In this document: positions 1 through 64,000 of the stretch, piece by piece
Position numbering within the stretch: position 1 is the first letter of the stretch
Layout: each line of letters starts with the position of its first letter
From: Methylobacterium sp. J-088
Lineage (GTDB): Bacteria; Pseudomonadota; Alphaproteobacteria; Rhizobiales; Beijerinckiaceae
Direction of reading: 5' to 3'
NCBI RefSeq assembly: GCF_022829295.1
Contig: NZ_JAKSYH010000200.1
Span: 1-64,000, forward strand
DNA length: 64,000 bases
Made by a program: the position numbers and the translations under genes
The notes under the pieces: model-generated
Seen by the model: only the letters and a program-made list of their open reading frames with translations
The model's database searches: none
Told to the model about the DNA's origin: nothing

Positions 1-50
1 AGCGACCCTCTGGGCCAATCGATGCCCAAAACGCCTCCCAGCCTTGTGAG

Positions 51-148
51 TCGTGTACCGTGCGCGTTGCTATCGAGCACGGCTCTAAGTCTTCGTATTG
101 ATGCGCTCTCTTGCGCCGAACCGGTGTCCACTTCGGCGGAGAGCGCTC
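51..148. repeat. 98-bp structured dispersed repeat, copy 1
   Basis: This segment aligns without gaps to 31363-31460. By hand count about 80 of 98 bases match. The right half can fold: GCGCTCTC and CGCCGAA on the left pair with TTCGGCG and GAGAGCGC on the right. It lies downstream of the minus-strand cyclase gene. The core (gccgaaccggt, then tccacttcgg) resembles an intergenic repeat I recall as common in Rhizobiales. Confidence 0.8.
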
Positions 149-230
149 TAGCGCGCTGCGGGGAGGGAGAGGTCGCGTGACGACATCGTCAACGAGACCT
201 GAAAGCCTCCGGTGCAACTGTCCAACCCAC

Positions 231-282
231 ACCCTCGTCCTGAGGAGGTGCGGGTGCAAAGCGGAGGCCTTTCGAAGGCTTC
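231..282. repeat. Probable Rhizobiales-type palindromic repeat
   Basis: The sequence begins accctcgtcctgaggagg and ends cctttcgaaggct. This pattern recalls the widespread intergenic repeats of Bradyrhizobium and Methylobacterium that read ccctc-tcctgagg, then a hairpin, then ctcgaaggat. The assignment rests on memory of that consensus. No second copy was noticed in this window. Confidence 0.5.
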
Positions 283-364
283 GCGATCCCTGCAGCCCTG
301 CTTCGACGCCGGTGCCCAGCACGTCAGGATCAAAGGGTTGGTGGTATCGCCCTGCACAGCGCGC

Positions 365-1624
365 TCAGCTCGGCTTGCGCGGCCGCAGGAACTTCGGTCG
401 GAACACCGCCATCGGCTCCCGGAAACCGTCGAGCACGTGCTCGCCCAGGGGGATCGGATCCCCCCAGAGAAAATCGACGAACGGCTTCGACATCAGCAGC
501 GGCTCGCCCAGGATCCGGTTGAGCTGGGCCAGACGGCTCGCCAGATTCACGTCCCGGCCGATCACCGTGAAGTCGAGACGGGAGCCCGAGCCGACATTGC
601 CGTAGGCGGCCTCGCCGTGGTGGAGCGCGATGCCCGCCGCGACCGGCACCGGGAACTGGTGCAGGGCGTTGGCCTCGTCGAGGGCCGCGAGCGCGTGCTG
701 GGCCGCCGTTAGCGCCCCCTTGGCGGCGCCGCCCAAATCATCACCGGTCTCGCGAAAAATCGCCAGCAGGCCGTCGCCCAGGTACTTCAGCACCTCGCCG
801 CCCTCGCGCTCGATCGGCGGCACGAGGCAGTCGAAGAACACGTTGAGCAGGCCCACCACCTCCTCGGGCGTCATGTCGGCGGAGGTGCGGGTGTAATCGC
901 GCATGTCGGCGAACAGGATCGCCGAGCGGATCCGTGTGACCTGCCCGCGGCGGATGTCGCCCGCCAGGATCGCCCGGTGCGGCTCGTCGCCGACATAGAG
1001 CCGCAGCACGTGATCGAGCTGCTTGTTGAGGACGCGCATTTCCGCCACGGCGGCCAGCGCCGGCATGACGAAGCGCAAGATGGCGATGTCGTCCTCACCA
1101 AAGCCCTCCGGCGCGCGGGTCGCGAAGGTGATGCCGTTCTTGGTGCCGTTGGTGAAGAACAGCGGCGCGACGACATAATGCGTGTAGCCCCCGGCCTTCA
1201 GGTCCGGGATGATCGCGTAGGCGTCGTCCGGAGTCTCGGCGAGGTCGAGGATCAGCCACTCCCCGGTTTCGTGAACCGTGTGGAACGGGCTGTTGAGATA
1301 GGCGTCCGTGGATCGGGCACCGTGCGGAAACAACCGCACGGTGGTGCCGCTGTCCCTGGTCCAGATCCGCCCGACGCCGGCATATTCCGAGTGCAGGGTG
1401 TCGATGGCCGTGGAAGCCCTGTCTACCGGGACGCCGACGGCGATCAGCCGCTCGGCGAGGCCTTCGAGCATCTCCTCGGCCTTTTCCAACCGGGCGCCCT
1501 CGCCCAGCAGCCAGTCGCGGATGCCCACGGAGGGCTGCAACGCGCCGAAGGGCACGTCGTCGGCCTCGGAGCCATCCGCGAAGGCCGTTGGAACTCCGGG
1601 CGTTGGCGGGCGGCGTTCGAGCAT
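365..1624 (-). CDS. Class III adenylate/guanylate cyclase
   Basis: The protein has 419 residues. The C-terminal half (about 225-400) is a class III nucleotidyl cyclase domain: a metal-binding Asp in ILFADMRDYT, substrate-contacting Lys and a second metal Asp in LKYLGDGLLAIF, and the transition-state motif TVIGRDVNLASRL. The N-terminal half (about 30-210) has no membrane segment and looks like a GAF-type sensory region. It probably makes cAMP in the cytoplasm in response to an unknown signal. The cyclase call is firm; the signal and the choice of cAMP over cGMP are inferred. It lies 70 nt downstream of rpoD on the same strand. Confidence 0.88.
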   Translation of the reverse strand: MLERRPPTPGVPTAFADGSEADDVPFGALQPSVGIRDWLLGEGARLEKAEEMLEGLAERLIAVGVPVDRASTAIDTLHSEYAGVGRIWTRDSGTTVRLFPHGARSTDAYLNSPFHTVHETGEWLILDLAETPDDAYAIIPDLKAGGYTHYVVAPLFFTNGTKNGITFATRAPEGFGEDDIAILRFVMPALAAVAEMRVLNKQLDHVLRLYVGDEPHRAILAGDIRRGQVTRIRSAILFADMRDYTRTSADMTPEEVVGLLNVFFDCLVPPIEREGGEVLKYLGDGLLAIFRETGDDLGGAAKGALTAAQHALAALDEANALHQFPVPVAAGIALHHGEAAYGNVGSGSRLDFTVIGRDVNLASRLAQLNRILGEPLLMSKPFVDFLWGDPIPLGEHVLDGFREPMAVFRPKFLRPRKPS

Positions 1625-1694
1625 GGCGCCAGTGTCATGCCGCGCGGCGGCGCGGTTGAAGTGCAGGCGCCGCGGACCGTGCCGCGGCGGGGGC

Positions 1695-3683
<1,989 letters not shown>

Positions 3684-3810
3684 GATCAGCCTATTGTTTC
3701 GTGGGCGGAGCGCTGCGGAGGCCCTTGAGAGGCCGGTCCACGCCAGCGACGCCGCGGTACGGGATCGGCGCCGGATTGCTCCGTCGCCTTGAGTCGTCGG
3801 TATCCGTATG

Positions 3811-3825
3811 CAAGCCTGAGGCTTG
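3811..3825. promoter_or_regulatory. 15-bp palindrome between dnaG and rpoD
   Basis: The perfect dyad CAAGCCT-g-AGGCTTG lies about 130 bp upstream of the rpoD start and 70 bp beyond the dnaG stop. It could be an operator for rpoD or part of a dnaG transcript end. It has no T-run, so a classical terminator is not supported. Confidence 0.35.
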
Positions 3826-3893
3826 ACCGATTGTTAACTATGACGGGCTGCCCCCTGTCGCTACCGCCAGCCCATACCGCCATGACACGGCCG

Positions 3894-5783
3894 TCAGGCA
3901 GCCGTCGAGTCGCTCGACTCCGGCTTGTCGGCCTCAGCCTCGGCAGCGATGACGGTCTCCAGCCTCGCCTTCACCTCGCAGAGCCATGCCCATCCGGCAT
4001 CGGTCGGATCGTTCTCAAACGCCTGCCGTGCTTCGCGAAGTTCGCTATGTAGCGCTCCTGCCTGCCGGTGCAAGATCATCGCCTGTCGGAGCGCGTCTGC
4101 GCGGTGCGCCGGATCGGCATGGGGCGCAAGGGTCAAGCGGTCTCGCGAGCGTCCCAGCGTCAGAATCCGCTCGGAGGCCGCCGTAAGTCCGGCGCGACTG
4201 ATGCGATTTTGCAACATTGCGGGATCCGTGTGCGGATCTTCGGCTGCGCTGGCAAGGAGCACCGACAGGAGCGCCCGCGCGTCCGGATCCTCGAAATCCA
4301 GTTCGGCGATCTCTTCGGCGAACTCACCGAGCATCTCGGGATGCGCCAGCAGCGTTCCGACGATCACCGCCTCGCGGACCGGCGCCGCACCGATGAAGCC
4401 CGCCGAGGCCGTCATGGATGCGCTCGGGCTGCCGGTGATCCGTGGCGAGACCGTCTCGCCGGGGCGGACGAAGCGGGTTCGCCCGCGGGGCGCCGGTCCC
4501 GAGGCCCGAGCGCTGCGCGGAGACAGAGAGCGGAGCCGTTCCTCGATATCGTCGCGATAGTAGCGCCGCACGGTCTCGTCGCGGATCGTCGCGACGGTCG
4601 TGCGCAGGGTCTGGGTCAGGCCGGCACGCCGCTCCGGGGTGTCGATCGGACCGGCCTCGACCGCGCGACGCCAGAGAAGTTCGGAGAGTGGCAGCGCCGC
4701 GTTCAGCACCTGATCGATCGCGCCCGCTCCGCCCGAGCGCAGCAGATCGTCGGGATCCTGACCGCCGGGGAGCAACGCAATCCGCAGCGAGCGGCCCGGT
4801 TCGAGAAGCGGCAGCGCGATGTCGAGCGCGCGGAAGGCGGCCCGCTGGCCGGCCTTGTCGCCGTCGAAGCACAGGATCGGCTCGTCGGCGTGGCGCCAGA
4901 GAAGGCCGAGCTGCTCCTCGGTCAGCGCCGTGCCGAGCGGCGCCACCGTCTCGGGATGGCCGGCCGACGTCATGGCGATGACGTCGACATAGCCCTCGAC
5001 CGCGATGATCGAGCCGCGATCATGCGCGGCCTTGCGGGCGCCGTGCAGGTTGTAGAGCGTCCGGCCCTTGTGGAAGAGCGGTGTTTCGGGGGAGTTCAAG
5101 TACTTGGCGCGCACCTCCTTGGAGAGCGCCCGCCCGCCGAAGGCCACGACCCGACCGCGCGTGTCGGTGATCGGGAACATCACCCGGTCGCGAAAATAAT
5201 CGTACGGGACCGACACGCCCTCCCCGGTCGCCAGAAGGCCCATCTCGAGCATCAGATCCTTCTCGACCCCCTGCCCGGCGAGATGATCGCGCAGGGCGTA
5301 ACGGTCGTTCGGCGCATAGCCGAGCCGGAACTTCTGCTGAGTCTCGCGGCCGAGGGCCCGGCGTTCGAGGTAGGCGCGGGCCTCGCTGCCCTGCCCGGAT
5401 TGAAGCCGGTCCTCGAACCAGCGGGCAGCCATCTCCATCACCTCGATGGCGCCGGCCCGCTTCTGCTCGCTGGCCCGGTTGTCCTCAGTGGGCGCAGGCA
5501 GGCTGACGCCCGCCTCTCCGGCCAGCCGCTCGACCGCCTCGGGGAAGCTGAGACCCTCCGTCTCCATCAGGAAGGTGAAGATGTCGCCGTGCTTGGACGA
5601 GGAGAAGCAATGGTAGAACTGCTTCTGGTCGTTCACGTAGAAGGACGGGGTCTTCTCGGCGTTGAACGGCGACAGGCCGCGCCATTCCCGGCCGGCCTTC
5701 TTGAGCTGCACCCGCCGCCCGACCACGGCGGAGGCCGGCAGCCGGGCACGGATTTCTTCCAGAATGTGGGGCGGATAGCGCAC
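3894..5783 (-). CDS. dnaG: DNA primase DnaG with degenerate zinc finger
   Basis: This is the replicative primase of 629 residues, which makes RNA primers at the fork with DnaB. The TOPRIM catalytic core is intact (IIAVEGYVDVIAM, then CFDGDKAGQRAA). The N-terminal CHC2 zinc-binding region is unusual. Where E. coli has C40, H43, C61 and C64, this protein has S38, N41, C59 and S62, so only one ligand remains, while the surrounding EKTPSFYV and FYHCF framework is well kept. I recall similar changes in other Rhizobiales primases, which would make it a lineage feature and not damage. The C-terminal part (about 440-629) is the helicase-binding domain. Confidence 0.96.
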   Translation of the reverse strand: MRYPPHILEEIRARLPASAVVGRRVQLKKAGREWRGLSPFNAEKTPSFYVNDQKQFYHCFSSSKHGDIFTFLMETEGLSFPEAVERLAGEAGVSLPAPTEDNRASEQKRAGAIEVMEMAARWFEDRLQSGQGSEARAYLERRALGRETQQKFRLGYAPNDRYALRDHLAGQGVEKDLMLEMGLLATGEGVSVPYDYFRDRVMFPITDTRGRVVAFGGRALSKEVRAKYLNSPETPLFHKGRTLYNLHGARKAAHDRGSIIAVEGYVDVIAMTSAGHPETVAPLGTALTEEQLGLLWRHADEPILCFDGDKAGQRAAFRALDIALPLLEPGRSLRIALLPGGQDPDDLLRSGGAGAIDQVLNAALPLSELLWRRAVEAGPIDTPERRAGLTQTLRTTVATIRDETVRRYYRDDIEERLRSLSPRSARASGPAPRGRTRFVRPGETVSPRITGSPSASMTASAGFIGAAPVREAVIVGTLLAHPEMLGEFAEEIAELDFEDPDARALLSVLLASAAEDPHTDPAMLQNRISRAGLTAASERILTLGRSRDRLTLAPHADPAHRADALRQAMILHRQAGALHSELREARQAFENDPTDAGWAWLCEVKARLETVIAAEAEADKPESSDSTAA

Positions 5784-5952
5784 GGGGCCTGGGATGGTTT
5801 GCGGGGCCGCCGATCATAGCGTGCCGGACGTGCCGGAGTCTCAACGCCGCCGTCGTGAAAAGGCATCGCCGGGGGATTGCGTGGAGAACTGCGCGTACCG
5901 GTCTCCGCTAGGCGATGGCAACCCAGGGCCGGCGCTCCGGCAGGCCTGCCGG

Positions 5953-5962
5953 TGTATATACA
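5953..5962. promoter_or_regulatory. TGTATATACA palindrome, candidate BrnTA operator
   Basis: A perfect 10-bp dyad lies 36 bp before the brnT start, followed by a partial repeat catctgtatc. BrnA-type antitoxins are known to repress their own promoter through short palindromes near the toxin start, and the position here fits. Binding is inferred. Confidence 0.45.
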
Positions 5963-5997
5963 TCTGTATCGACGTTGATTCGACTTTGGGCTAGGAT

Positions 5998-6276
5998 ATG
6001 CCATGGGACGGGTTCGCCTGGGACGAGAGCAAGCGAGCCACCAATCTCGAGAAGCACGGTATCGATTTCCGCGACGCGATCGGCATCTTCGATGGGCCGC
6101 ACCTGACAAGCAAGACGATCCGGAACGATGAGGTTCGGATGGTCAGCCTCGGTCGGATCGCCGAAAGCGTCATCGCCGTCGTCTGGACCGACCGGGCGGG
6201 TGTCGTGCGGATCATCTCCGCGAGAGCAGCGAGGCGAAATGAGAGACAGATCTTCGCGGCGCGCTTCGGTGCTTGA
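5998..6276 (+). CDS. brnT: BrnT-family ribonuclease toxin
   Basis: This small protein of 92 residues has the BrnT pattern: FAWDESKRATNLEKHGIDF near the N terminus, then a beta-rich body and a final RIISARAARRNERQIF segment with the conserved Arg and Glu. BrnT toxins are RelE-fold ribonucleases that slow translation until bound by BrnA. The downstream antitoxin overlaps it by 38 nt in another frame. The pair sits alone between dnaG and a yqeY-like gene, as expected for a mobile toxin-antitoxin module. Confidence 0.88.
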   Translation: MPWDGFAWDESKRATNLEKHGIDFRDAIGIFDGPHLTSKTIRNDEVRMVSLGRIAESVIAVVWTDRAGVVRIISARAARRNERQIFAARFGA

Positions 6277-6547
6277 GCGCCAGCCCGGTGTGACCGATCT
6301 GGCGCGTATCTCCGCGCTGAGCGACGCCGAGATCGCGGCGGCGGTCGCAGACGATCCGGATGCCGCGCCGCTCGATATCGATTGGGCGCGCGCCGAGGTG
6401 GTGGTCCCGGCGCGCAAGGTCGCCGTCTCCATTCGGCTGGACGCCGACATCCTCGACTATTTCAGGGATGGCGGCGGTGGCTATCAGAGCCGGATCAATG
6501 CGGTGCTGCGGAGCTATGTCAGGGCCTGCACCGCCGGAGAGACTTGA
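6239..6547 (+). CDS. brnA: BrnA-family antitoxin
   Basis: The protein of 102 residues ends in a ribbon-helix-helix region (VAVSIRLDADILDYFRDGGGGYQSRINAVLRSYV), the DNA-binding part of BrnA antitoxins. I chose the ATG at 6239 because a purine-rich GCGAGG precedes it and because the longer in-frame start at 6128 would only read the brnT body in another frame. It should neutralise BrnT and, with it, repress the shared promoter. Confidence 0.85.
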   Translation: MRDRSSRRASVLERQPGVTDLARISALSDAEIAAAVADDPDAAPLDIDWARAEVVVPARKVAVSIRLDADILDYFRDGGGGYQSRINAVLRSYVRACTAGET

Positions 6548-6553
6548 GCGCCG

Positions 6554-7015
6554 TCACCCCTTCGCGGCGAGGGCCGCCTTCACCAGCCCGCTCGCCTTGC
6601 CGAAATCCATCCGGCCGGCATAGGCGCCCTTCAGGGCGGCGATCACCTTGCCCATATCCTTCGGCCCGGCGGCGCCGGTCTCGGCGATTGCGGCCTCGAT
6701 CGCCGCCGTCGTCTCGGCCTCGTCCATTTGCTTCGGCAGGAAGCTCTCGATGACCGCGATCTCGCCGCGTTCGTTGGCGGCGAGTTCCGGCCGGCCGTTC
6801 TGCTCGAAGACCTCGGCCGATTCGGTGCGCTGCTTGATCATTTTCTGAAGCAGCGACAGGATCTCGTCGTCGGAGATCGGATCCTTGCCGTTGCCGCGAG
6901 CCTCGATGTCCCGGTCCTTCAGGGCCGCCTGTATCATCCGGACGGTCGCCAGCCGCTCCTTGTCGCCGGCCTTCATGGCCTCCTTCATTTCGGTGGTGAA
7001 GCGGGCGCGCAACAT
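6554..7015 (-). CDS. GatB/YqeY domain protein
   Basis: This 153-residue protein matches the YqeY family: an N-terminal helical region with MKAGDKERLATVRMIQAALK and a C-terminal block with the pattern DMGKVIAALKGAYAGRMD. YqeY resembles the tail of the GatB amidotransferase subunit that touches tRNA; its own role is not settled. I start at 7015 (MLRARF) because the 49 residues before it in the longer frame look non-coding. It is transcribed away from carA, sharing a 212-bp intergenic region. Confidence 0.9.
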   Translation of the reverse strand: MLRARFTTEMKEAMKAGDKERLATVRMIQAALKDRDIEARGNGKDPISDDEILSLLQKMIKQRTESAEVFEQNGRPELAANERGEIAVIESFLPKQMDEAETTAAIEAAIAETGAAGPKDMGKVIAALKGAYAGRMDFGKASGLVKAALAAKG

Positions 7016-7227
7016 TCGGGTAAACCTTCCAACGGTCGAAACGGCGGGCTGGCCTGCGATTTGCGGATCTGCCCCGTGATAAGCAGACGTTGAGACCTTC
7101 GGGGCGCGGAGCCACATTGACCTCATCGCGGGCCGCTCGCTAAGAGCGCCGCACACGATCATGCCGCAAGCCGAGAGCGCCGCAACCCGGCGCTCGCCTT
7201 CGGCCGGACATAAGCGAGACTCACCCC

Positions 7228-8454
7228 ATGCTGCAAGACGCCGCCGCGCACGCCCCAGACGCCACGGCGCCCGAGCCCTGGGCCGAGCCGGTGGCCACGG
7301 CGCTGCTGGTCCTGGCAGACGGGACCATCCTCGAGGGCTTCGGCATCGGGCAGACCGGTATGGCCGACGGCGAGGTCTGCTTCAACACGGCGATGACCGG
7401 CTATCAGGAGATCCTGACCGACCCGTCCTATGCCGGGCAGATCGTCACCTTCACCTTCCCGCATATCGGCAATGTCGGCACCAACGACGAGGATTTGGAG
7501 AGCCTGGATGCGGCCCCGGCCTCCGGCGTGCGCGGCACGGTGATCGCCTCGGCGGTGACGAAGCCGTCGAGCTGGCGCTCTTCTTCGCACCTGGACGGCT
7601 GGCTCAAGGCCCGCGGCATCGTGGGTATCACCGGCGTCGACACCCGGGCGCTCACCGCCCGGATCCGCGACCAGGGCATGCCGAACGCCGTGATCGCCAA
7701 CGACCCGGAGGGCCGGTTCGACCGGGAGGCCCTGAAGGCCCGGGCCGCCGCGCTCGCGCCGATGGAAGGGCTCGACCTCGTGCCGCCGGTGACGAGCCGG
7801 GCGCCGTCCGAGTGGTCCGAGACCGTCTGGGCGCTCGGCAACGGCTACGGCAAGCGCGTCGCCGGCGAAGGCCTGAAGGTCGTGGCGATCGATTACGGTG
7901 TGAAGCGCAACATCCTGCGGTTGCTGGCCCAGGCGGGCTGCGACGTCACCGTGGTGCCGGCCACCACCCCGGCGGACGAGATCCTGGCGATGAAGCCGGA
8001 TGGCGTGTTCCTGTCGAACGGACCCGGTGACCCCGCGGCGACCGGCGCCTACGCGGTTCCGGTGATCCGCAAGCTGCTCGACGAGAAGGTGCCGACCTTC
8101 GGCATATGCCTCGGCCATCAGCTGATGGGCCTCGCCCTCGGCGGCCGGACCGTGAAGATGGGCCAGGGCCATCACGGCGCGAACCATCCGGTGAAGGACA
8201 AGACCACCGGCAAGGTCGAGATCGTCTCGATGAATCACGGCTTCGCGGTGGATCCGACGAGCCTGCCGCAGACCGCGGTGGAGACCCACGTCTCGCTGTT
8301 CGACGGTTCGAATTGCGGCCTGACGCTCACCGACCGTCCGGCCTTCTCGGTCCAGCACCACCCGGAGGCCTCGCCCGGCCCGCGCGACAGCCACTACCTG
8401 TTCGAGCGATTCGTGACGCTGATGCGCTCGGGCGAGCCAGAGGCAAAGGTCTGA
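7228..8454 (+). CDS. carA: Carbamoyl-phosphate synthase small subunit
   Basis: This is the glutamine amidotransferase subunit (408 residues), which releases ammonia from glutamine and passes it to CarB to make carbamoyl phosphate for arginine and pyrimidines. The catalytic Cys is about residue 294 in FGICLGHQL, and the His and Glu partners are in SVQHHPEASPGP. The N-terminal domain has the family pattern CFNTAMTGYQEILTDPSY. carB lies 1.3 kb downstream on the same strand, separated by a membrane protein and a divergent cupredoxin gene, so the two are probably not in one operon. Confidence 0.97.
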   Translation: MLQDAAAHAPDATAPEPWAEPVATALLVLADGTILEGFGIGQTGMADGEVCFNTAMTGYQEILTDPSYAGQIVTFTFPHIGNVGTNDEDLESLDAAPASGVRGTVIASAVTKPSSWRSSSHLDGWLKARGIVGITGVDTRALTARIRDQGMPNAVIANDPEGRFDREALKARAAALAPMEGLDLVPPVTSRAPSEWSETVWALGNGYGKRVAGEGLKVVAIDYGVKRNILRLLAQAGCDVTVVPATTPADEILAMKPDGVFLSNGPGDPAATGAYAVPVIRKLLDEKVPTFGICLGHQLMGLALGGRTVKMGQGHHGANHPVKDKTTGKVEIVSMNHGFAVDPTSLPQTAVETHVSLFDGSNCGLTLTDRPAFSVQHHPEASPGPRDSHYLFERFVTLMRSGEPEAKV

Positions 8455-8598
8455 TCGGCAGCCCGGCGGTATCCCATTCGGGCCCCGCCGGGGCCATAAA
8501 ATCCGCCGAATTGACCGGCTTTAAGACGACCCATGACGGCCCTCGAACGGCGGCGCATCCGCGCCGACCGGCAGCGGCCCGTCAGAGGGGAATGCCGG

Positions 8599-8976
8599 AT
8601 GACCATCGACGAGGCGCGCGACGATTTCACCCGCCTGCACCGCACCTTCACGTTGCATCTCGGCGTCGCCGTGGGCCTGTCCTGGCTGACTGCCCTCACC
8701 GCTGCCTTCTACGCCCCGTGGGTGCGCAACATCCGCGCGCTGATCGATCCGAACGGCGGCCTCGACCGCGTCGAGAGCACGATGTCGTACCTCTTTGTCC
8801 TGCCGGCCGTCCTCGCCCTGGCCTGGGTGTCGCTCTTTTTCGGCCGCGCGGCCCTCCGCCGTGCGCAGACGCTCTCCAACGTCGCCGTCGAGTTCGCGGC
8901 CGCCGCGTTAGTGGCCTTCGGGGTGTTCTACCTCTCGATCGACCGGGCCGTGGCCGCCCTCTACGCCGGCTTCTGA
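8599..8976 (+). CDS. Hypothetical small membrane protein
   Basis: The protein has 125 residues and I do not recognise the family. It has three likely membrane segments (about residues 22-40, 65-82 and 97-115) and a charged N terminus. I chose the ATG at 8599 because AGAGGGG lies just upstream; an in-frame ATG at 8533 would add 22 arginine-rich residues. It is 145 nt after carA on the same strand and may be co-transcribed with it. Confidence 0.65.
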   Translation: MTIDEARDDFTRLHRTFTLHLGVAVGLSWLTALTAAFYAPWVRNIRALIDPNGGLDRVESTMSYLFVLPAVLALAWVSLFFGRAALRRAQTLSNVAVEFAAAALVAFGVFYLSIDRAVAALYAGF

Positions 8977-9006
8977 GACAGGGCGGCATCTGCCGCTCCG
9001 AACGGG

Positions 9007-9441
9007 TTACTGCACCTTCTCGAACAGCGGCCCGAACCGTTTGGCGGCGAGCTTGCCGTGCGGGACCGCCTTGGCGGCCTCCAGGTTCTGCGGCTTGTCG
9101 CCGATCTGGAACAGGCCGACCATGCCCATGATGTCGTGCGGCGCGCATTTGAAGCCGTACAGGCCGGGCTGGTCGAAGGTCACGGCCTCCTCCTTCCCCA
9201 CCACGGTTTTGAAGCCCGGCACACCCTCGGGGGCCATGCCCTTGATGCGTTCGGCGTTGTAGCCCTTGTCGGCTGCCACGAAGCGAATTGTGTCGCCGGG
9301 CTGAATCTTCACGTCAGCGGGATCGAAGACCATCATCCCGCTTGGGCCGCTGTTCGAGGTCTTCGCGACGGTCTCCGCGGCGCCCGCTCCCAAGATCGAG
9401 CTGATCAGCACGGCCACGGCTCCCATGGATGCCCTGATCAT
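9007..9441 (-). CDS. Pseudoazurin-like cupredoxin lacking one Cu ligand
   Basis: This 144-residue exported protein has a signal peptide ending near AGAAE (about residue 23). The body matches pseudoazurin: VFDPADVKIQPGDTIRFV, then ADKGYNAERIKGM, then the copper loop C99-APH102-DIMGM107. Pseudoazurins are periplasmic type 1 copper proteins that carry electrons to nitrite reductase or other oxidoreductases. The first ligand, His in the usual DKGHN motif, is Tyr61 here (codon at 9259-9261), so the site has only Cys, His and Met. The start at 9441 gives a normal signal peptide; the upstream extension does not. Confidence 0.82.
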   Translation of the reverse strand: MIRASMGAVAVLISSILGAGAAETVAKTSNSGPSGMMVFDPADVKIQPGDTIRFVAADKGYNAERIKGMAPEGVPGFKTVVGKEEAVTFDQPGLYGFKCAPHDIMGMVGLFQIGDKPQNLEAAKAVPHGKLAAKRFGPLFEKVQ

Positions 9442-9748
9442 TGTCAGTCTCGAATTGTTATGCTGTCGATCGACGGAAATGACGATCGTTGATGCCTTAC
9501 GGACCGCATCCAGGGTCTGCAAGCAATTGCGTCATCCGCCGACAAAGTTGGAAATCTTCAAAAACAACTCGCCTGCGGCAGCCTGATGCGTCGTGTGTGC
9601 ACGTGGCGCGCGAATCCGACCCGGCCTTCCAAAGCGTGGACACCCCGTGTTAACGCGGGGCTCAACGACATTCCCGCCACGTGCGTCCGGGAGCAGGGCT
9701 GATGTCAGCCTTGCCCGATCGGGCGCGCTTGGCCTGAGAAGGCCCCTG
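9442..9748. other. Divergent intergenic region before carB
   Basis: About 307 bp separate the cupredoxin start (minus) from the carB start (plus). No gene is visible. A short hairpin CCCCG-tgttaacg-CGGGG lies at 9643-9660, about 90 bp before carB, with GTTAAC in its loop. Promoters for both genes must lie here, but I could not assign -35 and -10 boxes with confidence. Confidence 0.4.
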
Positions 9749-13222
<3,474 letters not shown>

Positions 13223-13306
13223 GCCTCAGGGTTCCGCCGACTTAATCTCGTGGCCCGGAGGGAGTGCTACACTCTCGGCCGGGCCTCTTCATTGTGGCGC
13301 GAGATG

Positions 13307-13789
13307 ATGGCGATAGATAAAGTTCCGATCACGGTGGGCGGGCTTGCAGCCCTCGAAGAGGAGCTGAAGCACCGTCAGCAGGTGGAGCGCCAGCGCATCA
13401 TCCAGGCGATCGCGGAAGCGCGCGCCCTAGGCGATCTGTCGGAGAACGCAGAATACCATGCCGCCAAGGAGGCGCAGTCCCACAACGAGGGCCGCGTCAT
13501 GGAACTGGAGAGCATGATCGCGCGCGCCGAGGTGATCGACGTCTCGAAGCTCTCGGGCGATAAGATCAAGTTCGGCGCCACCGTGAAACTCGTCGACGAG
13601 GACACGGAGGAGGAGAAGACCTACCAGATCGTGGGCGAGCCGGAGGCCGACGTGCGTTCTGGCCGAGTCTCGATCACCTCGCCGATCGCCCGCGCGCTGA
13701 TCGGCAAGGGGGTGGGCGACACCGTTGAGGTGACCACGCCCGGCGGCGGCAAGTCCTACGAGGTCGTTGCCGTCCGGTTCGGCGGCTGA
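13307..13789 (+). CDS. greA: Transcription elongation factor GreA
   Basis: This 160-residue factor rescues backtracked RNA polymerase by stimulating transcript cleavage. The N-terminal coiled coil carries the tip acidic residues in [18 protein letters not shown], and the C-terminal domain has [10 protein letters not shown] and the terminal PGGGKSYEV strand. Two ATG codons are adjacent (13304 and 13307); either is possible. The next gene begins only 4 nt after the stop, so the two are probably co-transcribed. Confidence 0.97.
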
Positions 13790-13793
13790 GCGC

Positions 13794-14294
13794 ATGCCTG
13801 CGCGTTCCCGGGGCTGGCTTGCCGGCCTGATCCTCTCCGCCGTCGCGGGCTCCGCGGCGGCAGACGACTTTCCGGCGACCGCCCAGTTCTCCGATATCCG
13901 CGTCGACGTCCGGCCTTTGATCGACAAGGGGGCGGGCCTGCAGGCGGAGGCGCTGGCGGCCGACCTGACCGAGGCCCTGCGCAAGAATTTTGCGGGCCGG
14001 GTCGGCGGGCGCGGACCCCGCCTCGTCGTGGTGCTGAGCGGCCTGTCGCTGCGGCCTTTTGCCGGCAGTGGCGGGCGGCCGGGCTTGGGCGGTAATTTCC
14101 AGACCGATTATCTTGAGGGCGAGGCACTGCTCGTCGGGCCGAAGGGACAAATCCTCGGCCGTCACCCGCAAATGACCGCAACGCCGTCGAGCTACGGCGG
14201 CGCGTGGTACGATCCAAACTTCGACGGGCGCCGGCTGGCGGCGATCGCCGACATCTACGCCCAGTGGCTCGCACGGGATCTGCCGAAGGAGTGA
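13794..14294 (+). CDS. Hypothetical exported protein after greA
   Basis: The 166-residue product has an N-terminal signal peptide (RSRGWLAGLILSAVAGSAAA, cleavage near residue 24) and a soluble body with the pattern RVDVRPLIDKGAGLQAEALAADLT. I do not recognise the family. The ATG at 13794 gives a clean signal peptide and leaves only 4 nt after greA, suggesting an operon. Its location would be the periplasm. Confidence 0.7.
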   Translation: MPARSRGWLAGLILSAVAGSAAADDFPATAQFSDIRVDVRPLIDKGAGLQAEALAADLTEALRKNFAGRVGGRGPRLVVVLSGLSLRPFAGSGGRPGLGGNFQTDYLEGEALLVGPKGQILGRHPQMTATPSSYGGAWYDPNFDGRRLAAIADIYAQWLARDLPKE

Positions 14295-14474
14295 GGGTGC
14301 TCCGCCGACGATTTCGCGTTGAAGACGACGCGCTGATCCGTCGGTGCGGCATGTGTTGAAGGCGCGGGGTCCTATTCCCTTTATTCGTCCGGGATCGCAG
14401 AGGCAGTCGCTCTAGGCGGTGTCCTGACGGTCGGGCTCGGCACCGGGGCAGAGCGGGTTTTTCGAGCAAGGCGC

Positions 14475-15524
14475 ATGGCAAGCACTGACGTCACGGAGGC
14501 GAAACCCGCTTCGCGCAACCGCCCGGACGCGCGGTCCGAACCGTTGCCCGAACTGGCCCGCGCCCGCGCCTGGATCGTTACGGACGGTAAGGCCGGCGAC
14601 GAGAACCAGTGCGTCGGGATCGCCGAGACATTGGGCGTTGCCTTCGAGATCCGGAAGGTTCCGGCTTCCGGGCCGTTCGGCTGGATGGCGCCCTGGGGCC
14701 CTATCGATCCGCGGGAGGGTCCCCGGCGCAGGGCCGGTGCCCTTGCGGGGCCCTATCCCGACATCCTGATCGCCTCCGGGCGCCGGTCGGTGCCCTACCT
14801 GCGCGCGGTGCGGCGCGCCACAGGCGGGCGCACCTTCACGGCTTTTCTCAAGGATCCGCGCACCGGCGAGGACAGCGCCGACTTCATCTGGGTCCCGGAT
14901 TACGACGACCTGCGCGGTCCGAACGTCTTCACCACGCTGACGGCACCGCATCTCGTGACGGCAGCGCGCCTCGCCGCCGCCCGCGCCCGGCCCGACCCAC
15001 GCCTCGCCCAGCTCGACCGGCCACGGGTGGCCGTCCTGGTCGGCGGTGACAGCCGCCACCTGAGCTACCGCAAGACCGATATGGTCCGCCTCGTCGGCGA
15101 CCTGCGCTCGCTGGGCGACAAGGGGTGCCGGTTGATGGTGACGATCTCCCGCCGGACCCCCGATCCGCTGCGCAATGCCGTGAAGGCGCTGACTGCGGAG
15201 ACCGGCGGCTTCCTCTGGGACGGGACCGGCGAAAATCCCTACGTCGCCATGCTGGCCCTGGCCGAGGCGATCGTGGTCACTTCCGATTCGGCCAATATGG
15301 TGAGCGAGGCCGTGGCCACCGGCGCGCCGGTTCTGCTGTTCGACCTGCCGCGTACCTATATCCGGCATCGGCGGATGTTCGCCGGGCTGGCGATCGCCGG
15401 AGCCCTGCGGCCGTTCACCGGTCAGTTGGCGGATCTGTCGTACAAGCCCATCGACGCGACGCCGGTGATCGCGCAGGCGCTTGCGACCGCCTATGCTGCG
15501 CACCGCACGGCCGACCACGCCTGA
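14475..15524 (+). CDS. Mitochondrial fission ELM1-like (DUF1022) protein
   Basis: This 349-residue protein resembles the ELM1/DUF1022 family, related in fold to GT-B glycosyltransferases. Typical blocks are WIVTDGKAGDENQCVGIAE near residue 33, DILIASGRRSVPYLRA, a VAVLVGGDSRHLSYR segment near 190, and a C-terminal VTSDSANMVSEAVATGAPV motif of the kind that binds a nucleotide sugar. In bacteria the function is unknown. The stop is 12 nt before trxB, so co-transcription is likely. Confidence 0.83.
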   Translation: MASTDVTEAKPASRNRPDARSEPLPELARARAWIVTDGKAGDENQCVGIAETLGVAFEIRKVPASGPFGWMAPWGPIDPREGPRRRAGALAGPYPDILIASGRRSVPYLRAVRRATGGRTFTAFLKDPRTGEDSADFIWVPDYDDLRGPNVFTTLTAPHLVTAARLAAARARPDPRLAQLDRPRVAVLVGGDSRHLSYRKTDMVRLVGDLRSLGDKGCRLMVTISRRTPDPLRNAVKALTAETGGFLWDGTGENPYVAMLALAEAIVVTSDSANMVSEAVATGAPVLLFDLPRTYIRHRRMFAGLAIAGALRPFTGQLADLSYKPIDATPVIAQALATAYAAHRTADHA

Positions 15525-15536
15525 GGAGACCGAGAG

Positions 15537-16517
15537 ATGGCCCATACCCACGCCAAGCTGGTGATCATCGGCTCGGGGCCGGCCGGCTACACGGCGGCGA
15601 TCTACGCGGCGCGCGCCATGGTCGAGCCGCTGCTGATCTCGGGCTTTCAGCCGGGTGGCCAGCTCATGATCACCACGGATGTCGAGAACTATCCGGGCTT
15701 TGCCGAGGCGATCCAGGGACCGTGGCTGATGGAGCAGATGCGGCTTCAGGCCGAGCATGTCGGCACCCGGATCGTCTCCGAGTACATCACGAAGGTCGAT
15801 CTGAAGCAGCGGCCGTTCCGGTTGGAGGCCGATTCGGGCGAGACCTATTCGTGCGACGCGCTGATCATCGCCACCGGCGCCCAGGCCAAATGGCTCGGGA
15901 TCCCCTCCGAGGCGACCTTCCAGGGCGGCGGCGTCTCGGCCTGCGCCACCTGTGACGGCTTCTTCTTCCGCGGCAAGGAGGTCGTGGTGGTCGGCGGCGG
16001 CAACACCGCGGTCGAGGAGGCGCTCTATCTCGCCAACATCGCCAGCAAGGTCACGGTGGTCCACCGCCGCGATGCATTCCGGGCCGAGCGGATCCTGCAG
16101 GAGCGCCTGTTCAAGCACCCGAACGTGGAGGTGCTCTGGCACCGGGAGATCGCCGAGATCTGCGGCGCGCTGAAGCCTGCGCCGGGCGTCACCCATGTCC
16201 GTCTGAAGGACCCGCGCTCCGGCGAAATCAGCGAGGTTAAGGCGGACGGGGTGTTCGTGGCGATCGGCCATCAGCCGGCGACCGCGATCTTCGAGGGGCA
16301 GCTGCCGATGCGCCACGGCTGTTACCTGACCGTCAAGCCCGGCACCACGGAGACCGACATTCCCGGCGTCTACGCGGCGGGCGATGTGACGGATGACGTC
16401 TACCGGCAGGCGATTACCGCCGCCGGCATGGGCTGCATGGCCGCGCTGGAGGCGGAAAAATTCCTGGCAAATCTCGAGATCGGCGAGAATCCTGTCCAGG
16501 CTGCGGCGGCCGAGTAG
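15537..16517 (+). CDS. trxB: Thioredoxin-disulfide reductase
   Basis: This 326-residue flavoenzyme transfers electrons from NADPH to thioredoxin. The FAD motif [15 protein letters not shown] is at the N terminus, the redox-active pair is C136-AT-C139 in [10 protein letters not shown], the NADPH site is [13 protein letters not shown], and the FAD closure [14 protein letters not shown] is near the end. It follows the ELM1-like gene closely. A LysR regulator and, beyond it, the convergent methionine-sulfoxide reductase gene msrP lie downstream, which suggests a redox-repair neighbourhood. Confidence 0.97.
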
Positions 16518-16793
16518 GCCAACATTCCCCAGTAACGCCACGTGCGGCTGTGATTGTGGTGCGGAAGCGCGGTCTTGCACGAGATTCCTGATCCATGCGC
16601 TTGCGCTCGACCATGCGCCGTGCGCATAGGAGTATCGACTGCGCCGGGATGCATCTCACGCATACCCGCGCGACGCCGCGCGTGTTTCTCAACCGTCGGC
16701 GCCGCGCAGCTCGCCCGGTGATCCGCCCGCTACGCCACGTGTCCGCCGCGTTCGGGCATCGAGAGCGGGCTTGCGCTGGTAGGGATTCTCGCC

Positions 16794-17684
16794 TTGGACT
16801 GGGACAAGATCCGGATCTTCCTGAACGTCGCCGAGGCGGGCAGCTTCACCAAGGCGGGTGACGATATCGGGCTCAGCCAGTCAGCAGTCAGCCGTCAGAT
16901 CAGTGCCCTGGAGCGCGAGCTGAAGGCACCGCTGTTCCATCGCCACGCACGTGGCCTCCTCCTCACCGAGCAGGGCGACCTGCTGTTCCGGGCTGCCCGG
17001 GACATGAAGCTGCGGCTGGAGAATACCCGAGCCCGTCTCGTCGAGACCGCCGAGCGGCCGACCGGTGATCTCAAGGTGACCACGACGGTGGGCCTCGGCA
17101 CCTCCTGGTTGTCCCAGCGGGTCGGCGAATTTCTCGATCTCTATCCGGACGTGCGGATCGAATTGATCCTTACCAACGAGGAGTTAGATCTCGCCATGCG
17201 GGAGGCCGACGTGGCGATTCGCATGCGCCGCCCGGCCCAGCCCGACCTGATCCAGCGGCGCTTATTCACCGTCCACTACCACGCCTTCGCGAGCCAGGAT
17301 TACGTCAAGCGCTTCGGCGAGCCCAAATCGGTCGACGACCTCGACGACCATCGCCTCGTCTCGTTCGGCGGCAACGAGCCGTCCTACCTGCTCGCCGCGC
17401 ATTGGCTGGCCGATGCCGGCCGGGAAGGTCGCGACCGGCGCCAGGTTCACCTGACGGTGAACAATATCGGCGCGCTACAGCGTGCGATGGAGGCCGGCGC
17501 CGGTATCGGGATTCTGCCCGACTACGCGGTGGATGGCGACCAGCAACTCGTGCAGGTCCTGCGCGAAACCGAGATGCCGAGCCTGGAGAGCTACCTCGTC
17601 TATGCCGAGGAGATGCGATCGGTTGCCCGGGTCCAGGCATTCCGCGACTTCCTCGTGTCGAAGGCGCAGCGCTGGACCTACTGA
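16794..17684 (+). CDS. LysR-family transcriptional regulator
   Basis: The 296-residue protein has an N-terminal winged helix-turn-helix (FLNVAEAGSFTKAGDDIGLSQSAVSRQIS, residues 9-37) and a C-terminal periplasmic-binding-like effector domain (about 90-290). The start is TTG at 16794, preceded by TAGGGA; no ATG fits the family N terminus. Its targets are unknown. Position between trxB and msrP suggests, but does not show, a redox role. Confidence 0.92.
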   Translation: MDWDKIRIFLNVAEAGSFTKAGDDIGLSQSAVSRQISALERELKAPLFHRHARGLLLTEQGDLLFRAARDMKLRLENTRARLVETAERPTGDLKVTTTVGLGTSWLSQRVGEFLDLYPDVRIELILTNEELDLAMREADVAIRMRRPAQPDLIQRRLFTVHYHAFASQDYVKRFGEPKSVDDLDDHRLVSFGGNEPSYLLAAHWLADAGREGRDRRQVHLTVNNIGALQRAMEAGAGIGILPDYAVDGDQQLVQVLRETEMPSLESYLVYAEEMRSVARVQAFRDFLVSKAQRWTY

Positions 17685-17698
17685 TCGGCGCGGACGGT

Positions 17699-18652
17699 TC
17701 AGACGAATAGCCGCTCGCCCTCCAGACCCTTGTAGAGCGCAGCGACCTGCTCGCCGTAGCCGTTGTAGATCAGCGTCGGCACGCGCTGGTCGGTGCCGAG
17801 CACCCGCTCGGTCGCCTGGCTCCAGCGCGGATGCGGCACGGCCGGGTTCACGTTGGCCCAGAAGCCGTACTCGGAGGCCTGCAGACCCTCCCAGAAGGTT
17901 TTCGGCCGGTCGGCCGTGAACGACACTTTCACGATCGACTTCGCCGATTTGAAGCCGTACTTCCACGGCACCGCGATGCGGATCGGCGCGCCGAACTGGT
18001 TGGGCAGCGGCTTGCCGTAGACGCCCGTCACCACGAAGGCGAGGTCGTTTCCGGCCTCGGCCAGTGTCAGGCCTTCGGTGTAAGGCCAGGGGTAGTAGAA
18101 GGCGCGCTGGCCCGGGGCCATCGCCTTGTCCATGAAGGTCTCGAAGCGGATATACTTCGCCCCCGAGGTCGGCTTGGCCAGCGCCACCAGCTTCGCGAGC
18201 GGGAAGCCGGTCCACGGCACCGCCATCGACCACGCCTCGACGCAGCGGTGGCGGTACAGCCGCTCCTCCAGGCCGACCTTTCGGATGAGATCGTCCACGC
18301 CGATCTCGAACGGCTTCTCGACCAGCCCGTCGATCTTCAGAATCCAGGGCTGGGTCTTGAGCGCATTCGCGGCCGGCAGCACCGTCTTAGACGTGCCGAA
18401 CTCGTAGAAATTGTTGTAGTCGCCGCTGAACCGTTCGGACGTCACCGGCCGGTCGAGGGTGTAGGCGGGGTTCTGCGGCGCCGGATAGAGAGACGGATCG
18501 CCCGCGGCCGCCAGGGCGGTCCGGCCGCCGAGGAGTGAGCCGGCGGCGAGTCCGGCCGCACCGCCGATCAGCGCGCGCCGATTGAGGAACAGGGATTCCG
18601 GGGTGACGAGATGCTCCGGGATCTCCCAGCCGCGTTTGCGCTTGATCAACAT
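17699..18652 (-). CDS. msrP: Protein-methionine-sulfoxide reductase catalytic subunit MsrP
   Basis: This 317-residue periplasmic molybdoenzyme (formerly YedY) repairs oxidised methionine in envelope proteins. The twin-arginine signal is NRRALIGGAAG at residues 24-34. The molybdenum-binding Cys is C137 in YRHRCVEAWSMAVPW, and the C-terminal dimerisation part follows. I start at 18652 (MLIKRKRGW), which matches the family; the longer frame adds 12 residues. The usual membrane partner MsrQ is not adjacent: the next gene upstream is a fatty-acyl-CoA ligase. Confidence 0.94.
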   Translation of the reverse strand: MLIKRKRGWEIPEHLVTPESLFLNRRALIGGAAGLAAGSLLGGRTALAAAGDPSLYPAPQNPAYTLDRPVTSERFSGDYNNFYEFGTSKTVLPAANALKTQPWILKIDGLVEKPFEIGVDDLIRKVGLEERLYRHRCVEAWSMAVPWTGFPLAKLVALAKPTSGAKYIRFETFMDKAMAPGQRAFYYPWPYTEGLTLAEAGNDLAFVVTGVYGKPLPNQFGAPIRIAVPWKYGFKSAKSIVKVSFTADRPKTFWEGLQASEYGFWANVNPAVPHPRWSQATERVLGTDQRVPTLIYNGYGEQVAALYKGLEGERLFV

Positions 18653-18783
18653 CGCCGCCTCTTCGCGTTTCCTGGGCCTACAACTCACAGATCGGCTCAG
18701 GCCGACAGAGCTGCAAGCGCCGCAGCCTCACCTTTCGGCGCGTGCGGCTGGGCGGTTACGCGTCCAGGCGTCGCGGGCCGTGA

Positions 18784-20538
18784 TCAGGCCCCCGGCGTCT
18801 CGTCCCGCAGCACCCGCCGCAGCACCTTGCCGACGTTGGTCTTGGGCAGGGCCTCGTGGAGCACGATCTGGCGCGGGACCTTGTAGCCTGTGAGCTGCGT
18901 GCGCGCATGGGCCCGGATCGCGTCGGGTGCGAGGGACGGATCCTTCAGCACCACGTGGGCGACCACCATCTCACCGGTCTCCGCATTCGGCTTGCCGACC
19001 ACCGCGCATTCGAGCACGCCGGGATGGGCCGCGAGCACCTCCTCCACCTCGTTCGGATAGACGTTGAAGCCGGAGACGAGGATCATATCCTTCATCCGGT
19101 CGACGATCTTGAACTGGCCGTCCGGCAGCATGATCGCCACGTCGCCGGTGCGGAAGAAACCGTCGGCCGTCATGGCGCGGGCCGTCTCGTCCGACCGGTT
19201 CCAGTAGCCGCACATCACCTGGGGGCCGCGCACGCAGATCTCCCCCGGCTGCCCGGGCGGGACCGGCGCGCCGGCCGCGTCGCGGATCGAAACTTCGGTG
19301 GAGGGCAGCGGGAAGCCGATCGTGCCGGAGAATTCGCGCATCCCCCGCGGGTTGACGCAGACGACCGGAGACGTTTCCGACAGGCCGTAGCCCTCGATGA
19401 TCGTGTTGCCGGTGAGCGCCTTCCAACGCTCGGCCACGGCACGCTGGACCGCCGTTCCGCCGCCGACCACGAAATCGAGGTGGGAGAAATCCACCGTGCC
19501 GATTTTCGGGTGGTTGATCAGCACGTTGAACAGCGTGTTGACGCCCATCAAACAGGTGAAGCGATAGCGGCTGAGCGTCTTGACCATCCCGTCGCAGTCG
19601 CGCGGGTTGGGGATCAGCAGGCACGATCCGCCGCTGCGCATGAACTGGAAGAAGCACGCGGTCAGCGCGAAGATGTGGTAGAGCGGCAGCGCCGTGACGG
19701 CGCAGCGCTCGATGCTCGGATCCTTCGAGGCGAACCAGAGCTGCGACTGCTCGACATTCGCCATGATGTTGCGGTGGCTCAGCATCGCCGCCTTGGCGAT
19801 GCCCGTGGTGCCACCCGTATATTGCAGGAATGCGAGGTCCTCCGGGCCGACCTTGGCCGTGGCCCGGGGCAGCGCGCGGCCCTGGCGGAGCAGTGCGGCG
19901 AAGGGCAGTGCGAGCCCCTCCGGCAGCCGGAACGGCGGCACCGCCTTGCGCACGTGCCGGCTGGCAAGGTTGATCACGCGGCCCTTCAGGCCGAGCCCGT
20001 CCCCGGGTCCGACCAGGACGACGCGGTTCAGCGTCAGATCCGGCAGGGCGGACGCGACCGTGGCGCCGAAATTCTCCAGGACGATCAGGATCCGCGCGCC
20101 GGAATCGTTGAGCTGCTGCGTGAGTTCCCGGGGCGTGTAGAGCGGATTGGTGTTCACGACCGTCCCGCCCGCCAGCAGGACGCCGAAGATCGCCACCGCG
20201 TAGGCCGGCACGTTCGGCAGCATGATGGCGACGCGGTCGCCCTTGGCCAACCCTTCCGCCTGAAGCCAGGCCGCGAGGTCGCGCGCCTGCTGGCTCAGCG
20301 TGGCGTAGGTCATGGCCGAGCCGAAGCACAGCATCGCCGGGCGGTCCGCGAAGGTCGCCGCGCTGGTCTCGAACAAATCGACCAGGGTGCCGAGTTGCGC
20401 CAGATCGATCTCGACCGGTACGTTCGGGGGATACGACGCCAGCCAGGGCCGCGCCGCTTCGTCGCCGGCCGGTGAATGCGGCATCCGTCCAGACGGCAGC
20501 GCCTGCGCGCCGTGATCGATCACGTTCGCCTCATGCAT
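18784..20538 (-). CDS. Long-chain fatty-acid-CoA ligase
   Basis: This 584-residue enzyme belongs to the AMP-forming acyl-CoA synthetase family and activates fatty acids with ATP and CoA. The P-loop-like motif is LQYTGGTTGIAKAAMLSHRN (about residue 230). The later motifs EGYGLSETSPV, GYWNRSDETA and FFRTGDVAIM are present, and the C-terminal lysine block reads PKTNVGKVLRR. The length and pattern fit FadD-like enzymes; the chain length is inferred from similarity. It probably has its own promoter. Confidence 0.9.
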   Translation of the reverse strand: MHEANVIDHGAQALPSGRMPHSPAGDEAARPWLASYPPNVPVEIDLAQLGTLVDLFETSAATFADRPAMLCFGSAMTYATLSQQARDLAAWLQAEGLAKGDRVAIMLPNVPAYAVAIFGVLLAGGTVVNTNPLYTPRELTQQLNDSGARILIVLENFGATVASALPDLTLNRVVLVGPGDGLGLKGRVINLASRHVRKAVPPFRLPEGLALPFAALLRQGRALPRATAKVGPEDLAFLQYTGGTTGIAKAAMLSHRNIMANVEQSQLWFASKDPSIERCAVTALPLYHIFALTACFFQFMRSGGSCLLIPNPRDCDGMVKTLSRYRFTCLMGVNTLFNVLINHPKIGTVDFSHLDFVVGGGTAVQRAVAERWKALTGNTIIEGYGLSETSPVVCVNPRGMREFSGTIGFPLPSTEVSIRDAAGAPVPPGQPGEICVRGPQVMCGYWNRSDETARAMTADGFFRTGDVAIMLPDGQFKIVDRMKDMILVSGFNVYPNEVEEVLAAHPGVLECAVVGKPNAETGEMVVAHVVLKDPSLAPDAIRAHARTQLTGYKVPRQIVLHEALPKTNVGKVLRRVLRDETPGA

Positions 20539-20637
20539 CGTGAAGCCTCCCCCGGGCCCGGCTCTCGACGGCCGAGTCCCTCAACGCGGAACGGGCTGAC
20601 TCTGCGGGAACGGCGCCCGCCTCGCAAGGCGGTGCGC

Positions 20638-21369
20638 TCAGGAGGCCGGACGAAGCCGGCGCAGTGTCGTCAGCGCAGCGTGCGGCAGGGCGGCGGCGAC
20701 CAGCAGAAGGGCGGCCAAGCCGGCTTCGTCGATGCGCAGCGCCCGGTGCGGCCAGGGGCCGAGCCCGAGCGTGCCGGACAGACCAATGACGGCCGCGCCG
20801 AACCAGAGCGCCAGGAATGAGAGTGCTCCCGCGCCGAACCGCCTGAGCCGCGGCCGTAGCGGGCAGTTCGCCACAATGGCGAACAGGCCGAGAATGCCGC
20901 CGAACAAGGCCGCCGCCACGCCGGCTCCGAGCGCGTAGGCCAGCCACAGCGGCTGGTGGGTCAGGAACGCCATCCCGCCGGTGGCGAAGCCGGCGCGCAG
21001 GATCACGCCGCCGAAGGTCGGATAGAGCCCGGCCAGCAACAGGATAACAGCGCCCAAGAGGCCGAACGCGATGCGCCGCGGGATGGCGGCCGGCCCCGCC
21101 CCTCCGGCCACGCGGGCGAGATGGGCGAGCCCGTAGACGAGGGCGAAGATGAAGAGCGGGTAGCGCCCGGCGAAATAGCCGAACACCCAGGGTTCGGCCG
21201 CCTCCGGCAGCGCCGAGCGCTGGCTGAGACCGGTCGCTACGACCAGGGCCAGGGCGAGCAGCATGGCCAGGATCGGCCCGGTCGCCGCCAGCAACCGCGC
21301 GCCGGTCCATCGCTCCGCAGCCGGAGCCGCGCCGGCCAGCTCAATCGCTGTCGGCGGCGCAGGCCTCAT
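20638..21369 (-). CDS. Hypothetical multi-pass membrane protein
   Basis: The protein of 243 residues has about six or seven hydrophobic segments from residue 28 onward (for example GPILAMLLALALVVATGL, PLFIFALVYGLAHLARV, IAFGLLGAVILLLAGLYP). No family motif is recognised. I start at 21369 (MRPAPPTAIEL); the longer frame would add 41 residues that overlap the end of pepA and lack hydrophobic character. The gene lies 34 nt after the pepA stop on the same strand. Confidence 0.6.
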   Translation of the reverse strand: MRPAPPTAIELAGAAPAAERWTGARLLAATGPILAMLLALALVVATGLSQRSALPEAAEPWVFGYFAGRYPLFIFALVYGLAHLARVAGGAGPAAIPRRIAFGLLGAVILLLAGLYPTFGGVILRAGFATGGMAFLTHQPLWLAYALGAGVAAALFGGILGLFAIVANCPLRPRLRRFGAGALSFLALWFGAAVIGLSGTLGLGPWPHRALRIDEAGLAALLLVAAALPHAALTTLRRLRPAS

Positions 21370-21403
21370 ACGTTGCTCCACGCCGCCGATATGCGCCTCA
21401 AGC

Positions 21404-22915
21404 CTACTTCGCCTCGTAATGGTCCCGCACCAGCCGGTCGAGCAGGCGTACGCCCCAGCCGGCGCCCCAGCTGCGGTTGATCTCGCTGGCATTGGACGAC
21501 ATCGCTACGCCCGCGATGTCGAGATGCGCCCACGGCACCTCCTCGACGTAGCGCTTGATGAACGAGGCCGCCGTCGCCGCGCCGCCGTGGCGACCGCCGG
21601 TGTTCTTCATGTCGGCGAACTTGGAGTCGATCGCCTTGTCGTAGGCGGGGATCAGCGGCATCCGCCAGACCTTCTCGCCCGTGGCCTCGCCGGCCGCGTG
21701 GATATGGCCCGCCAGCGCGTCGTCGTTCGAGAACATCCCGGCGATGTCCTGGCCCAGAGCCACGATGATCGCCCCGGTCAGCGTCGCGAGGTCCACCATC
21801 GCCTTGGGCTTGTAGCTGCGGACCACGTGGGTGATCACGTCGGCGAGCACGAGCCGGCCCTCGGCATCGGTGTTGATCACCTCGATGGTCTGGCCGGACA
21901 TGGAGGTGATGATGTCGGAGGGCCGATAGGCGCCGCCATCAGGCATGTTCTCGACGATGCCGATGGCGCCGATCACGTTGGCGCGCGCCTTCCGCGACGC
22001 GAGGGCGTGGAGCGCCCCGACCACCGCGGCCGCGCCGCCCATGTCGCCCTTCATGTCCTCCATGCCGCCGCCCGGCTTGATCGAGATGCCGCCGGAATCG
22101 AAGATCACGCCCTTGCCGATCAGCGCCACGGGCGCCTCGCCGGCGGGGCCGCCGTTCCAGCGCATGATCACGATCCGCGGCTCGCGGACGGAGCCCTGCG
22201 CCACAGCGAGCAGCGCGCCCATGCCGAGTTCGCGCATCCGGGCGGGCTCCAGCACCTCGATCTCGACGCCGAGTGTGCCGAGTTCCGAGGCGCGTTTGGC
22301 GAACTCCTCGGGGAAGAGCACGTTCGGCGGCTCGTTCACGAGGTTGCGTGCCAGGATCACGCTGTCGGCGAGCGTCCGGGCGCCCTCCCCCTCGCCGGAG
22401 GCCGCTTCATGGTCGGAGAGCAGCAGGGTCAGCGACGTCCCGGCCTTGTCCTCGGCATCGGGCTTCTTCTTGGTCTTGTAGCGGTCGAAGGTGTAGCTGC
22501 GCAGGCGCGCACCCAGGGTGAACTCGCCGGCCTCGCGGGCCGATACCGTCGCACCCGGCCAGTCGAGCACCACGCGGGCGGTGCGGCCCGAGACCTTGCC
22601 GGCCGTGAAGCCGCCGAGCGCCGGCCAGTCGGTCTTGGCGCGGTCCTTGTCGGAGCCGAGGCCCACGACCACGAGGCGATCCGCCGCGATGCCCGCGGGC
22701 GCCGGCAGGCTCATCGCGCTGAGCGAGCGGCCCTTGAATTTTTCCGAGGCGGCCGCGCGGGTGACGAGATCCGCGCCGGACGCACCGATGATCTCCCGGG
22801 CCGCTGATCCGAGGGCCAAGTCGTCGCCGACGAAGACCACGAGATCGCCGGATCCACCCGGGCCCGGCCCGCTCGTCTCCAGGGGACCGAAACCGATCTC
22901 GATACCGTCCGCCAT
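21404..22915 (-). CDS. pepA: Leucyl aminopeptidase (M17)
   Basis: This two-metal cytosol aminopeptidase has 503 residues, the length of E. coli PepA. Metal and catalytic residues appear in [28 protein letters not shown] and the family signature [12 protein letters not shown]. It removes N-terminal residues from peptides; in E. coli the same protein also acts as a DNA-binding accessory factor. I start at 22915 (MADGIEIGF); in-frame ATGs at 22927 and 23071 would give implausible N termini. It is divergent from lptF. Confidence 0.95.
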
Positions 22916-23114
22916 ACCCGCCGCCATCCCTGCCGCCCTATGGCCCGCTTGTGTGGAGCCGCAAACCGAGGCCGCGCGGTGCCCGCGCAGGCCATCCGCC
23001 CTGTGTAGCCGCTGAGACGGAGAACGCAACGCGGCGCGAAAGCCCTCGAATCGCCCCTTTTGTCGGGTCATCCCGCCTCGAGGGTGCGAAGGAACAAGCG
23101 GAACTGCCGGGCCG

Positions 23115-24275
23115 ATGAGGCAGATCGAGCGCTACATCTTCCGGATCGCCCTGGGGGCCACCTTGGCCTGCCTGATCGGGCTGACCGGCACCATCTGGCT
23201 GACGCAGGCCCTGCGCGAGCTCGATCTCGTGACCGCGAAGGGGCAGACGCTGCTCGTCTTCCTGTTCGTCACGGGATTGTCACTGCCGACGCTGATCGTC
23301 GTGATCGCCCCGGTGGCCCTGTTCATCGGCACGATCTACGCCCTCAACAAGCTCAACGGCGATTCCGAGCTGATCGTGATGTCGGCGGCCGGCATGCCGC
23401 CCCGGGCGCTCCTGCGCCCGTTCCGCAGGCTCGCGGTGATCGTCAGCTTCGTGATCGGATTCCTGGTCGTCGTCGTGATGCCGGCAAGCTTTCAGGAGCT
23501 GCGCGACGTCATCACCCGGGTGCGCGGCGACTTCATCGCCAATGTCGTCAAGGAGGGTCAGTTCACCCAGCTCGACAACGGCATCACTTTCCACTTCCGC
23601 GAGCGCGGACCCGGCGGCACCCTTAAGGGCCTGTTCATCCAGGACCGCCGCGAGGCCGGCAAGACCAAGGTCTACCTCGCCGACCGGGGCAACGCCGTCG
23701 ATATCGATGGGCAGAGCTACCTGATCCTGGAGAATGGCAGCGTCCATCAGCAACAGACGGACTCGCGCGATTCCTCGATCCTGACCTTCGAGCGCTACAC
23801 GATCGACCTCGCGGCATTCGCGCCCCCGGATGCCGACACGATCTACAAGCCGCGGGAGCGCTCGACCACGCAGCTCCTGTTCCCCGATGCGAGCGAGGGC
23901 TACTACAAGCTGCAGAAGGGCCGCTTCCGGGCGGAACTGCACGACCGGCTCTCCGCCTGCCTGTACCCGCTGGCCTTCGCCTTCATCGCGTTCGCGGCGC
24001 TCGGCGACCCCCGCACCACCCGCCAGGGGCGCGGGCTCGCCATCGCGGGGGCGATCCTCGCAGTGGTGGGGCTGCGCATCGCGGGCTTCGCGGCGGTCAG
24101 TGCGGCGGCGCGCAGCCAGGCAGCGGTGGCGGCGGTCTATGGCGTGCCGCTGCTCTCGATCGGTCTGTCCTGCCTCGTCATCTTCTTCGGGCCCCGGGTG
24201 CGGGCGTTCAACGCTGCGGTGGCGCGGGGGCTGCGGGGTCTCCTGCCCGGCCGCCGCCTCGCGCCGGCGACCTGA
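23115..24275 (+). CDS. lptF: LPS export permease LptF
   Basis: This 386-residue inner-membrane protein is one of the two permease subunits of the LptB2FG transporter that extracts LPS from the inner membrane. Two or three N-terminal membrane segments (about 12-33, 52-75, 98-120) precede a periplasmic beta-jellyroll region (about 125-270) and three C-terminal membrane segments. The start [10 protein letters not shown] is typical. lptG follows 7 nt later and lptD after it, so LPS extraction and insertion genes are clustered. Confidence 0.93.
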
Positions 24276-24282
24276 CCCGGCC

Positions 24283-25371
24283 ATGTTCATCGGCCCAACC
24301 CTGGGGCGCTACTTCGCCGCCCGCTTCGCGCGCACGGTGCTCGGCGTCTTCGTCACCGTCTTCGCGCTGGTCTACACCCTCGATTTCGTGGAGCTGTTGC
24401 GCCGCGCCGGCGAGACCCAGGGCGCCTCCACCGGGCTGATGGCGCAGCTCTCCCTCTACCGGACCCCCGCGGTGGCCGAGGGCGTGCTGCCCTTCGCGGT
24501 CCTGTTCGGCTCGATGGCGGCCCTGCTCCAGCTCTCGCGCAAGCTGGAGCTGGTGGTGGCCCGGGCGGCCGGCATCTCGGCGTGGCAGTTCCTGCAGCCC
24601 GGGATCTTCGTGGCGCTGGCCCTCGGTGCGGCGGCGGTCGGGATCTACAACCCAGTCTCGGCGATGCTGAAGCAGCGCTCCACCGAGATCGAGGCGAAGA
24701 TCTTCGCCAAGGCCACGAAGGCGAGTTCCGGCAAGGATCTCTGGATCCGCCAGAAGGGCGTCGACGGCGAGGCGATCCTGCGCGCCGAGACCGCGATCGA
24801 GGGCACCACGATCCTGTCGGGCGTTTCGGTCTTCGCGTTCGACGCGTCGGGCAAGTTCGTGGACCAGCTGGTGGCCGCCCACGCCACGCTCCACGACGGC
24901 TACTGGGAGCTGACCGATGTGCGCGTTCTCACGCCGGACGCGCCGCCTGAGTCGTTCGACACCTACCTGATCGCCTCGAATCTCGACCCCGGGCAGGTCC
25001 GGCAGCGCTTCACACCCCCGGAATCTGTGCCTTTCTGGCAACTTCCCACAACGATCGCACGGACCGAGCGGGCCGGTTTGGACGCCACCCGATACCGCCT
25101 CCAGTACGATGTCCTGTGGGCAAGACCCATCCTCTTCGTTGCGATGGTGATCGTCGCTGCAACCGTTTCCTTACGGTTCTTCCGCTTTGGTGGTGTTGGC
25201 AAACTCGTCCTCGGAGGCGTCGCGGCCGGCTTCGCCCTCTACGTGATCCGACAGGTCATGGAGGGGCTCGGAGCGTCCGGTCTCGTCGCCGCACCGGTGG
25301 CGGCCTGGTTCCCCGCCGTGGTAGGCAGTCTTCTCGGTACGCTCACGCTTCTGTACCAGGAAGACGGCTGA
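24283..25371 (+). CDS. lptG: LPS export permease LptG
   Basis: This 362-residue partner of LptF has the same layout: N-terminal membrane segments (LGRYFAARFARTVLGVFVTV, then a second near 60-80 and a third near 100), a periplasmic domain (about 125-265) and three C-terminal segments ending LLGTLTLLYQEDG. I start at the ATG at 24283 after lptF; the much longer open frame upstream overlaps lptF out of frame and is not coding. The lptF-lptG order is the normal one. Confidence 0.93.
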   Translation: MFIGPTLGRYFAARFARTVLGVFVTVFALVYTLDFVELLRRAGETQGASTGLMAQLSLYRTPAVAEGVLPFAVLFGSMAALLQLSRKLELVVARAAGISAWQFLQPGIFVALALGAAAVGIYNPVSAMLKQRSTEIEAKIFAKATKASSGKDLWIRQKGVDGEAILRAETAIEGTTILSGVSVFAFDASGKFVDQLVAAHATLHDGYWELTDVRVLTPDAPPESFDTYLIASNLDPGQVRQRFTPPESVPFWQLPTTIARTERAGLDATRYRLQYDVLWARPILFVAMVIVAATVSLRFFRFGGVGKLVLGGVAAGFALYVIRQVMEGLGASGLVAAPVAAWFPAVVGSLLGTLTLLYQEDG

Positions 25372-25448
25372 CGCTCGCGGTCACGCGTGGGCAGGGAGAC
25401 CGGTGGTGGGGTTGGTGGCGGTTGACGTCACAGGGGTTGGGACACGCG

Positions 25449-28028
25449 TTGCGTAAGGTCGCCGACATCCTGCGGAAGGCGGGTCTCCTGGTCATGCTGG
25501 CGCTTGCCGCGCCGCTGGCGGGTGGCCTGTCGGCGCACGCGCAAGGCCTGCCGGAGCTCAGGACCGGCAAGCCCGGCGACAAGCTCCTCGTCGAGGCCGA
25601 CGAGCTGATCTACGACAACGACCACAGCACGGTGACCGCGCGCGGCAATGCCGAGCTGCATTACGGGCCCCGGACGCTGCAGGCCGACCGGGTGCGCTAC
25701 GACCGGAACACCGGCCGGGTCTTCGCCGAGGGCAACGTCCGCCTCACCGAAGCCGATGGCGGCGTGGTGACCGGCGAGCGCATGGAACTCACCGACGACT
25801 TCAAGACCGGCTTCGTCGATGCCTTCCGCGGCCAGCAGACGGTGCAGCGCAAGTTCGAGACCGTGCGCACCCGCTTCTCCGCGCCCCGGGCCGAGCGCCT
25901 GAACGGCGAGCAGACGAGCTTCGAATCCGGCAGCTACACCGCCTGCGAGCCCTGCAAGGACCACCCCGAGACGCCGCCGCTCTGGCAGATCAAGGCGAAG
26001 AAGATCATCCACGACAACGAGACCCACACGGTCTACTTCGACGACTCGACGCTCGAACTCGCCGGCATCCCGGTCGCCTACCTGCCGTATTTCGAGGCGC
26101 CGGACCCGACGGTGAAGCGCAAGACCGGCTTCCTGACGCCGCGCTTCGTCAGCACCACGGCGCTCGGCACCGGCGTGTCGATCCCCTATTTCGTGGACCT
26201 CGCGCCGAACTACGACCTGACCCTGACGCCGACCGTGCTCAGCCGCCAGGGTCTCCTGGCGCAGGGCGAGTTCCGCCAGCGGGTCGACAACGGCTTCTAC
26301 AACCTGCGCCTGTCCGGCATCTCGCAGACCACGCCCTCGGCCTTCCTGCCGAGTCCGCTCGGCGCCGGCGAGCGGGACTTCCGCGGCTCGGTCGAGTCCC
26401 AGGGCCGGTTCTACATCAACCCGCGCTGGCGCGCCGGCTGGGACCTCGTCGGCGTCACCGACAAGTGGTTCCTCGACAATTACCGGATCCGCAACCAGAA
26501 CATCACCACCGATTATTTCCGCGAGGCGACCTCGACCGCCTACCTGATCGGCCAAGGCGACCGCTCGTGGTTCGAGGCGCGGGGCTACTACTTCAAGGGT
26601 CTGTCGAGCTTCGACTGGCAGAAGCAGCAGCCGATCGTCGCGCCGGTGATCGATTACGACAAGCGCATCAACGGCCCCGCGGAGATCGGCGGCGAGGTGC
26701 GCTTCCAGGCGAACATCACCAGCCTGAACCGCGAGACGACGCAGTTCCAGGGCCTGCCGCGGACGTCGAGCTACCTGTTCTCGCCGAGCGTCAACGGCGT
26801 GAGCTTCCCGCTGTACCAGACCTGCACGGTGTTCCAGCGTGGCACCTGCGCGATCCAGGGGCTCGCCGGCAACAACACCCGCGCCTCCGCGGAGCTGTCC
26901 TGGCGGCGCAGCTTCATCGACGATTTGGGCCAGAAGTTCACGCCCTTCGCCTATCTGCGCACTGACGCGTTCTTCAACAGCACGGACTTCTCGGGCTACC
27001 AGAACAACCTCGTCCCGCAGATCGCCCATGTCGACCAGGGACTGGCCGGCCGGGTCATGCCGGCGATCGGCCTCGACTACCGCTACCCGTTCGTCGCCAA
27101 TTTCGGCGCCCTCGGCGTCCACACCCTGGAGCCGATCGGCCAGATCATCGCCCGCCCCTCCGAGACGCGGATCGGCCACCTGCCGAACGAGGACGCGCAG
27201 AGCCTCGTCTTCGACGACACCTCGCTGTTCGAGTGGGACAAGTTCTCCGGCTACGATCGGGTCGAGGGCGGCGTGCGCACCAATCTCGGCGGCCAATACT
27301 CCGTCGTGACGCCGTCGGGCTGGTACGCCAACGTGCTGTTCGGCGAGTCGGTCCAGCTTGCGGGCGTGAACTCGTTCCGCCGCGGCGACATCGCCGATGT
27401 CGGCCTCGATTCCGGGCTCGAAACCCAACGGTCGGATTTCGTGGGCCGGTTCCAGGTCTCGCCGAACCAGAACATCACCTTCATCACCCGGGCCCGGTTC
27501 AACCAGTCCGACTTCCACGTGGCGCGGCTGGAGACCGGTGCGACGGCCCGGTTCGCGCCGTTCCTGCCGCTGACCCTGTCGGCGTTCTACTCGTACTACG
27601 AGGCGCAGCCGCTGCTGGGCTACAGCCACTACCGCGAGGGCGTCACCGCCACCGCCACCTACAACATCACGCCGAACTGGTTCATCTCCGGCTCGCTGCT
27701 GGTCGACCTCACGCACTACCTCGACGTCCGCAACACCTATCAGGACGCGCTGGCCTCCTATCTGGTGAACCCGATCGGGACCGTGCCGACCTACCAGAAT
27801 CCGGGCCGGTTCTACCTCTCCGGGGCGAGCTTCGGCGGCGGCTACCAAGACGAGTGCACCACGGTCTCGCTGAACTACATCAACTCGCCGATCGCCACCG
27901 CCACGGGCGTGCGCGAGCGCAACCAGACGGTGCTGCTGCGCGTCGAGCTGAAGACGCTGGGCGAGGCGGACCTGCGCCAGAACGTCGGCACCGCGACCAC
28001 CGCGGACGGCATCGCCTCGGTGCGGTAA
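25449..28028 (+). CDS. lptD: LPS-assembly outer-membrane protein LptD
   Basis: LptD inserts LPS into the outer leaflet together with LptE. A signal peptide (LLVMLALAAPLAGGLSAHA) precedes an OstA-type jellyroll (about 45-200, with DELIYDNDHSTVTARGNAEL) and a large beta-barrel to the end. Cysteines at CEPC and in the barrel (TCTVFQRGTC, DECTTV) could form the family disulfides. The start is uncertain: I place it at TTG 25449, just before the signal peptide (859 residues). Other in-frame TTG codons lie slightly upstream, and a longer frame from 25116 would overlap lptG. Confidence 0.9.
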   Translation: MRKVADILRKAGLLVMLALAAPLAGGLSAHAQGLPELRTGKPGDKLLVEADELIYDNDHSTVTARGNAELHYGPRTLQADRVRYDRNTGRVFAEGNVRLTEADGGVVTGERMELTDDFKTGFVDAFRGQQTVQRKFETVRTRFSAPRAERLNGEQTSFESGSYTACEPCKDHPETPPLWQIKAKKIIHDNETHTVYFDDSTLELAGIPVAYLPYFEAPDPTVKRKTGFLTPRFVSTTALGTGVSIPYFVDLAPNYDLTLTPTVLSRQGLLAQGEFRQRVDNGFYNLRLSGISQTTPSAFLPSPLGAGERDFRGSVESQGRFYINPRWRAGWDLVGVTDKWFLDNYRIRNQNITTDYFREATSTAYLIGQGDRSWFEARGYYFKGLSSFDWQKQQPIVAPVIDYDKRINGPAEIGGEVRFQANITSLNRETTQFQGLPRTSSYLFSPSVNGVSFPLYQTCTVFQRGTCAIQGLAGNNTRASAELSWRRSFIDDLGQKFTPFAYLRTDAFFNSTDFSGYQNNLVPQIAHVDQGLAGRVMPAIGLDYRYPFVANFGALGVHTLEPIGQIIARPSETRIGHLPNEDAQSLVFDDTSLFEWDKFSGYDRVEGGVRTNLGGQYSVVTPSGWYANVLFGESVQLAGVNSFRRGDIADVGLDSGLETQRSDFVGRFQVSPNQNITFITRARFNQSDFHVARLETGATARFAPFLPLTLSAFYSYYEAQPLLGYSHYREGVTATATYNITPNWFISGSLLVDLTHYLDVRNTYQDALASYLVNPIGTVPTYQNPGRFYLSGASFGGGYQDECTTVSLNYINSPIATATGVRERNQTVLLRVELKTLGEADLRQNVGTATTADGIASVR

Positions 28029-28076
28029 TCGCCGCCGGACGGCGGCGACGCGGATGCGCCCGCGTCCGGCGGGCGC
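28029..28076. terminator. Two tandem hairpins after lptD
   Basis: TCGCCGCC-ggac-GGCGGCGA spans 28029-28048 and GCGCCCGC-gtccg-GCGGGCGC spans 28056-28076, together filling the lptD-pdxA gap. There is no T-run. They could end or attenuate transcription, or protect the lptD mRNA 3' end. Confidence 0.5.
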
Positions 28077-28088
28077 TATAGACCCTCC

Positions 28089-29201
28089 ATGCCGCCCCTC
28101 GCCCTCACCCTCGGAGACCCCGCCGGAATCGGTCCGGAACTGGCGCTCAGCGCCTGGCTCGCGCGCGGCGGTGCCGATCCGCTGCCGCCCTTCTTCCTAG
28201 TGGCCGATCCGGCGTTCATCGAGCGCCTCGCGAACCGCCTGAACCGCCCCGTCCCGGTGGCCGAGGTCGATCCCGAGACCGCCGCCGAGGTGTTTCCCCG
28301 CGCCCTGCCGGTGGTGCCTCTGCCGAGCGGCGCCCTTGTCAGCGCTGAGACCGGCGTTCCGGACACCGTCAACGCGGGCGCGACCATCGAGTCGATCACC
28401 ACCGCCGTGGGCTTCGTGAAGGCCGGCCGCGCCAGTGCCGTCGTCACTAACCCGATCGCCAAGTTCGTTCTGACCCGGACCGGCTTCGCCCATCCCGGCC
28501 ATACCGAGTTCCTGGCGGCCCTGTCGGTGCCCCCCGGGCGCACGCCGCCGCGGCCGGTGATGATGATCTGGAGCGCGGGGCTCTCGGTCGTGCCGGTGAC
28601 GATCCACGTGCCCCTGAAGGATGTGCCCGGCCTCCTCACACAGGACCTGGTGGAGGAAACCGCCACCATCGTCGCCCGGGACCTGCGACAGAAATTCGGG
28701 CTGCCGGAGCCGCGCCTCGTGCTTGCCGGCCTGAACCCCCATGCCGGCGAGGCCGGCACGATCGGCCACGAGGATCGCGACGTGCTGGCCCCCGCGGTGG
28801 CGCGGCTGCGCGCGGCCGGGATCGACATCCGGGGGCCACTGCCAGCCGACACCCTGTTCCACGCCCGCGCCCGGGCAGCCTATGACGTCGCCCTGGCGCC
28901 GACCCACGACCAGGCCCTGATCCCGATCAAGACCATCGCGTTCGACGACGGCGTGAACGTCACCCTGGGCCTGCCCTTCGTGCGCACCTCTCCGGACCAC
29001 GGCACGGCCTTCGATATCGCCGGCCAGGGGATCGCGCGGCCCGACAGCCTCATGGCGGCCCTGCGCCTGGCCGCCCGGCTCGCCGCCAACTCTGCCGATC
29101 CCGCTGCAACGCCCGGCGGCGAGGTCATCCCGTCCAACGTCTATGCCGGACGGCCGAGACCCGTCGGCGCCCGGCACTTCGACCCCGAGGACGAGCTATG
29201 A
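28089..29201 (+). CDS. pdxA: 4-hydroxythreonine-4-phosphate dehydrogenase
   Basis: This 370-residue enzyme oxidises and decarboxylates 4-phosphohydroxy-L-threonine in pyridoxal phosphate synthesis. Family features include [13 protein letters not shown] at the start, a metal-site His in [20 protein letters not shown] near 220, and the C-terminal [14 protein letters not shown]. It overlaps rsmA by 4 nt (ATGA), so the two are translationally coupled. In many proteobacteria surA lies between lptD and pdxA; here only 60 nt separate them. Confidence 0.95.
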
Positions 29202-30076
29202 GCGCCGGAGACGGTCTACCCCCGCTCCGCGAGGTCGTCGCCCGGCACGGGCTCGAACCCAAGAAGGCACTCGGTCAGAACTTTTTGTATGATCTCAATC
29301 TGACGGGCCGGATCGCTCGCGCCGCAGGACCGCTCGAGGGCATCACGGTGGTCGAGGTCGGCCCCGGGCCGGGCGGGCTGACCCGGGCGCTACTCGCCGA
29401 GGGCGCCGCCCGCGTCGTGGCGATCGAGCGCGACCCCCGTGCGTTGCCGGCGCTGGCCGAGATCGCCGCTCATTATCCCGGACGCCTGGAGGTGGTCGAT
29501 GCCGATGCACTGGTGTTCGATCCGCGGCCGTTGATCGGGTCCGGCCCGGCCCGGATCGTCAGCAACCTGCCCTACAATGTCGGCACGGCTCTGCTTACGG
29601 GCTGGCTCGACGGTGCGGCGTGGCCGCCCTGGTGGGATCAGGCCGTACTGATGTTCCAGCGCGAGGTGGCCGAGCGGATCGTCGCCGGGCCGGAGCAGCG
29701 GGCGGATTATGGGCGCCTCGGCGTGCTGTGCGGCTGGCGCAGCGAGGCCGAGATCCTGTTCGATGTCAGCCCCACGGCCTTCGTGCCGCCGCCCAAGGTC
29801 ACGTCGAGCGTGGTCCGGCTGGTGCCGCGACGGGAGCCCCTGCCCTGCCGCGTCGGAGCGCTCGAGGCGGTGACCCGTGCGGCGTTCGGCCAGCGCCGCA
29901 AGATGCTGCGCCAGAGCCTGAAGGCCCTGACACCGGAGGCCGGACGCCTTCTGGAGGCCGCGGGCCTCGCCGAGACCGCGCGGGCCGAGGAGATCCCGGT
30001 GTCGGGGTTCGTGGACCTCGCCAACCTGTGGGACGCCCAAAGAAAAGCCGGCCCCGCGGAGGCGGCGCCGGCCTGA
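29198..30076 (+). CDS. rsmA: 16S rRNA dimethyladenosine transferase RsmA (KsgA)
   Basis: This 292-residue enzyme dimethylates two adjacent adenines near the 3' end of 16S rRNA during 30S maturation. The SAM site is [16 protein letters not shown] near residue 50, with an acidic [13 protein letters not shown], and the target-base motif is [14 protein letters not shown]. The C-terminal helical domain contains [13 protein letters not shown]. It is coupled to pdxA and ends facing a convergent gene. Confidence 0.96.
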
Positions 30077-30087
30077 GGTAAGCAGCC

Positions 30088-30105
30088 CCCCGGCGCATGC
30101 CGGGG
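30088..30105. terminator. Hairpin between convergent rsmA and Tim44-like genes
   Basis: CCCCGGC-gcat-GCCGGGG forms a perfect 7-bp stem in the 39-bp gap between two converging genes. It could serve as a bidirectional terminator, although no T-run flanks it. Confidence 0.5.
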
Positions 30106-30115
30106 CGCAGTGCGG

Positions 30116-31081
30116 TCAGCGGGTCTGCTGGATCGCCGACAGCACCCAGCCGCGGCCGGGCTGGCGCTGAAAGGTCCACAACTCGGTGGCCTCCGACGAA
30201 TCCGTGCTCACGATCCGGCCGCCGGCCCGCTCCACCATCACGTCCTTGAGGGCGTAGCGCATCGCGACGGTGGCGTAGTCGGTGCGATCCTCGCCCCAGG
30301 ATTCCGCGAGGTCACCCTGGAGCAGCTTCACGTCCGTGATCTTGTTCACCACGCCGCGGGACGCGTTGTTACGCAGCTCCTCGTCGAAGTAGCTGACCAT
30401 CTCGGGCGTCGACAGGTTGCCGAGCGTGACGCGATCCTCACGGGAGTAGGCGTCCTGGATGTCGCCGAGCAGGCGCTCGAACGCCTGAAAGTCGTTCGGA
30501 CCGATCTGCACGGGGCGGTTCTGCGGCGGGCGCTGGCCGCCGAACATTCCGGCGCCGGGACCGCCCGGTGCACCGCCCATCGGGCCGGTCGGACCCTGCT
30601 GGCCGTCGAGGGACGAGCGCGCGTAGGGCGCACCCGCGCCGGCCGGCTCGTTCCGGCGGCGGAAGAAGCGGAGCGCCAGCATCACCACGACCACGACCAG
30701 CCCGACTTGGAACAGCAGGCCGATCATCGAGGCGAGGCCGCCGAGGCCACCGAAGAAGCCGCCGCCGAGCAGCGCGCCGATCAGGCCGGCCCCGAGCAGG
30801 CCCGCGAAGAAGCCGCCGCCGAACCGGCGACCCTGCGCGGGGGCCTGCATACCGGGGCTGCCCATCCCGGGGGACGGAGACGTCTGCGAACGCTGCATCG
30901 TCATGCCGCCGCCCGGCGCTGTCGGCGTGGCAGAGGGCGCGTTGAAGGTGCGCGAACCGCGCGAGCCCATGGAGCCGCCGCCGCCCGGACGGGCCTCGAC
31001 GACGGGCGCCGCGACGGTCAGCGCGGTGGCCAGCGCCAGGAGGGCGGCCACACGCCGGCGGCGCGAAATCTGAGTCAACAT
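30116..31081 (-). CDS. Tim44-like domain membrane protein
   Basis: The protein has 321 residues: a signal or anchor segment near residues 10-28, a long glycine, proline and methionine-rich region, a glycine-rich membrane region (about 90-145, ending VGLVVVVVMLALRFF), and a C-terminal Tim44-like domain (about 190-321) beginning NDFQAFERLLGDIQDAYSRE. Bacterial Tim44-like proteins are related to the mitochondrial import subunit; their role is not established. I start at 31081 (MLTQISRRRR). The gene converges with rsmA. Confidence 0.82.
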   Translation of the reverse strand: MLTQISRRRRVAALLALATALTVAAPVVEARPGGGGSMGSRGSRTFNAPSATPTAPGGGMTMQRSQTSPSPGMGSPGMQAPAQGRRFGGGFFAGLLGAGLIGALLGGGFFGGLGGLASMIGLLFQVGLVVVVVMLALRFFRRRNEPAGAGAPYARSSLDGQQGPTGPMGGAPGGPGAGMFGGQRPPQNRPVQIGPNDFQAFERLLGDIQDAYSREDRVTLGNLSTPEMVSYFDEELRNNASRGVVNKITDVKLLQGDLAESWGEDRTDYATVAMRYALKDVMVERAGGRIVSTDSSEATELWTFQRQPGRGWVLSAIQQTR

Positions 31082-31458
31082 GAACAGGCCCCTGGGGACG
31101 AGAACCGAACGGCGCGGAGCGCCAGCAACAATATGGGAACGGCTGAGCGCGGGTTTTAGTCCTGCGTCAGCGACGGCGCGGTGACGTTCGCTGTTGCGCA
31201 TGGCCGATCCGGCAGGGCGCAAGGTGATTTAGGGCCGTGCCCGATCGCGTTGCACGCGATACGCGACATGCGTCCGCCGGACAGGGTTGGCAAGCGCGAC
31301 AGGCCCCCTCGCCAGTGTGGGAGAGGGAACCTCCGCCTCATCCGGCGACGCTGGCATCACTGTCGTGTACCGTGCGCGTCGCAATCGCGCGCGGCTCTCC
31401 GCGCCTGTTGTGAAGCGCGCTCATGCGCCGAACCGGTCTCCACTTCGGTGGAGAGCGC
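31082..31458. other. Intergenic region with structured repeat
   Basis: About 377 bp without a convincing gene separate two minus-strand genes. It holds a palindrome ATCGCGT-tgc-ACGCGAT at 31244-31260 and most of the second copy of the 98-bp repeat (31363-31460). The promoter of the Tim44-like gene should lie near 31082-31250. Confidence 0.5.
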
Positions 31459-31460
31459 TC
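31363..31460. repeat. 98-bp structured dispersed repeat, copy 2
   Basis: Gap-free match to 51-148 (about 80 of 98 bases by hand). It ends within the stop codon of the minus-strand kinase gene. The hairpin is conserved: CGCCGAA pairs with TTCGGTG through one G-U, and GCGCTC pairs with GAGCGC. Pairing kept despite base changes suggests selection on an RNA or cruciform structure. Confidence 0.8.
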
Positions 31461-32556
31461 AATGCAGCGTCCGGTCCGGTGCCGCCGGGAACGATAGACG
31501 CACCTCCGTCCCCGCGCCGGTCCGGCTGTCGAGGGTGATGGTCCCGTTCTGCCGCTTCATCAGGCCGTGGACGATCGCGAGGCCCGCGCCGCGGCCGGCT
31601 TCGCGGCTGGTCTGGAACGGGGCGAGCGCCCGGGCCAGCATCTCGGGCGACATGCCCTGCCCGGTATCGGCCACCAGGATGCCGACGCTGCCCTCCCCCG
31701 GATGCTGCATCGCCCGGTCGCCGGGGTCGATCCGGAAGGTCGAGAGCGTCAGGGTACCCCCGGAAGGCATCGCCTCGCAGGCATTGGCGACGAGGTGCCG
31801 CACGGCGAACTCGATCTGGGTCGGGTTGCTGATCGCCCGCGGCAGGCCGGCGGTGGGCGTGACCGTCAGGCGGATCCCGGCGGGCAGGTCGGGCGCGATG
31901 CGCGCCGCGAGATCCGCCACGATGGCATCGAGATCGACCGCCCGCACGTCCGGGGCGATGCGGCGGGAATAGGCGAGGAGCTGGCGCGTCAGGATGGCCG
32001 CCCGCTCGGTGGCGTCGGCCGAGCGGGAGATCGCTCGCTGGATGAACGGTTCCTGGCGGTCACCGAGCCGGCGCTTCAGGCCGTCGATGTAGCCGATCAG
32101 GATCTGGAGGAAGTTGTTGAACTCGTGGGCGACGCTGTTGGTCAGGAGCCCCAGCGCCTCGCGCTGCCGGGACAGGGCGAGCGCACCCTCCGCCTCGCGG
32201 CGCGTCGTGATGTCGAGGATCTGGCCGATCCGGAACGGGGTGCCGGGCAGCGGTACCGTGGTCAGGCAGGCCCAGAAACTCGTCCCGTCCGCCCGCGCCG
32301 CCGGGAATTCCTGCGCGCCGTTGCGGGCGGGATCAGGTGTGTGCGGCGTCTGAGCGTGCGGGGCCTTGATGAGGTCGAGCCCCTGCCGGACGAGCGCCTC
32401 CGCCGGCTGCGCGGTCAGGCGTTCGAGGGCGGGGTTGGCGTGACGGATGCGGCCCTGTGCATCGAGCAGCAGGCTCGGCGTCGGCAGGGCGTCGAAGAGC
32501 GCACGTGTCTCGGGCGACAGCGCCTCCGCGTGGGGATCCGTCCCGGGTTGCGCCAT
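31459..32556 (-). CDS. PAS-domain sensor histidine kinase
   Basis: This 365-residue soluble kinase has a PAS domain (about 15-120, LLLDAQGRIRHANPALERLT), a dimerisation region with the phospho-accepting His in SVAHEFNNFLQ (about residue 142), and an ATP-binding domain (about 235-355) with LVANACEAMP, VADTGQGMSPE and GRGAGLAIVHGL. No membrane segment is present, so it senses a cytoplasmic cue. No response regulator gene is adjacent, so it is an orphan kinase; its partner is unknown. Confidence 0.9.
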   Translation of the reverse strand: MAQPGTDPHAEALSPETRALFDALPTPSLLLDAQGRIRHANPALERLTAQPAEALVRQGLDLIKAPHAQTPHTPDPARNGAQEFPAARADGTSFWACLTTVPLPGTPFRIGQILDITTRREAEGALALSRQREALGLLTNSVAHEFNNFLQILIGYIDGLKRRLGDRQEPFIQRAISRSADATERAAILTRQLLAYSRRIAPDVRAVDLDAIVADLAARIAPDLPAGIRLTVTPTAGLPRAISNPTQIEFAVRHLVANACEAMPSGGTLTLSTFRIDPGDRAMQHPGEGSVGILVADTGQGMSPEMLARALAPFQTSREAGRGAGLAIVHGLMKRQNGTITLDSRTGAGTEVRLSFPAAPDRTLH

Positions 32557-32671
32557 GCTGCGTTCGCGCTCAGCGGATGCGGGAGGCCCGCGACGGGCCA
32601 GCGATAACGGCGAACGCCGCCGCGGCCAAGCCGTCTGTGACGATCGGGGCCTTCGGTCGAGCCGAAGGTCT

Positions 32672-33304
32672 CTACTGCCGCACCCACATCACCCGCGCCA
32701 TCCAGGCGACCTCGCCGAGATTCAGGACCCGATCCGCGTGCTCGGGGTTCAGAGAGGCAAGCTCCACGGTCCGGGCCGTGCGCCGCCTCAGTTCCTTGGC
32801 CAGCACCTCGCCCCCGTGCAGCCGGACCACGACGCGGTCGCCCTTGCGCACGCTTGCGGTCGGCGAGACGATCAGCACGTCGCCGTCGCGGAACAGGGGC
32901 ATCATCGAATCGCCCTGGATCTCGAGTGCGAAGGCACGCTCCTCGCCGAGATCCGGGAACTCGATCTCCTCCCAGCCCGCGCCGCCGGTGGGCATGCCCT
33001 CGTCGGTGAACAGGCGGCCGGCGCCGGCCTGGGTCAGACCGATCAGCGGGACCATGGTGCGGGCCGGTATCTCCCGCGCCTCGATCAGCCGGAGGAACTC
33101 GTCCAGGCTGGAGCCGGTGGCGGCCAGCACCTTCGAGACCGATTCCGTCGAGGGCCAGCGCTTGCGCCCGTCCGCACCGACACGCTTGGAGCGGTTGAAG
33201 CTCGTCGCATCGAGTCCGGCGCGGCGGGCAAGGCCCGAGGCCGAATAACCGTGCCGTTCGGCGAGCCGGTCGATGGCGTTCCAGATCTGCTCGTGCGACA
33301 GCAT
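32672..33304 (-). CDS. Cro/CI-type regulator with S24 peptidase domain
   Basis: The 210-residue protein has an N-terminal helix-turn-helix (HGYSASGLARRAGLDATSFN, residues 18-37) and a C-terminal LexA/CI-like S24 autoprotease domain. The catalytic Ser is S133 in QGDSMMPLF and the Lys is K170 in EVLAKEL. A candidate self-cleavage Ala-Gly lies at 93-94 or 95-96. Such repressors fall apart when RecA filaments or other cues trigger cleavage. No phage genes are nearby, so it looks like a chromosomal member of the family. I start at 33304 (MLSHEQIW). Confidence 0.87.
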   Translation of the reverse strand: MLSHEQIWNAIDRLAERHGYSASGLARRAGLDATSFNRSKRVGADGRKRWPSTESVSKVLAATGSSLDEFLRLIEAREIPARTMVPLIGLTQAGAGRLFTDEGMPTGGAGWEEIEFPDLGEERAFALEIQGDSMMPLFRDGDVLIVSPTASVRKGDRVVVRLHGGEVLAKELRRRTARTVELASLNPEHADRVLNLGEVAWMARVMWVRQ

Positions 33305-33617
33305 GGCGGACTCGAAGGCTTCACCGTGAGCGGGCCGGCGCCTCCATCCTGCCAGCTTGAGGCTGGCCGTCGTAGGGGCACGAAGACGATATCCCGCCGG
33401 GCAGGGTCGGCACCCCGCGGTTACGCACGGAAACATCAGACCTGCCGCGGCCGCGGCCTGATATCCCGGCCCGGACGTTGCTCTATGACGCGCCGCCTAG
33501 TCGTAGGAAAGTAGAACTATAGGCGGCAGATTGCAATCGCTCCTCGAATCGCGGGGCGTCTCGGTGTTGCCGCAGGTCGGCGGCACCTCTATCCACGCCA
33601 CGGTTCGGGGAGCTTCG

Positions 33618-33968
33618 ATGGCGCTCATCTATAAGATCTGTCCGCGTGATCTGTGGCAGGAGGCCGAGGCCGCGGGGCGGTTCGAGGGCGCCCCGATCGA
33701 CCGTCAGGACGGCTTCATCCACTTCTCGACCGCGGCCCAGGCGGCCGAGACGGCGGCCCGCCACTTCGCCGGGCAGGCCGATCTGCTCCTGATCGCCGTC
33801 GACGCGGAAGCCCTCGGCGACGCCCTGCGCCACGAGCCGTCGCGGGGCGGCGATCTGTTCCCGCATCTCTATGGCCCGCTCTCCCTCAATGCCGTGACGT
33901 CGGTAGACGCGCTGCCCCTCGATGCGGAAGGCCGGCACGTGTTCCCGGCCGGGCTCCTGCCGGCATGA
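33618..33968 (+). CDS. DUF952 family protein
   Basis: This 116-residue protein matches the DUF952 pattern: [19 protein letters not shown] at the start, [20 protein letters not shown] in the middle, and [11 protein letters not shown] later. The family is small, cytoplasmic and of unknown function. Its stop overlaps the pyrD start by 4 nt (ATGA), so the pair is translationally coupled. Confidence 0.88.
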
Positions 33969-35041
33969 TCGGCACGGTCTTTCCGCTCGTCCGGCCGCTG
34001 CTCCACCGCCTCGACGCGGAGCGCGCGCACGATCTGACCCTGCGCGCCCTGGCGCTCATGCCGGCCGGACGCCGGCCCGACGACGATCCACGGCTGGCCG
34101 TCGAACTCCTCGGTCGCCGGTTTCCCAATCCGGTCGGGCTCGCGGCCGGCTTCGACAAGGGCGCGCGTGTGCCGGACGCGCTGCTCGGCTTGGGATTCGG
34201 CTTCGTGGAGGTCGGCGGCGTCGTGCCGCAGCCTCAGCCCGGCAATCCGCAGCCGCGGGTCTTCCGTCTCACCGCCGACCGCGCGGTGATCAACCGCTAC
34301 GGCTTGAACAGCGAGGGGCTGGCGGTCGTGGCCGCCCGCCTGCGCGCCCGGGCCGGTCGGCCCGGCATCGTCGGCGTCAATATCGGGGCCAACAAGGAGT
34401 CGGCCGATCGCCTGGCCGATTACGCGGCGTGCACATCCACCCTGGCGCCCCTGATCGACTTCGTCACCGTCAACGTGTCCTCGCCGAATACGCCAGGCCT
34501 GCGCGATCTTCAGGGCGAGGCGTTCCTGGACGATCTGCTCGCCCGCACGGTCGAGGCCCGGGACGCGACCGGTGCGTCCGCGGCGATCCTGCTGAAGATC
34601 GCCCCCGACATGGCGCTGGACGCCCTCGATGCCGTCTGCGCCACCGCCCGGCGCCGGGGCGTGCAGGCGCTCGTCGTCTCGAACACCACGGTGGCGCGCC
34701 CTGCGTGCCTCGTCGACCAGGGGCTCGCCCGGGAGACCGGCGGGCTGTCCGGCCGGCCCCTGTTCGGGCCGGCGACGCGGATGCTGGCCCAGGCGCGGCT
34801 GCGACTCGGCACAGACCTGCCGCTGATCGGCGTCGGCGGCGTCGACTCGGCCGAGGCCGCCTGGACCAAGATCCTGGCCGGCGCGAGCCTCGTGCAGCTC
34901 TACTCGGCCCTGGTGTATGACGGGCCGGGATTGATCGGGCGCATCAAGGCGGGGCTGCGGGAGCGGATGGACCGGGCGGGCGTGACGCGACTCGACGCGC
35001 TGGTCGGGCGTGATGCGGGGGATCTCGCCCGCGCCGCGTAG
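33965..35041 (+). CDS. pyrD: Dihydroorotate dehydrogenase (quinone), class 2
   Basis: This 358-residue membrane-associated flavoenzyme oxidises dihydroorotate to orotate and passes electrons to quinone in pyrimidine synthesis. Class 2 features are the N-terminal helix ([20 protein letters not shown]), the FMN-binding [13 protein letters not shown], and the catalytic Ser in [15 protein letters not shown]. The C-terminal [19 protein letters not shown] and [10 protein letters not shown] bind phosphate. Coupled to the upstream DUF952 gene. Confidence 0.96.
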
Positions 35042-35152
35042 ATACCCTGGATCATTCCTTAGAAACACTTTGCACAACGGGCGTTTAGCCTGTGCCCCGT
35101 GCATGAGGGGCCTGCGCCCGCACGCCATTGTGAGGGCGGCGCAGACACGCTT

Positions 35153-35170
35153 ATCTCGCGGTTGCGAGAT
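35153..35170. promoter_or_regulatory. Palindrome before the YdeP-type oxidoreductase gene
   Basis: ATCTCGC-ggtt-GCGAGAT is a perfect 7-bp-arm dyad ending 30 bp before the ATG at 35200. It could be an operator or a leader hairpin. The regulator is unknown. Confidence 0.45.
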
Positions 35171-35199
35171 TGCTCGTGTCATCAATTTCAGGACGGTTC

Positions 35200-37497
35200 A
35201 TGGCCCAGTCTAAAGGGTCTTCCAAGCGCTCCTCCGCCGCCGGCGGCTGGGGTGCTCTGAAGAGCTGCGGCAAGCATCTGCTCAGCAGCCGCGCGCCCCT
35301 GACGGGCGCCCGCGCCCTGCTGAAGGCGAACCAGCCCGACGGGTTCGATTGCCCCGGCTGCGCCTGGGGTGACCCGGAGCACGGCTCGTCGTTCGAGTTC
35401 TGCGAGAACGGCGTGAAGGCCGTCTCCTGGGAGGCGACCGACAAGCGCACGCCGCCGTCCTTCTTCGCCAAGCACACGCTCACCGAGCTGCGGACCTGGA
35501 GCGACTACGCCCTTGAGGGCGAGGGTCGCCTCACGCACCCGCTGCGTTACGACGCGGCAAGCGACCGCTACCTGCCGGTGAGCTGGGACGAGGCCTTCGC
35601 GGAGATCGGCGCGGAACTCCGCGGGCTCGATCACCCGGATCAGGCCGAGTTCTACACCTCGGGCCGCGCCTCGAACGAGGCCGCCTACATCTACCAGCTC
35701 TTCGCCCGCGCCTACGGGACCAACAACTTCCCCGACTGCTCCAACATGTGCCACGAGGCCAGCGGCGTGGCCCTCGTCGATGCGATCGGCATCGGCAAGG
35801 GCACGGTGCTGCTGGAGGATTTCGAGAAGGCGGACGCGATCTTCTGCGTCGGCCAGAATCCCGGCACCAACCATCCGCGCATGCTCGGCGACCTGCGCCG
35901 GGCGGCCGAGCGCGGCGCCGAGATCGTGGTGCTGAACCCGGTGCGCGAGCGCGGGCTGGAGCGTTTCGCCGACCCGCAGAACACCGTCGAGATGCTGCGC
36001 GGTTCGAGCGGCGCGATCGCCAGTCACTACCTGCAGCCGCGCTCCGGCGGCGACATGGCGGCGTTCCGGGGCATCGCCAAGATCGTGTTCGACCGCGACG
36101 CCGAGGCGCTGGCGGCCGGCCGGCCCTCGCTCCTCGACCGGGCGTTCCTTGAGCACCACACCGCGGGGCTCGACGCCTACCGCGCCGCCGTCGAGGCGAC
36201 CGCCTGGGAGGCGATCCTCGACCAGTCGGGCCTCACGATGGACGAGATCGCCGCGATGGCGGATGTCTATCTCGGGGCTCAGCGGGTCATCGCGACCTGG
36301 GCCATGGGCGTGACCCAGCACCGGCACTCGGTGGCGACGATCCGCGAGATCGCCAACCTCCTGTTCCTGCGCGGCCATATCGGCCGACCCGGTGCGGGGC
36401 TCTGCCCGGTGCGCGGCCATTCCAACGTGCAGGGCGATCGGACGGTCGGCATCAACGAGCGGCCACCGGCGGACTTCCTCGATGCGCTGGAGCGGCATTT
36501 CGGGGTCGCCATGCCGCGCCGGCACGGCCACAACGTGCTGGCGGCGATCCGGGCCATGCGGGACGGCACGTCCAAGGCCTTCATCGGGCTCGGCGGTAAC
36601 TTTTTGCGGGCGACCCCCGATACCCCGGTGGTGGCGCAGGCTCTGGCCTCATGCCGGCTCACCGTGCACATCGCCACGAAGCTCAACCACGGCCATCTCG
36701 TGCCGGGCGCGGTCGGCTACCTGCTGCCCTGCCTCGGCCGTACCGAGATCGACCGGAACGCGGAGGGCAAGACCCAGATCGTGACCGTCGAGGATTCGAT
36801 GAGCATGGTTCACGGCTCGGGCGGCATCAACAAGCCGGCCTCGAAGGAGCTGCGCTCGGAGATCGCGATCATCGCCGGGATCGCTGCGGCGACGGTCGGT
36901 ACCGCAACGATCGATTGGCCCGGTTTCGCGGCCGATTACGACCGGATCCGCGCGGCGATCGCCGCCACGATCCCCGGCTTCTCGGATTACAACAGCCGGG
37001 TTCGCAAGCCGCGCGGCTTCAAGCTCCGCAACCTCGCGGCCGAGCGGGTGTTCGAGACCGCCACGGGCCGGGCCAATTTCTCCGCCGATGCCCTGCCGGA
37101 CGAGACCGAGCATCAGGCCGCGCGGAAGACGAACGACACCTTCGTGCTGCAGACCTTCCGCAGCCACGACCAGTACAACACCACGATCTACGGCCTGGAT
37201 GATCGATACCGAGGCGTCTACGGCGAGCGCCGCGTGGTGTTCGCCCACCCCGACGACCTCGTGGAGATCCGCGACCGGCTCGGCGAGCGCGTCGACATCG
37301 TCGGGACGCACGATGACGGCATCACCCGGCGCGCGGAGGATTTCCGCCTCGTGCCGTTCGACATGCCCCGTGGTGCGCTGGCAGGTTATTATCCGGAGCT
37401 GAACGTGCTCGTGCCGCTCTCGACCTTCGGCGAGAAGAGCGACACGCCGACCTCCAAGTCGGTGCTGGTGACGCTTGAGGCGCGCGCGGCGGCGTGA
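35200..37497 (+). CDS. FdhF/YdeP family molybdopterin oxidoreductase
   Basis: This 765-residue protein belongs to the formate-dehydrogenase-like YdeP group. An N-terminal cysteine set (C51, C54, C68 in FDCPGCAW and EFCENG) may bind an iron-sulfur cluster. The molybdenum-ligand region has C180-SNM-C184-HEASGVAL with Cys and not selenocysteine. Cofactor-binding motifs FCVGQNPGTNHPRML and RGHSNVQGDRTVGI follow, and the C-terminal MoCo-binding domain begins near 620. Family members are linked to acid or formate stress, but the substrate is not known. I start at 35200. It is coupled by a 4-nt GTGA overlap to the next gene. Confidence 0.9.
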   Translation: MAQSKGSSKRSSAAGGWGALKSCGKHLLSSRAPLTGARALLKANQPDGFDCPGCAWGDPEHGSSFEFCENGVKAVSWEATDKRTPPSFFAKHTLTELRTWSDYALEGEGRLTHPLRYDAASDRYLPVSWDEAFAEIGAELRGLDHPDQAEFYTSGRASNEAAYIYQLFARAYGTNNFPDCSNMCHEASGVALVDAIGIGKGTVLLEDFEKADAIFCVGQNPGTNHPRMLGDLRRAAERGAEIVVLNPVRERGLERFADPQNTVEMLRGSSGAIASHYLQPRSGGDMAAFRGIAKIVFDRDAEALAAGRPSLLDRAFLEHHTAGLDAYRAAVEATAWEAILDQSGLTMDEIAAMADVYLGAQRVIATWAMGVTQHRHSVATIREIANLLFLRGHIGRPGAGLCPVRGHSNVQGDRTVGINERPPADFLDALERHFGVAMPRRHGHNVLAAIRAMRDGTSKAFIGLGGNFLRATPDTPVVAQALASCRLTVHIATKLNHGHLVPGAVGYLLPCLGRTEIDRNAEGKTQIVTVEDSMSMVHGSGGINKPASKELRSEIAIIAGIAAATVGTATIDWPGFAADYDRIRAAIAATIPGFSDYNSRVRKPRGFKLRNLAAERVFETATGRANFSADALPDETEHQAARKTNDTFVLQTFRSHDQYNTTIYGLDDRYRGVYGERRVVFAHPDDLVEIRDRLGERVDIVGTHDDGITRRAEDFRLVPFDMPRGALAGYYPELNVLVPLSTFGEKSDTPTSKSVLVTLEARAAA

Positions 37498-37763
37498 GCA
37501 CATCGCCCGAGGAAGCGGCGTTCGTCGCGGCCCTCGACCGGGTATCGGCGGCCCACCCAACGCTGCCGCCTCTCGAGGCTGGCCTTCTTGCGTCGCTGGA
37601 AGTCGGCTTGCCGGGCGACAGCCGCGCCTTTGCGCGCACTTTCGGGGTGGAGCACGCGCTCGTGCTGCGGGCGCTGGCCGGGCTTGAGGAAGGCGGCCAC
37701 ATCGCCGTCACGGCCCGGGATGCGCGGACGCAGCGGACGCGATTTACGGTGGTGTCTGTTTGA
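37494..37763 (+). CDS. Small protein coupled to YdeP-type oxidoreductase
   Basis: This 89-residue protein starts with GTG at 37494, overlapping the oxidoreductase stop. It reads like a winged helix: FARTFGVEHALVLRALAGLEEGGHIAVTARD, then a strand pair RTQRTRFTVVSV. I do not recognise a named family. Tight coupling implies that it works with or regulates the oxidoreductase. Confidence 0.7.
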   Translation: MSTSPEEAAFVAALDRVSAAHPTLPPLEAGLLASLEVGLPGDSRAFARTFGVEHALVLRALAGLEEGGHIAVTARDARTQRTRFTVVSV

Positions 37764-37788
37764 GGGTCGGGATTTTCAGCCGGCGAAT

Positions 37789-37980
37789 CCCTCTCCCCGC
37801 GCGGGGAGAGGCCCGCATGGACCTCGTCGTCCGTGCGGGAAGCGGCGGCGAAGCCGCAGCGGCGGTGAGGGGGCGATTTAGGACGAGACTCCTCCAGAAT
37901 CGCCCCCTCACCTTCGGCTGCCGCCTCGATGCGCCGACGACAGGGTCGCCGCATCCCTCTCCCCGCAAGCGGGGCGAGGG
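37789..37980. repeat. About 190-bp multi-hairpin palindromic element A
   Basis: The ends are inverted repeats that are themselves hairpins (CTCTCCCCGCGCGGGGAGAG at 37791-37810; CCCTCTCCCCGC-aa-GCGGGGCGAGGG at 37955-37980). Inside are a second hairpin pair (CCCGCA/TGCGGG on the left, GATGCG/CGCATC on the right) and a central 14-bp perfect dyad at 37865-37878 and 37898-37911. The same arrangement appears inside the helicase gene at 43208-43394. It encodes no protein. Confidence 0.75.
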
Positions 37981-38034
37981 GGGACTGTGGCTTTCGCTGG
38001 CGCAGCGAACGAAACACGTCCGTCCGCCCGCCCC

Positions 38035-38928
38035 TCAGAACCCTTTCGCCTTGATGGCCTCCGCCCAGGTCACCGCCCGACGGTTCACGCCGAGGTGCTG
38101 CCGTTCGTAGAGCCGGCCCTCCAGCTTGATCGCGCCGCGCTTGGCGTATTCCGGCCGCTCGAACGCCTCGATCACGAGCTTGGCCCGGCGCACCTCCTCC
38201 TCGGTCGGTGCGAACGAGGTGTTGGCGGGCTCCAGCTGCGTCGGGTGGATCAGGGTTTTGCCGTCGAAGCCGAGGTCTCGGGCCTGACGGCATTCCTCGC
38301 GGCAGCCCTCGGTGTCGGCGATGTCGTTGTAGACACCGTCGAGGATCGCCAGGCCCTCGGCCCGGGCAGCGGCCAAAGCCATCATCATCCAGGGCAGCAT
38401 CGGCACGCGGCCGGGCACGATCTTCGCCCAGGTGTCCTTGGCGAGGTCATTGGTGCCGAGCACGAGGCAGGTCAGGCGATTGCGCGGGTCGCGCTTGGCC
38501 CGGGCGATCTCCTGGATGTTCAGGATCGAGGCCGGCGTCTCGATCATCGCCCAGATCGCGAGGTTCTCCGGTGCATCGAGGGATTCCAACCGGTCGGCGA
38601 TGCTCTCCAGCACGGCTGGTGACGAGACCTTGGGCATCAGGATCGCGTCGGGCTTGGCCTCGATGGCGGCATGGAGATCCGCCTCGCCCCAGGGTGTCTG
38701 CGGCGCGTTGACCCGGATCACGAGCTCCCGGCTGCCGTATTCCCCGCCCTTGACCGCCGCGCAGACCTGCGTGCGGGCGAGTTCCTTCTCCTCCGGGCCG
38801 ACCGCATCCTCGAGATCGAGGATGATGCTGTCCACCGGCAGCGTCTTCGCCTTGTCGAGCGCCCGCTGGTTCGAGCCGGGCATGTAGAGCACGCTCCGGC
38901 GCAGGCGCAGGTCGGTCGTCAGGGCCAT
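38035..38928 (-). CDS. CoA ester lyase (HpcH/HpaI, CitE-like)
   Basis: This 297-residue TIM-barrel enzyme resembles citrate lyase beta and malyl-CoA lyase or thioesterase proteins: LRRSVLYMPGSNQRALDKA at the N terminus, metal and CoA motifs DSIILDLEDAVGPEEK, AIWAMIETPASILN, LVLGTNDLAKD, and GFDGKTLIHPTQLEPAN near 240. It would cleave or hydrolyse a 3-hydroxyacyl-CoA. It is not the mclA gene of the serine cycle as I remember that sequence. I start at 38928. Confidence 0.87.
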   Translation of the reverse strand: MALTTDLRLRRSVLYMPGSNQRALDKAKTLPVDSIILDLEDAVGPEEKELARTQVCAAVKGGEYGSRELVIRVNAPQTPWGEADLHAAIEAKPDAILMPKVSSPAVLESIADRLESLDAPENLAIWAMIETPASILNIQEIARAKRDPRNRLTCLVLGTNDLAKDTWAKIVPGRVPMLPWMMMALAAARAEGLAILDGVYNDIADTEGCREECRQARDLGFDGKTLIHPTQLEPANTSFAPTEEEVRRAKLVIEAFERPEYAKRGAIKLEGRLYERQHLGVNRRAVTWAEAIKAKGF

Positions 38929-39146
38929 GGGCTTCTCCCGCATGCGGCCGCTCGCGCGGCCCGTCGTCGTTGCAGCGCACCCTAAAGCACGTCGCGCGGC
39001 GCGCCACACCCCCAGAGGTACGGTTTCGTGAGTTCCGCCGTGGTTTGACACCAGCCTCAATCTTCGAGAGTCGAAGCCGCGGTTTGGTCATGTTCAGACG
39101 ATTAAAAGCGGCCCGTATTCAAATCTCGGACTGTGGAATCTCTGAC

Positions 39147-39500
39147 ATGCGCAAAGTTCTGGCCGCCTTCGTTCTGGTCGGCGCACTCGCCGTGCCTGGA
39201 CCGGCCGGCGCGCAGAGCCGGACGACGCTCGGGGTCGGCTCCGGGGCCGTCGCGGGCGCTCTGGTCGGCGGACCGATCGGTGCCGTCGCGGGGGCCGTGG
39301 TCGGTGGCTTCGTCGGTCATTCGACGGAACGGCGGCACCGCCGCGTGCGGCGCGGCCGCCGCTACCGCGATGCGGCTTCGCGGCGGCCCCTCCCGCGCCC
39401 GGCGGAGGCCGCGGTGCCGCGGGAGGCGCCTTCCGTGAAAAGATCCGCAGCGGCGGAGGCGCCCGCCGCCGTCGCCACCACGTGGAAGGACCCGCGCTGA
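39147..39500 (+). CDS. Exported glycine-zipper protein
   Basis: The 117-residue protein has a signal peptide (AAFVLVGALAVPGPAGAQ), then a glycine-zipper segment (LVGGPIGAVAGAVVGGFVGH) and a basic tail rich in Arg and Pro. Proteins of this kind insert in membranes or pack against lipoproteins. No specific family is recognised. I start at 39147; the longer frame upstream overlaps the divergent lyase promoter. Confidence 0.72.
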   Translation: MRKVLAAFVLVGALAVPGPAGAQSRTTLGVGSGAVAGALVGGPIGAVAGAVVGGFVGHSTERRHRRVRRGRRYRDAASRRPLPRPAEAAVPREAPSVKRSAAAEAPAAVATTWKDPR

Positions 39501-39540
39501 CAGGGCGGTGCGACGGTCGACCTAACCCGCCCCCGGCGCC

Positions 39541-40905
39541 TCAGGCTGCATTCCGAAGGGATTGCGGGATACCGGACGTGAATGTGGCGCGGGCGAGCGC
39601 CGAGTACGCGACGGCCTGACCAAACCCGCGGGCGCCCAGGAACGCCACGAAGGCGAGCCACAGCCCGAAATTGCCGAGGCCGAGCGCTTGCACCAGCGCC
39701 AGCGTCGCGACGTAGACAGCCAGGGCGCACAGCATCAGGTTGCGCATCGCCCGCGTCCAGGTCGCCCCGATATAGATCCCGTCATAGGCAAACGGCGCCG
39801 CGGCCGCGAGCGGGGCCAGAGCGGCCAGGAGCAGATAGGCCCGCGCGGTCTCGCGTACCGGCGCGTTCGTCGTGACGAAGTCGATGAAGGCGGGGCCGCC
39901 GACCAGCGACAGCAGGCTCACCCCGAGCCCGAAACCGAGGCACCAGCGCAGGCTCAAAGCGGCCGAGGCGCGGAACGCCTCTTCGTCCCGGGCGCCCACC
40001 GCGCGCCCGCACAGCGTCTGGGCCGCGGTGGCGAAGCCGTCGAGGAAGAAGCCGCAGATCAGGAAGAGATTCCACAGCACCGAATTGGCCGCCAGCACCA
40101 CGTCGCCCTGCCGGGCCCCGAGTGCCGAGAACAGGACGATGGCGGTGATCAGCGCGAGCGTCCGCAGGATCACGTCGACGTTGACACTCAGCGTCCGGCG
40201 CAGGGCTGCGGCGTCGCGCAGGTCGCGCAGGCGCACCCGGAACGGATGCGAGCCCAGCCGCCCCAGGACGACCAGCCCCAGCCCGAATCCCAGCGCTTCC
40301 GCGCAGACCGTGGCCAGCGCCGCCCCGGCTAGCCCCAAACCGAAGCCCAGGACCAGGGCGAGCGTCAGCCCGATATGGATCAGGTTGATCGCCACCTGGA
40401 GCAGCAGGCCGAGATCGGTCCGGCCGCGGCCCAGCACCGAGCCGAGCACCCCGTAATTCGCCAGCACGAAGGGTGCCGACAGGATGCGGATGTGGAAATA
40501 GGTGGCGAGCCCGGCGCGCACCGCGTCGCTCGCCCCGCTGATCGCGAAGGCGATCGGCCCGACCAAGCCCTGCAGGGTCACGAGGACGAGGCCGATCAGT
40601 CCACCCGCCGCCAGCGTCCGGGCCAGGATCCGGTCGACCTCCCGGTCATCTCGGGCGCCGACCGCCTGCGCGGTCAGCCCGGCGGTCGCCATGCGCAGGG
40701 TGCCGAAGGACCAGAAAATCGCGTCGAAGATCACCGCGCCGAGCGCGACGGCCCCGAGCAGGGCCGCGTCGCCCAGCCGGCCGATCACCGCCGCACCCAC
40801 GAAGCCGAGCATCGGCGTCGTGACGTTGGCGAGCGTCATCGGCAGGGCGAGAGCCAGCACCCGGCGATGCGTCGGTCGGTCGAGGCGCGGGATCACGGTC
40901 GTCAT
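39541..40905 (-). CDS. MATE family efflux transporter
   Basis: The 454-residue protein has about 12 membrane segments in two similar halves and MATE patterns such as ALPMTLANVTTPMLGFVGAAVIGRLGD at the N terminus and FGTLRMATAGLTAQAVGARD in the first half. It would export a cationic or other small compound in exchange for sodium or protons. The substrate cannot be read from sequence. Confidence 0.92.
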   Translation of the reverse strand: MTTVIPRLDRPTHRRVLALALPMTLANVTTPMLGFVGAAVIGRLGDAALLGAVALGAVIFDAIFWSFGTLRMATAGLTAQAVGARDDREVDRILARTLAAGGLIGLVLVTLQGLVGPIAFAISGASDAVRAGLATYFHIRILSAPFVLANYGVLGSVLGRGRTDLGLLLQVAINLIHIGLTLALVLGFGLGLAGAALATVCAEALGFGLGLVVLGRLGSHPFRVRLRDLRDAAALRRTLSVNVDVILRTLALITAIVLFSALGARQGDVVLAANSVLWNLFLICGFFLDGFATAAQTLCGRAVGARDEEAFRASAALSLRWCLGFGLGVSLLSLVGGPAFIDFVTTNAPVRETARAYLLLAALAPLAAAAPFAYDGIYIGATWTRAMRNLMLCALAVYVATLALVQALGLGNFGLWLAFVAFLGARGFGQAVAYSALARATFTSGIPQSLRNAA

Positions 40906-40990
40906 GCCGCAAGCTTAGCGGGCACGAACGATTCGTGAACCCACGCGGACGCAAACCATCTTGAACGCGCGCCGACGCGTGGGCTGCCGG

Positions 40991-41344
40991 TCAGCGCGAG
41001 ACGGCGAAGAGCCGCGCGATCAACCAGAGCGGCACGACCACGATCGCCCCCGCGACGATCCAGCCGCCGAAATCGTGCAGCGAGGCAAGGCCGACCTCCA
41101 GCAGCGCCCGGGTCGAGTCATAGAGGTGCCAGAACAGGCGCCCCGGGGTCACGCCGAGCATCGACATGAAGGCGCCGACCAGGATCGACAGGAACAGCAG
41201 GCGCGCCATCACGCCGGCGGGCGAGCCGCCGAGGAAGCGCCGGAGCGTCGAGTCCCGGGGGCGATGGGAATCCGGCCCGTAGGCGCCCGGCGGCACCGTG
41301 TGGTGTGTGTCGTCCCGCCGGTGCCGCTGATGATCGACGAGCAT
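40991..41344 (-). CDS. DUF6460-like small membrane protein
   Basis: This 117-residue protein has a His- and Arg-rich N terminus, then LRRFLGGSPAGVMARLLFLSILVGAFMSMLGV and a second membrane segment near 90-112 (GGWIVAGAIVVVPLWLIARLF). I recognise it as DUF6460-like, a family known from Rhizobiales and of unknown function. I start at 41344; the longer frame adds 43 unrelated residues. Confidence 0.7.
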   Translation of the reverse strand: MLVDHQRHRRDDTHHTVPPGAYGPDSHRPRDSTLRRFLGGSPAGVMARLLFLSILVGAFMSMLGVTPGRLFWHLYDSTRALLEVGLASLHDFGGWIVAGAIVVVPLWLIARLFAVSR

Positions 41345-41621
41345 CGTGTCCTCGTGAAACTCTGTGCCGTTCGATCGGCGATGAAGCGGGCGGAACCGTG
41401 GCCAGGACGTCACACCGCATCGAAACCCGTTGGGCGATCGAGCGTTGGCTAATTTCTCCCGCGCTCTCGACATGGCAAGTGGCGATCACCTCGCCAAGAT
41501 GTCCGGCGCGGCGGGAGGCGCGTCCGAGGAATGCCCGGCGTGTGTTACGAAGGCCGTGGGAAAACCTCCCGGGTCTGTACGTTGCCGAGGGGTTTGAAGT
41601 GCCGACGGGACCAGACGCACG

Positions 41622-42578
41622 ATGATCGACCACGCCCTGTTCGACCCGGCGACGATCGATCCCGAGATCACCCGGCTGAATGCCGAGATCGTGGCCGCCC
41701 ACGCGGCCTTGCCCGATCCCTGGTCGCTGTCGATCGCGGAGGTGCGCGCGCGCCGTCGGGCCGGTACGAAGGCCGCGCCCGCGATGCCGCAGAGCGCCCG
41801 AGCCGAGTGGCTGACGATCGACGGGCCCGGCGGTCCGCTCAAGATCCGCGTGATCAAACCCAAGGCGGGCACCAAGCTGCGCGGGGCCTACCTGCACATC
41901 CACCGGGGCGGCTGGGTCTGGGGTGCGGCCGACGAGCAGGATCCCTGGCTGGAGCGGATCGCCGATGCCTGCGGGTTCGTCGCGCTGTCGGTGGAATACC
42001 GTTTGGCCCCCGAGCATCCCTACCCGGCCGCCCTCCTCGACTGCGAGGCGGCGGCTCTCTGGCTTGCCGGGCCCGGCAAGGCCGAATTCGGCATCAACGC
42101 CCTGACCATCGGGGGTGAATCGGTGGGCGCTCAGCTCGCCGTGATGGTGCTGCTGCGGCTGCGCGACAAGCACAACCTGACGCGGGCCTTCCGTGGCGCC
42201 AACCTCAATGCCGGGTTCTTCGACCTCGGTCTCACCCCCTCGGTGCGCAACTGGGGCGAGGAGCGCTTGGTCGTGAACACCCGCGACCTGACGCGGTTCG
42301 CCGATGATTATGTCCGCGAGGGGATCGACCGCCGCCGGCCGGACGTGTCGCCGATCTATGCCGAGCTGAAGGGACTCCCGCCCGCTTTGTTCACGATCGG
42401 CACCAGGGATCCTCTGCTTGACGATACGCTGTACATGTCGGCGCGCTGGGCGGCGGCGGGGAATGGCGGCCACACGGCGATCTATCCCGGCGGCTGCCAC
42501 GTCTTCGCCCGCTATCCGAGCCCGATCAGTGAGCAGGCCCTGGAGTTGATCGACCGCTTCCTGATGGCGCTCGCCTGA
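41622..42578 (+). CDS. Alpha/beta hydrolase, HSL-like
   Basis: This 318-residue esterase-type protein has the oxyanion segment HRGGWVWG (H94), the nucleophile Ser S167 in GGESVGAQLA, and Asp and His of the triad expected near residues 260-295 (GTRDPLLDD, GGCHVFARY). It matches the hormone-sensitive-lipase branch of alpha/beta hydrolases. The substrate is unknown. It appears to be coupled to the helicase gene, which has no standard start codon after its stop. Confidence 0.88.
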   Translation: MIDHALFDPATIDPEITRLNAEIVAAHAALPDPWSLSIAEVRARRRAGTKAAPAMPQSARAEWLTIDGPGGPLKIRVIKPKAGTKLRGAYLHIHRGGWVWGAADEQDPWLERIADACGFVALSVEYRLAPEHPYPAALLDCEAAALWLAGPGKAEFGINALTIGGESVGAQLAVMVLLRLRDKHNLTRAFRGANLNAGFFDLGLTPSVRNWGEERLVVNTRDLTRFADDYVREGIDRRRPDVSPIYAELKGLPPALFTIGTRDPLLDDTLYMSARWAAAGNGGHTAIYPGGCHVFARYPSPISEQALELIDRFLMALA

Positions 42579-45262
42579 GCGACCCGGCGGAGATCCTGCC
42601 GGAGCGGTTCCGGGCGTGGTTTTCCGCGCGCGGCTGGGCCCCCCGGCCGCACCAGCTCGATCTCCTGCGGATCGCCGGGGCCGGCCGCTCGGCCCTGCTG
42701 GTGGCGCCGACCGGGGCCGGCAAGACGCTCGCGGGGTTCCTGCCGAGCCTCGTCGCCCTCGCGGAACGCAGGCCGCAGACGTTGAAGCCCAAGGGGCTCC
42801 ACACCCTCTACGTCTCGCCGCTGAAGGCGCTGGCGGTCGACATCGCCCGCAACCTCGATGCGCCGATCGCCGAGATGGATCTACCGGTGCGCGTCGAGAC
42901 CCGCACCGGCGACACGCCGGCCCACAAGCGCACCCGTCAGATCAGCCGGCCGCCCGACATCCTGCTGACCACGCCCGAGCAGCTGGCGCTGCTGATTGCC
43001 CATCGCGAGGCGGCTGAGTTCTTTTCGGGGTTACGCTGCGTGGTGCTGGACGAATTGCACGCGCTCGTGACGTCGAAGCGCGGCGATCTGCTGTCGCTGG
43101 CGATGGCCCGGCTGCACCGGCTGAGCCCGGGACTCGCGGCGGTCGGGCTCTCCGCGACGGTGCGCGAGCCGGATGAATTGCGGAAGTATCTGGTGCCGCA
43201 GAACCAGCCCCTCCCTCCCCCCTCCGCGGGGGAGGGTACCCTGCGCAGCAGGGGGGGAGAGGGGCAGCGCGACGATTCAGGAGAAAGCGCCGGCCTGCAT
43301 ACTGGTCGCATCTCGTCCGGAAGCCGCGCTCCCCTCTCCCGACCCGGCCTTACGGCCGGCCCACCCTCCCCCGCAGAGGGGGGAGAGAGAGGGGCGCCCC
43401 CCATGGCCGACCTCGTCACCGTGGCGGGCGGCGCCAAGGCGGATCTGCGCATGCTCGACCTCGGCCGGGCGCTGCCGATCTCCGGCCACACCGCCTGGCA
43501 CTCGATGCCGGCGATCTATGCGCTGATCAAGGAGCACCGCACCACGCTGGTCTTCGTGAACACGCGCCTCCAGGCCGAGTACACGTTCCGGGAGCTGTGG
43601 CGGCTCAACGAGGATGCGCTGCCGATCGCGATCCACCACGGTTCGCTCGACGCGCAGCAGCGCCGCCGGGTCGAGGCCGCCATGGCGGCGGGGCAGCTGC
43701 GCGCGATCGTCTGCACCGCGACCCTCGACCTCGGCATCGACTGGGGGGACGTGGATCTCGTGGTCAATGTCGGCGCGCCGAAGGGCGCGAGCCGGATCAT
43801 GCAGCGGATCGGCCGCGCCAACCACCGGATGGACGAGCCATCGAAGGCCTATCTCGTCCCCGGCAATCGCTTCGAGATGCTGGAATGTCAGGCGGCGCTC
43901 AACGCCGTGGAGGAGGCCGCGCAGGACACCCCCGATGCCCGTCTGGGCGCCCTCGACGTGCTCGCCCAGCACGTCCTCGGCATGGCTTGCGCGGACGCCT
44001 TCGACCCCCTCGACTTCTACGACGAGATCGTCTCGGCGGCACCCTATGCGGACCTCACCTGGGAATCCTTCGAGCAGGTGGTCGATTACGTCGCCACCGG
44101 CGGCTACGCGCTGCGCGCCTACGAGCGCTTCGCCAAGATCCTGCGGGGGCCCGACGGGCTCTGGCGGGTGCGCGATGCCCGGACCGCGCAGGCCTATCGG
44201 ATGAATGTCGGGACGATCGTCGAGGCGGCGCGGGTACGTGTCCGTCTGGGGCGTACCTTGCGCGGAAAACCCGGCACGGTCCTGCCCAAGAGCGGCCGGG
44301 TGCTCGGCGAGATCGAGGACGAGTTCGCCGAGACGCTCACCGTCGGCGACACCTTCCTGTTCGCGGGCGAGACCCTGCGCTTCGAGGGACTCGCCGAGGA
44401 TGAGTGCCTCGTGACCCGCGCCCCGCCCGACACCGATCCGGCGATCCCGTCCTATGCCGGCTCGAAGTTCCCGCTCTCGACCTCCCTGGCCGCGCGGGTC
44501 CGGGCGCTGATCGCCGATCCGTTCGAATGGGACCGGCTTCCGGAGCAGATCGGCGCGTACCTGCAGCAGCAGCGCCGCCGCTCGGTCCTGCCGGGCGAGC
44601 GCGACCTGCTGGTCGAGACGTTTCCGCGGGGCAAGCGCCACTACCTGACCGCCTTCCCGTTCGAGGGCCGTCTCGCCCACCAGACGCTCGGCATGCTGCT
44701 GACCCGCAGGCTGGAGCGCGATGGCCTGCGGCCGCTCGGTTTCGCGGCCAACGATTACGGCATCGCGATCTGGACGACCCGCGACGTCGCCGAGCGTGCC
44801 GCCCTCGATCCGGACTTCATCGGCGACCTGTTCGCGGTCGACATGCTGGGCGACGATCTGGAGGCCTGGCTCGACGAATCGGCGATGATGAAGCGCACCT
44901 TCCGGCAATGCGCGGTGATTGCCGGGCTGATCGAGCGCCATCATCCGGGACAAAAAAAATCCGGCCGGCAGGTCACGATCTCGACCGATCTGATCTACGA
45001 CGTGCTGCGCAAGCACCAGCCCGACCACCTGCTGCTGCGGGCGGCGCGGCAGGATGCGGCAACCGGACTCCTCGACGTGAGGCGCCTCGGCATGATGCTA
45101 GAGCGCATCCAGGGGCGAATCATCCACAGGTCTCTCGACCGGGTCTCGCCGCTCTCCGTATCCGTGATGCTCGAGATCGGGCGCGAGCGGGTCTACGGCG
45201 AGGGCGCCGACGAGATCCTGGCCGAGGCCGAGGCGGAGCTTCTTCAAGAGGCCCTGTCCTGA
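42575..45262 (+). CDS. Ligase-associated DEXH helicase (Lhr-like) with palindromic insert
   Basis: This Lhr-core-type DNA repair helicase has about 895 residues: HQ-box PRPHQLDLL, Walker A APTGAGKT, DELH box in VVLDELHAL, RecA2 motifs VFVNTRLQAE and QRIGRANHR, and the long C-terminal winged-helix part. No ATG, GTG or TTG lies between the preceding stop and the conserved N terminus, so I suggest CTG at 42575 (CTGA overlap). Roughly residues 212-273 are encoded by a palindromic element (43208-43394), read in frame without stops between the two RecA domains. The usual ligase partner gene is not adjacent. Confidence 0.9.
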   Translation: MSDPAEILPERFRAWFSARGWAPRPHQLDLLRIAGAGRSALLVAPTGAGKTLAGFLPSLVALAERRPQTLKPKGLHTLYVSPLKALAVDIARNLDAPIAEMDLPVRVETRTGDTPAHKRTRQISRPPDILLTTPEQLALLIAHREAAEFFSGLRCVVLDELHALVTSKRGDLLSLAMARLHRLSPGLAAVGLSATVREPDELRKYLVPQNQPLPPPSAGEGTLRSRGGEGQRDDSGESAGLHTGRISSGSRAPLSRPGLTAGPPSPAEGGERGAPPMADLVTVAGGAKADLRMLDLGRALPISGHTAWHSMPAIYALIKEHRTTLVFVNTRLQAEYTFRELWRLNEDALPIAIHHGSLDAQQRRRVEAAMAAGQLRAIVCTATLDLGIDWGDVDLVVNVGAPKGASRIMQRIGRANHRMDEPSKAYLVPGNRFEMLECQAALNAVEEAAQDTPDARLGALDVLAQHVLGMACADAFDPLDFYDEIVSAAPYADLTWESFEQVVDYVATGGYALRAYERFAKILRGPDGLWRVRDARTAQAYRMNVGTIVEAARVRVRLGRTLRGKPGTVLPKSGRVLGEIEDEFAETLTVGDTFLFAGETLRFEGLAEDECLVTRAPPDTDPAIPSYAGSKFPLSTSLAARVRALIADPFEWDRLPEQIGAYLQQQRRRSVLPGERDLLVETFPRGKRHYLTAFPFEGRLAHQTLGMLLTRRLERDGLRPLGFAANDYGIAIWTTRDVAERAALDPDFIGDLFAVDMLGDDLEAWLDESAMMKRTFRQCAVIAGLIERHHPGQKKSGRQVTISTDLIYDVLRKHQPDHLLLRAARQDAATGLLDVRRLGMMLERIQGRIIHRSLDRVSPLSVSVMLEIGRERVYGEGADEILAEAEAELLQEALS
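43208..43394. repeat. About 190-bp palindromic element B inside helicase gene
   Basis: Inverted terminal arms of about 29 bases (CCCCTCCCTCCCCCC-tccgc on the left; right arm ends GGGGGGAGAGAGAGGGG) enclose a second hairpin pair (CCCTGCGCAGCAGGG; CCGGCCTTACGGCCGG) and an inner GGGAGAGGGG/CCCCTCTCCC stem. The layout matches the intergenic element at 37789-37980. The reading frame of the helicase passes through it. Confidence 0.78.
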
Positions 45263-45300
45263 CCGTCGATCCGCCCTCCCCCGACGACGAGGATGCGATC

Positions 45301-46014
45301 TTGGCGGCCGGCCTGAGACTCGAGAAGACTTCCAAGCACCCGACCCTTCAGCTCGCGGGCGAGACCCTGGTGCTCGACCTGTGCGGCGGCCTCTGGCTGC
45401 CGGACCACCGGACGCTGATCGTGTCCGATCTCCATCTGGAGAAGGGCTCCTCCTATGCGGTCCGGTCCGGCCAGTTCCTGCCGCCCTACGACACCCGCGA
45501 GACCCTGGCCTGCCTGCACGAGGCGGTGATCCGCCACGATCCCGCCCGGGTGGTCGCGCTGGGCGATTCGTTCCACGATGCGCGGGGGCCCGAGCGCATG
45601 GAGCCGGGCGACCGCGCCATGGTGGCGGCGCTGCAGGACGGCCGGGACTGGGTCTGGATCGCCGGGAACCACGACGCCGCGGTCAGCGAGGGCGTCGGCG
45701 GCCGCTACGCCGACGCGCTGACGCTCGGTGGCCTCCTCCTGCGCCACGAGCCGAGCCCCGGGGCGGCGCCCGGCGAGATCGCCGGCCACCTTCATCCCTG
45801 CGGCAAGGTCGCGATGCGCGGCCGGGCGGTGCGTCGCCGCTGCTTCGTCACCGACGGCAGCCGCCTCGTGATGCCCGCCTTCGGCGCCTATGCTGGCGGC
45901 CTGAACGTCCGCGACAAGGCGATCGAGGGGCTGTTCCCGAAGGGCTTCAACGCGCACCTCCTCGGCGACGGGCGGGTCTTCGCGATCGGCCGGGCGCAGC
46001 TCGCCCGGGACTGA
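45301..46014 (+). CDS. pdeM: Ligase-associated phosphoesterase PdeM
   Basis: This calcineurin-like metallophosphoesterase of about 237 residues has the metal-site motifs SDLHLEKG, LGDSFHD, WIAGNHD and GHLHPCG. It belongs to the small family that clusters with the Lhr-like helicase, an exonuclease and a DNA ligase in a repair cluster. I prefer TTG 45301, which has GAGGA 7 nt upstream; CTG 45259, overlapping the helicase stop, is the alternative. The two genes are adjacent and probably co-transcribed. Confidence 0.86.
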   Translation: MAAGLRLEKTSKHPTLQLAGETLVLDLCGGLWLPDHRTLIVSDLHLEKGSSYAVRSGQFLPPYDTRETLACLHEAVIRHDPARVVALGDSFHDARGPERMEPGDRAMVAALQDGRDWVWIAGNHDAAVSEGVGGRYADALTLGGLLLRHEPSPGAAPGEIAGHLHPCGKVAMRGRAVRRRCFVTDGSRLVMPAFGAYAGGLNVRDKAIEGLFPKGFNAHLLGDGRVFAIGRAQLARD

Positions 46015-46070
46015 CGCGGGTCCCAGCGTAGCGGCGGTGTCCGGCCGGCTGATGTCCTGCGGGCCGCGAC

Positions 46071-47447
46071 CTAATCCTTCTCCAACCCGGCGATCGCCCG
46101 GGCGAAATCCCGGGCCGCGAAGGGCTCCAGATCCTCCACGCCCTCGCCGACGCCGATGAAATGCACCGGCAGGCCGAACTTGGCCGCCAGCGCCACCAGG
46201 ATGCCGCCCCGGGCGGTGCCGTCGAGCTTCGTCATCACGAGTCCCGAGACCGGCGCCGCCTGCGAGAACAGCTCCACTTGGCTGATCGCGTTCTGGCCGA
46301 CCGTCGCGTCGAGGACGAGGAGCGTGGCGTGCGGGGCGTCCGGATCCTGCTTGCGCAGGACGCGCACGATCTTTTCCAGCTCGGCCATCAACCCGGTCTT
46401 GTTCTGGAGCCGGCCGGCGGTGTCGATCAGCAGCACGTCGGTCCCGGCGGCCTGGGCCTGCTTCAGCGCATCGAAGGCGAGGCCGGCCGCGTCCGCCCCT
46501 TGAGCGCCGCTCACCACCGGCGTGCCGGTGCGCGCGCCCCAGACCTTGAGCTGGTCGATCGCCGCCGCCCGGAACGTGTCGCCCGCCGCCAGCATCACGG
46601 TGCGGCCCTCCGCCCGCAGCTTCGAGGCGAGCTTGCCGAGCGTGGTGGTCTTGCCGGCACCGTTCACCCCGACGGTGAGGATCACGAACGGCTTGTTCCC
46701 GGCATCGATTGCCAGCGGCACCGCCACGGGTTCGAGCGCCCGCTCCACCTCGGTGGCCAGGATCGCCCGCACCTCGTCGGGCGAGATGCCCTTCTCGTAG
46801 CGGCCCTTGCCCACGGCTTCCGAGATCCGCATCGCGGTCTCCAGGCCGAAATCGGCCTGGATCAGGGCGTCCTCCAGGTCTTCCAGGGTCGTGGCGTCGA
46901 GCTTGCGCTTGGTGAACAGGCCCGTCACCCGCTCGGACAACGCCGAGGAGGTCCGCTTCATCCCGGACGTGAGGCGGGTCCACCACCCCTTGGCTTCCGG
47001 CTCGCGGTCCGGTCCGGCGCCGGCATCGTGGGCCAAAGCCGCCGCGGAATCGACCGGTTGGATGTCGGGCTGCGGCGCGATCACCGGTTCGCGGTTCGCA
47101 TCCCCCGTGTCGACCGGGTCGGCGCCATGGGCCGGATCGTCGCCGGCCGTACCGGCGGGCGGACGCTCCGGCTCGCCTTCGATCGGCAGGAGGTCCGCTC
47201 CCTCGACGACGTCGGCGACCGGCTCCCCGGTCTCCTCCGGCGGCAGCGGAATGGTCGCGACATCCTCCGCCCCGGTGGCGAAGTCGGGCTGGCCTTCGGA
47301 GGGCGAGGCCGCCTCCGCGGGGAGGTCCGCCTCGGGCTTCTCCTCGGACGTCGGCTCCGTGGTGTCCTGGGGCTTCTCCTCGGCCGCGTCGTGGCCCTTC
47401 CGCCCGAACAGGCGTCCGAACCAGCCGGGCTTCTCCTCGCTCGCCAT
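46071..47447 (-). CDS. ftsY: Signal recognition particle receptor FtsY
   Basis: This 458-residue GTPase docks ribosome-SRP complexes at the membrane. The N-terminal region (1-150) is long, acidic and Pro-rich and starts with a membrane-binding WFGRLFGRK. The NG domain carries GVNGAGKTTTLGKLA (P-loop), DTFRAAAIDQL, LIDTAGRLQNK and TKLDGTARGG. It converges with pdeM and is divergent from the pseudouridine synthase gene, with a 57-bp shared gap. Confidence 0.97.
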   Translation of the reverse strand: MASEEKPGWFGRLFGRKGHDAAEEKPQDTTEPTSEEKPEADLPAEAASPSEGQPDFATGAEDVATIPLPPEETGEPVADVVEGADLLPIEGEPERPPAGTAGDDPAHGADPVDTGDANREPVIAPQPDIQPVDSAAALAHDAGAGPDREPEAKGWWTRLTSGMKRTSSALSERVTGLFTKRKLDATTLEDLEDALIQADFGLETAMRISEAVGKGRYEKGISPDEVRAILATEVERALEPVAVPLAIDAGNKPFVILTVGVNGAGKTTTLGKLASKLRAEGRTVMLAAGDTFRAAAIDQLKVWGARTGTPVVSGAQGADAAGLAFDALKQAQAAGTDVLLIDTAGRLQNKTGLMAELEKIVRVLRKQDPDAPHATLLVLDATVGQNAISQVELFSQAAPVSGLVMTKLDGTARGGILVALAAKFGLPVHFIGVGEGVEDLEPFAARDFARAIAGLEKD

Positions 47448-47504
47448 GTCGTCGCGTCCTCGCCCTACCTTGCCGATCCGGGATCAACCCTCTAGCCGAT
47501 CCCG

Positions 47505-48206
47505 ATGTCCAACGCCTTCGACATAGGCGCGCGCCTGCTCTACCGCGATGCCCTTCTGCTCGTCATCGACAAGCCGCCGGGTCTTCCGGTTCATCCCGGC
47601 CCGCGCGGCGGCGAGACGCTGACCGACCATCTCGACGCCCTGCGGTTCGGCCTGCCGCGCCGGCCCGAGGCCGCGCACCGGCTCGACCGCGACACGTCGG
47701 GCTGCCTTGCCCTCGGGCGCCACGCCAAGGCGCTGGCCCGGCTGGGCAAGCTCTTCGCCGGCAGCGCGGTGGACAAGACTTACTGGGCTCTGGTCGAGGG
47801 CAGCCCCGCCGAGGAGGCGGGACGCATCGACCTGCCGCTCGCCCGCCGCTCGGACGATCCGCGCTCGTGGTGGATGAAGGCCGATCCCGCCGGCGACCCC
47901 GCGCTGACGCATTGGCGCGTCCTCGGCCGAGCGGACGGGCGCACGTGGCTCGAACTGAAGCCGGTCACCGGCCGCACCCACCAGCTCCGCGTGCATTGCG
48001 CGGCTTCCGGATGGCCGATCCTCGGCGACGCGATCTACGGGGCGGCTCCGCGCGGGAGCGCCCTGCATCTCCATGCGCGGACGTTGTCGATCCCGCTCTA
48101 TCCGAAACGTGAGGCCATCACGGTGACGGCGCCGCCGCCGGCCCACATCGCCGCGGCGGTCGCCGCGATGGGCCTTCAGATCGCGATGAGCCGTGCGCCG
48201 TCATGA
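47505..48206 (+). CDS. RluA-family pseudouridine synthase
   Basis: The 233-residue protein isomerises uridine in RNA. The catalytic Asp is in AHRLDRDTSGCLALGR, and the later KTYWALVEG, GRTHQLRVHCA and GDAIYG blocks are typical. No S4 domain is present. The target site cannot be told from the sequence. Its last 31 nt overlap the 3' end of the convergent mtaB gene. Confidence 0.92.
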   Translation: MSNAFDIGARLLYRDALLLVIDKPPGLPVHPGPRGGETLTDHLDALRFGLPRRPEAAHRLDRDTSGCLALGRHAKALARLGKLFAGSAVDKTYWALVEGSPAEEAGRIDLPLARRSDDPRSWWMKADPAGDPALTHWRVLGRADGRTWLELKPVTGRTHQLRVHCAASGWPILGDAIYGAAPRGSALHLHARTLSIPLYPKREAITVTAPPPAHIAAAVAAMGLQIAMSRAPS

Positions 48207-49402
48207 GCCGCGATGGCGACCGCGCACATGGTGCCAGGCTCCGTATCTGCCGCCAGCCGCACCGGCGTGAAATCCTCGGCGCGTCCCATCCCGCCGCGCT
48301 CGGCGAGCACGGTCAGGTCCCGCCCGACCTGCGCGTCGAGGTGCCGCCGAACCGCCTCCGCCCCCGCCTCCCGCAGCCGCGCCGCCCGCTCGCGGATCGC
48401 CCCTTGCGCCACGGGCGGCATCCGGGCCGCCGGCGTCCCGGGCCGGGGCGAGTACGGGAAGACGTGCAGATGCGTCAGGCCGCACGCGGCTACGAGGTCG
48501 AGGGAGCGCGCGAACTGGTCCTCGGTCTCGGTGGGGAAGCCCGCGATCAGGTCCGCACCGAACACGAGGTCGGGGCGCAGCCGCCGCGCCGCCTCGCAGA
48601 AGCGGATCGCATCGGCGCGGCTGTGCCGGCGCTTCATCCGCTTGAGGATCAGGTCGTCGCCGGCCTGAAGCGACAGGTGCAGGTGCGGCATCAGCCGCTC
48701 CTCCTCGGCCAGAGCCGCCAGCAGGGCCGCGTCCGCCTCCACGGAATCGATCGAGGACAGGCGCAGGCGCGCGAGGTCCGGCACCGCCCGGAGGATCGCC
48801 CGCACCAGAGCACCGAGGGAGAGGGACGAACCCGACAGGTCCCGGCCATAGGCCGTGAGATCGACGCCGGTCAGCACGACCTCGCGGCCGCCATGCGCCA
48901 CGATCGTCTCGACCTGCGCGATCACCGCGGCGACCGGCACCGAGCGCGACGGGCCGCGGCCGAACGGGATCACGCAGAAGGTGCAACGGTGATCGCAGCC
49001 ATTCTGCACCGGCACGAAGGCCCGCGTATGCCCGGCGACGGCTGCGATCCGGGTCGTATCGGCCGCGCGCACCGCCATGACGGCCCCCGGCCCGGTCCCC
49101 GCGGCCGACCAGCCCTCCGGCCGCAGCTTCTCGCCGTTGCCGACGAGGCGCCCCACCTCGGGCATGGCTGCGTAAAGTTCGGTCTCGACCTCGGCGCCGC
49201 AGCCGGTGACGACGATCTCGGCCCCCGGTTGCTCGCGTGCGATCCGGCGGATCGCCTTGCGCGCCTGCCGACCGGCCTCGGCGGTGACCGCGCAGGTGTT
49301 CACCACGATCCGGTCGCGCCCGTCGGCGCCGGCATGGACCCGCAGGGCCTCCGACTCCACGATGTTGAGCCGGCAGCCGAAGGTGAGGGTCTCGACGCCC
49401 AT
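48176..49402 (-). CDS. mtaB: tRNA t6A37 methylthiotransferase MtaB
   Basis: This 408-residue radical-SAM enzyme converts t6A37 to ms2t6A37 in tRNAs reading ANN codons. The N-terminal cluster cysteines are in TFGCRLN, VNTCAVT and VTGCGAEV; the radical-SAM triad is CDHRCTFC. The C-terminal TRAM-like part is short. It overlaps dapF by one base (TGATG), so the two are coupled. Confidence 0.94.
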   Translation of the reverse strand: MGVETLTFGCRLNIVESEALRVHAGADGRDRIVVNTCAVTAEAGRQARKAIRRIAREQPGAEIVVTGCGAEVETELYAAMPEVGRLVGNGEKLRPEGWSAAGTGPGAVMAVRAADTTRIAAVAGHTRAFVPVQNGCDHRCTFCVIPFGRGPSRSVPVAAVIAQVETIVAHGGREVVLTGVDLTAYGRDLSGSSLSLGALVRAILRAVPDLARLRLSSIDSVEADAALLAALAEEERLMPHLHLSLQAGDDLILKRMKRRHSRADAIRFCEAARRLRPDLVFGADLIAGFPTETEDQFARSLDLVAACGLTHLHVFPYSPRPGTPAARMPPVAQGAIRERAARLREAGAEAVRRHLDAQVGRDLTVLAERGGMGRAEDFTPVRLAADTEPGTMCAVAIAAHDGARLIAI

Positions 49403-50289
49403 CAGGCGAGGCCGGAGAACAATTCCGGCGCGAGCGTCCCCTCGGCCACGAGGGCGACGGGGCCGGTCATCAGGACGTGGTCGTCAGCCCGCCACTCCAC
49501 GAACAATTCGCCGCCGGGCAGCGCGACCTGCGCCTGCCGGCCGATCATCCGCAGCCGGGAGGCCGCCACCACGGTCGCGCAGGCGGCGGTGCCGCAGGCG
49601 AGCGTCAGCCCGGCGCCGCGTTCCCAGACCCGCAGCTTGATCATCTCGCGGTCCGTCACCTGGGCGATCGAGATGTTGGCCCGCTCGGGAAAGAGCGGGT
49701 GGTTCTCCAGCATGGGTCCGATCCGGCCGAGATCGAAGGTCTCGGGGTCGGCCTCGACGAAGAACACCGCGTGCGGGTTGCCCATATTCACCACGGCCGG
49801 CGAGTGCAGGACCGGATCGTCGATCGGCCCGATCTGCAACTCGATCCGCCGCGTATCGGGAAACGGCTCCGACAGGGGAATCTCGTCCCACGCAAGCTTC
49901 GGCCGGCCCATATCGACCGTGAAGGCGCGCTCCGACACCCGGCGCACGCCGAGGAGGCCGGCCTGGGTCTCCAGCGTCAGCCGGCCCCCCTCGGCGGGGC
50001 GGGCCATGGCCGGATCGTCGAGCATCGCATAGGCGACGCAGCGCGTGCCGTTGCCGCAGGCACCGGATTCCGAGCCGTCGGTGTTGTAGATCCGCAGGAA
50101 CGCGTCCGTGCCGGGGCTCACGGGATCGTGCAGCACCATCATTTGATCGAAGGACGAGGCGGGATCCTGGGCGATCGCCCGCGCCTCACCGGGCTGGACC
50201 CGCGCGCTCGCGCCGCGCAGGTCCAGCACCACGATGGCGTTGCCGGCGCCGTGCATCTTCAGGAAGCGTCTGTGGGCGAGTGCGCTCAT
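49402..50289 (-). CDS. dapF: Diaminopimelate epimerase
   Basis: This 295-residue enzyme interconverts LL- and meso-diaminopimelate for lysine and peptidoglycan. The two catalytic cysteines are in [10 protein letters not shown] and [21 protein letters not shown] is at the N terminus. mtaB follows directly and is likely co-transcribed. The start region faces the divergent exported protein at 50511. Confidence 0.96.
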
Positions 50290-50510
50290 GCGGTCCCGCA
50301 GCTGGAAGGGGTTGGCCGGCTATATGGCAAAACCGACGGGTCGGCGCGAGTGGCCTGCCGTCGTGGCAGATGCGCCGCATCCGCGACCCTCCTGCGCGAC
50401 CCTCTTGCGCAGCACTGATGCACGTCGCACTCGCGGGCGATCCCGATCGTCGCTACCCTATGTGGTGGAAAGCCCGGACCATCCGCTGGGCCCCGTCCGG
50501 AGCGCCCATC

Positions 50511-51248
50511 GTGATCCGCCTTCGTCCGCTTGCAATCCTGTCCGTCGGTCTCATGCTCGGTGTCGGCCCGCTGGCCGCCCAGCAGCCGGCTCCACCACCC
50601 TCGACCGCACCGTCCCCGGCCCAGACGAACCCGTTGCCGACCACCACGGCTCCGAACCCGGCGCCCGATCCGGGCAAGAGCCCGGCGCCGGCGCCCGAGC
50701 AGGCGGTAGCGCCGCCGCCGGCCGGTCAGAGCGCCGTTGGGACGCCCGCACGCCCGACCCTGATCGACAAGCCCGGCGAGCCGGGCGATGTCGACGAAGT
50801 GACGCTGCCCGCCAAGCCGGCCGCCATCGTCACCGGCAAGACGAAGTGGGAGGAGGCGGTCGTAAACCTCAAGCAGGCCTTCGCGCGGATCGAGGCGGAT
50901 CTTGCCAAGCTCGGCGTCGCGCCGGCGGGCCGGCCGCTCGCGGTCTTCACCCGCACCGACGACGATGGCTTCGAGTTCGAGGCGATGATCCCGGTGGCGG
51001 CCGCGCCGAACCCCGTGCCCGCCGAGCCGGACGGGCTGCGCTTCGGCACGACGCCCTCCGGCAAGGCGCTGCGCTTCGCCCATAGGGGCTCCTACGAGTC
51101 GATCGACAGCACCTACGAGACGTTGACCGCCTACCTCGATGCCAAGGACATCGTGGTGCAGGACCGCTTCGTCGAGGAATACGCCACCGACCTCAAGGAC
51201 GGCACCGACGACAATCTCGACGTGAATATCTACGCGCTGGTGAAGTAG
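50511..51248 (+). CDS. Exported protein with GyrI-like effector-binding domain
   Basis: This 245-residue protein has a signal peptide (RPLAILSVGLMLGVGPLAAQ), a Pro/Ala-rich linker (about 28-75) and a C-terminal domain (about 105-245) resembling the GyrI-like small-molecule-binding fold: AVFTRTDDDGFEFEAMIPV, HRGSYESIDSTYETLTAYLD. Envelope versions of this domain are of unknown function. The start is GTG at 50511; longer in-frame ATG starts (50417, 50460) would bury the signal peptide. Confidence 0.72.
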   Translation: MIRLRPLAILSVGLMLGVGPLAAQQPAPPPSTAPSPAQTNPLPTTTAPNPAPDPGKSPAPAPEQAVAPPPAGQSAVGTPARPTLIDKPGEPGDVDEVTLPAKPAAIVTGKTKWEEAVVNLKQAFARIEADLAKLGVAPAGRPLAVFTRTDDDGFEFEAMIPVAAAPNPVPAEPDGLRFGTTPSGKALRFAHRGSYESIDSTYETLTAYLDAKDIVVQDRFVEEYATDLKDGTDDNLDVNIYALVK

Positions 51249-51266
51249 GGGGTCGTATCCACGGTT

Positions 51267-51310
51267 CCACGTCTCTCCCTCCCCCCTCTGCGGGGGAGGG
51301 AGAGACGTGG
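51267..51310. terminator. Perfect 19-bp-arm palindrome after exported protein gene
   Basis: CCACGTCTCTCCCTCCCCC pairs exactly with GGGGGAGGGAGAGACGTGG across a short loop. It lies 19 nt after the stop codon and has no T-run. The core matches the terminal arms of palindromic element B, so it may be a half element serving as a terminator. The truncated Crp remnant begins just beyond it. Confidence 0.6.
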
Positions 51311-51329
51311 CCGGAGCGTGCTCAGGGTC

Positions 51330-51565
51330 CGGCCGCGCATCCCCTGCAGCACGCGGTTGATGTGCACGGGCGTGAGACCCAGCGCGTCGGCGAGATCGGT
51401 CTGTGTGATCGGCAGCGGGCAGCGGTGATCGCCAGCCAAGCCCACCGATTGCAGCTTCAGGTACAGCTCGCAGAACAGGTGCGCGACGTGTTCGAAAGAC
51501 GTGCGACGGCCCATGCTGACCAGCCATTCGCGGAAGACCGCAGCGTCGATCAGGGTGTCGCGACT
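51330..51565 (-). pseudogene. Crp/Fnr remnant: HTH part only
   Basis: Minus-strand reading gives DTLIDAAVFREWLVSMGRR, then SFEHVAHLFCELYLKLQSVG and the helix-turn-helix ITQTDLADALGLTPVHINRVLQ, clearly the C-terminal part of a Crp/Fnr protein. The cyclic-nucleotide-binding domain is missing, the upstream frame changes to unrelated sequence near 51570, and the family's last residues are lost where the palindrome begins. It is probably a decayed duplicate. Confidence 0.72.
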
Positions 51566-51585
51566 ACAGCTCCTCGACCTTCGGA

Positions 51586-51746
51586 TGAACGTCGAGGTTC
51601 GGCGGGGCCAGGGCTTCGCTGATGACCGGCTGTTGCGCCTGATGTGGCGATGGCTGGCGCTGCACGAGCGGATAGCCGCCATGCTGCCGGGGATCCCCGA
51701 GCCCGAGCACGACGCGGATGTGCGGGCGATCCTACGAAGACCCTAA
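51586..51746 (+). pseudogene. Possible C-terminal gene fragment
   Basis: A plus-strand frame reads DDRLLRLMWRWLALHERIAAML and PGIPEPEHDADVRAILRRP before a stop at 51744-51746. The end looks like natural protein, yet the frame is lost where the Crp remnant begins, so this may be the tail of a deleted gene. I do not recognise the family. It stops right before the first ATGTAA palindrome. Confidence 0.35.
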
Positions 51747-51747
51747 A

Positions 51748-51764
51748 ATGTAAGCTTTTTACAT
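51748..51764. promoter_or_regulatory. ATGTAA-N5-TTACAT palindrome, site 1
   Basis: ATGTAA-gcttt-TTACAT; flanking A and T extend the match by one base pair. The centre lies 70 bp before the ATG of the small gene at 51826. It is the same motif as 52919-52935 and 53342-53358. Confidence 0.65.
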
Positions 51765-51825
51765 TCCGTCCCGGGAGGCGCATGTTTGAGGCTGACGACG
51801 CACACGGCCTCTAGGGGAGGTGAGC

Positions 51826-52041
51826 ATGGACGATCTGACAGGCGCCCCCATGGTGAGGCTGCATGTGATAGCTGCCTGCCTCGGTATCCCGGTGGACAGC
51901 TTCTTTACCGGCCATGAGGCCGCAGGACGCTTCGTCGAGGTGGGTCAGTGCCTGCGGCTATGGGACAGGATCAAGACCGCCGATGGCCGGCGCCGAGCAC
52001 TGGAATGCCTACGCGAACTGGCGGATGAACCAGCGACATGA
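51826..52041 (+). CDS. Small XRE-tail-like protein
   Basis: This 71-residue protein has a strong upstream AGGGGAGGT. It resembles the C-terminal tail of XRE-type regulators (VIAACLGIPVDSFFTG, then LRLWDRIKTADGRRRALECLREL) but has no DNA-binding helix-turn-helix. It is related to the product at 52954-53250 (shared IA..L.....SF, then L..W..I....GR......RE). Function unknown; a modulator that pairs with a regulator is one possibility. Expression may depend on the ATGTAA palindrome upstream. Confidence 0.7.
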   Translation: MDDLTGAPMVRLHVIAACLGIPVDSFFTGHEAAGRFVEVGQCLRLWDRIKTADGRRRALECLRELADEPAT

Positions 52042-52060
52042 CGCCTGTCGCACAGCTGGA

Positions 52061-52789
52061 TCAGAGTTCCGGAGCGGTATTCCCCTCGATCAGCCGGGCG
52101 TACTCGATCTCGGCTAGACCGTAGGTGTCCCCCGCGCGGTCGAGCAGGCCGTCGCGGTCGATGATCTGGACGACGCCACGGCGCTTGGTGACCAATTCAT
52201 CTCGCTGCAACGCTCGCAATGCGGTCGTCACGCCAGGCCGCTCGACGCCCAGCATCAGCGACATGAACTCTTGCGTGACCGTGATCTCATCGCGGTCGCT
52301 CCGGTCCTGGCACATCAACAGCCAGCGGGCGAGACGCATCGCCGTGCTGCCCTTGGCGTTTGCGAAGGCCGTCTGGGCGGTTTGAATATGTTGGGCCCGG
52401 ACGTATCGGCACAGGACACGACGAAGCGCGGGGCGCGCCTCCATCATCACGCGCAGCGCGTGCACGTCGATCGACTGCACGCGCCCGGCCATCTGCACGA
52501 AGTGCGTGTGCGGGCTGCGGTCGTCCTCGAGTAGGATGGGGAGGACGCCGACTGCGGCCTCGCGCCCGAGCAGCCCGATCTCGACGCGACCGCTCGGCGC
52601 GTCGCTGGTGACGGAGACGATGCCCGCCTCCACGAAGTGGACGGTCTCGACCGGTGTGTTGGCCGAGATGAGCACCTGTTTGAGAGCCATTGCCCCGGGG
52701 CGCAGGGCGGGCAGCAGTGCGGCGAAATCCTCCGGCGCGAGTGCGCGCAAGAGGCGGTTGCGCAGGTCGGCCTGCCTGAGGTCTGCCAC
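52061..52789 (-). CDS. Crp/Fnr-family transcriptional regulator
   Basis: The 242-residue protein has a cyclic-nucleotide-binding-type beta-roll (about 12-125) and a C-terminal winged helix-turn-helix (about 165-200, EFMSLMLGVERPGVTTALRALQR). The cysteine set of true Fnr is missing, and the cAMP-contact residues are not clearly kept, so the signal is unknown. It ends 19 nt from the convergent gene at 51826. The second ATGTAA palindrome lies 130 bp upstream of its start, which suggests autoregulation or control by another factor. Confidence 0.9.
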   Translation of the reverse strand: MADLRQADLRNRLLRALAPEDFAALLPALRPGAMALKQVLISANTPVETVHFVEAGIVSVTSDAPSGRVEIGLLGREAAVGVLPILLEDDRSPHTHFVQMAGRVQSIDVHALRVMMEARPALRRVLCRYVRAQHIQTAQTAFANAKGSTAMRLARWLLMCQDRSDRDEITVTQEFMSLMLGVERPGVTTALRALQRDELVTKRRGVVQIIDRDGLLDRAGDTYGLAEIEYARLIEGNTAPEL

Positions 52790-52918
52790 GACGACTCTCG
52801 CGCGGAGGGCAAGAGCGCATATCGTCCCTCAAGCGCCAGCGCCCGGATCGAGCCAGCGACGCGCTGGAGCTATTGTGATTTCCTTAGTTTAGCAACCTAC
52901 TTAAACGACGAGTGAGTT

Positions 52919-52935
52919 ATGTAAATATTTTACAT
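52919..52935. promoter_or_regulatory. ATGTAA-N5-TTACAT palindrome, site 2
   Basis: TATGTAAATATTTTACATA is a perfect 19-bp dyad, the best of the three copies. It lies 130-146 bp upstream of the Crp/Fnr gene, in AT-rich DNA just beyond the stop of the small gene at 52954. Confidence 0.7.
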
Positions 52936-52953
52936 ATACTGCTAGACGTCAGA

Positions 52954-53250
52954 TCACTGTGCCGCGTTCGTATCTTTTAGGGCATAAGACCTAATTTTTT
53001 CCGCGCGTAGGACCTCCCTGGCGAACGCGAACACCGCGCCACGACCTTCCGGCGAACTGATCGCGAGCCACGTCTGGATCAGCTGCGAGGTGTCTTTCGG
53101 CTGGCTCGTCGGGGCGGCTTCGTAGAAGCTGGCCGGGGCGCAGTCGAGCAACCCCGCGATCCGGACAAGGATCGGGTGATCATCAGTATCGGTACCGGTG
53201 GCGGGCGCATCCGGCGTCGGCATATCCATGCGGTTTCTCGCATCGCTCAA
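52954..53250 (-). CDS. Small XRE-tail-like protein, second copy
   Basis: This protein of 98 residues (or 91 from a second ATG at 53229) has a Pro/Asp/Thr-rich N terminus, then ILVRIAGLLDCAPASFYEA and LIQTWLAISSPEGRGAVFAFAREVL. The pattern matches the product at 51826. No helix-turn-helix is present. It is divergent from the small gene at 53389, with the third ATGTAA palindrome between them. Confidence 0.65.
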   Translation of the reverse strand: MSDARNRMDMPTPDAPATGTDTDDHPILVRIAGLLDCAPASFYEAAPTSQPKDTSQLIQTWLAISSPEGRGAVFAFAREVLRAEKIRSYALKDTNAAQ

Positions 53251-53341
53251 GCGTGTATGGTCAGGTACAGATGCACCTTAGCATTGTAAATTAGGTTGTA
53301 GAACAGTAAAATATATACAATGATAGCGGTAAAAGAGCTTT

Positions 53342-53358
53342 ATGTAAAAAAATTACAT
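53342..53358. promoter_or_regulatory. ATGTAA-N5-TTACAT palindrome, site 3
   Basis: ATGTAA-aaaaa-TTACAT lies in the divergent gap, 92 bp before the minus-strand start at 53250 and 31 bp before the GTG at 53389, overlapping where that gene's promoter should be. DNA from 52,850 to 53,400 is notably AT-rich. Confidence 0.65.
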
Positions 53359-53388
53359 TTTTTTATCCTAGGGTGGAAGGAAAACATC

Positions 53389-53580
53389 GTGGATCTTAGC
53401 CGTGATCTGGATGCCGTTGCCGAAGCAATCATCGCCGCTCATCGCCTTATCGAGGAGCACGGCACACAGGAGATGAAGACTCTAAGCCGAACGCTCCTGC
53501 TCAAGGTTGCTCAGAAAATTGCATGCCGCAGCATACCGACCCGGGAAGCGCGAGATCCCCACTTTGATGGCACCGACTGA
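53389..53580 (+). CDS. Small helical hypothetical protein
   Basis: The protein has 63 residues and reads as helices (DLSRDLDAVAEAIIAAHRLI, then KTLSRTLLLKVAQKIA). The start is GTG at 53389 with GGAAGGA upstream; the longer frame from 53320 would place the palindrome inside the coding region and starts with AT-rich sequence unlike protein. Family unknown. Confidence 0.55.
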   Translation: MDLSRDLDAVAEAIIAAHRLIEEHGTQEMKTLSRTLLLKVAQKIACRSIPTREARDPHFDGTD

Positions 53581-53749
53581 CAGAGATGGTGTCGACTGAC
53601 GGAGGCAGATATCTTCGACAGTCGTTTTTGCCGCACCCACCTATCATAGGCCTAGCGTTTTTCCCATCTTATGATTGATTTTCCGATTGAAACGTCACTA
53701 AAAGTTGTGGTGATGCGGCTTCTCAAGATTACGAAAGGCATCTTCGCTC

Positions 53750-54385
53750 ATGCCGCGTCGGTCGTCGCAGAACACGCTATCTCCCGCATCGCTACCGCTG
53801 ACGACGCTCAACATCGGCTTGTGGGAGGAGAACGTCGGTACGGATCGCGTCCGATGCGATGCGGTGATGGCTCAAATGTTTGGACTGTCTGCCGCGGAGG
53901 CCAGTGAGGGGATCTCACGGGCGCAACTCATGTCGATCTTCCATCCCGAGGACGTCGTCCAAGACCCGGAGCTTCGCCGCAGCGTGCGCGAGGACGGCGG
54001 CTTGTTCGTGTGGGAACACCGCATTCTGCCTACGCCCGGCGTCGTGCGCTGGGTACTCGCCCGTGGCCACTACGAGCGGGGCCCGAACGGTGGGATGCAT
54101 GGGCGTGGGATCGTCATCGACGTGACCGATAGTCGGACCGATGGAGAGATCGATGGTCCGTCACGTTTCCTCACGACCTACGAGACGCCGGGCGCTGTCT
54201 TGGACCGCATCGCTCAGCGAGCGATCGAGATCTGCGAGCTGATCCGCAGCTTGGACGCGGGCAAGTCGGTTCGGCTCCGTCCGCTGATCGAGGCCCTCCT
54301 ACACGAGCTTGGTTGCCAACTCGCGGCTTCACTGCGCGAGGAAGCGGGCGTTCCCCAACGGCCCCGGGGCACCAAGATCCACTGA
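53750..54385 (+). CDS. PAS-domain protein
   Basis: The 211-residue protein has one PAS fold of the type 3 kind (about 22-130: TLNIGLWEENVGTDRVRCD, then FHPEDVV, FVWEHRILPTPGVVRWVLARG, GMHGRGIVIDVTD). Its C-terminal part (about 145-200) is helical and has no kinase or cyclase output. Such stand-alone PAS proteins are common in Methylobacterium. The signal and partner are unknown. Confidence 0.78.
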   Translation: MPRRSSQNTLSPASLPLTTLNIGLWEENVGTDRVRCDAVMAQMFGLSAAEASEGISRAQLMSIFHPEDVVQDPELRRSVREDGGLFVWEHRILPTPGVVRWVLARGHYERGPNGGMHGRGIVIDVTDSRTDGEIDGPSRFLTTYETPGAVLDRIAQRAIEICELIRSLDAGKSVRLRPLIEALLHELGCQLAASLREEAGVPQRPRGTKIH

Positions 54386-54417
54386 GGATGAGCTGAAGGC
54401 TCGACGCATCCTCGCCG

Positions 54418-54789
54418 CTATGCGGATCGGGGCGGAGCCGGGCGGCAAAGGATCACAGCGGTGTCTGGGCAGCTATGATTGTGGCGGACAGCATGGTCCC
54501 GAACGCCTTCTCTGAGGTTCAGCCGCGCCCGCATGGCCTTACCCGGCTTGAACTGGACGTTCCGCTTGGCCACGACGACGACGCTCTGGCCCGTGCGCGG
54601 GTTGCGACCCATGCGGGGGCGCATCTCCCGCGTAGCGAACGTGCCGAAGTCGCGCAGTTCGACACGGTTGCCGTCCGCCAGCGCGGCGGCGATGCGATCG
54701 AGGATGACGTCGACCACCGCCTCGACATCCTTGGCGTAGAGGTGCGGGTTCTGCTCCGCGATGCGGGCGACAAGTTCGGACCGGATCAT
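54418..54789 (-). CDS. IHF beta-like DNA-bending protein
   Basis: This 123-residue protein of the HU/IHF family resembles the IHF beta subunit: IRSELVARIAEQNPHLYAKDVE, VELRDFGTFATREMRPRMGRNP and FKPGKAMRARLN. The beta-arm proline region (GRNPRTGQ) is intact. The last 28 residues, rich in His, Cys and Pro, are beyond the usual end and may be a read-on tail. As an accessory copy it may replace IHF beta at certain sites; the main ihfB should lie elsewhere. Confidence 0.86.
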   Translation of the reverse strand: MIRSELVARIAEQNPHLYAKDVEAVVDVILDRIAAALADGNRVELRDFGTFATREMRPRMGRNPRTGQSVVVVAKRNVQFKPGKAMRARLNLREGVRDHAVRHNHSCPDTAVILCRPAPPRSA

Positions 54790-54913
54790 ACGGCACCGAT
54801 GCCGCCCAGTTCATCGAACTGCAACCGCACCGTGGCGTGCCAGCGTTTCAGAGGGCGTTCGGAGTAAGAAATGGGTTCGTCGCAGCGGCTTCTCCGGTGC
54901 TGCGGGTCCGCAA

Positions 54914-55174
54914 TCAGTTCCACGCCTTGGGTCGAATGCCGACGAACGACGCTATGCCAACCGCCTCCAGCATCGCTTCGAAGGCGGCACGTGCATCCGT
55001 ATCGGTCGCAAAAGTGGTGTCCCATCGGATGCAGCCGGAGGTGTGCACAACCTCCATGCGCCAACACTCCGGCGAGCCTGGGAAGCGATAGATCTCGATC
55101 TCGACCGTCTCGCCATCCCGCGTGACGGGGCCGGATAGCGGAGAGTGCTCGAAGTCGCAGTCCACCTCACTCAT
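54914..55174 (-). CDS. Hypothetical 86-residue protein
   Basis: The product (MSEVDCDFEHSPLSGPV...) contains VEIEIYRFPGSPECWRMEVV and a helical DARAAFEAMLEAVG. It reads like a real small cytoplasmic protein; I do not recognise a named family. The start at 55174 (or ATG 55177) follows GAAAGG. The longer frame adds 36 Arg-rich residues and is less likely. Confidence 0.62.
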   Translation of the reverse strand: MSEVDCDFEHSPLSGPVTRDGETVEIEIYRFPGSPECWRMEVVHTSGCIRWDTTFATDTDARAAFEAMLEAVGIASFVGIRPKAWN

Positions 55175-55361
55175 CATCGACCTTTCTCGATACTCACGTC
55201 TGGCGCGCTTATCGGACACGATCCCGGTTCGGGACGTCTCTTGGGCCGACTCGCCGACGGCTCGATAACTGGCTGCGCGCATCCTGCCCCTGAGCCGCGT
55301 TGCTTATCGGCTCTGCCGCAGAGCTGGCCCCGCCCCGTGAGCCGATCGGGGCGGGGCCGTG

Positions 55362-55601
55362 CTATGACTCGACGGGCTTCCTGGACGGTGCAGCAGCCCC
55401 GTAGCGCTCCACCAACTCGGCTTGCCCGGCATCGGTGATGCTGTACTCGACGCTGTCGGCGGCCGGATCGGTTCGTCCGGTGGCGATGACCAAGCCCAGC
55501 GTTTCCAGGCGCCGCATGTAGACGCTGACCTGGTAGAAGCGCGGGCCGGTCTGAGCGAGCATCTGCAGCCGGTATAGGCTGGTAGGGGGAAGCTTGTGCA
55601 T
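55362..55601 (-). CDS. Small winged-helix-like protein
   Basis: The protein has 79 residues: LPPTSLYRLQMLAQTGPRFYQVSVYMRRLE gives helices, then LGLVIATGR and VEYSITDAGQAELVERYG give the wing and last helix typical of PadR- or MarR-like folds. Too short to place in a family. It could be a small DNA-binding regulator. Confidence 0.58.
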   Translation of the reverse strand: MHKLPPTSLYRLQMLAQTGPRFYQVSVYMRRLETLGLVIATGRTDPAADSVEYSITDAGQAELVERYGAAAPSRKPVES

Positions 55602-55656
55602 CGCCTTTCAATGTACCGTTGGGCAACGTACTCGTTAAGCCTGGCGGCTGCGTCGA

Positions 55657-55821
55657 TTAGTTGAGGTTGCCGGCGATGGCAGTGAACTTCGCGGCGAGTC
55701 TCGACCCCACTAGTCTGAGAGCGGCGATGATCACGACGGCGATCAGAGCAGCAATCATGCCGTACTCGATCGCGGTGGCACCGGTCCCGTCAAGGATGAA
55801 GCGTTGCAGCAGCTGAGGCAT
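55657..55821 (-). CDS. Orphan Flp/Fap-type IVb pilin
   Basis: This 53-residue product has the Flp pilin pattern: a short leader, G-ATAIEYGMIAALIAVVII with the +5 Glu followed by Tyr, and a short tail. Flp pilins are processed by a prepilin peptidase and assembled by Tad machinery. No tad, cpa or rcp genes are in this window. I start at 55821 (MPQLLQRF). Confidence 0.85.
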   Translation of the reverse strand: MPQLLQRFILDGTGATAIEYGMIAALIAVVIIAALRLVGSRLAAKFTAIAGNLN

Positions 55822-55945
55822 CGCACGGATCCTGCGCCAATCCAGGCTCACAGGTCTGTGATATCGTCTGTATGTTTACGGTCTGTGAAGGGATGTGCAC
55901 CGGGCGCTGTTCAACCTCTTGCCCTCGACATCGAACCCGAACGGA

Positions 55946-56212
55946 TCACGGTGGAGTCGGATGTGCCGCCATGACGATCGCCGCGACAGCGGTGCGGAAC
56001 GTCTTCTCCTGCGGACCCGCTCGGTTCGCGACCTCGGCGGGGCTGATCGACGAGGCAACGAGCGCGGCGATGTCGAGGCTGTAGCCGCTGGCAAAGCGGT
56101 AAGGGCCGGCCGTTGAGTCTCGCATGAACAGGTCGATCGCCGCGACGATCTCGTGGCTGCTGATGCGGCCGGCCCTGCGCAGGTCGGCGACGGTCGGAAG
56201 TCTGCCGTGCAT
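55946..56212 (-). CDS. Hypothetical 88-residue protein
   Basis: Reading from ATG 56212: a helical N terminus (LPTVADLRRAGRISSHEIVA), then YRFASGYSLDIAALVASSIS and a Pro-rich end. Composition fits coding DNA but no family is recognised. The plus-strand frames here look worse. Confidence 0.45.
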   Translation of the reverse strand: MHGRLPTVADLRRAGRISSHEIVAAIDLFMRDSTAGPYRFASGYSLDIAALVASSISPAEVANRAGPQEKTFRTAVAAIVMAAHPTPP

Positions 56213-56552
56213 GGTCGCGCTGATCATTCCCTGACGTTGACTTAACCGTGCCGCCCGGCCGACATGAGCTATTCCGGCCGGGCTCGCCTTAGCGAGTCGA
56301 AAGCCGGCAATTCAGGAGACGATCGCCGCAGTAGGACCCTGAAAAGCCAAAGGCCCCACCCCTGGCAGGGTGAGGCCTTCGAAATCGAGATGGCCTGTGG
56401 GGCCCTTTTCCAATCCCCACAAGCCATGAAGCGCCCTCGGGCGTCAAGTCAGAACCTCGGGTCTGGCAACGATACCGGCTTGTCTTGAACGGAGCGCACA
56501 GCGTGCGCCGCCGATCGTCCCCCTGTGGCCCTGTGGATAAGGGCCAGGACAC
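56213..56552. other. Intergenic region with nested hairpins
   Basis: No gene is apparent in about 340 bp before the HTH protein gene. It contains the alternative hairpins at 56349-56409, listed separately, and a further AT-poor leader. A leader RNA or small RNA is possible. Confidence 0.4.
56349..56409 (+). promoter_or_regulatory. Two alternative hairpins, attenuator-like
   Basis: An inner hairpin (AGGCCcCACCC / GGGTGaGGCCT, about 56351-56379) and an outer one (AAAGGCCCCAC with GTGGGGCCCTTTT, 56349-56409) share the same left arm, so only one can form. The outer one ends in TTTT. This is the layout of an attenuator or of a small RNA terminator. It lies 144 bp before the GTG at 56553. Confidence 0.45.
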
Positions 56553-57416
56553 GTGTTTGCAGACGAGATCCGCCGAGCGATCGACGCGGCCACCCGACTC
56601 ACCCTACCGGCTGTCACGGCTGCGCTCTGGCGCGCCTATGGGGACGGGAAGATCACGGAGGCTGAGGCCGAGAGCCTGTCCGGCTTGATCGAGGCTCGGC
56701 AGACCAAAAGCGACATGGTGTCGTATTTGCGCTCCCCCGATCCGGGGGGCTCAAATGCCCGGCCTGAGGGTATTTCGGCATCCTCCGAAAATCAGAGGAT
56801 GACCCAGGACCGCGCAGGAAGCCCCAGAAGGGCTGGCGTCGGCTCGCGCCCGCGCACGGATGCCTCAATGGAGCGCCGTCGCCGCTGGGCGGCCTCTGGC
56901 AGGCTCCCTCCGGCTATTGCGGCCCGCTTTACCCTGGCCGAGCAAGCCGTGCTGGCCCTCGTGGCCGCCGAGACGGCGCGCCGGAAGGACTCCCGGCTGT
57001 CGATCGAGAACATGGCCGCGGTGGCCGGGGTGTGCCGTTCGACCGTGAAGAACGCGATCCGAGAGGCGCGGCAGTTCGGGCTCCTGAGCGTCGAGGAGCG
57101 CCAGATCACCGGCTTCCGCAACGACACGAACGTGGTCCGCATCATCAGCCCGGAATGGTTGGCTTGGATCCGGCTGACGCGGAAAGGGGGTGGCGGTTCA
57201 CCATCCCCTTCGCGAAGGGAGAGTCATCACGGCCCCACCTCTCAAGGGGGAGGGGTCAAAAGCGTAACCAGCACGCCTACTGAAGTTCCAGATCTGGGGA
57301 AATCGAGGCCAGCAGAGCCGAAGAAACGCTGCCGACAAGCGGCGGTTCGGGCTCGCGGCGTGCCAAGGGGGGATTCTGCCGCGGGTCCGTTACGGGGGGT
57401 TCGGGCTATGTCGTGA
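56553..57416 (+). CDS. HTH protein, plasmid replication-type
   Basis: This 287-residue protein has a central helix-turn-helix region (about 125-195: FTLAEQAVLALVAAETARRK, ENMAAVAGVCRSTVKNAIREA, then FGLLSVEER and NVVRIISPEW) and a long disordered Ser/Arg-rich tail. I recall similar proteins from Methylobacterium and rhizobial plasmids and islands, where they are annotated as HTH or replication-related. The role is unproven. The start is GTG at 56553. Confidence 0.7.
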   Translation: MFADEIRRAIDAATRLTLPAVTAALWRAYGDGKITEAEAESLSGLIEARQTKSDMVSYLRSPDPGGSNARPEGISASSENQRMTQDRAGSPRRAGVGSRPRTDASMERRRRWAASGRLPPAIAARFTLAEQAVLALVAAETARRKDSRLSIENMAAVAGVCRSTVKNAIREARQFGLLSVEERQITGFRNDTNVVRIISPEWLAWIRLTRKGGGGSPSPSRRESHHGPTSQGGGVKSVTSTPTEVPDLGKSRPAEPKKRCRQAAVRARGVPRGDSAAGPLRGVRAMS

Positions 57417-57445
57417 CCACATGCAACCGGACGATCTGACGAACG

Positions 57446-57676
57446 ATGCGAGATTATCGATTCTGTGTGGCCCTACGGGCGCCCGATGGGTTGCTAAGTG
57501 CCCCGGTCTACGAAGAGGTCATCACGGCTAAAGACGCGGCCGATGCTGTCGTTCTGGCCAAGGCCGTCGAACTGAACATGTCCAACCTGAAGGCGAACGC
57601 GCTCTACCTCGTTGACGCGAACGGACATGTGGCGTGGTCGTTGCGGATCGCCGATGCCCCTGACGTGGACCCCTGA
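57446..57676 (+). CDS. Hypothetical 76-residue protein
   Basis: MRDYRFCVALRAPDGLLSAP opens the protein; EEVITAKDAADAVVLAKAVE is a helix, and ALYLVDANGHVAWSLRI gives the end strands. It reads like a small alpha/beta protein. No family recognised. Close to the next plus-strand gene (GAF protein) with a 24-nt gap, so an operon is likely. Confidence 0.62.
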   Translation: MRDYRFCVALRAPDGLLSAPVYEEVITAKDAADAVVLAKAVELNMSNLKANALYLVDANGHVAWSLRIADAPDVDP

Positions 57677-57700
57677 ACGCTGATCCTGTATCTTAGGCGG

Positions 57701-58198
57701 ATGTCAGAGGATCATTTCCAGGCTGATCAAACGCTCGCCCGGGTCAACCGTAGGCTCGATGCGGCCTGGTCCCTGGATGAGGTCGTGACGATCCTGCGCG
57801 ATACAGCGCGGCAGATCGCCAGCTCTGACGGCATCGCCGTTGTGCTGCGAGAGGGCGACCGCTGCCACTACGTCGCCGAGGATGCGATTGGATACTTGTG
57901 GCAAGGGAACCGCTTCCCGCTCGATGCCTGTATCTCGGGCTGGGCGATGCTCAACGGCAAGACGGCAATCATACCGGATATTGAGGCCGATCCGCGGCTG
58001 CCAGCTGCCGCCTACCGTCATACCTCGATGCGCAGTCTCGTGATGGTGCCAATCGGATCGCCCGAGCCGGTCGCCGCGCTGGGGGCGTATTGGTGCTCCT
58101 TCGTCAGCGTAGACGAGGGTACGGTTTATCGTCTGGAGGCATTGGCAGAAGCCGCAGGGACTGCCTTGGCTCGTATACAAGGCAACGCCCTAACCTAA
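57701..58198 (+). CDS. GAF-domain protein
   Basis: The 165-residue protein is a single GAF domain (about 25-160): DEVVTILRDTARQIASSDGI, FPLDACISGWAMLNGKTAII, DIEADPRLPAAAYRHTSMRS, then VMVPIGSPEPVAALGAYWC. There is no output domain. It may bind a small ligand, or act with a partner. Methylobacterium genomes carry many such stand-alone sensors. Confidence 0.82.
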   Translation: MSEDHFQADQTLARVNRRLDAAWSLDEVVTILRDTARQIASSDGIAVVLREGDRCHYVAEDAIGYLWQGNRFPLDACISGWAMLNGKTAIIPDIEADPRLPAAAYRHTSMRSLVMVPIGSPEPVAALGAYWCSFVSVDEGTVYRLEALAEAAGTALARIQGNALT

Positions 58199-58523
58199 CC
58201 AAGCGCCCGGAGAGCAGCACCGAGGTCGTCTTGAGACGGCGGGCCTCGGTGCGGCCTCACTGGCGCAGTCGCGCTGATGCCGGGAGCTGCTGTCAGGCCG
58301 ATGCGGCGACATCGCTCCGCGCAGCTGCTACAGCGCCCATCCTTCCCGCATACGTGCCCGAGGTGTTCGCGACACCAAACGGTCCGGCGCGGGCAAGCAC
58401 GCGACGACAGGCGCATCCGGTCCAGTTCACCGGAGCTCGCCCGTGAAGCCTTGGCCAGGCGGTCTCGTGAGGGTCGGCGCCATACGGCGGGACTGGAGAC
58501 CGCGAGCGCCGGCCCACGGCCCA
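58199..58523. other. Intergenic region with a shared palindromic repeat
   Basis: No convincing gene. It starts with an IR repeat at 58217-58278, listed separately. A minus-strand frame (58195-58524) has a Cys-rich stretch CPRRTVWC, HVCGKDGRCSSCAERC that might be a remnant of a metal-binding protein, but the rest looks non-coding and I do not call it. Confidence 0.4.
58217..58278. repeat. Palindromic repeat, copy 1 of 2
   Basis: GCACCGAGG pairs with CCTCGGTGC (58217-58252), followed by a tail that matches 62135-62166 at about 29 of 32 bases. Both copies are 62 bp and lie 18 nt after a plus-strand stop codon, so they may act as transcription ends. Confidence 0.6.
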
Positions 58524-58751
58524 TTATTGCAGGCGGTACGAGGCGGTGTTGGCCCGGATCCAGCCCGGCGCGAGAATGTCACCGCTCTCGGTGATGATCC
58601 AGGGCTTCGCGTCCTCCGCATCGATCGCCTCGGCTGCTGCAGCCAGAGCCGCGCGCAGCGTCGAGAAGCTGCGAGCATCGGCGACATGGGCCGGCGTATG
58701 ACCGGGCCACACGGTGAGTTCGGCGGGCTTGTCGAGGTCGGACAGGGTCAT
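58524..58751 (-). CDS. Hypothetical 75-residue protein
   Basis: Reads MTLSDLDKPAELTVWPGHTP, then a helix SFSTLRAALAAAAEAIDAED, then PWIITESGDILAPGWIRA. It is a compact alpha/beta pattern and common, as I recall, in Methylobacterium. I start at 58751; the longer frame adds 80 residues that look non-coding. Confidence 0.6.
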   Translation of the reverse strand: MTLSDLDKPAELTVWPGHTPAHVADARSFSTLRAALAAAAEAIDAEDAKPWIITESGDILAPGWIRANTASYRLQ

Positions 58752-58783
58752 GGCTCTGGTCGCGCGTGAAGGGCGGTTGTTGA

Positions 58784-58858
58784 TCAGGCGGTCGTCGGCC
58801 CTGGCCGGGGAACACGCACCTCGACCATCTGTCCGGTCAGCGGATTGAGGATCAGCAT
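58784..58858 (-). CDS. Possible 24-residue small protein
   Basis: The frame MLILNPLTGQMVEVRVPRPG, ending PTTA, starts at ATG 58858 after GGAG. It lies 32 nt upstream of the small protein at 58751, so it may be a leader peptide or a tiny protein. The length makes any call weak. Confidence 0.35.
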   Translation of the reverse strand: MLILNPLTGQMVEVRVPRPGPTTA

Positions 58859-59038
58859 GGCTGCGTATCTCCGGTGGGTGTGCCGGTAGAACGTCGCCAC
58901 ATCGCGAGAGGATCGAGGCGATCCAAGCAATTGCGCTGAGTTGGTGAACCGTTCGTTTACTCTGCCGCCACAGCGGTGAGGAGGCGGCCAATGCCTTTAA
59001 TCTTGTAGGGGCCGCCGAACAGGCTTCTTGCTACATTA

Positions 59039-61012
59039 TCACGCCACGCGCGCCGTCCCGCCCTGGAGGGACGACAGAAACTGCACGTTGACGCTGGCGT
59101 CGGAGCGATGTCGGACCTCGCAGCTGAACCGACGTCCGTCTCCATCGAGGATCAAGTCGAACCGTTCCGGGACCTGAGCGTGCCTGCGCACATGCAGCCG
59201 CGCCCCGCCATCCGATAGGTCACGGACGGAGCACGCGATGGAGCCGCTGCCGGACGTGGTGATGGTGGCCGGCAACAACACGCGCGTCCTACGCTCGTTG
59301 CGCCGTTCCTCCATGCCGACAGTCCAGTCATCCAAGCTGGTACTGATACTTGATACACCGCCAGCCGCCTGTCGCATGCTGGTCAGGATTTCACCCGTCG
59401 CGCGCGCCTGCTCGTCCATCGAGCCGCTCACGCCATCGACGTGCCCGCTGATCGTGTCGATCGCCGCGGTGATGGTCGCCAGGGTTGTGGCTACCTCACC
59501 CGACACAGCCTGCATCGCGGCGACTTCACCGCTGATCTGATGGGTCGCCTTAGCGGCTTGACCCGCCAACTCCTTCACCTCGGTCGCAACGACCGCGAAG
59601 CCCTTGCCGGCTGCGCCAGCCCGTGCGGCCTCGATCGTCGCGTTCAGGGCCAGCAGGTTGATCTGCTGGGCGATACCCGCGATCACCGCGCCGACGCCAC
59701 CCATGGCGCTGGCGGCAGCCTGCAGGCGTTCCGTGGCGGCATTCGCTTCGCCGGCACGTCCGTGAATGTCGTCGACGACGGTCTTCGACTGCGCCATGCT
59801 GCGCGAGATCTCCTGGGCCGCCGCGTTCATCGTCTCGGCGGCGTCCGTCACCGCCTGGACGTGGTCGAGGGTCTTCTCGGCCGCCTCGATCGCTACGGAC
59901 CGCGCCGCCATGTTGGCGGTGACGTCGGTGGCGTACTTCACGATCTTGGTCAGACGGCCATTGGGGTCGAAGATCGGGTTGTAGCTCGCCTGGATCCAGA
60001 CCGAGCGACCGCCCTTGCCGAAGCGTTGGAACATGCCGGAGAAGAACTCGCCGTTGCGTAGGCGATCCCAAAAGGCGGCATACTCTGGCGTCTGCGCGTA
60101 GCCGGGCTCGACGAACATGGCGTGGTGCTGTCCGCGGATGTCCTCGATCCGGTAACCGACCGCTTGAAGGAAGTTCGGGTTGGCGTCGAGCACCGTGCCA
60201 TCAGAGGCGAACTGTATCACGGCCTGCGATCGGTTGACGGCCGCGAGCTGGCCCGCCGCATCGGTGGTCTGGAGCTTGTGTGCGGTGATGTCGGTGGCGA
60301 ACTTCACCACCTTCACCGGCACGCCGTCCCGATTACGGATCGGGTTGTAGGTCGCCTGGATCCAAATCTCGCGCCCACCCTTGGCGATGCGGCGGAACTC
60401 GCCTGAGGCGAACTCACCCCGGCCGAGCGTCGCCCAGAACTCCCGATAGGCTGTGCCGGCCTGCTCGCCAGCATCTACGAACAGGCTGTGGTGACGGCCT
60501 TGGACCTCGTCGAGGCGGTAGCCGACGGCATCGAGGAAGTTCTGGTTGGCGGCCAGGATGGTGCCGTCGAGGGCGAACTCGATCACCGCCTGCGAGCGGT
60601 GCAAGGCATCGAGCTGTCCATCGTGATCGATGTTGCGCAACACCTGCGCGGTGATGTCGGTGGCGAACTTGACGATCCGCGTGACCCGTCCGGCACGGTC
60701 GAGCACGGGGTTGTACGTCGCCTGGATCCAGACGGCGCGACCGCCCTTGTCGACGCGCTTGAACTCGCAGGTCTGCGCCTCCCCACGACGCAGAGCCGTC
60801 CAGAACGCGCGGTACGCATCGCCGTCACGCTCGGCAGAGGGGACGAACAGGGTGTGATGCTGCCCTTTCACCTCCGCGAGGGTGTAGCCCATCAGGTCGA
60901 GGAACAGTGTGTTGGCGGCCAGCACCGTCCCGTCAGGGGCGAACTCGATCCGCGCTCGGGATCTGTCGATGGCCGTCATCAGGGCACGGAGATCGGCGTC
61001 GAACAACGGCAC
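59039..61012 (-). CDS. Soluble chemoreceptor: PAS-PAS-PAS-MCP-PilZ
   Basis: The 657-residue protein begins with three tandem PAS domains (about 10-125, 135-250, 255-370), closely alike (ARIEFAPDGTVLAAN, AVIEFALDGTILAAN, AVIQFASDGTVLDAN), each followed by VWIQATYNP-type ends. A methyl-accepting signalling domain follows (about 375-550, INLLALNATIEAARAGAAGKG). A C-terminal PilZ domain (about 560-650, RRNERRTRVLLPA, DLSDGGARL) should bind cyclic di-GMP. No membrane segment is present, so it is cytoplasmic. The repeated PAS units likely arose by duplication. No che genes are adjacent. Confidence 0.9.
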   Translation of the reverse strand: MPLFDADLRALMTAIDRSRARIEFAPDGTVLAANTLFLDLMGYTLAEVKGQHHTLFVPSAERDGDAYRAFWTALRRGEAQTCEFKRVDKGGRAVWIQATYNPVLDRAGRVTRIVKFATDITAQVLRNIDHDGQLDALHRSQAVIEFALDGTILAANQNFLDAVGYRLDEVQGRHHSLFVDAGEQAGTAYREFWATLGRGEFASGEFRRIAKGGREIWIQATYNPIRNRDGVPVKVVKFATDITAHKLQTTDAAGQLAAVNRSQAVIQFASDGTVLDANPNFLQAVGYRIEDIRGQHHAMFVEPGYAQTPEYAAFWDRLRNGEFFSGMFQRFGKGGRSVWIQASYNPIFDPNGRLTKIVKYATDVTANMAARSVAIEAAEKTLDHVQAVTDAAETMNAAAQEISRSMAQSKTVVDDIHGRAGEANAATERLQAAASAMGGVGAVIAGIAQQINLLALNATIEAARAGAAGKGFAVVATEVKELAGQAAKATHQISGEVAAMQAVSGEVATTLATITAAIDTISGHVDGVSGSMDEQARATGEILTSMRQAAGGVSSISTSLDDWTVGMEERRNERRTRVLLPATITTSGSGSIACSVRDLSDGGARLHVRRHAQVPERFDLILDGDGRRFSCEVRHRSDASVNVQFLSSLQGGTARVA

Positions 61013-61092
61013 CGGTAGAATTCCTATCTCGACGGATTGGCACTCAGATCATGTAGGAAACTCTGGTTAATCGAGCGTCACCGGCAGTGCTG

Positions 61093-61452
61093 CTACTCGA
61101 CGTAGAGGGTGAGTTTCATCTTCGGGTGGATGCCGCACTGGATGATGAAGTTGCCAGGCTCCTTAAGGGTCAGCGTGGCCTGTTTGCCGGGCTCCTGATC
61201 GCCAGCGTCGAACGCGAACCGGTCAGCCTCGATGAACGCGTGATGGACCGCGTTGTCGTCACCGTTGACCAGGGTGACCGTATCGCCTCGGTGCAGGAAC
61301 AGGTCGGTCGGATCGTAGTGCCGACCCTTCTGCAGAACGATGCGGATGGCGCTAGAGAGACCGGCTTGGGCTGGTCCGAGCGCAGCCATCCCCAGCACGA
61401 GCGCGAGGGCACCGCAGCGAAGAAGCGGAACGCGTAGATTGCAAATCGACAC
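61093..61452 (-). CDS. Exported cupredoxin
   Basis: This 119-residue protein has a signal peptide (LALVLGMAALGPAQA) and a small cupredoxin fold. The copper ligands are present: a His in NAVHHAF (H70 or H71), C106, H109 and M112 in QCGIHPKM. It is a plastocyanin-like electron carrier or copper-binding protein of the periplasm. It is not coupled to any known redox gene here. The other cupredoxin of the window (9007) lacks its first His. Confidence 0.82.
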   Translation of the reverse strand: MSICNLRVPLLRCGALALVLGMAALGPAQAGLSSAIRIVLQKGRHYDPTDLFLHRGDTVTLVNGDDNAVHHAFIEADRFAFDAGDQEPGKQATLTLKEPGNFIIQCGIHPKMKLTLYVE

Positions 61453-61894
61453 GGCTACAACCTAGAGAATGAATGTATTGGCGATGATATCTACTGCGTC
61501 TAACGTCCAAACCACTTAACGTAAGTCGGTAAAAGCGTTTAAATCTGCTTGTGCTTGGCGATAAATTGGTGTGATGAGCAGCATCTGCTTCATTCGCGCA
61601 ACAGATCCGAAACCGTTGGCGATGTTGACCGCGCGTGTCAGGCGTAGGGCCCACCGAACAGGTCCCCGAGCGCCTTCCGCCGGAACAGCGTGCGCCAGCG
61701 CCGCCTCTGATGCTCTGGCCGATCGTGGATCATGTGGCAGCGCTGGCAGAACGCCGCGAGGTTGTGTCGCGAGTCATAGAACTCAACAACTTAAGCAGTG
61801 ATATGTGCATCACGCTTGAGTGAAGCTGGTCCGGTCGGTGGAACGTCTTGAAACTTCAGCCTGTTGAGCGGCCGATCCAACAGGAGAAAATCCT
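61453..61894. other. AT-richer intergenic region with HNH fragment
   Basis: This 442-bp stretch contains an HNH-like remnant on the minus strand (61638-61793), listed separately. The remaining parts carry no recognised gene. DNA near 61,470-61,560 is AT-rich for this genome. Confidence 0.5.
61638..61793 (-). pseudogene. HNH-type nuclease remnant
   Basis: The minus-strand reading is VVEFYDSRHNLAAFCQRCHM, then IHDRPEHQRRRWRTLFRRKA, ending LGDLFGGPYA and a stop. It matches the C-terminal end of small HNH proteins (HNL-LCQRCH pattern). An in-frame TAA lies directly upstream and no start codon precedes the motif, so it is a 5'-truncated fragment. Confidence 0.68.
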
Positions 61895-62086
61895 ATGAAG
61901 CATTTTACCCTCGCTGCTTCTGTTCTCGCCCTCGGGTTACTCGCAGGAACTGCCGCGGAAGCTAAAGGCTGTCTGAAGGGGGCTGTTGTCGGCGGCATCG
62001 CCGGCCACATGGCAGGCCATGGGAAGATGGGTGCTGCAGCAGGCTGCGCGGTTGGCCATCACAAGGCCAACAAGAAGCAGGGCTGA
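61895..62086 (+). CDS. Small exported Gly/His-rich protein
   Basis: This 63-residue protein has a signal peptide (FTLAASVLALGLLAGTAAEA) and a mature part of about 40 residues with a glycine zipper (AVVGGIAGHMAGHGKMGAAA), two cysteines and His-rich segments ending HHKANKKQG. A GGAG-like AGGAG precedes the ATG. Function unknown; metal binding or membrane insertion is plausible. Confidence 0.68.
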   Translation: MKHFTLAASVLALGLLAGTAAEAKGCLKGAVVGGIAGHMAGHGKMGAAAGCAVGHHKANKKQG

Positions 62087-62104
62087 AGCCCAAGCGACGG
62101 TAGG

Positions 62105-62166
62105 GCCGCACCGGGGTCCGATGCCCCTCGGCGACGGTGCGGCCTCGCCGGCGCAGTCGCGATGAT
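62105..62166. repeat. Palindromic repeat, copy 2 of 2
   Basis: GCCGCACCG pairs with CGGTGCGGC (62105-62143). The last 32 bases match 58247-58278 at about 29 positions. As in copy 1, it starts 18 nt after a plus-strand stop codon (62086). Confidence 0.6.
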
Positions 62167-62232
62167 CGGACGCGATTGCGGCCAAGCTTGAGCCCGGCTA
62201 GACGCGCTGCCTCGCGGCGACGTGGAGCCTGG

Positions 62233-62442
62233 ATGAGCGATGATCTGGCTGCCCTTCTCCTCGCCTTGGCGACCGAGAATGCCGAACTACGCCAGCAGCT
62301 CGCCGCAGCCCAAGATATGCTGATGGAGACGGCCATCGACGCCGGTCACCTGCATGCCCGCATCGAAGCCGTTCAGGACGAGCGGGATGCTTGGCAAGAA
62401 GAGGCCGAACGGCTGCAGGCGCAGGTGATGTGCAGGGCCTGA
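62233..62442 (+). CDS. Small coiled-coil protein
   Basis: Reading from ATG 62233: 69 residues, almost all helix, with regular Leu/Ala spacing (LLALATENAELRQQLAAAQD, RIEAVQDERDAWQEEAERLQ). GGAG precedes the start. The family is not recognised; it could be a structural or adaptor peptide. Confidence 0.6.
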   Translation: MSDDLAALLLALATENAELRQQLAAAQDMLMETAIDAGHLHARIEAVQDERDAWQEEAERLQAQVMCRA

Positions 62443-62795
62443 TCCGCTTCGCGACTAGGGTGGTGCGCTCTGCTCCAGCGCATTTGTATCGGCCTCCACG
62501 AAGTTGTTTCTGCTTGTGCGCTGCACGCGCGAAGCCAACGCCCTCGGCGCAAACCACGTCACAGCTTCGGACGTGACTACGTACTTTATACGTACGTAGC
62601 TGCCCGTGGTGCAGCCTCGCAAGGCTGAGCAGCCGCAATAGCGACGTACTCTGCAATATTAACCACCTAAAATCTGCTTTGGCCCACAGCACTAGATTTC
62701 GACTGCGTCTTGTGATCTACATAAATCCGAGATTAAGAATTTATTAACCAATCTAAGATTAACTTTATCTGCTCAGTGCACAGGGAAGATGAGCT
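62443..62795. promoter_or_regulatory. Promoter region of the sugar transferase gene
   Basis: About 350 bp with no gene precede the sugar transferase. It holds the palindrome at 62577-62599. Its last 120 bp are AT-rich, which fits a promoter. The Arg-rich frame on the minus strand is a shadow of this sequence. Confidence 0.5.
62577..62599. promoter_or_regulatory. CTACGTAC-N7-GTACGTAG palindrome
   Basis: A perfect 8-bp-arm dyad (CTACGTAC-tttatac-GTACGTAG) lies 197-219 bp upstream of the sugar transferase start, in the promoter region. It looks like an operator for a dimeric regulator. I cannot name the protein that binds it. Confidence 0.5.
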
Positions 62796-63584
62796 ATGAC
62801 GCGAGCTGCAACGCACCAAGATGTCGGAGGTGATATCGCAGTGCAGCGCGCTCCCAATACCGGCACTATCGCTGAGGTCGTCGATCTGGCTTCTGGCCGA
62901 GTGGTCGAAGCGGCGGGCGCCGCGGTCGATGTTCTGTCGCCGGAGACGCCCTTCGTCGCCCGTGGCCTGCGCCTGAACTGGGCGGCCAAGCGCGGCCTCG
63001 ACGTCGGCGTGGCTGTCACCGCCCTGTTCCTGCTGCTGCCGCTGCTTCTGCTCATCGCCCTCCTGGTCTGGGCCGGCGACGGCCGGGCCCCGATCTTCCG
63101 CCACATCCGCCTGGGCCGCGACGGCCGCTCGTTCGGCTGCCTCAAGTTCCGCTCCATGGTCACCGACGGCGAGGCGTTGCTGGCCGCCCATCTGGCCGCC
63201 GACCCGCGGGCCCGGGCCGAATGGGCCGCCACGCACAAGCTCAGCAACGATCCGCGCATCACCGCGATCGGGCAGGTGCTGCGCAAGACCTCGCTCGACG
63301 AGCTACCCCAACTCTGGAACGTGCTGCGCGGCGAGATGAGCCTGGTCGGGCCCCGCCCGATCGTGCCGGCCGAGGTCGCCCGCTACGGCCGCGCGTTCCA
63401 GACCTGCTTTGCCGTGCCGCCTGGGGTGACCGGGCTGTGGCAGGTGTCGGGCCGCTCGGACACGAGCTACGCAGAGCGGGTGGCGCTGGATCTGGACTAT
63501 GCCAGCCGCTGGAGCCTGCGCCGGGACATCGCGATCATGCTGCGCACCATCCCGGCGGTGCTGGCCCAGCGCGGCAGCAAGTAG
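62796..63584 (+). CDS. Exopolysaccharide sugar transferase (ExoY-like)
   Basis: This 262-residue bacterial sugar transferase starts polysaccharide units by moving a sugar-1-phosphate onto undecaprenyl phosphate. It has one strong membrane segment (about 68-92, GLDVGVAVTALFLLLPLLLL) and the family motifs KFRSMVTDG, KTSLDELPQLWNVLRGEMSL, VGPRP and GVTGLWQVSGR. The N-terminal 60 residues are variable. No other polysaccharide genes are in the window. Confidence 0.9.
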   Translation: MTRAATHQDVGGDIAVQRAPNTGTIAEVVDLASGRVVEAAGAAVDVLSPETPFVARGLRLNWAAKRGLDVGVAVTALFLLLPLLLLIALLVWAGDGRAPIFRHIRLGRDGRSFGCLKFRSMVTDGEALLAAHLAADPRARAEWAATHKLSNDPRITAIGQVLRKTSLDELPQLWNVLRGEMSLVGPRPIVPAEVARYGRAFQTCFAVPPGVTGLWQVSGRSDTSYAERVALDLDYASRWSLRRDIAIMLRTIPAVLAQRGSK

Positions 63585-63614
63585 CCGCCGTCCACGCATT
63601 CAAGGATCCGAGCT

Positions 63615-63821
63615 ATGCAGGACGACAATCCGCTCTGGTACGACTACGCCGAACCCGACCCGGCACCTGGTCGAACGCTGCTTGTCCTTGCTGGCTTGGT
63701 CAGTGCCTCGATGACCACCACGATGGCGGTAATCCGGATGTACTGGATGCCGGACCGGCTCTGGCAAAAGATAGTGGTTAGGTTTGAACGACGTCAGAAA
63801 GTTCGAGCAAAGCCACACTGA
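63615..63821 (+). CDS. Hypothetical small membrane protein
   Basis: The 68-residue protein starts 31 nt after the sugar transferase stop. One membrane segment (about 21-44, LLVLAGLVSASMTTTMAVIR) is followed by a basic tail (FERRQKVRAKPH). No family known; likely part of the same operon. Confidence 0.55.
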   Translation: MQDDNPLWYDYAEPDPAPGRTLLVLAGLVSASMTTTMAVIRMYWMPDRLWQKIVVRFERRQKVRAKPH

Positions 63822-63867
63822 GCCGTATATCAGGCCCTACAAACTCAAAGAACGTCAGGCAGCAAGG

Positions 63868-63972
63868 TCAAGAATTTTCTTCTTGGGCGAGAGGCGCGGC
63901 TTCGCACATGCGCCAAAACTCGACAAAGCCGAAGGCGTAGGCGGCGAGGACAACGGCGGCCCAATGCATCAT
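63868..63972 (-). CDS. Possible small membrane protein (34 residues)
   Basis: Minus-strand reading from ATG 63972: MMHWAAVVLAAYAFGFVEFW, then RMCEAAPLAQEENS. A single membrane segment and an AGGGA upstream make it plausible. A longer start beyond the window cannot be excluded. Confidence 0.4.
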   Translation of the reverse strand: MMHWAAVVLAAYAFGFVEFWRMCEAAPLAQEENS

Positions 63973-64000
63973 CAGCTTCCCTAGCACGGCTGACCAGCCG

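Follow-up and report, generated by a model that had tools for sequence, protein, structure and literature searches.

Two reports describe the systems closest to the locus presented below. RebR, a Crp-Fnr protein that regulates the reb operon in Azorhizobium caulinodans, recognizes a site given as GT(A/G)(A/C)C-N4-G(T/G)(T/C)AC (PMC5527310). PraR, an XRE/HipB-like protein, has the consensus CAAC-N5-GTTG, the centre of which is odd (PMC5527310), and in rhizobia regulators of the PraR type have roles in symbiosis and in attachment to roots (PMC4149787, PMC5527310). In Rhizobium, PraR is controlled by a small partner, the anti-repressor CinS, which joins PraR as SinI joins SinR of Bacillus subtilis (PMC4149787).

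Here, we describe a gene cluster of Methylobacterium sp. J-088, contained in a 64,000-nucleotide stretch of DNA (the whole of the analysed sequence, hereafter the window), that bears likenesses to these systems and differs from each of them. Like the reb operon it involves a Crp-Fnr protein, and the RebR half-site, which starts GTA(A/C), is near the GTAA present in the window and the GTAC present in another genome of the genus (G108); however, the published RebR consensus is even-centred (5-N4-5), and the window site is one bp shorter (PMC5527310). With PraR and CinS the cluster shares the N5 spacing, the prospect of a small partner controlling a repressor, and two small proteins, P1 and P3, that resemble the PraR-type tail, although the half-site letters differ and P1 and P3 have no HTH (PMC4149787, PMC5527310). 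By analogy with SinI, the small HTH-less proteins could pair with the region through which an XRE repressor oligomerises; the window operator, however, is not a SinR site. What is apparently undescribed here is a predicted Crp/Fnr regulon under autoregulation, in which both the odd-centred operator and the targets are unusual. In 5.39 million open-access papers, we found no mention of the palindrome motif strings and, judging by title, no paper on Crp regulons in Methylobacterium that deals with this regulon.

A preliminary description of this DNA had reported three identical palindromes, ATGTAA-N5-TTACAT, within 1.6 kb and no fourth exact copy in the window. Our exact scan agrees, with copies at 51748-51764, 52919-52935 and 53342-53358, and finds no further one in the window even when up to two mismatches are allowed. 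In each of these sites, a base occupies the dyad centre. Shuffling the window gives an expectation of 0.08 copies, and 0 of 100 shuffles reach three. The sites (operators 1 to 3) and the features around them are the following:

51748..51764, no strand: operator 1, ATGTAAGCTTTTTACAT, 61 bp upstream of the P1 start codon, ATG 51826.
51826..52041, plus strand: P1, 71 aa, an HTH-less protein that resembles the C-terminal tail of PraR-type XRE regulators.
52061..52789, minus strand: Crp/Fnr-type regulator (clade A), 242 aa, start GTG, with HTH_Crp_2 and cNMP_binding domains; the proposed palindrome binder.
52919..52935, no strand: operator 2, ATGTAAATATTTTACAT, 129 bp upstream of the Crp/Fnr start codon, GTG 52789; the proposed autoregulatory site.
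52954..53229, minus strand: P3, 91 aa, start ATG 53229, an HTH-less protein that likewise resembles the C-terminal tail of PraR-type XRE regulators.
53283..53310, minus strand: predicted P3 promoter, TTTACT-16-TACAAT, a consensus match only, with its -35 inside the second operator element.
53304..53320, no strand: degenerate second operator element, CAGTAAAATATATACAA, with two mismatches in 10 core letters.
53342..53358, no strand: operator 3, ATGTAAAAAAATTACAT, in the region that separates the divergent genes of P3 and P4.
53389..53580, plus strand: P4, 63 aa, start GTG, a small helical protein weakly like the C-terminal tail of some PAS proteins.
53750..54385, plus strand: PAS-domain protein, 211 aa, PAS_3 31.7 bits, a regulon neighbour.

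The placement of each site upstream of a gene, also part of the preliminary description, is borne out, but one start had been misplaced: the conserved start of the minus-strand gene of the divergent pair is ATG 53229 and not TTG 53250. Operator 3 has gaps of 112 bp to the P3 ATG 53229 and 30 bp to the P4 GTG 53389. At the PAS-domain gene (53750..54385) no operator copy of its own was seen.

The genome of J-088 (G000; 6,406,791 bases in 285 contigs) contains ATGTAA-N5-TTACAT exactly at four places, where hundreds of copies had been named beforehand as an outcome that would speak against a small regulon. The fourth place (C138:13013) lies upstream of a P1 paralogue and matches operator 1 in its spacer and in all 17 letters. 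At up to two mismatches the genome has 21 places against 11 for a reversed control, so that degenerate matches alone carry little weight. Two copies with altered yet still matching arms (TTGTAAAATTATTACAA), at C135:811 and C274:1468, lie between paralogues of the divergent pair P3/P4. In the paralogous clusters, the position of the site is kept and both arms change together, from ATGTAA...TTACAT to TTGTAA...TTACAA, as would be expected of a bound two-fold site. When the outer letters may be A or T (WTGTAA-N5-TTACAW), seven places are found in G000, namely the three in the window, C138:13013, C135:811, C274:1468 and C9:10485; the last of these lies near a cobalamin riboswitch, and the other six lie at these gene clusters.

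We then turned to a sample of 111 genomes of the genus Methylobacterium, in which the core TGTAA-N5-TTACA was scored. The analysis worked from gene families because a wider pattern, WTGTAANNNNNTTACAW, which marks 46 of the 111 genomes, mixes different kinds of site; an approach from this pattern alone was dropped, its listing including at least two other kinds (WTGTAAYANTRTTACAW and TTGTAATAACATTACAA-like). For P3, the set comprised 22 full-length genes from 14 genomes, drawn from the full profile list down to E 7.5e-9, with 160 bp scanned upstream of each (a 49-residue fragment, G028:C2:192216, which has no site, stands outside the 22). All 22 genes have the site with at most one core mismatch and 16 have it exactly, against a mean of 0.16 and a maximum of 1 of 22 in dinucleotide shuffles. 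Other spacings between N2 and N10 occur at up to one mismatch in at most 3/22 and never exactly, and neither N4 nor N6 is enriched. The site is absent from five distant P3 relatives (0/5). The P3/P4 element at 53304-53320 lies 38 bp, centre to centre, from operator 3, and a counterpart with up to three core mismatches is found in 22/22 P3 loci, at an offset of 37-40 bp in 21 of them and 44 bp in one; in matched control windows, the best values are 3 to 6 core mismatches.

The other families of the cluster follow with smaller or less uniform counts. P1 homologues in fetched loci have the site at up to one core mismatch in six of seven cases; two of these seven loci (the window and L016) came from pattern matches, L057 and L060 are likewise pattern-derived, and the seven exclude L020 and L064, which are cut by contig ends, as well as the weak L148, L061 and a second one at L060. 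P4 genes with no P3 have an exact site in 3/3 cases, a count that is biased because these genes came from the pattern search, and at a fourth such gene, found by its protein (L191), there are two sites, either of which departs from the core by one mismatch. Upstream of 32 clade-A Crp/Fnr genes (200 bp scanned; a fragment at the edge of C135 lies outside the set), the site is exact in seven, present with at most one mismatch in 13 and with at most two in 18, where shuffles average 0, 0.14 and 2.4, respectively; 14 of the 32 have no site at up to two mismatches within 200 bp, and the 12 genes of clade B, a related group of Crp/Fnr genes, have none (0/12). The best clade-A sites lie mostly about 118-120, 129 or 151-157 bp before the start, and some genes have a second near 105. 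Summed over 50 sites, the sequence reads AATGTAAAAWTTTTACATT with an A/T-rich centre; its core letters are partly built in because the sites were chosen at up to one core mismatch, which does not apply to the flanks and the centre.

The sites and their conservation, like the gene homologies described below, are direct results of computation. The palindrome very probably acts as the switch of a small gene circuit, apparently not described before, that some Methylobacterium strains possess. That the copies could be chance occurrences, or a dispersed repeat with no regulatory role, is suggested by the fact that WTGTAANNNNNTTACAW also marks unrelated genes, which means that the letters alone are not specific. 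The shuffle and spacing controls and the 22/22 conservation at P3 loci contradict chance, and the joint change of both arms in paralogues also argues against this explanation, which we regard as highly improbable. The small regulon of a Crp/Fnr gene and three small genes proposed in the preliminary description gains support from the few genomic copies and from sites that are kept upstream of orthologous genes in other genomes, where their absence from sister strains would have spoken against it.

The protein encoded at 52061-52789 has the two parts that characterize the Crp/Fnr superfamily, a cNMP-binding-like N-terminal domain (PF00027, cNMP_binding, 33.2 bits; cut-off 27.5) and a Crp-type C-terminal HTH (PF13545, HTH_Crp_2, 50.5 bits; cut-off 27), and the solved chains nearest to it are Cmr and other Crp/Fnr proteins. 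Clade A, to which it belongs, consists of 31 full-length genes and one truncated gene at 64-100% identity in 15 of the 111 genomes, and its next relatives have at most 53% identity; since up to 25 candidates were scored per genome, a few genomes could hide a further member. Named relatives are from Methylobacterium strains at 23 of 24 loci, the remaining one being a distant match (38%) to an Acidobacteria MAG. No clade-A gene was found outside the genus at E 1e-68 in an order-wide search (397 genomes, 141 genera; up to 7 candidates per genome), and in plasmids nothing matched the Crp protein at E 1e-60. The recognition helix reads ERPGVT in 28 of the 31 readable clade-A proteins and in 0/12 clade-B proteins.

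Sites also occur where the genes of the cluster are separated. They are found before clade-A genes with no P1, P3 or P4 homologue detected in the fetched stretch (L052, L053, L056, L059, L066). They also precede P3 genes in whose vicinity no Crp gene was detected (L084, L087, L091). Every genome concerned possesses clade A. In a blind search of the 111 genomes, the spacer-restricted core GTAAAWWWTTTAC occurred at 17 places, 13 of which are at these loci (the other four being in G001, G022, G064 and at G090:C209). This core is present in 10/15 clade-A genomes versus 3/96 others (Fisher 1.4e-8, or 1.8e-7 without G090, whose place is elsewhere). Matches of the A/T-type pattern at L054, L067 and L068 have no member of these gene families, so such sites exist elsewhere too. 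Because Crp, P1, P3 and P4 are linked, part of the co-distribution comes free and would be possible even without binding. Together, the sites at lone genes, the co-distribution of GTAAAWWWTTTAC and the switch of operator described below favour a Crp/Fnr binder, and the palindrome is most likely bound by the clade-A Crp/Fnr protein encoded beside it. Our main reading, to which we assign a probability of about 0.7, is that the locus is an accessory, autoregulated Methylobacterium regulon whose operators would be bound by a dimer of this protein, controlling crp, P1 and P3/P4.

Sites of Crp, Fnr and NtcA are even-centred two-fold palindromes, unlike the odd-centred sites of the window, and in Crp and Fnr sites the half-sites are one bp further apart. 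From a comparison with Crp and Fnr sites, it had initially been proposed that the binder may be another kind of regulator. Although the centre is indeed odd, this proposal is poorly supported because the sites track clade A of the Crp/Fnr proteins and, where another Crp/Fnr type is present, an even-centred Crp/Fnr-like palindrome is found at some of the same gene classes instead. The cluster could be controlled by another, unlinked regulator, for example a TetR-, GntR- or LysR-like protein, families that often use odd-centred sites, and our search for co-distribution of a second unlinked gene covered the XRE family only. Such a regulator, however, would have to serve only these clusters, given that six of the seven WTGTAA-N5-TTACAW places in G000 are there, and the operator differs where the Crp/Fnr type differs, which makes control from such a gene quite unlikely in our judgement.

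The difference in operator comes from relatives of the module. Divergent tail/P4 pairs are more widespread than the window cluster, and 11 distant pairs were inspected. Only L191, in the clade-A genome G085, has TGTAA-N5-TTACA; the other 10 show at best two to four core mismatches. The genome G108 has three P3/P4-like pairs, at which the best TGTAA-N5-TTACA has four core mismatches, and no clade-A gene was detected in it, although one could have been missed because the genome is 94% complete and in 420 contigs. In G108 (L187, L189, L226, L227) the palindrome GTACG-N4-CGTAC, which has the even-centred layout of the RebR consensus (PMC5527310), occurs at five places versus one for a reversed control: at two of the three pairs, in a tail/PAS intergenic region, ahead of a resolvase gene and, at a distance of about 205 bp, ahead of a Crp/Fnr gene. 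The protein encoded by this Crp/Fnr gene has the recognition helix RRPGVT. A pair in G053 carries GTATG-N4-CATAC, and in all, GTA-type 5-N4-5 palindromes are present in three of the 10 distant pairs (shuffle mean 0.02, max 1), where the remaining spacings between 1 and 8 give none. GTACG-N4-CGTAC also lies about 140-200 bp before Crp/Fnr genes in G046, G038, G057 and G053, all four of which pass the HTH_Crp_2 cut-off, and in G053 before a tail gene as well.

Genus-wide, GTACG-N4-CGTAC is not enriched, being found in 54/111 genomes and often in fewer copies than the reversed control. Twenty of its places were fetched, 12 with an A/T-type and eight with a G/C-type spacer. Five of the 12 A/T-spacer places precede a Crp/Fnr or tail gene, a fraction to be read knowing that three of the 12 were picked because an earlier match lay near; the G/C-spacer places do so in 0/8. 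At the 12 clade-B genes, spacings between 1 and 8 were scored and none gave a GTA-type palindrome. The GTACG-N4-CGTAC loci before Crp/Fnr genes and tail/P4 modules, which besides those of G108 include L258-L261 and L263, probably represent a second Crp/Fnr operator family in the genus. We tentatively raise the possibility that a Crp/Fnr clade evolved its odd-centred operator by a one-bp contraction together with a change in the recognition helix, in which GTA-N8-TAC (the G108-type GTACG-N4-CGTAC) would have become GTA-N7-TAC (TGTAA-N5-TTACA), the same target modules being kept and the operators diversifying by clade.

P1 and P3 have no Pfam match, and P1 has no NCBIfam match either. Profile searches join the two in one family and show homology to the C-terminal region, and only to that region, of four PraR-type XRE proteins encoded in the same genome, all four of which contain the stretch FQQVQKYE. 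A model built from 52 tail segments, with XRE proteins omitted, matches the four at E 9.7e-14, 2.6e-13, 1.4e-7 and 2.6e-7 (1072 ORFs), values that are somewhat favourable because the iterated search that supplied the segments had collected XRE proteins as well. The N-terminal HTH_3/XRE domain that marks PraR-type proteins is absent from P1 and P3. SinI-type anti-repressors are homologous to the oligomerising tail of their target repressor, and P1 and P3 have a homology of this kind. The AlphaFold model of P3 consists of helices only, at moderate confidence (mean pLDDT 71.3, pTM 0.37), and solved structures searched with the P3 profile gave nothing significant (best E 0.5). The P4 family weakly matches the tail of two PAS proteins from related clusters (E 5.4e-5 and 1.1e-4; 1505 ORFs), and the window's own PAS protein is not among its matches. 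The best explanation of these similarities is that P1 and P3 correspond to the C-terminal tail of PraR-type XRE repressors, present as separate proteins, and, less firmly, that P4 corresponds in the same way to a tail found on some PAS proteins.

This tail homology, together with the published N5 spacing, makes a PraR-type XRE protein the main rival for the role of binder: a repressor of this type encoded elsewhere would bind the palindrome, P1 and P3 would be its anti-repressors in a negative feedback, as CinS is for PraR, and the Crp/Fnr gene would be only another target. When the window sites are compared with the PraR consensus, the spacing agrees and the half-site letters, GTAA instead of CAAC, do not. 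PraR-type proteins are present in 111/111 genomes, which the palindrome sites are not. The PraR subgroup at 59-82% identity to the queried protein is absent, among the matches listed, from the clade-A genomes G067, G081, G083, G084 and G085, while at least 12 genomes that lack clade A have it, so that no PraR subgroup among the matches listed follows the sites. Moreover, GTAA-N5-TTAC lies within 300 bp upstream of 0/4 PraR-type genes of G000. We consider a PraR-type binder unlikely.

Returning to the clade-A Crp/Fnr protein as the putative binder, which could be an activator or a repressor, we infer its role and the action of the tail proteins along the following lines. The protein would bind the palindrome as a dimer, one subunit per GTAA half, and would control its own gene via 52919-52935, P1 via 51748-51764, and the divergent P3 and P4 via 53342-53358 and the weaker 53304-53320. 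Since the weaker element covers the predicted P3 -35, occupancy of both could block or contact RNA polymerase. The clade-A protein would jointly adjust the expression of the tail proteins and its own. By analogy with SinI-SinR and CinS-PraR, P1, P3 and P4 would most likely join and disable, or retune, XRE or PAS proteins. Should the tails associate with repressors of the PraR type or with PAS sensors, a state sensed by the Crp/Fnr protein would lead to the relief of another repressor.

The HTH-less tail proteins are thus possible anti-repressors of PraR-type regulators, and, if the proposal is true, one regulator family would steer two others via decoy subunits, as the modules encode XRE and PAS tails free of DNA-binding domains. 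Methylobacterium genomes contain many uncharacterised HTH_Crp_2 regulators; for one clade of them, a specific operator and a set of targets are now predicted, and for relatives a second operator. These predictions make it possible to test directly how specific the binding is, and whether the spacing in Crp/Fnr sites must be even, as is usual.

Directly upstream of the Crp/Fnr start codon, positions 52790-52850 of the window (minus strand) form a conserved leader with a consensus of about GGGCGCTGACGATTGAGGGACnGCGTGTGCTCTTGCCC. Crp/Fnr genes of both clade A and clade B have a leader of this type (alignment of 35 distinct sequences; 3 of 38 dropped). An RNA reading of this leader was rejected for now, with folding no better than shuffles in two of three cases (z -0.01, 0.13) and weakly better in the third (z -1.50). 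An Rfam search of 50000-56000 gave nothing at gathering level, all four matches being below the cut-offs. Beside the cluster, a 150-aa ORF at 51230-51682 (minus strand), with an HTH_Crp_2 match (38.7 bits) and no cNMP domain match, looks like what is left of another Crp/Fnr gene. At 51267-51310 lies a perfect inverted repeat (19 bp, with a loop of 6 bp), possibly a terminator or a repeat element.

Other palindromes were observed along the way. The related class WTGTAAYANTRTTACAW occurs about once per genome in many genomes of the genus and is possibly another regulator's site; its version in G000, with one letter changed (GTGTAACAATGTTACAT; L006:1501-1517), lies before an LTXXQ-family gene. 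Also in G000, ATGTAATAACATTACAA (L005:1501-1517) lies about 200 bp from a cobalamin riboswitch, and similar TTGTAATAACATTACAA sites recur in several genomes.
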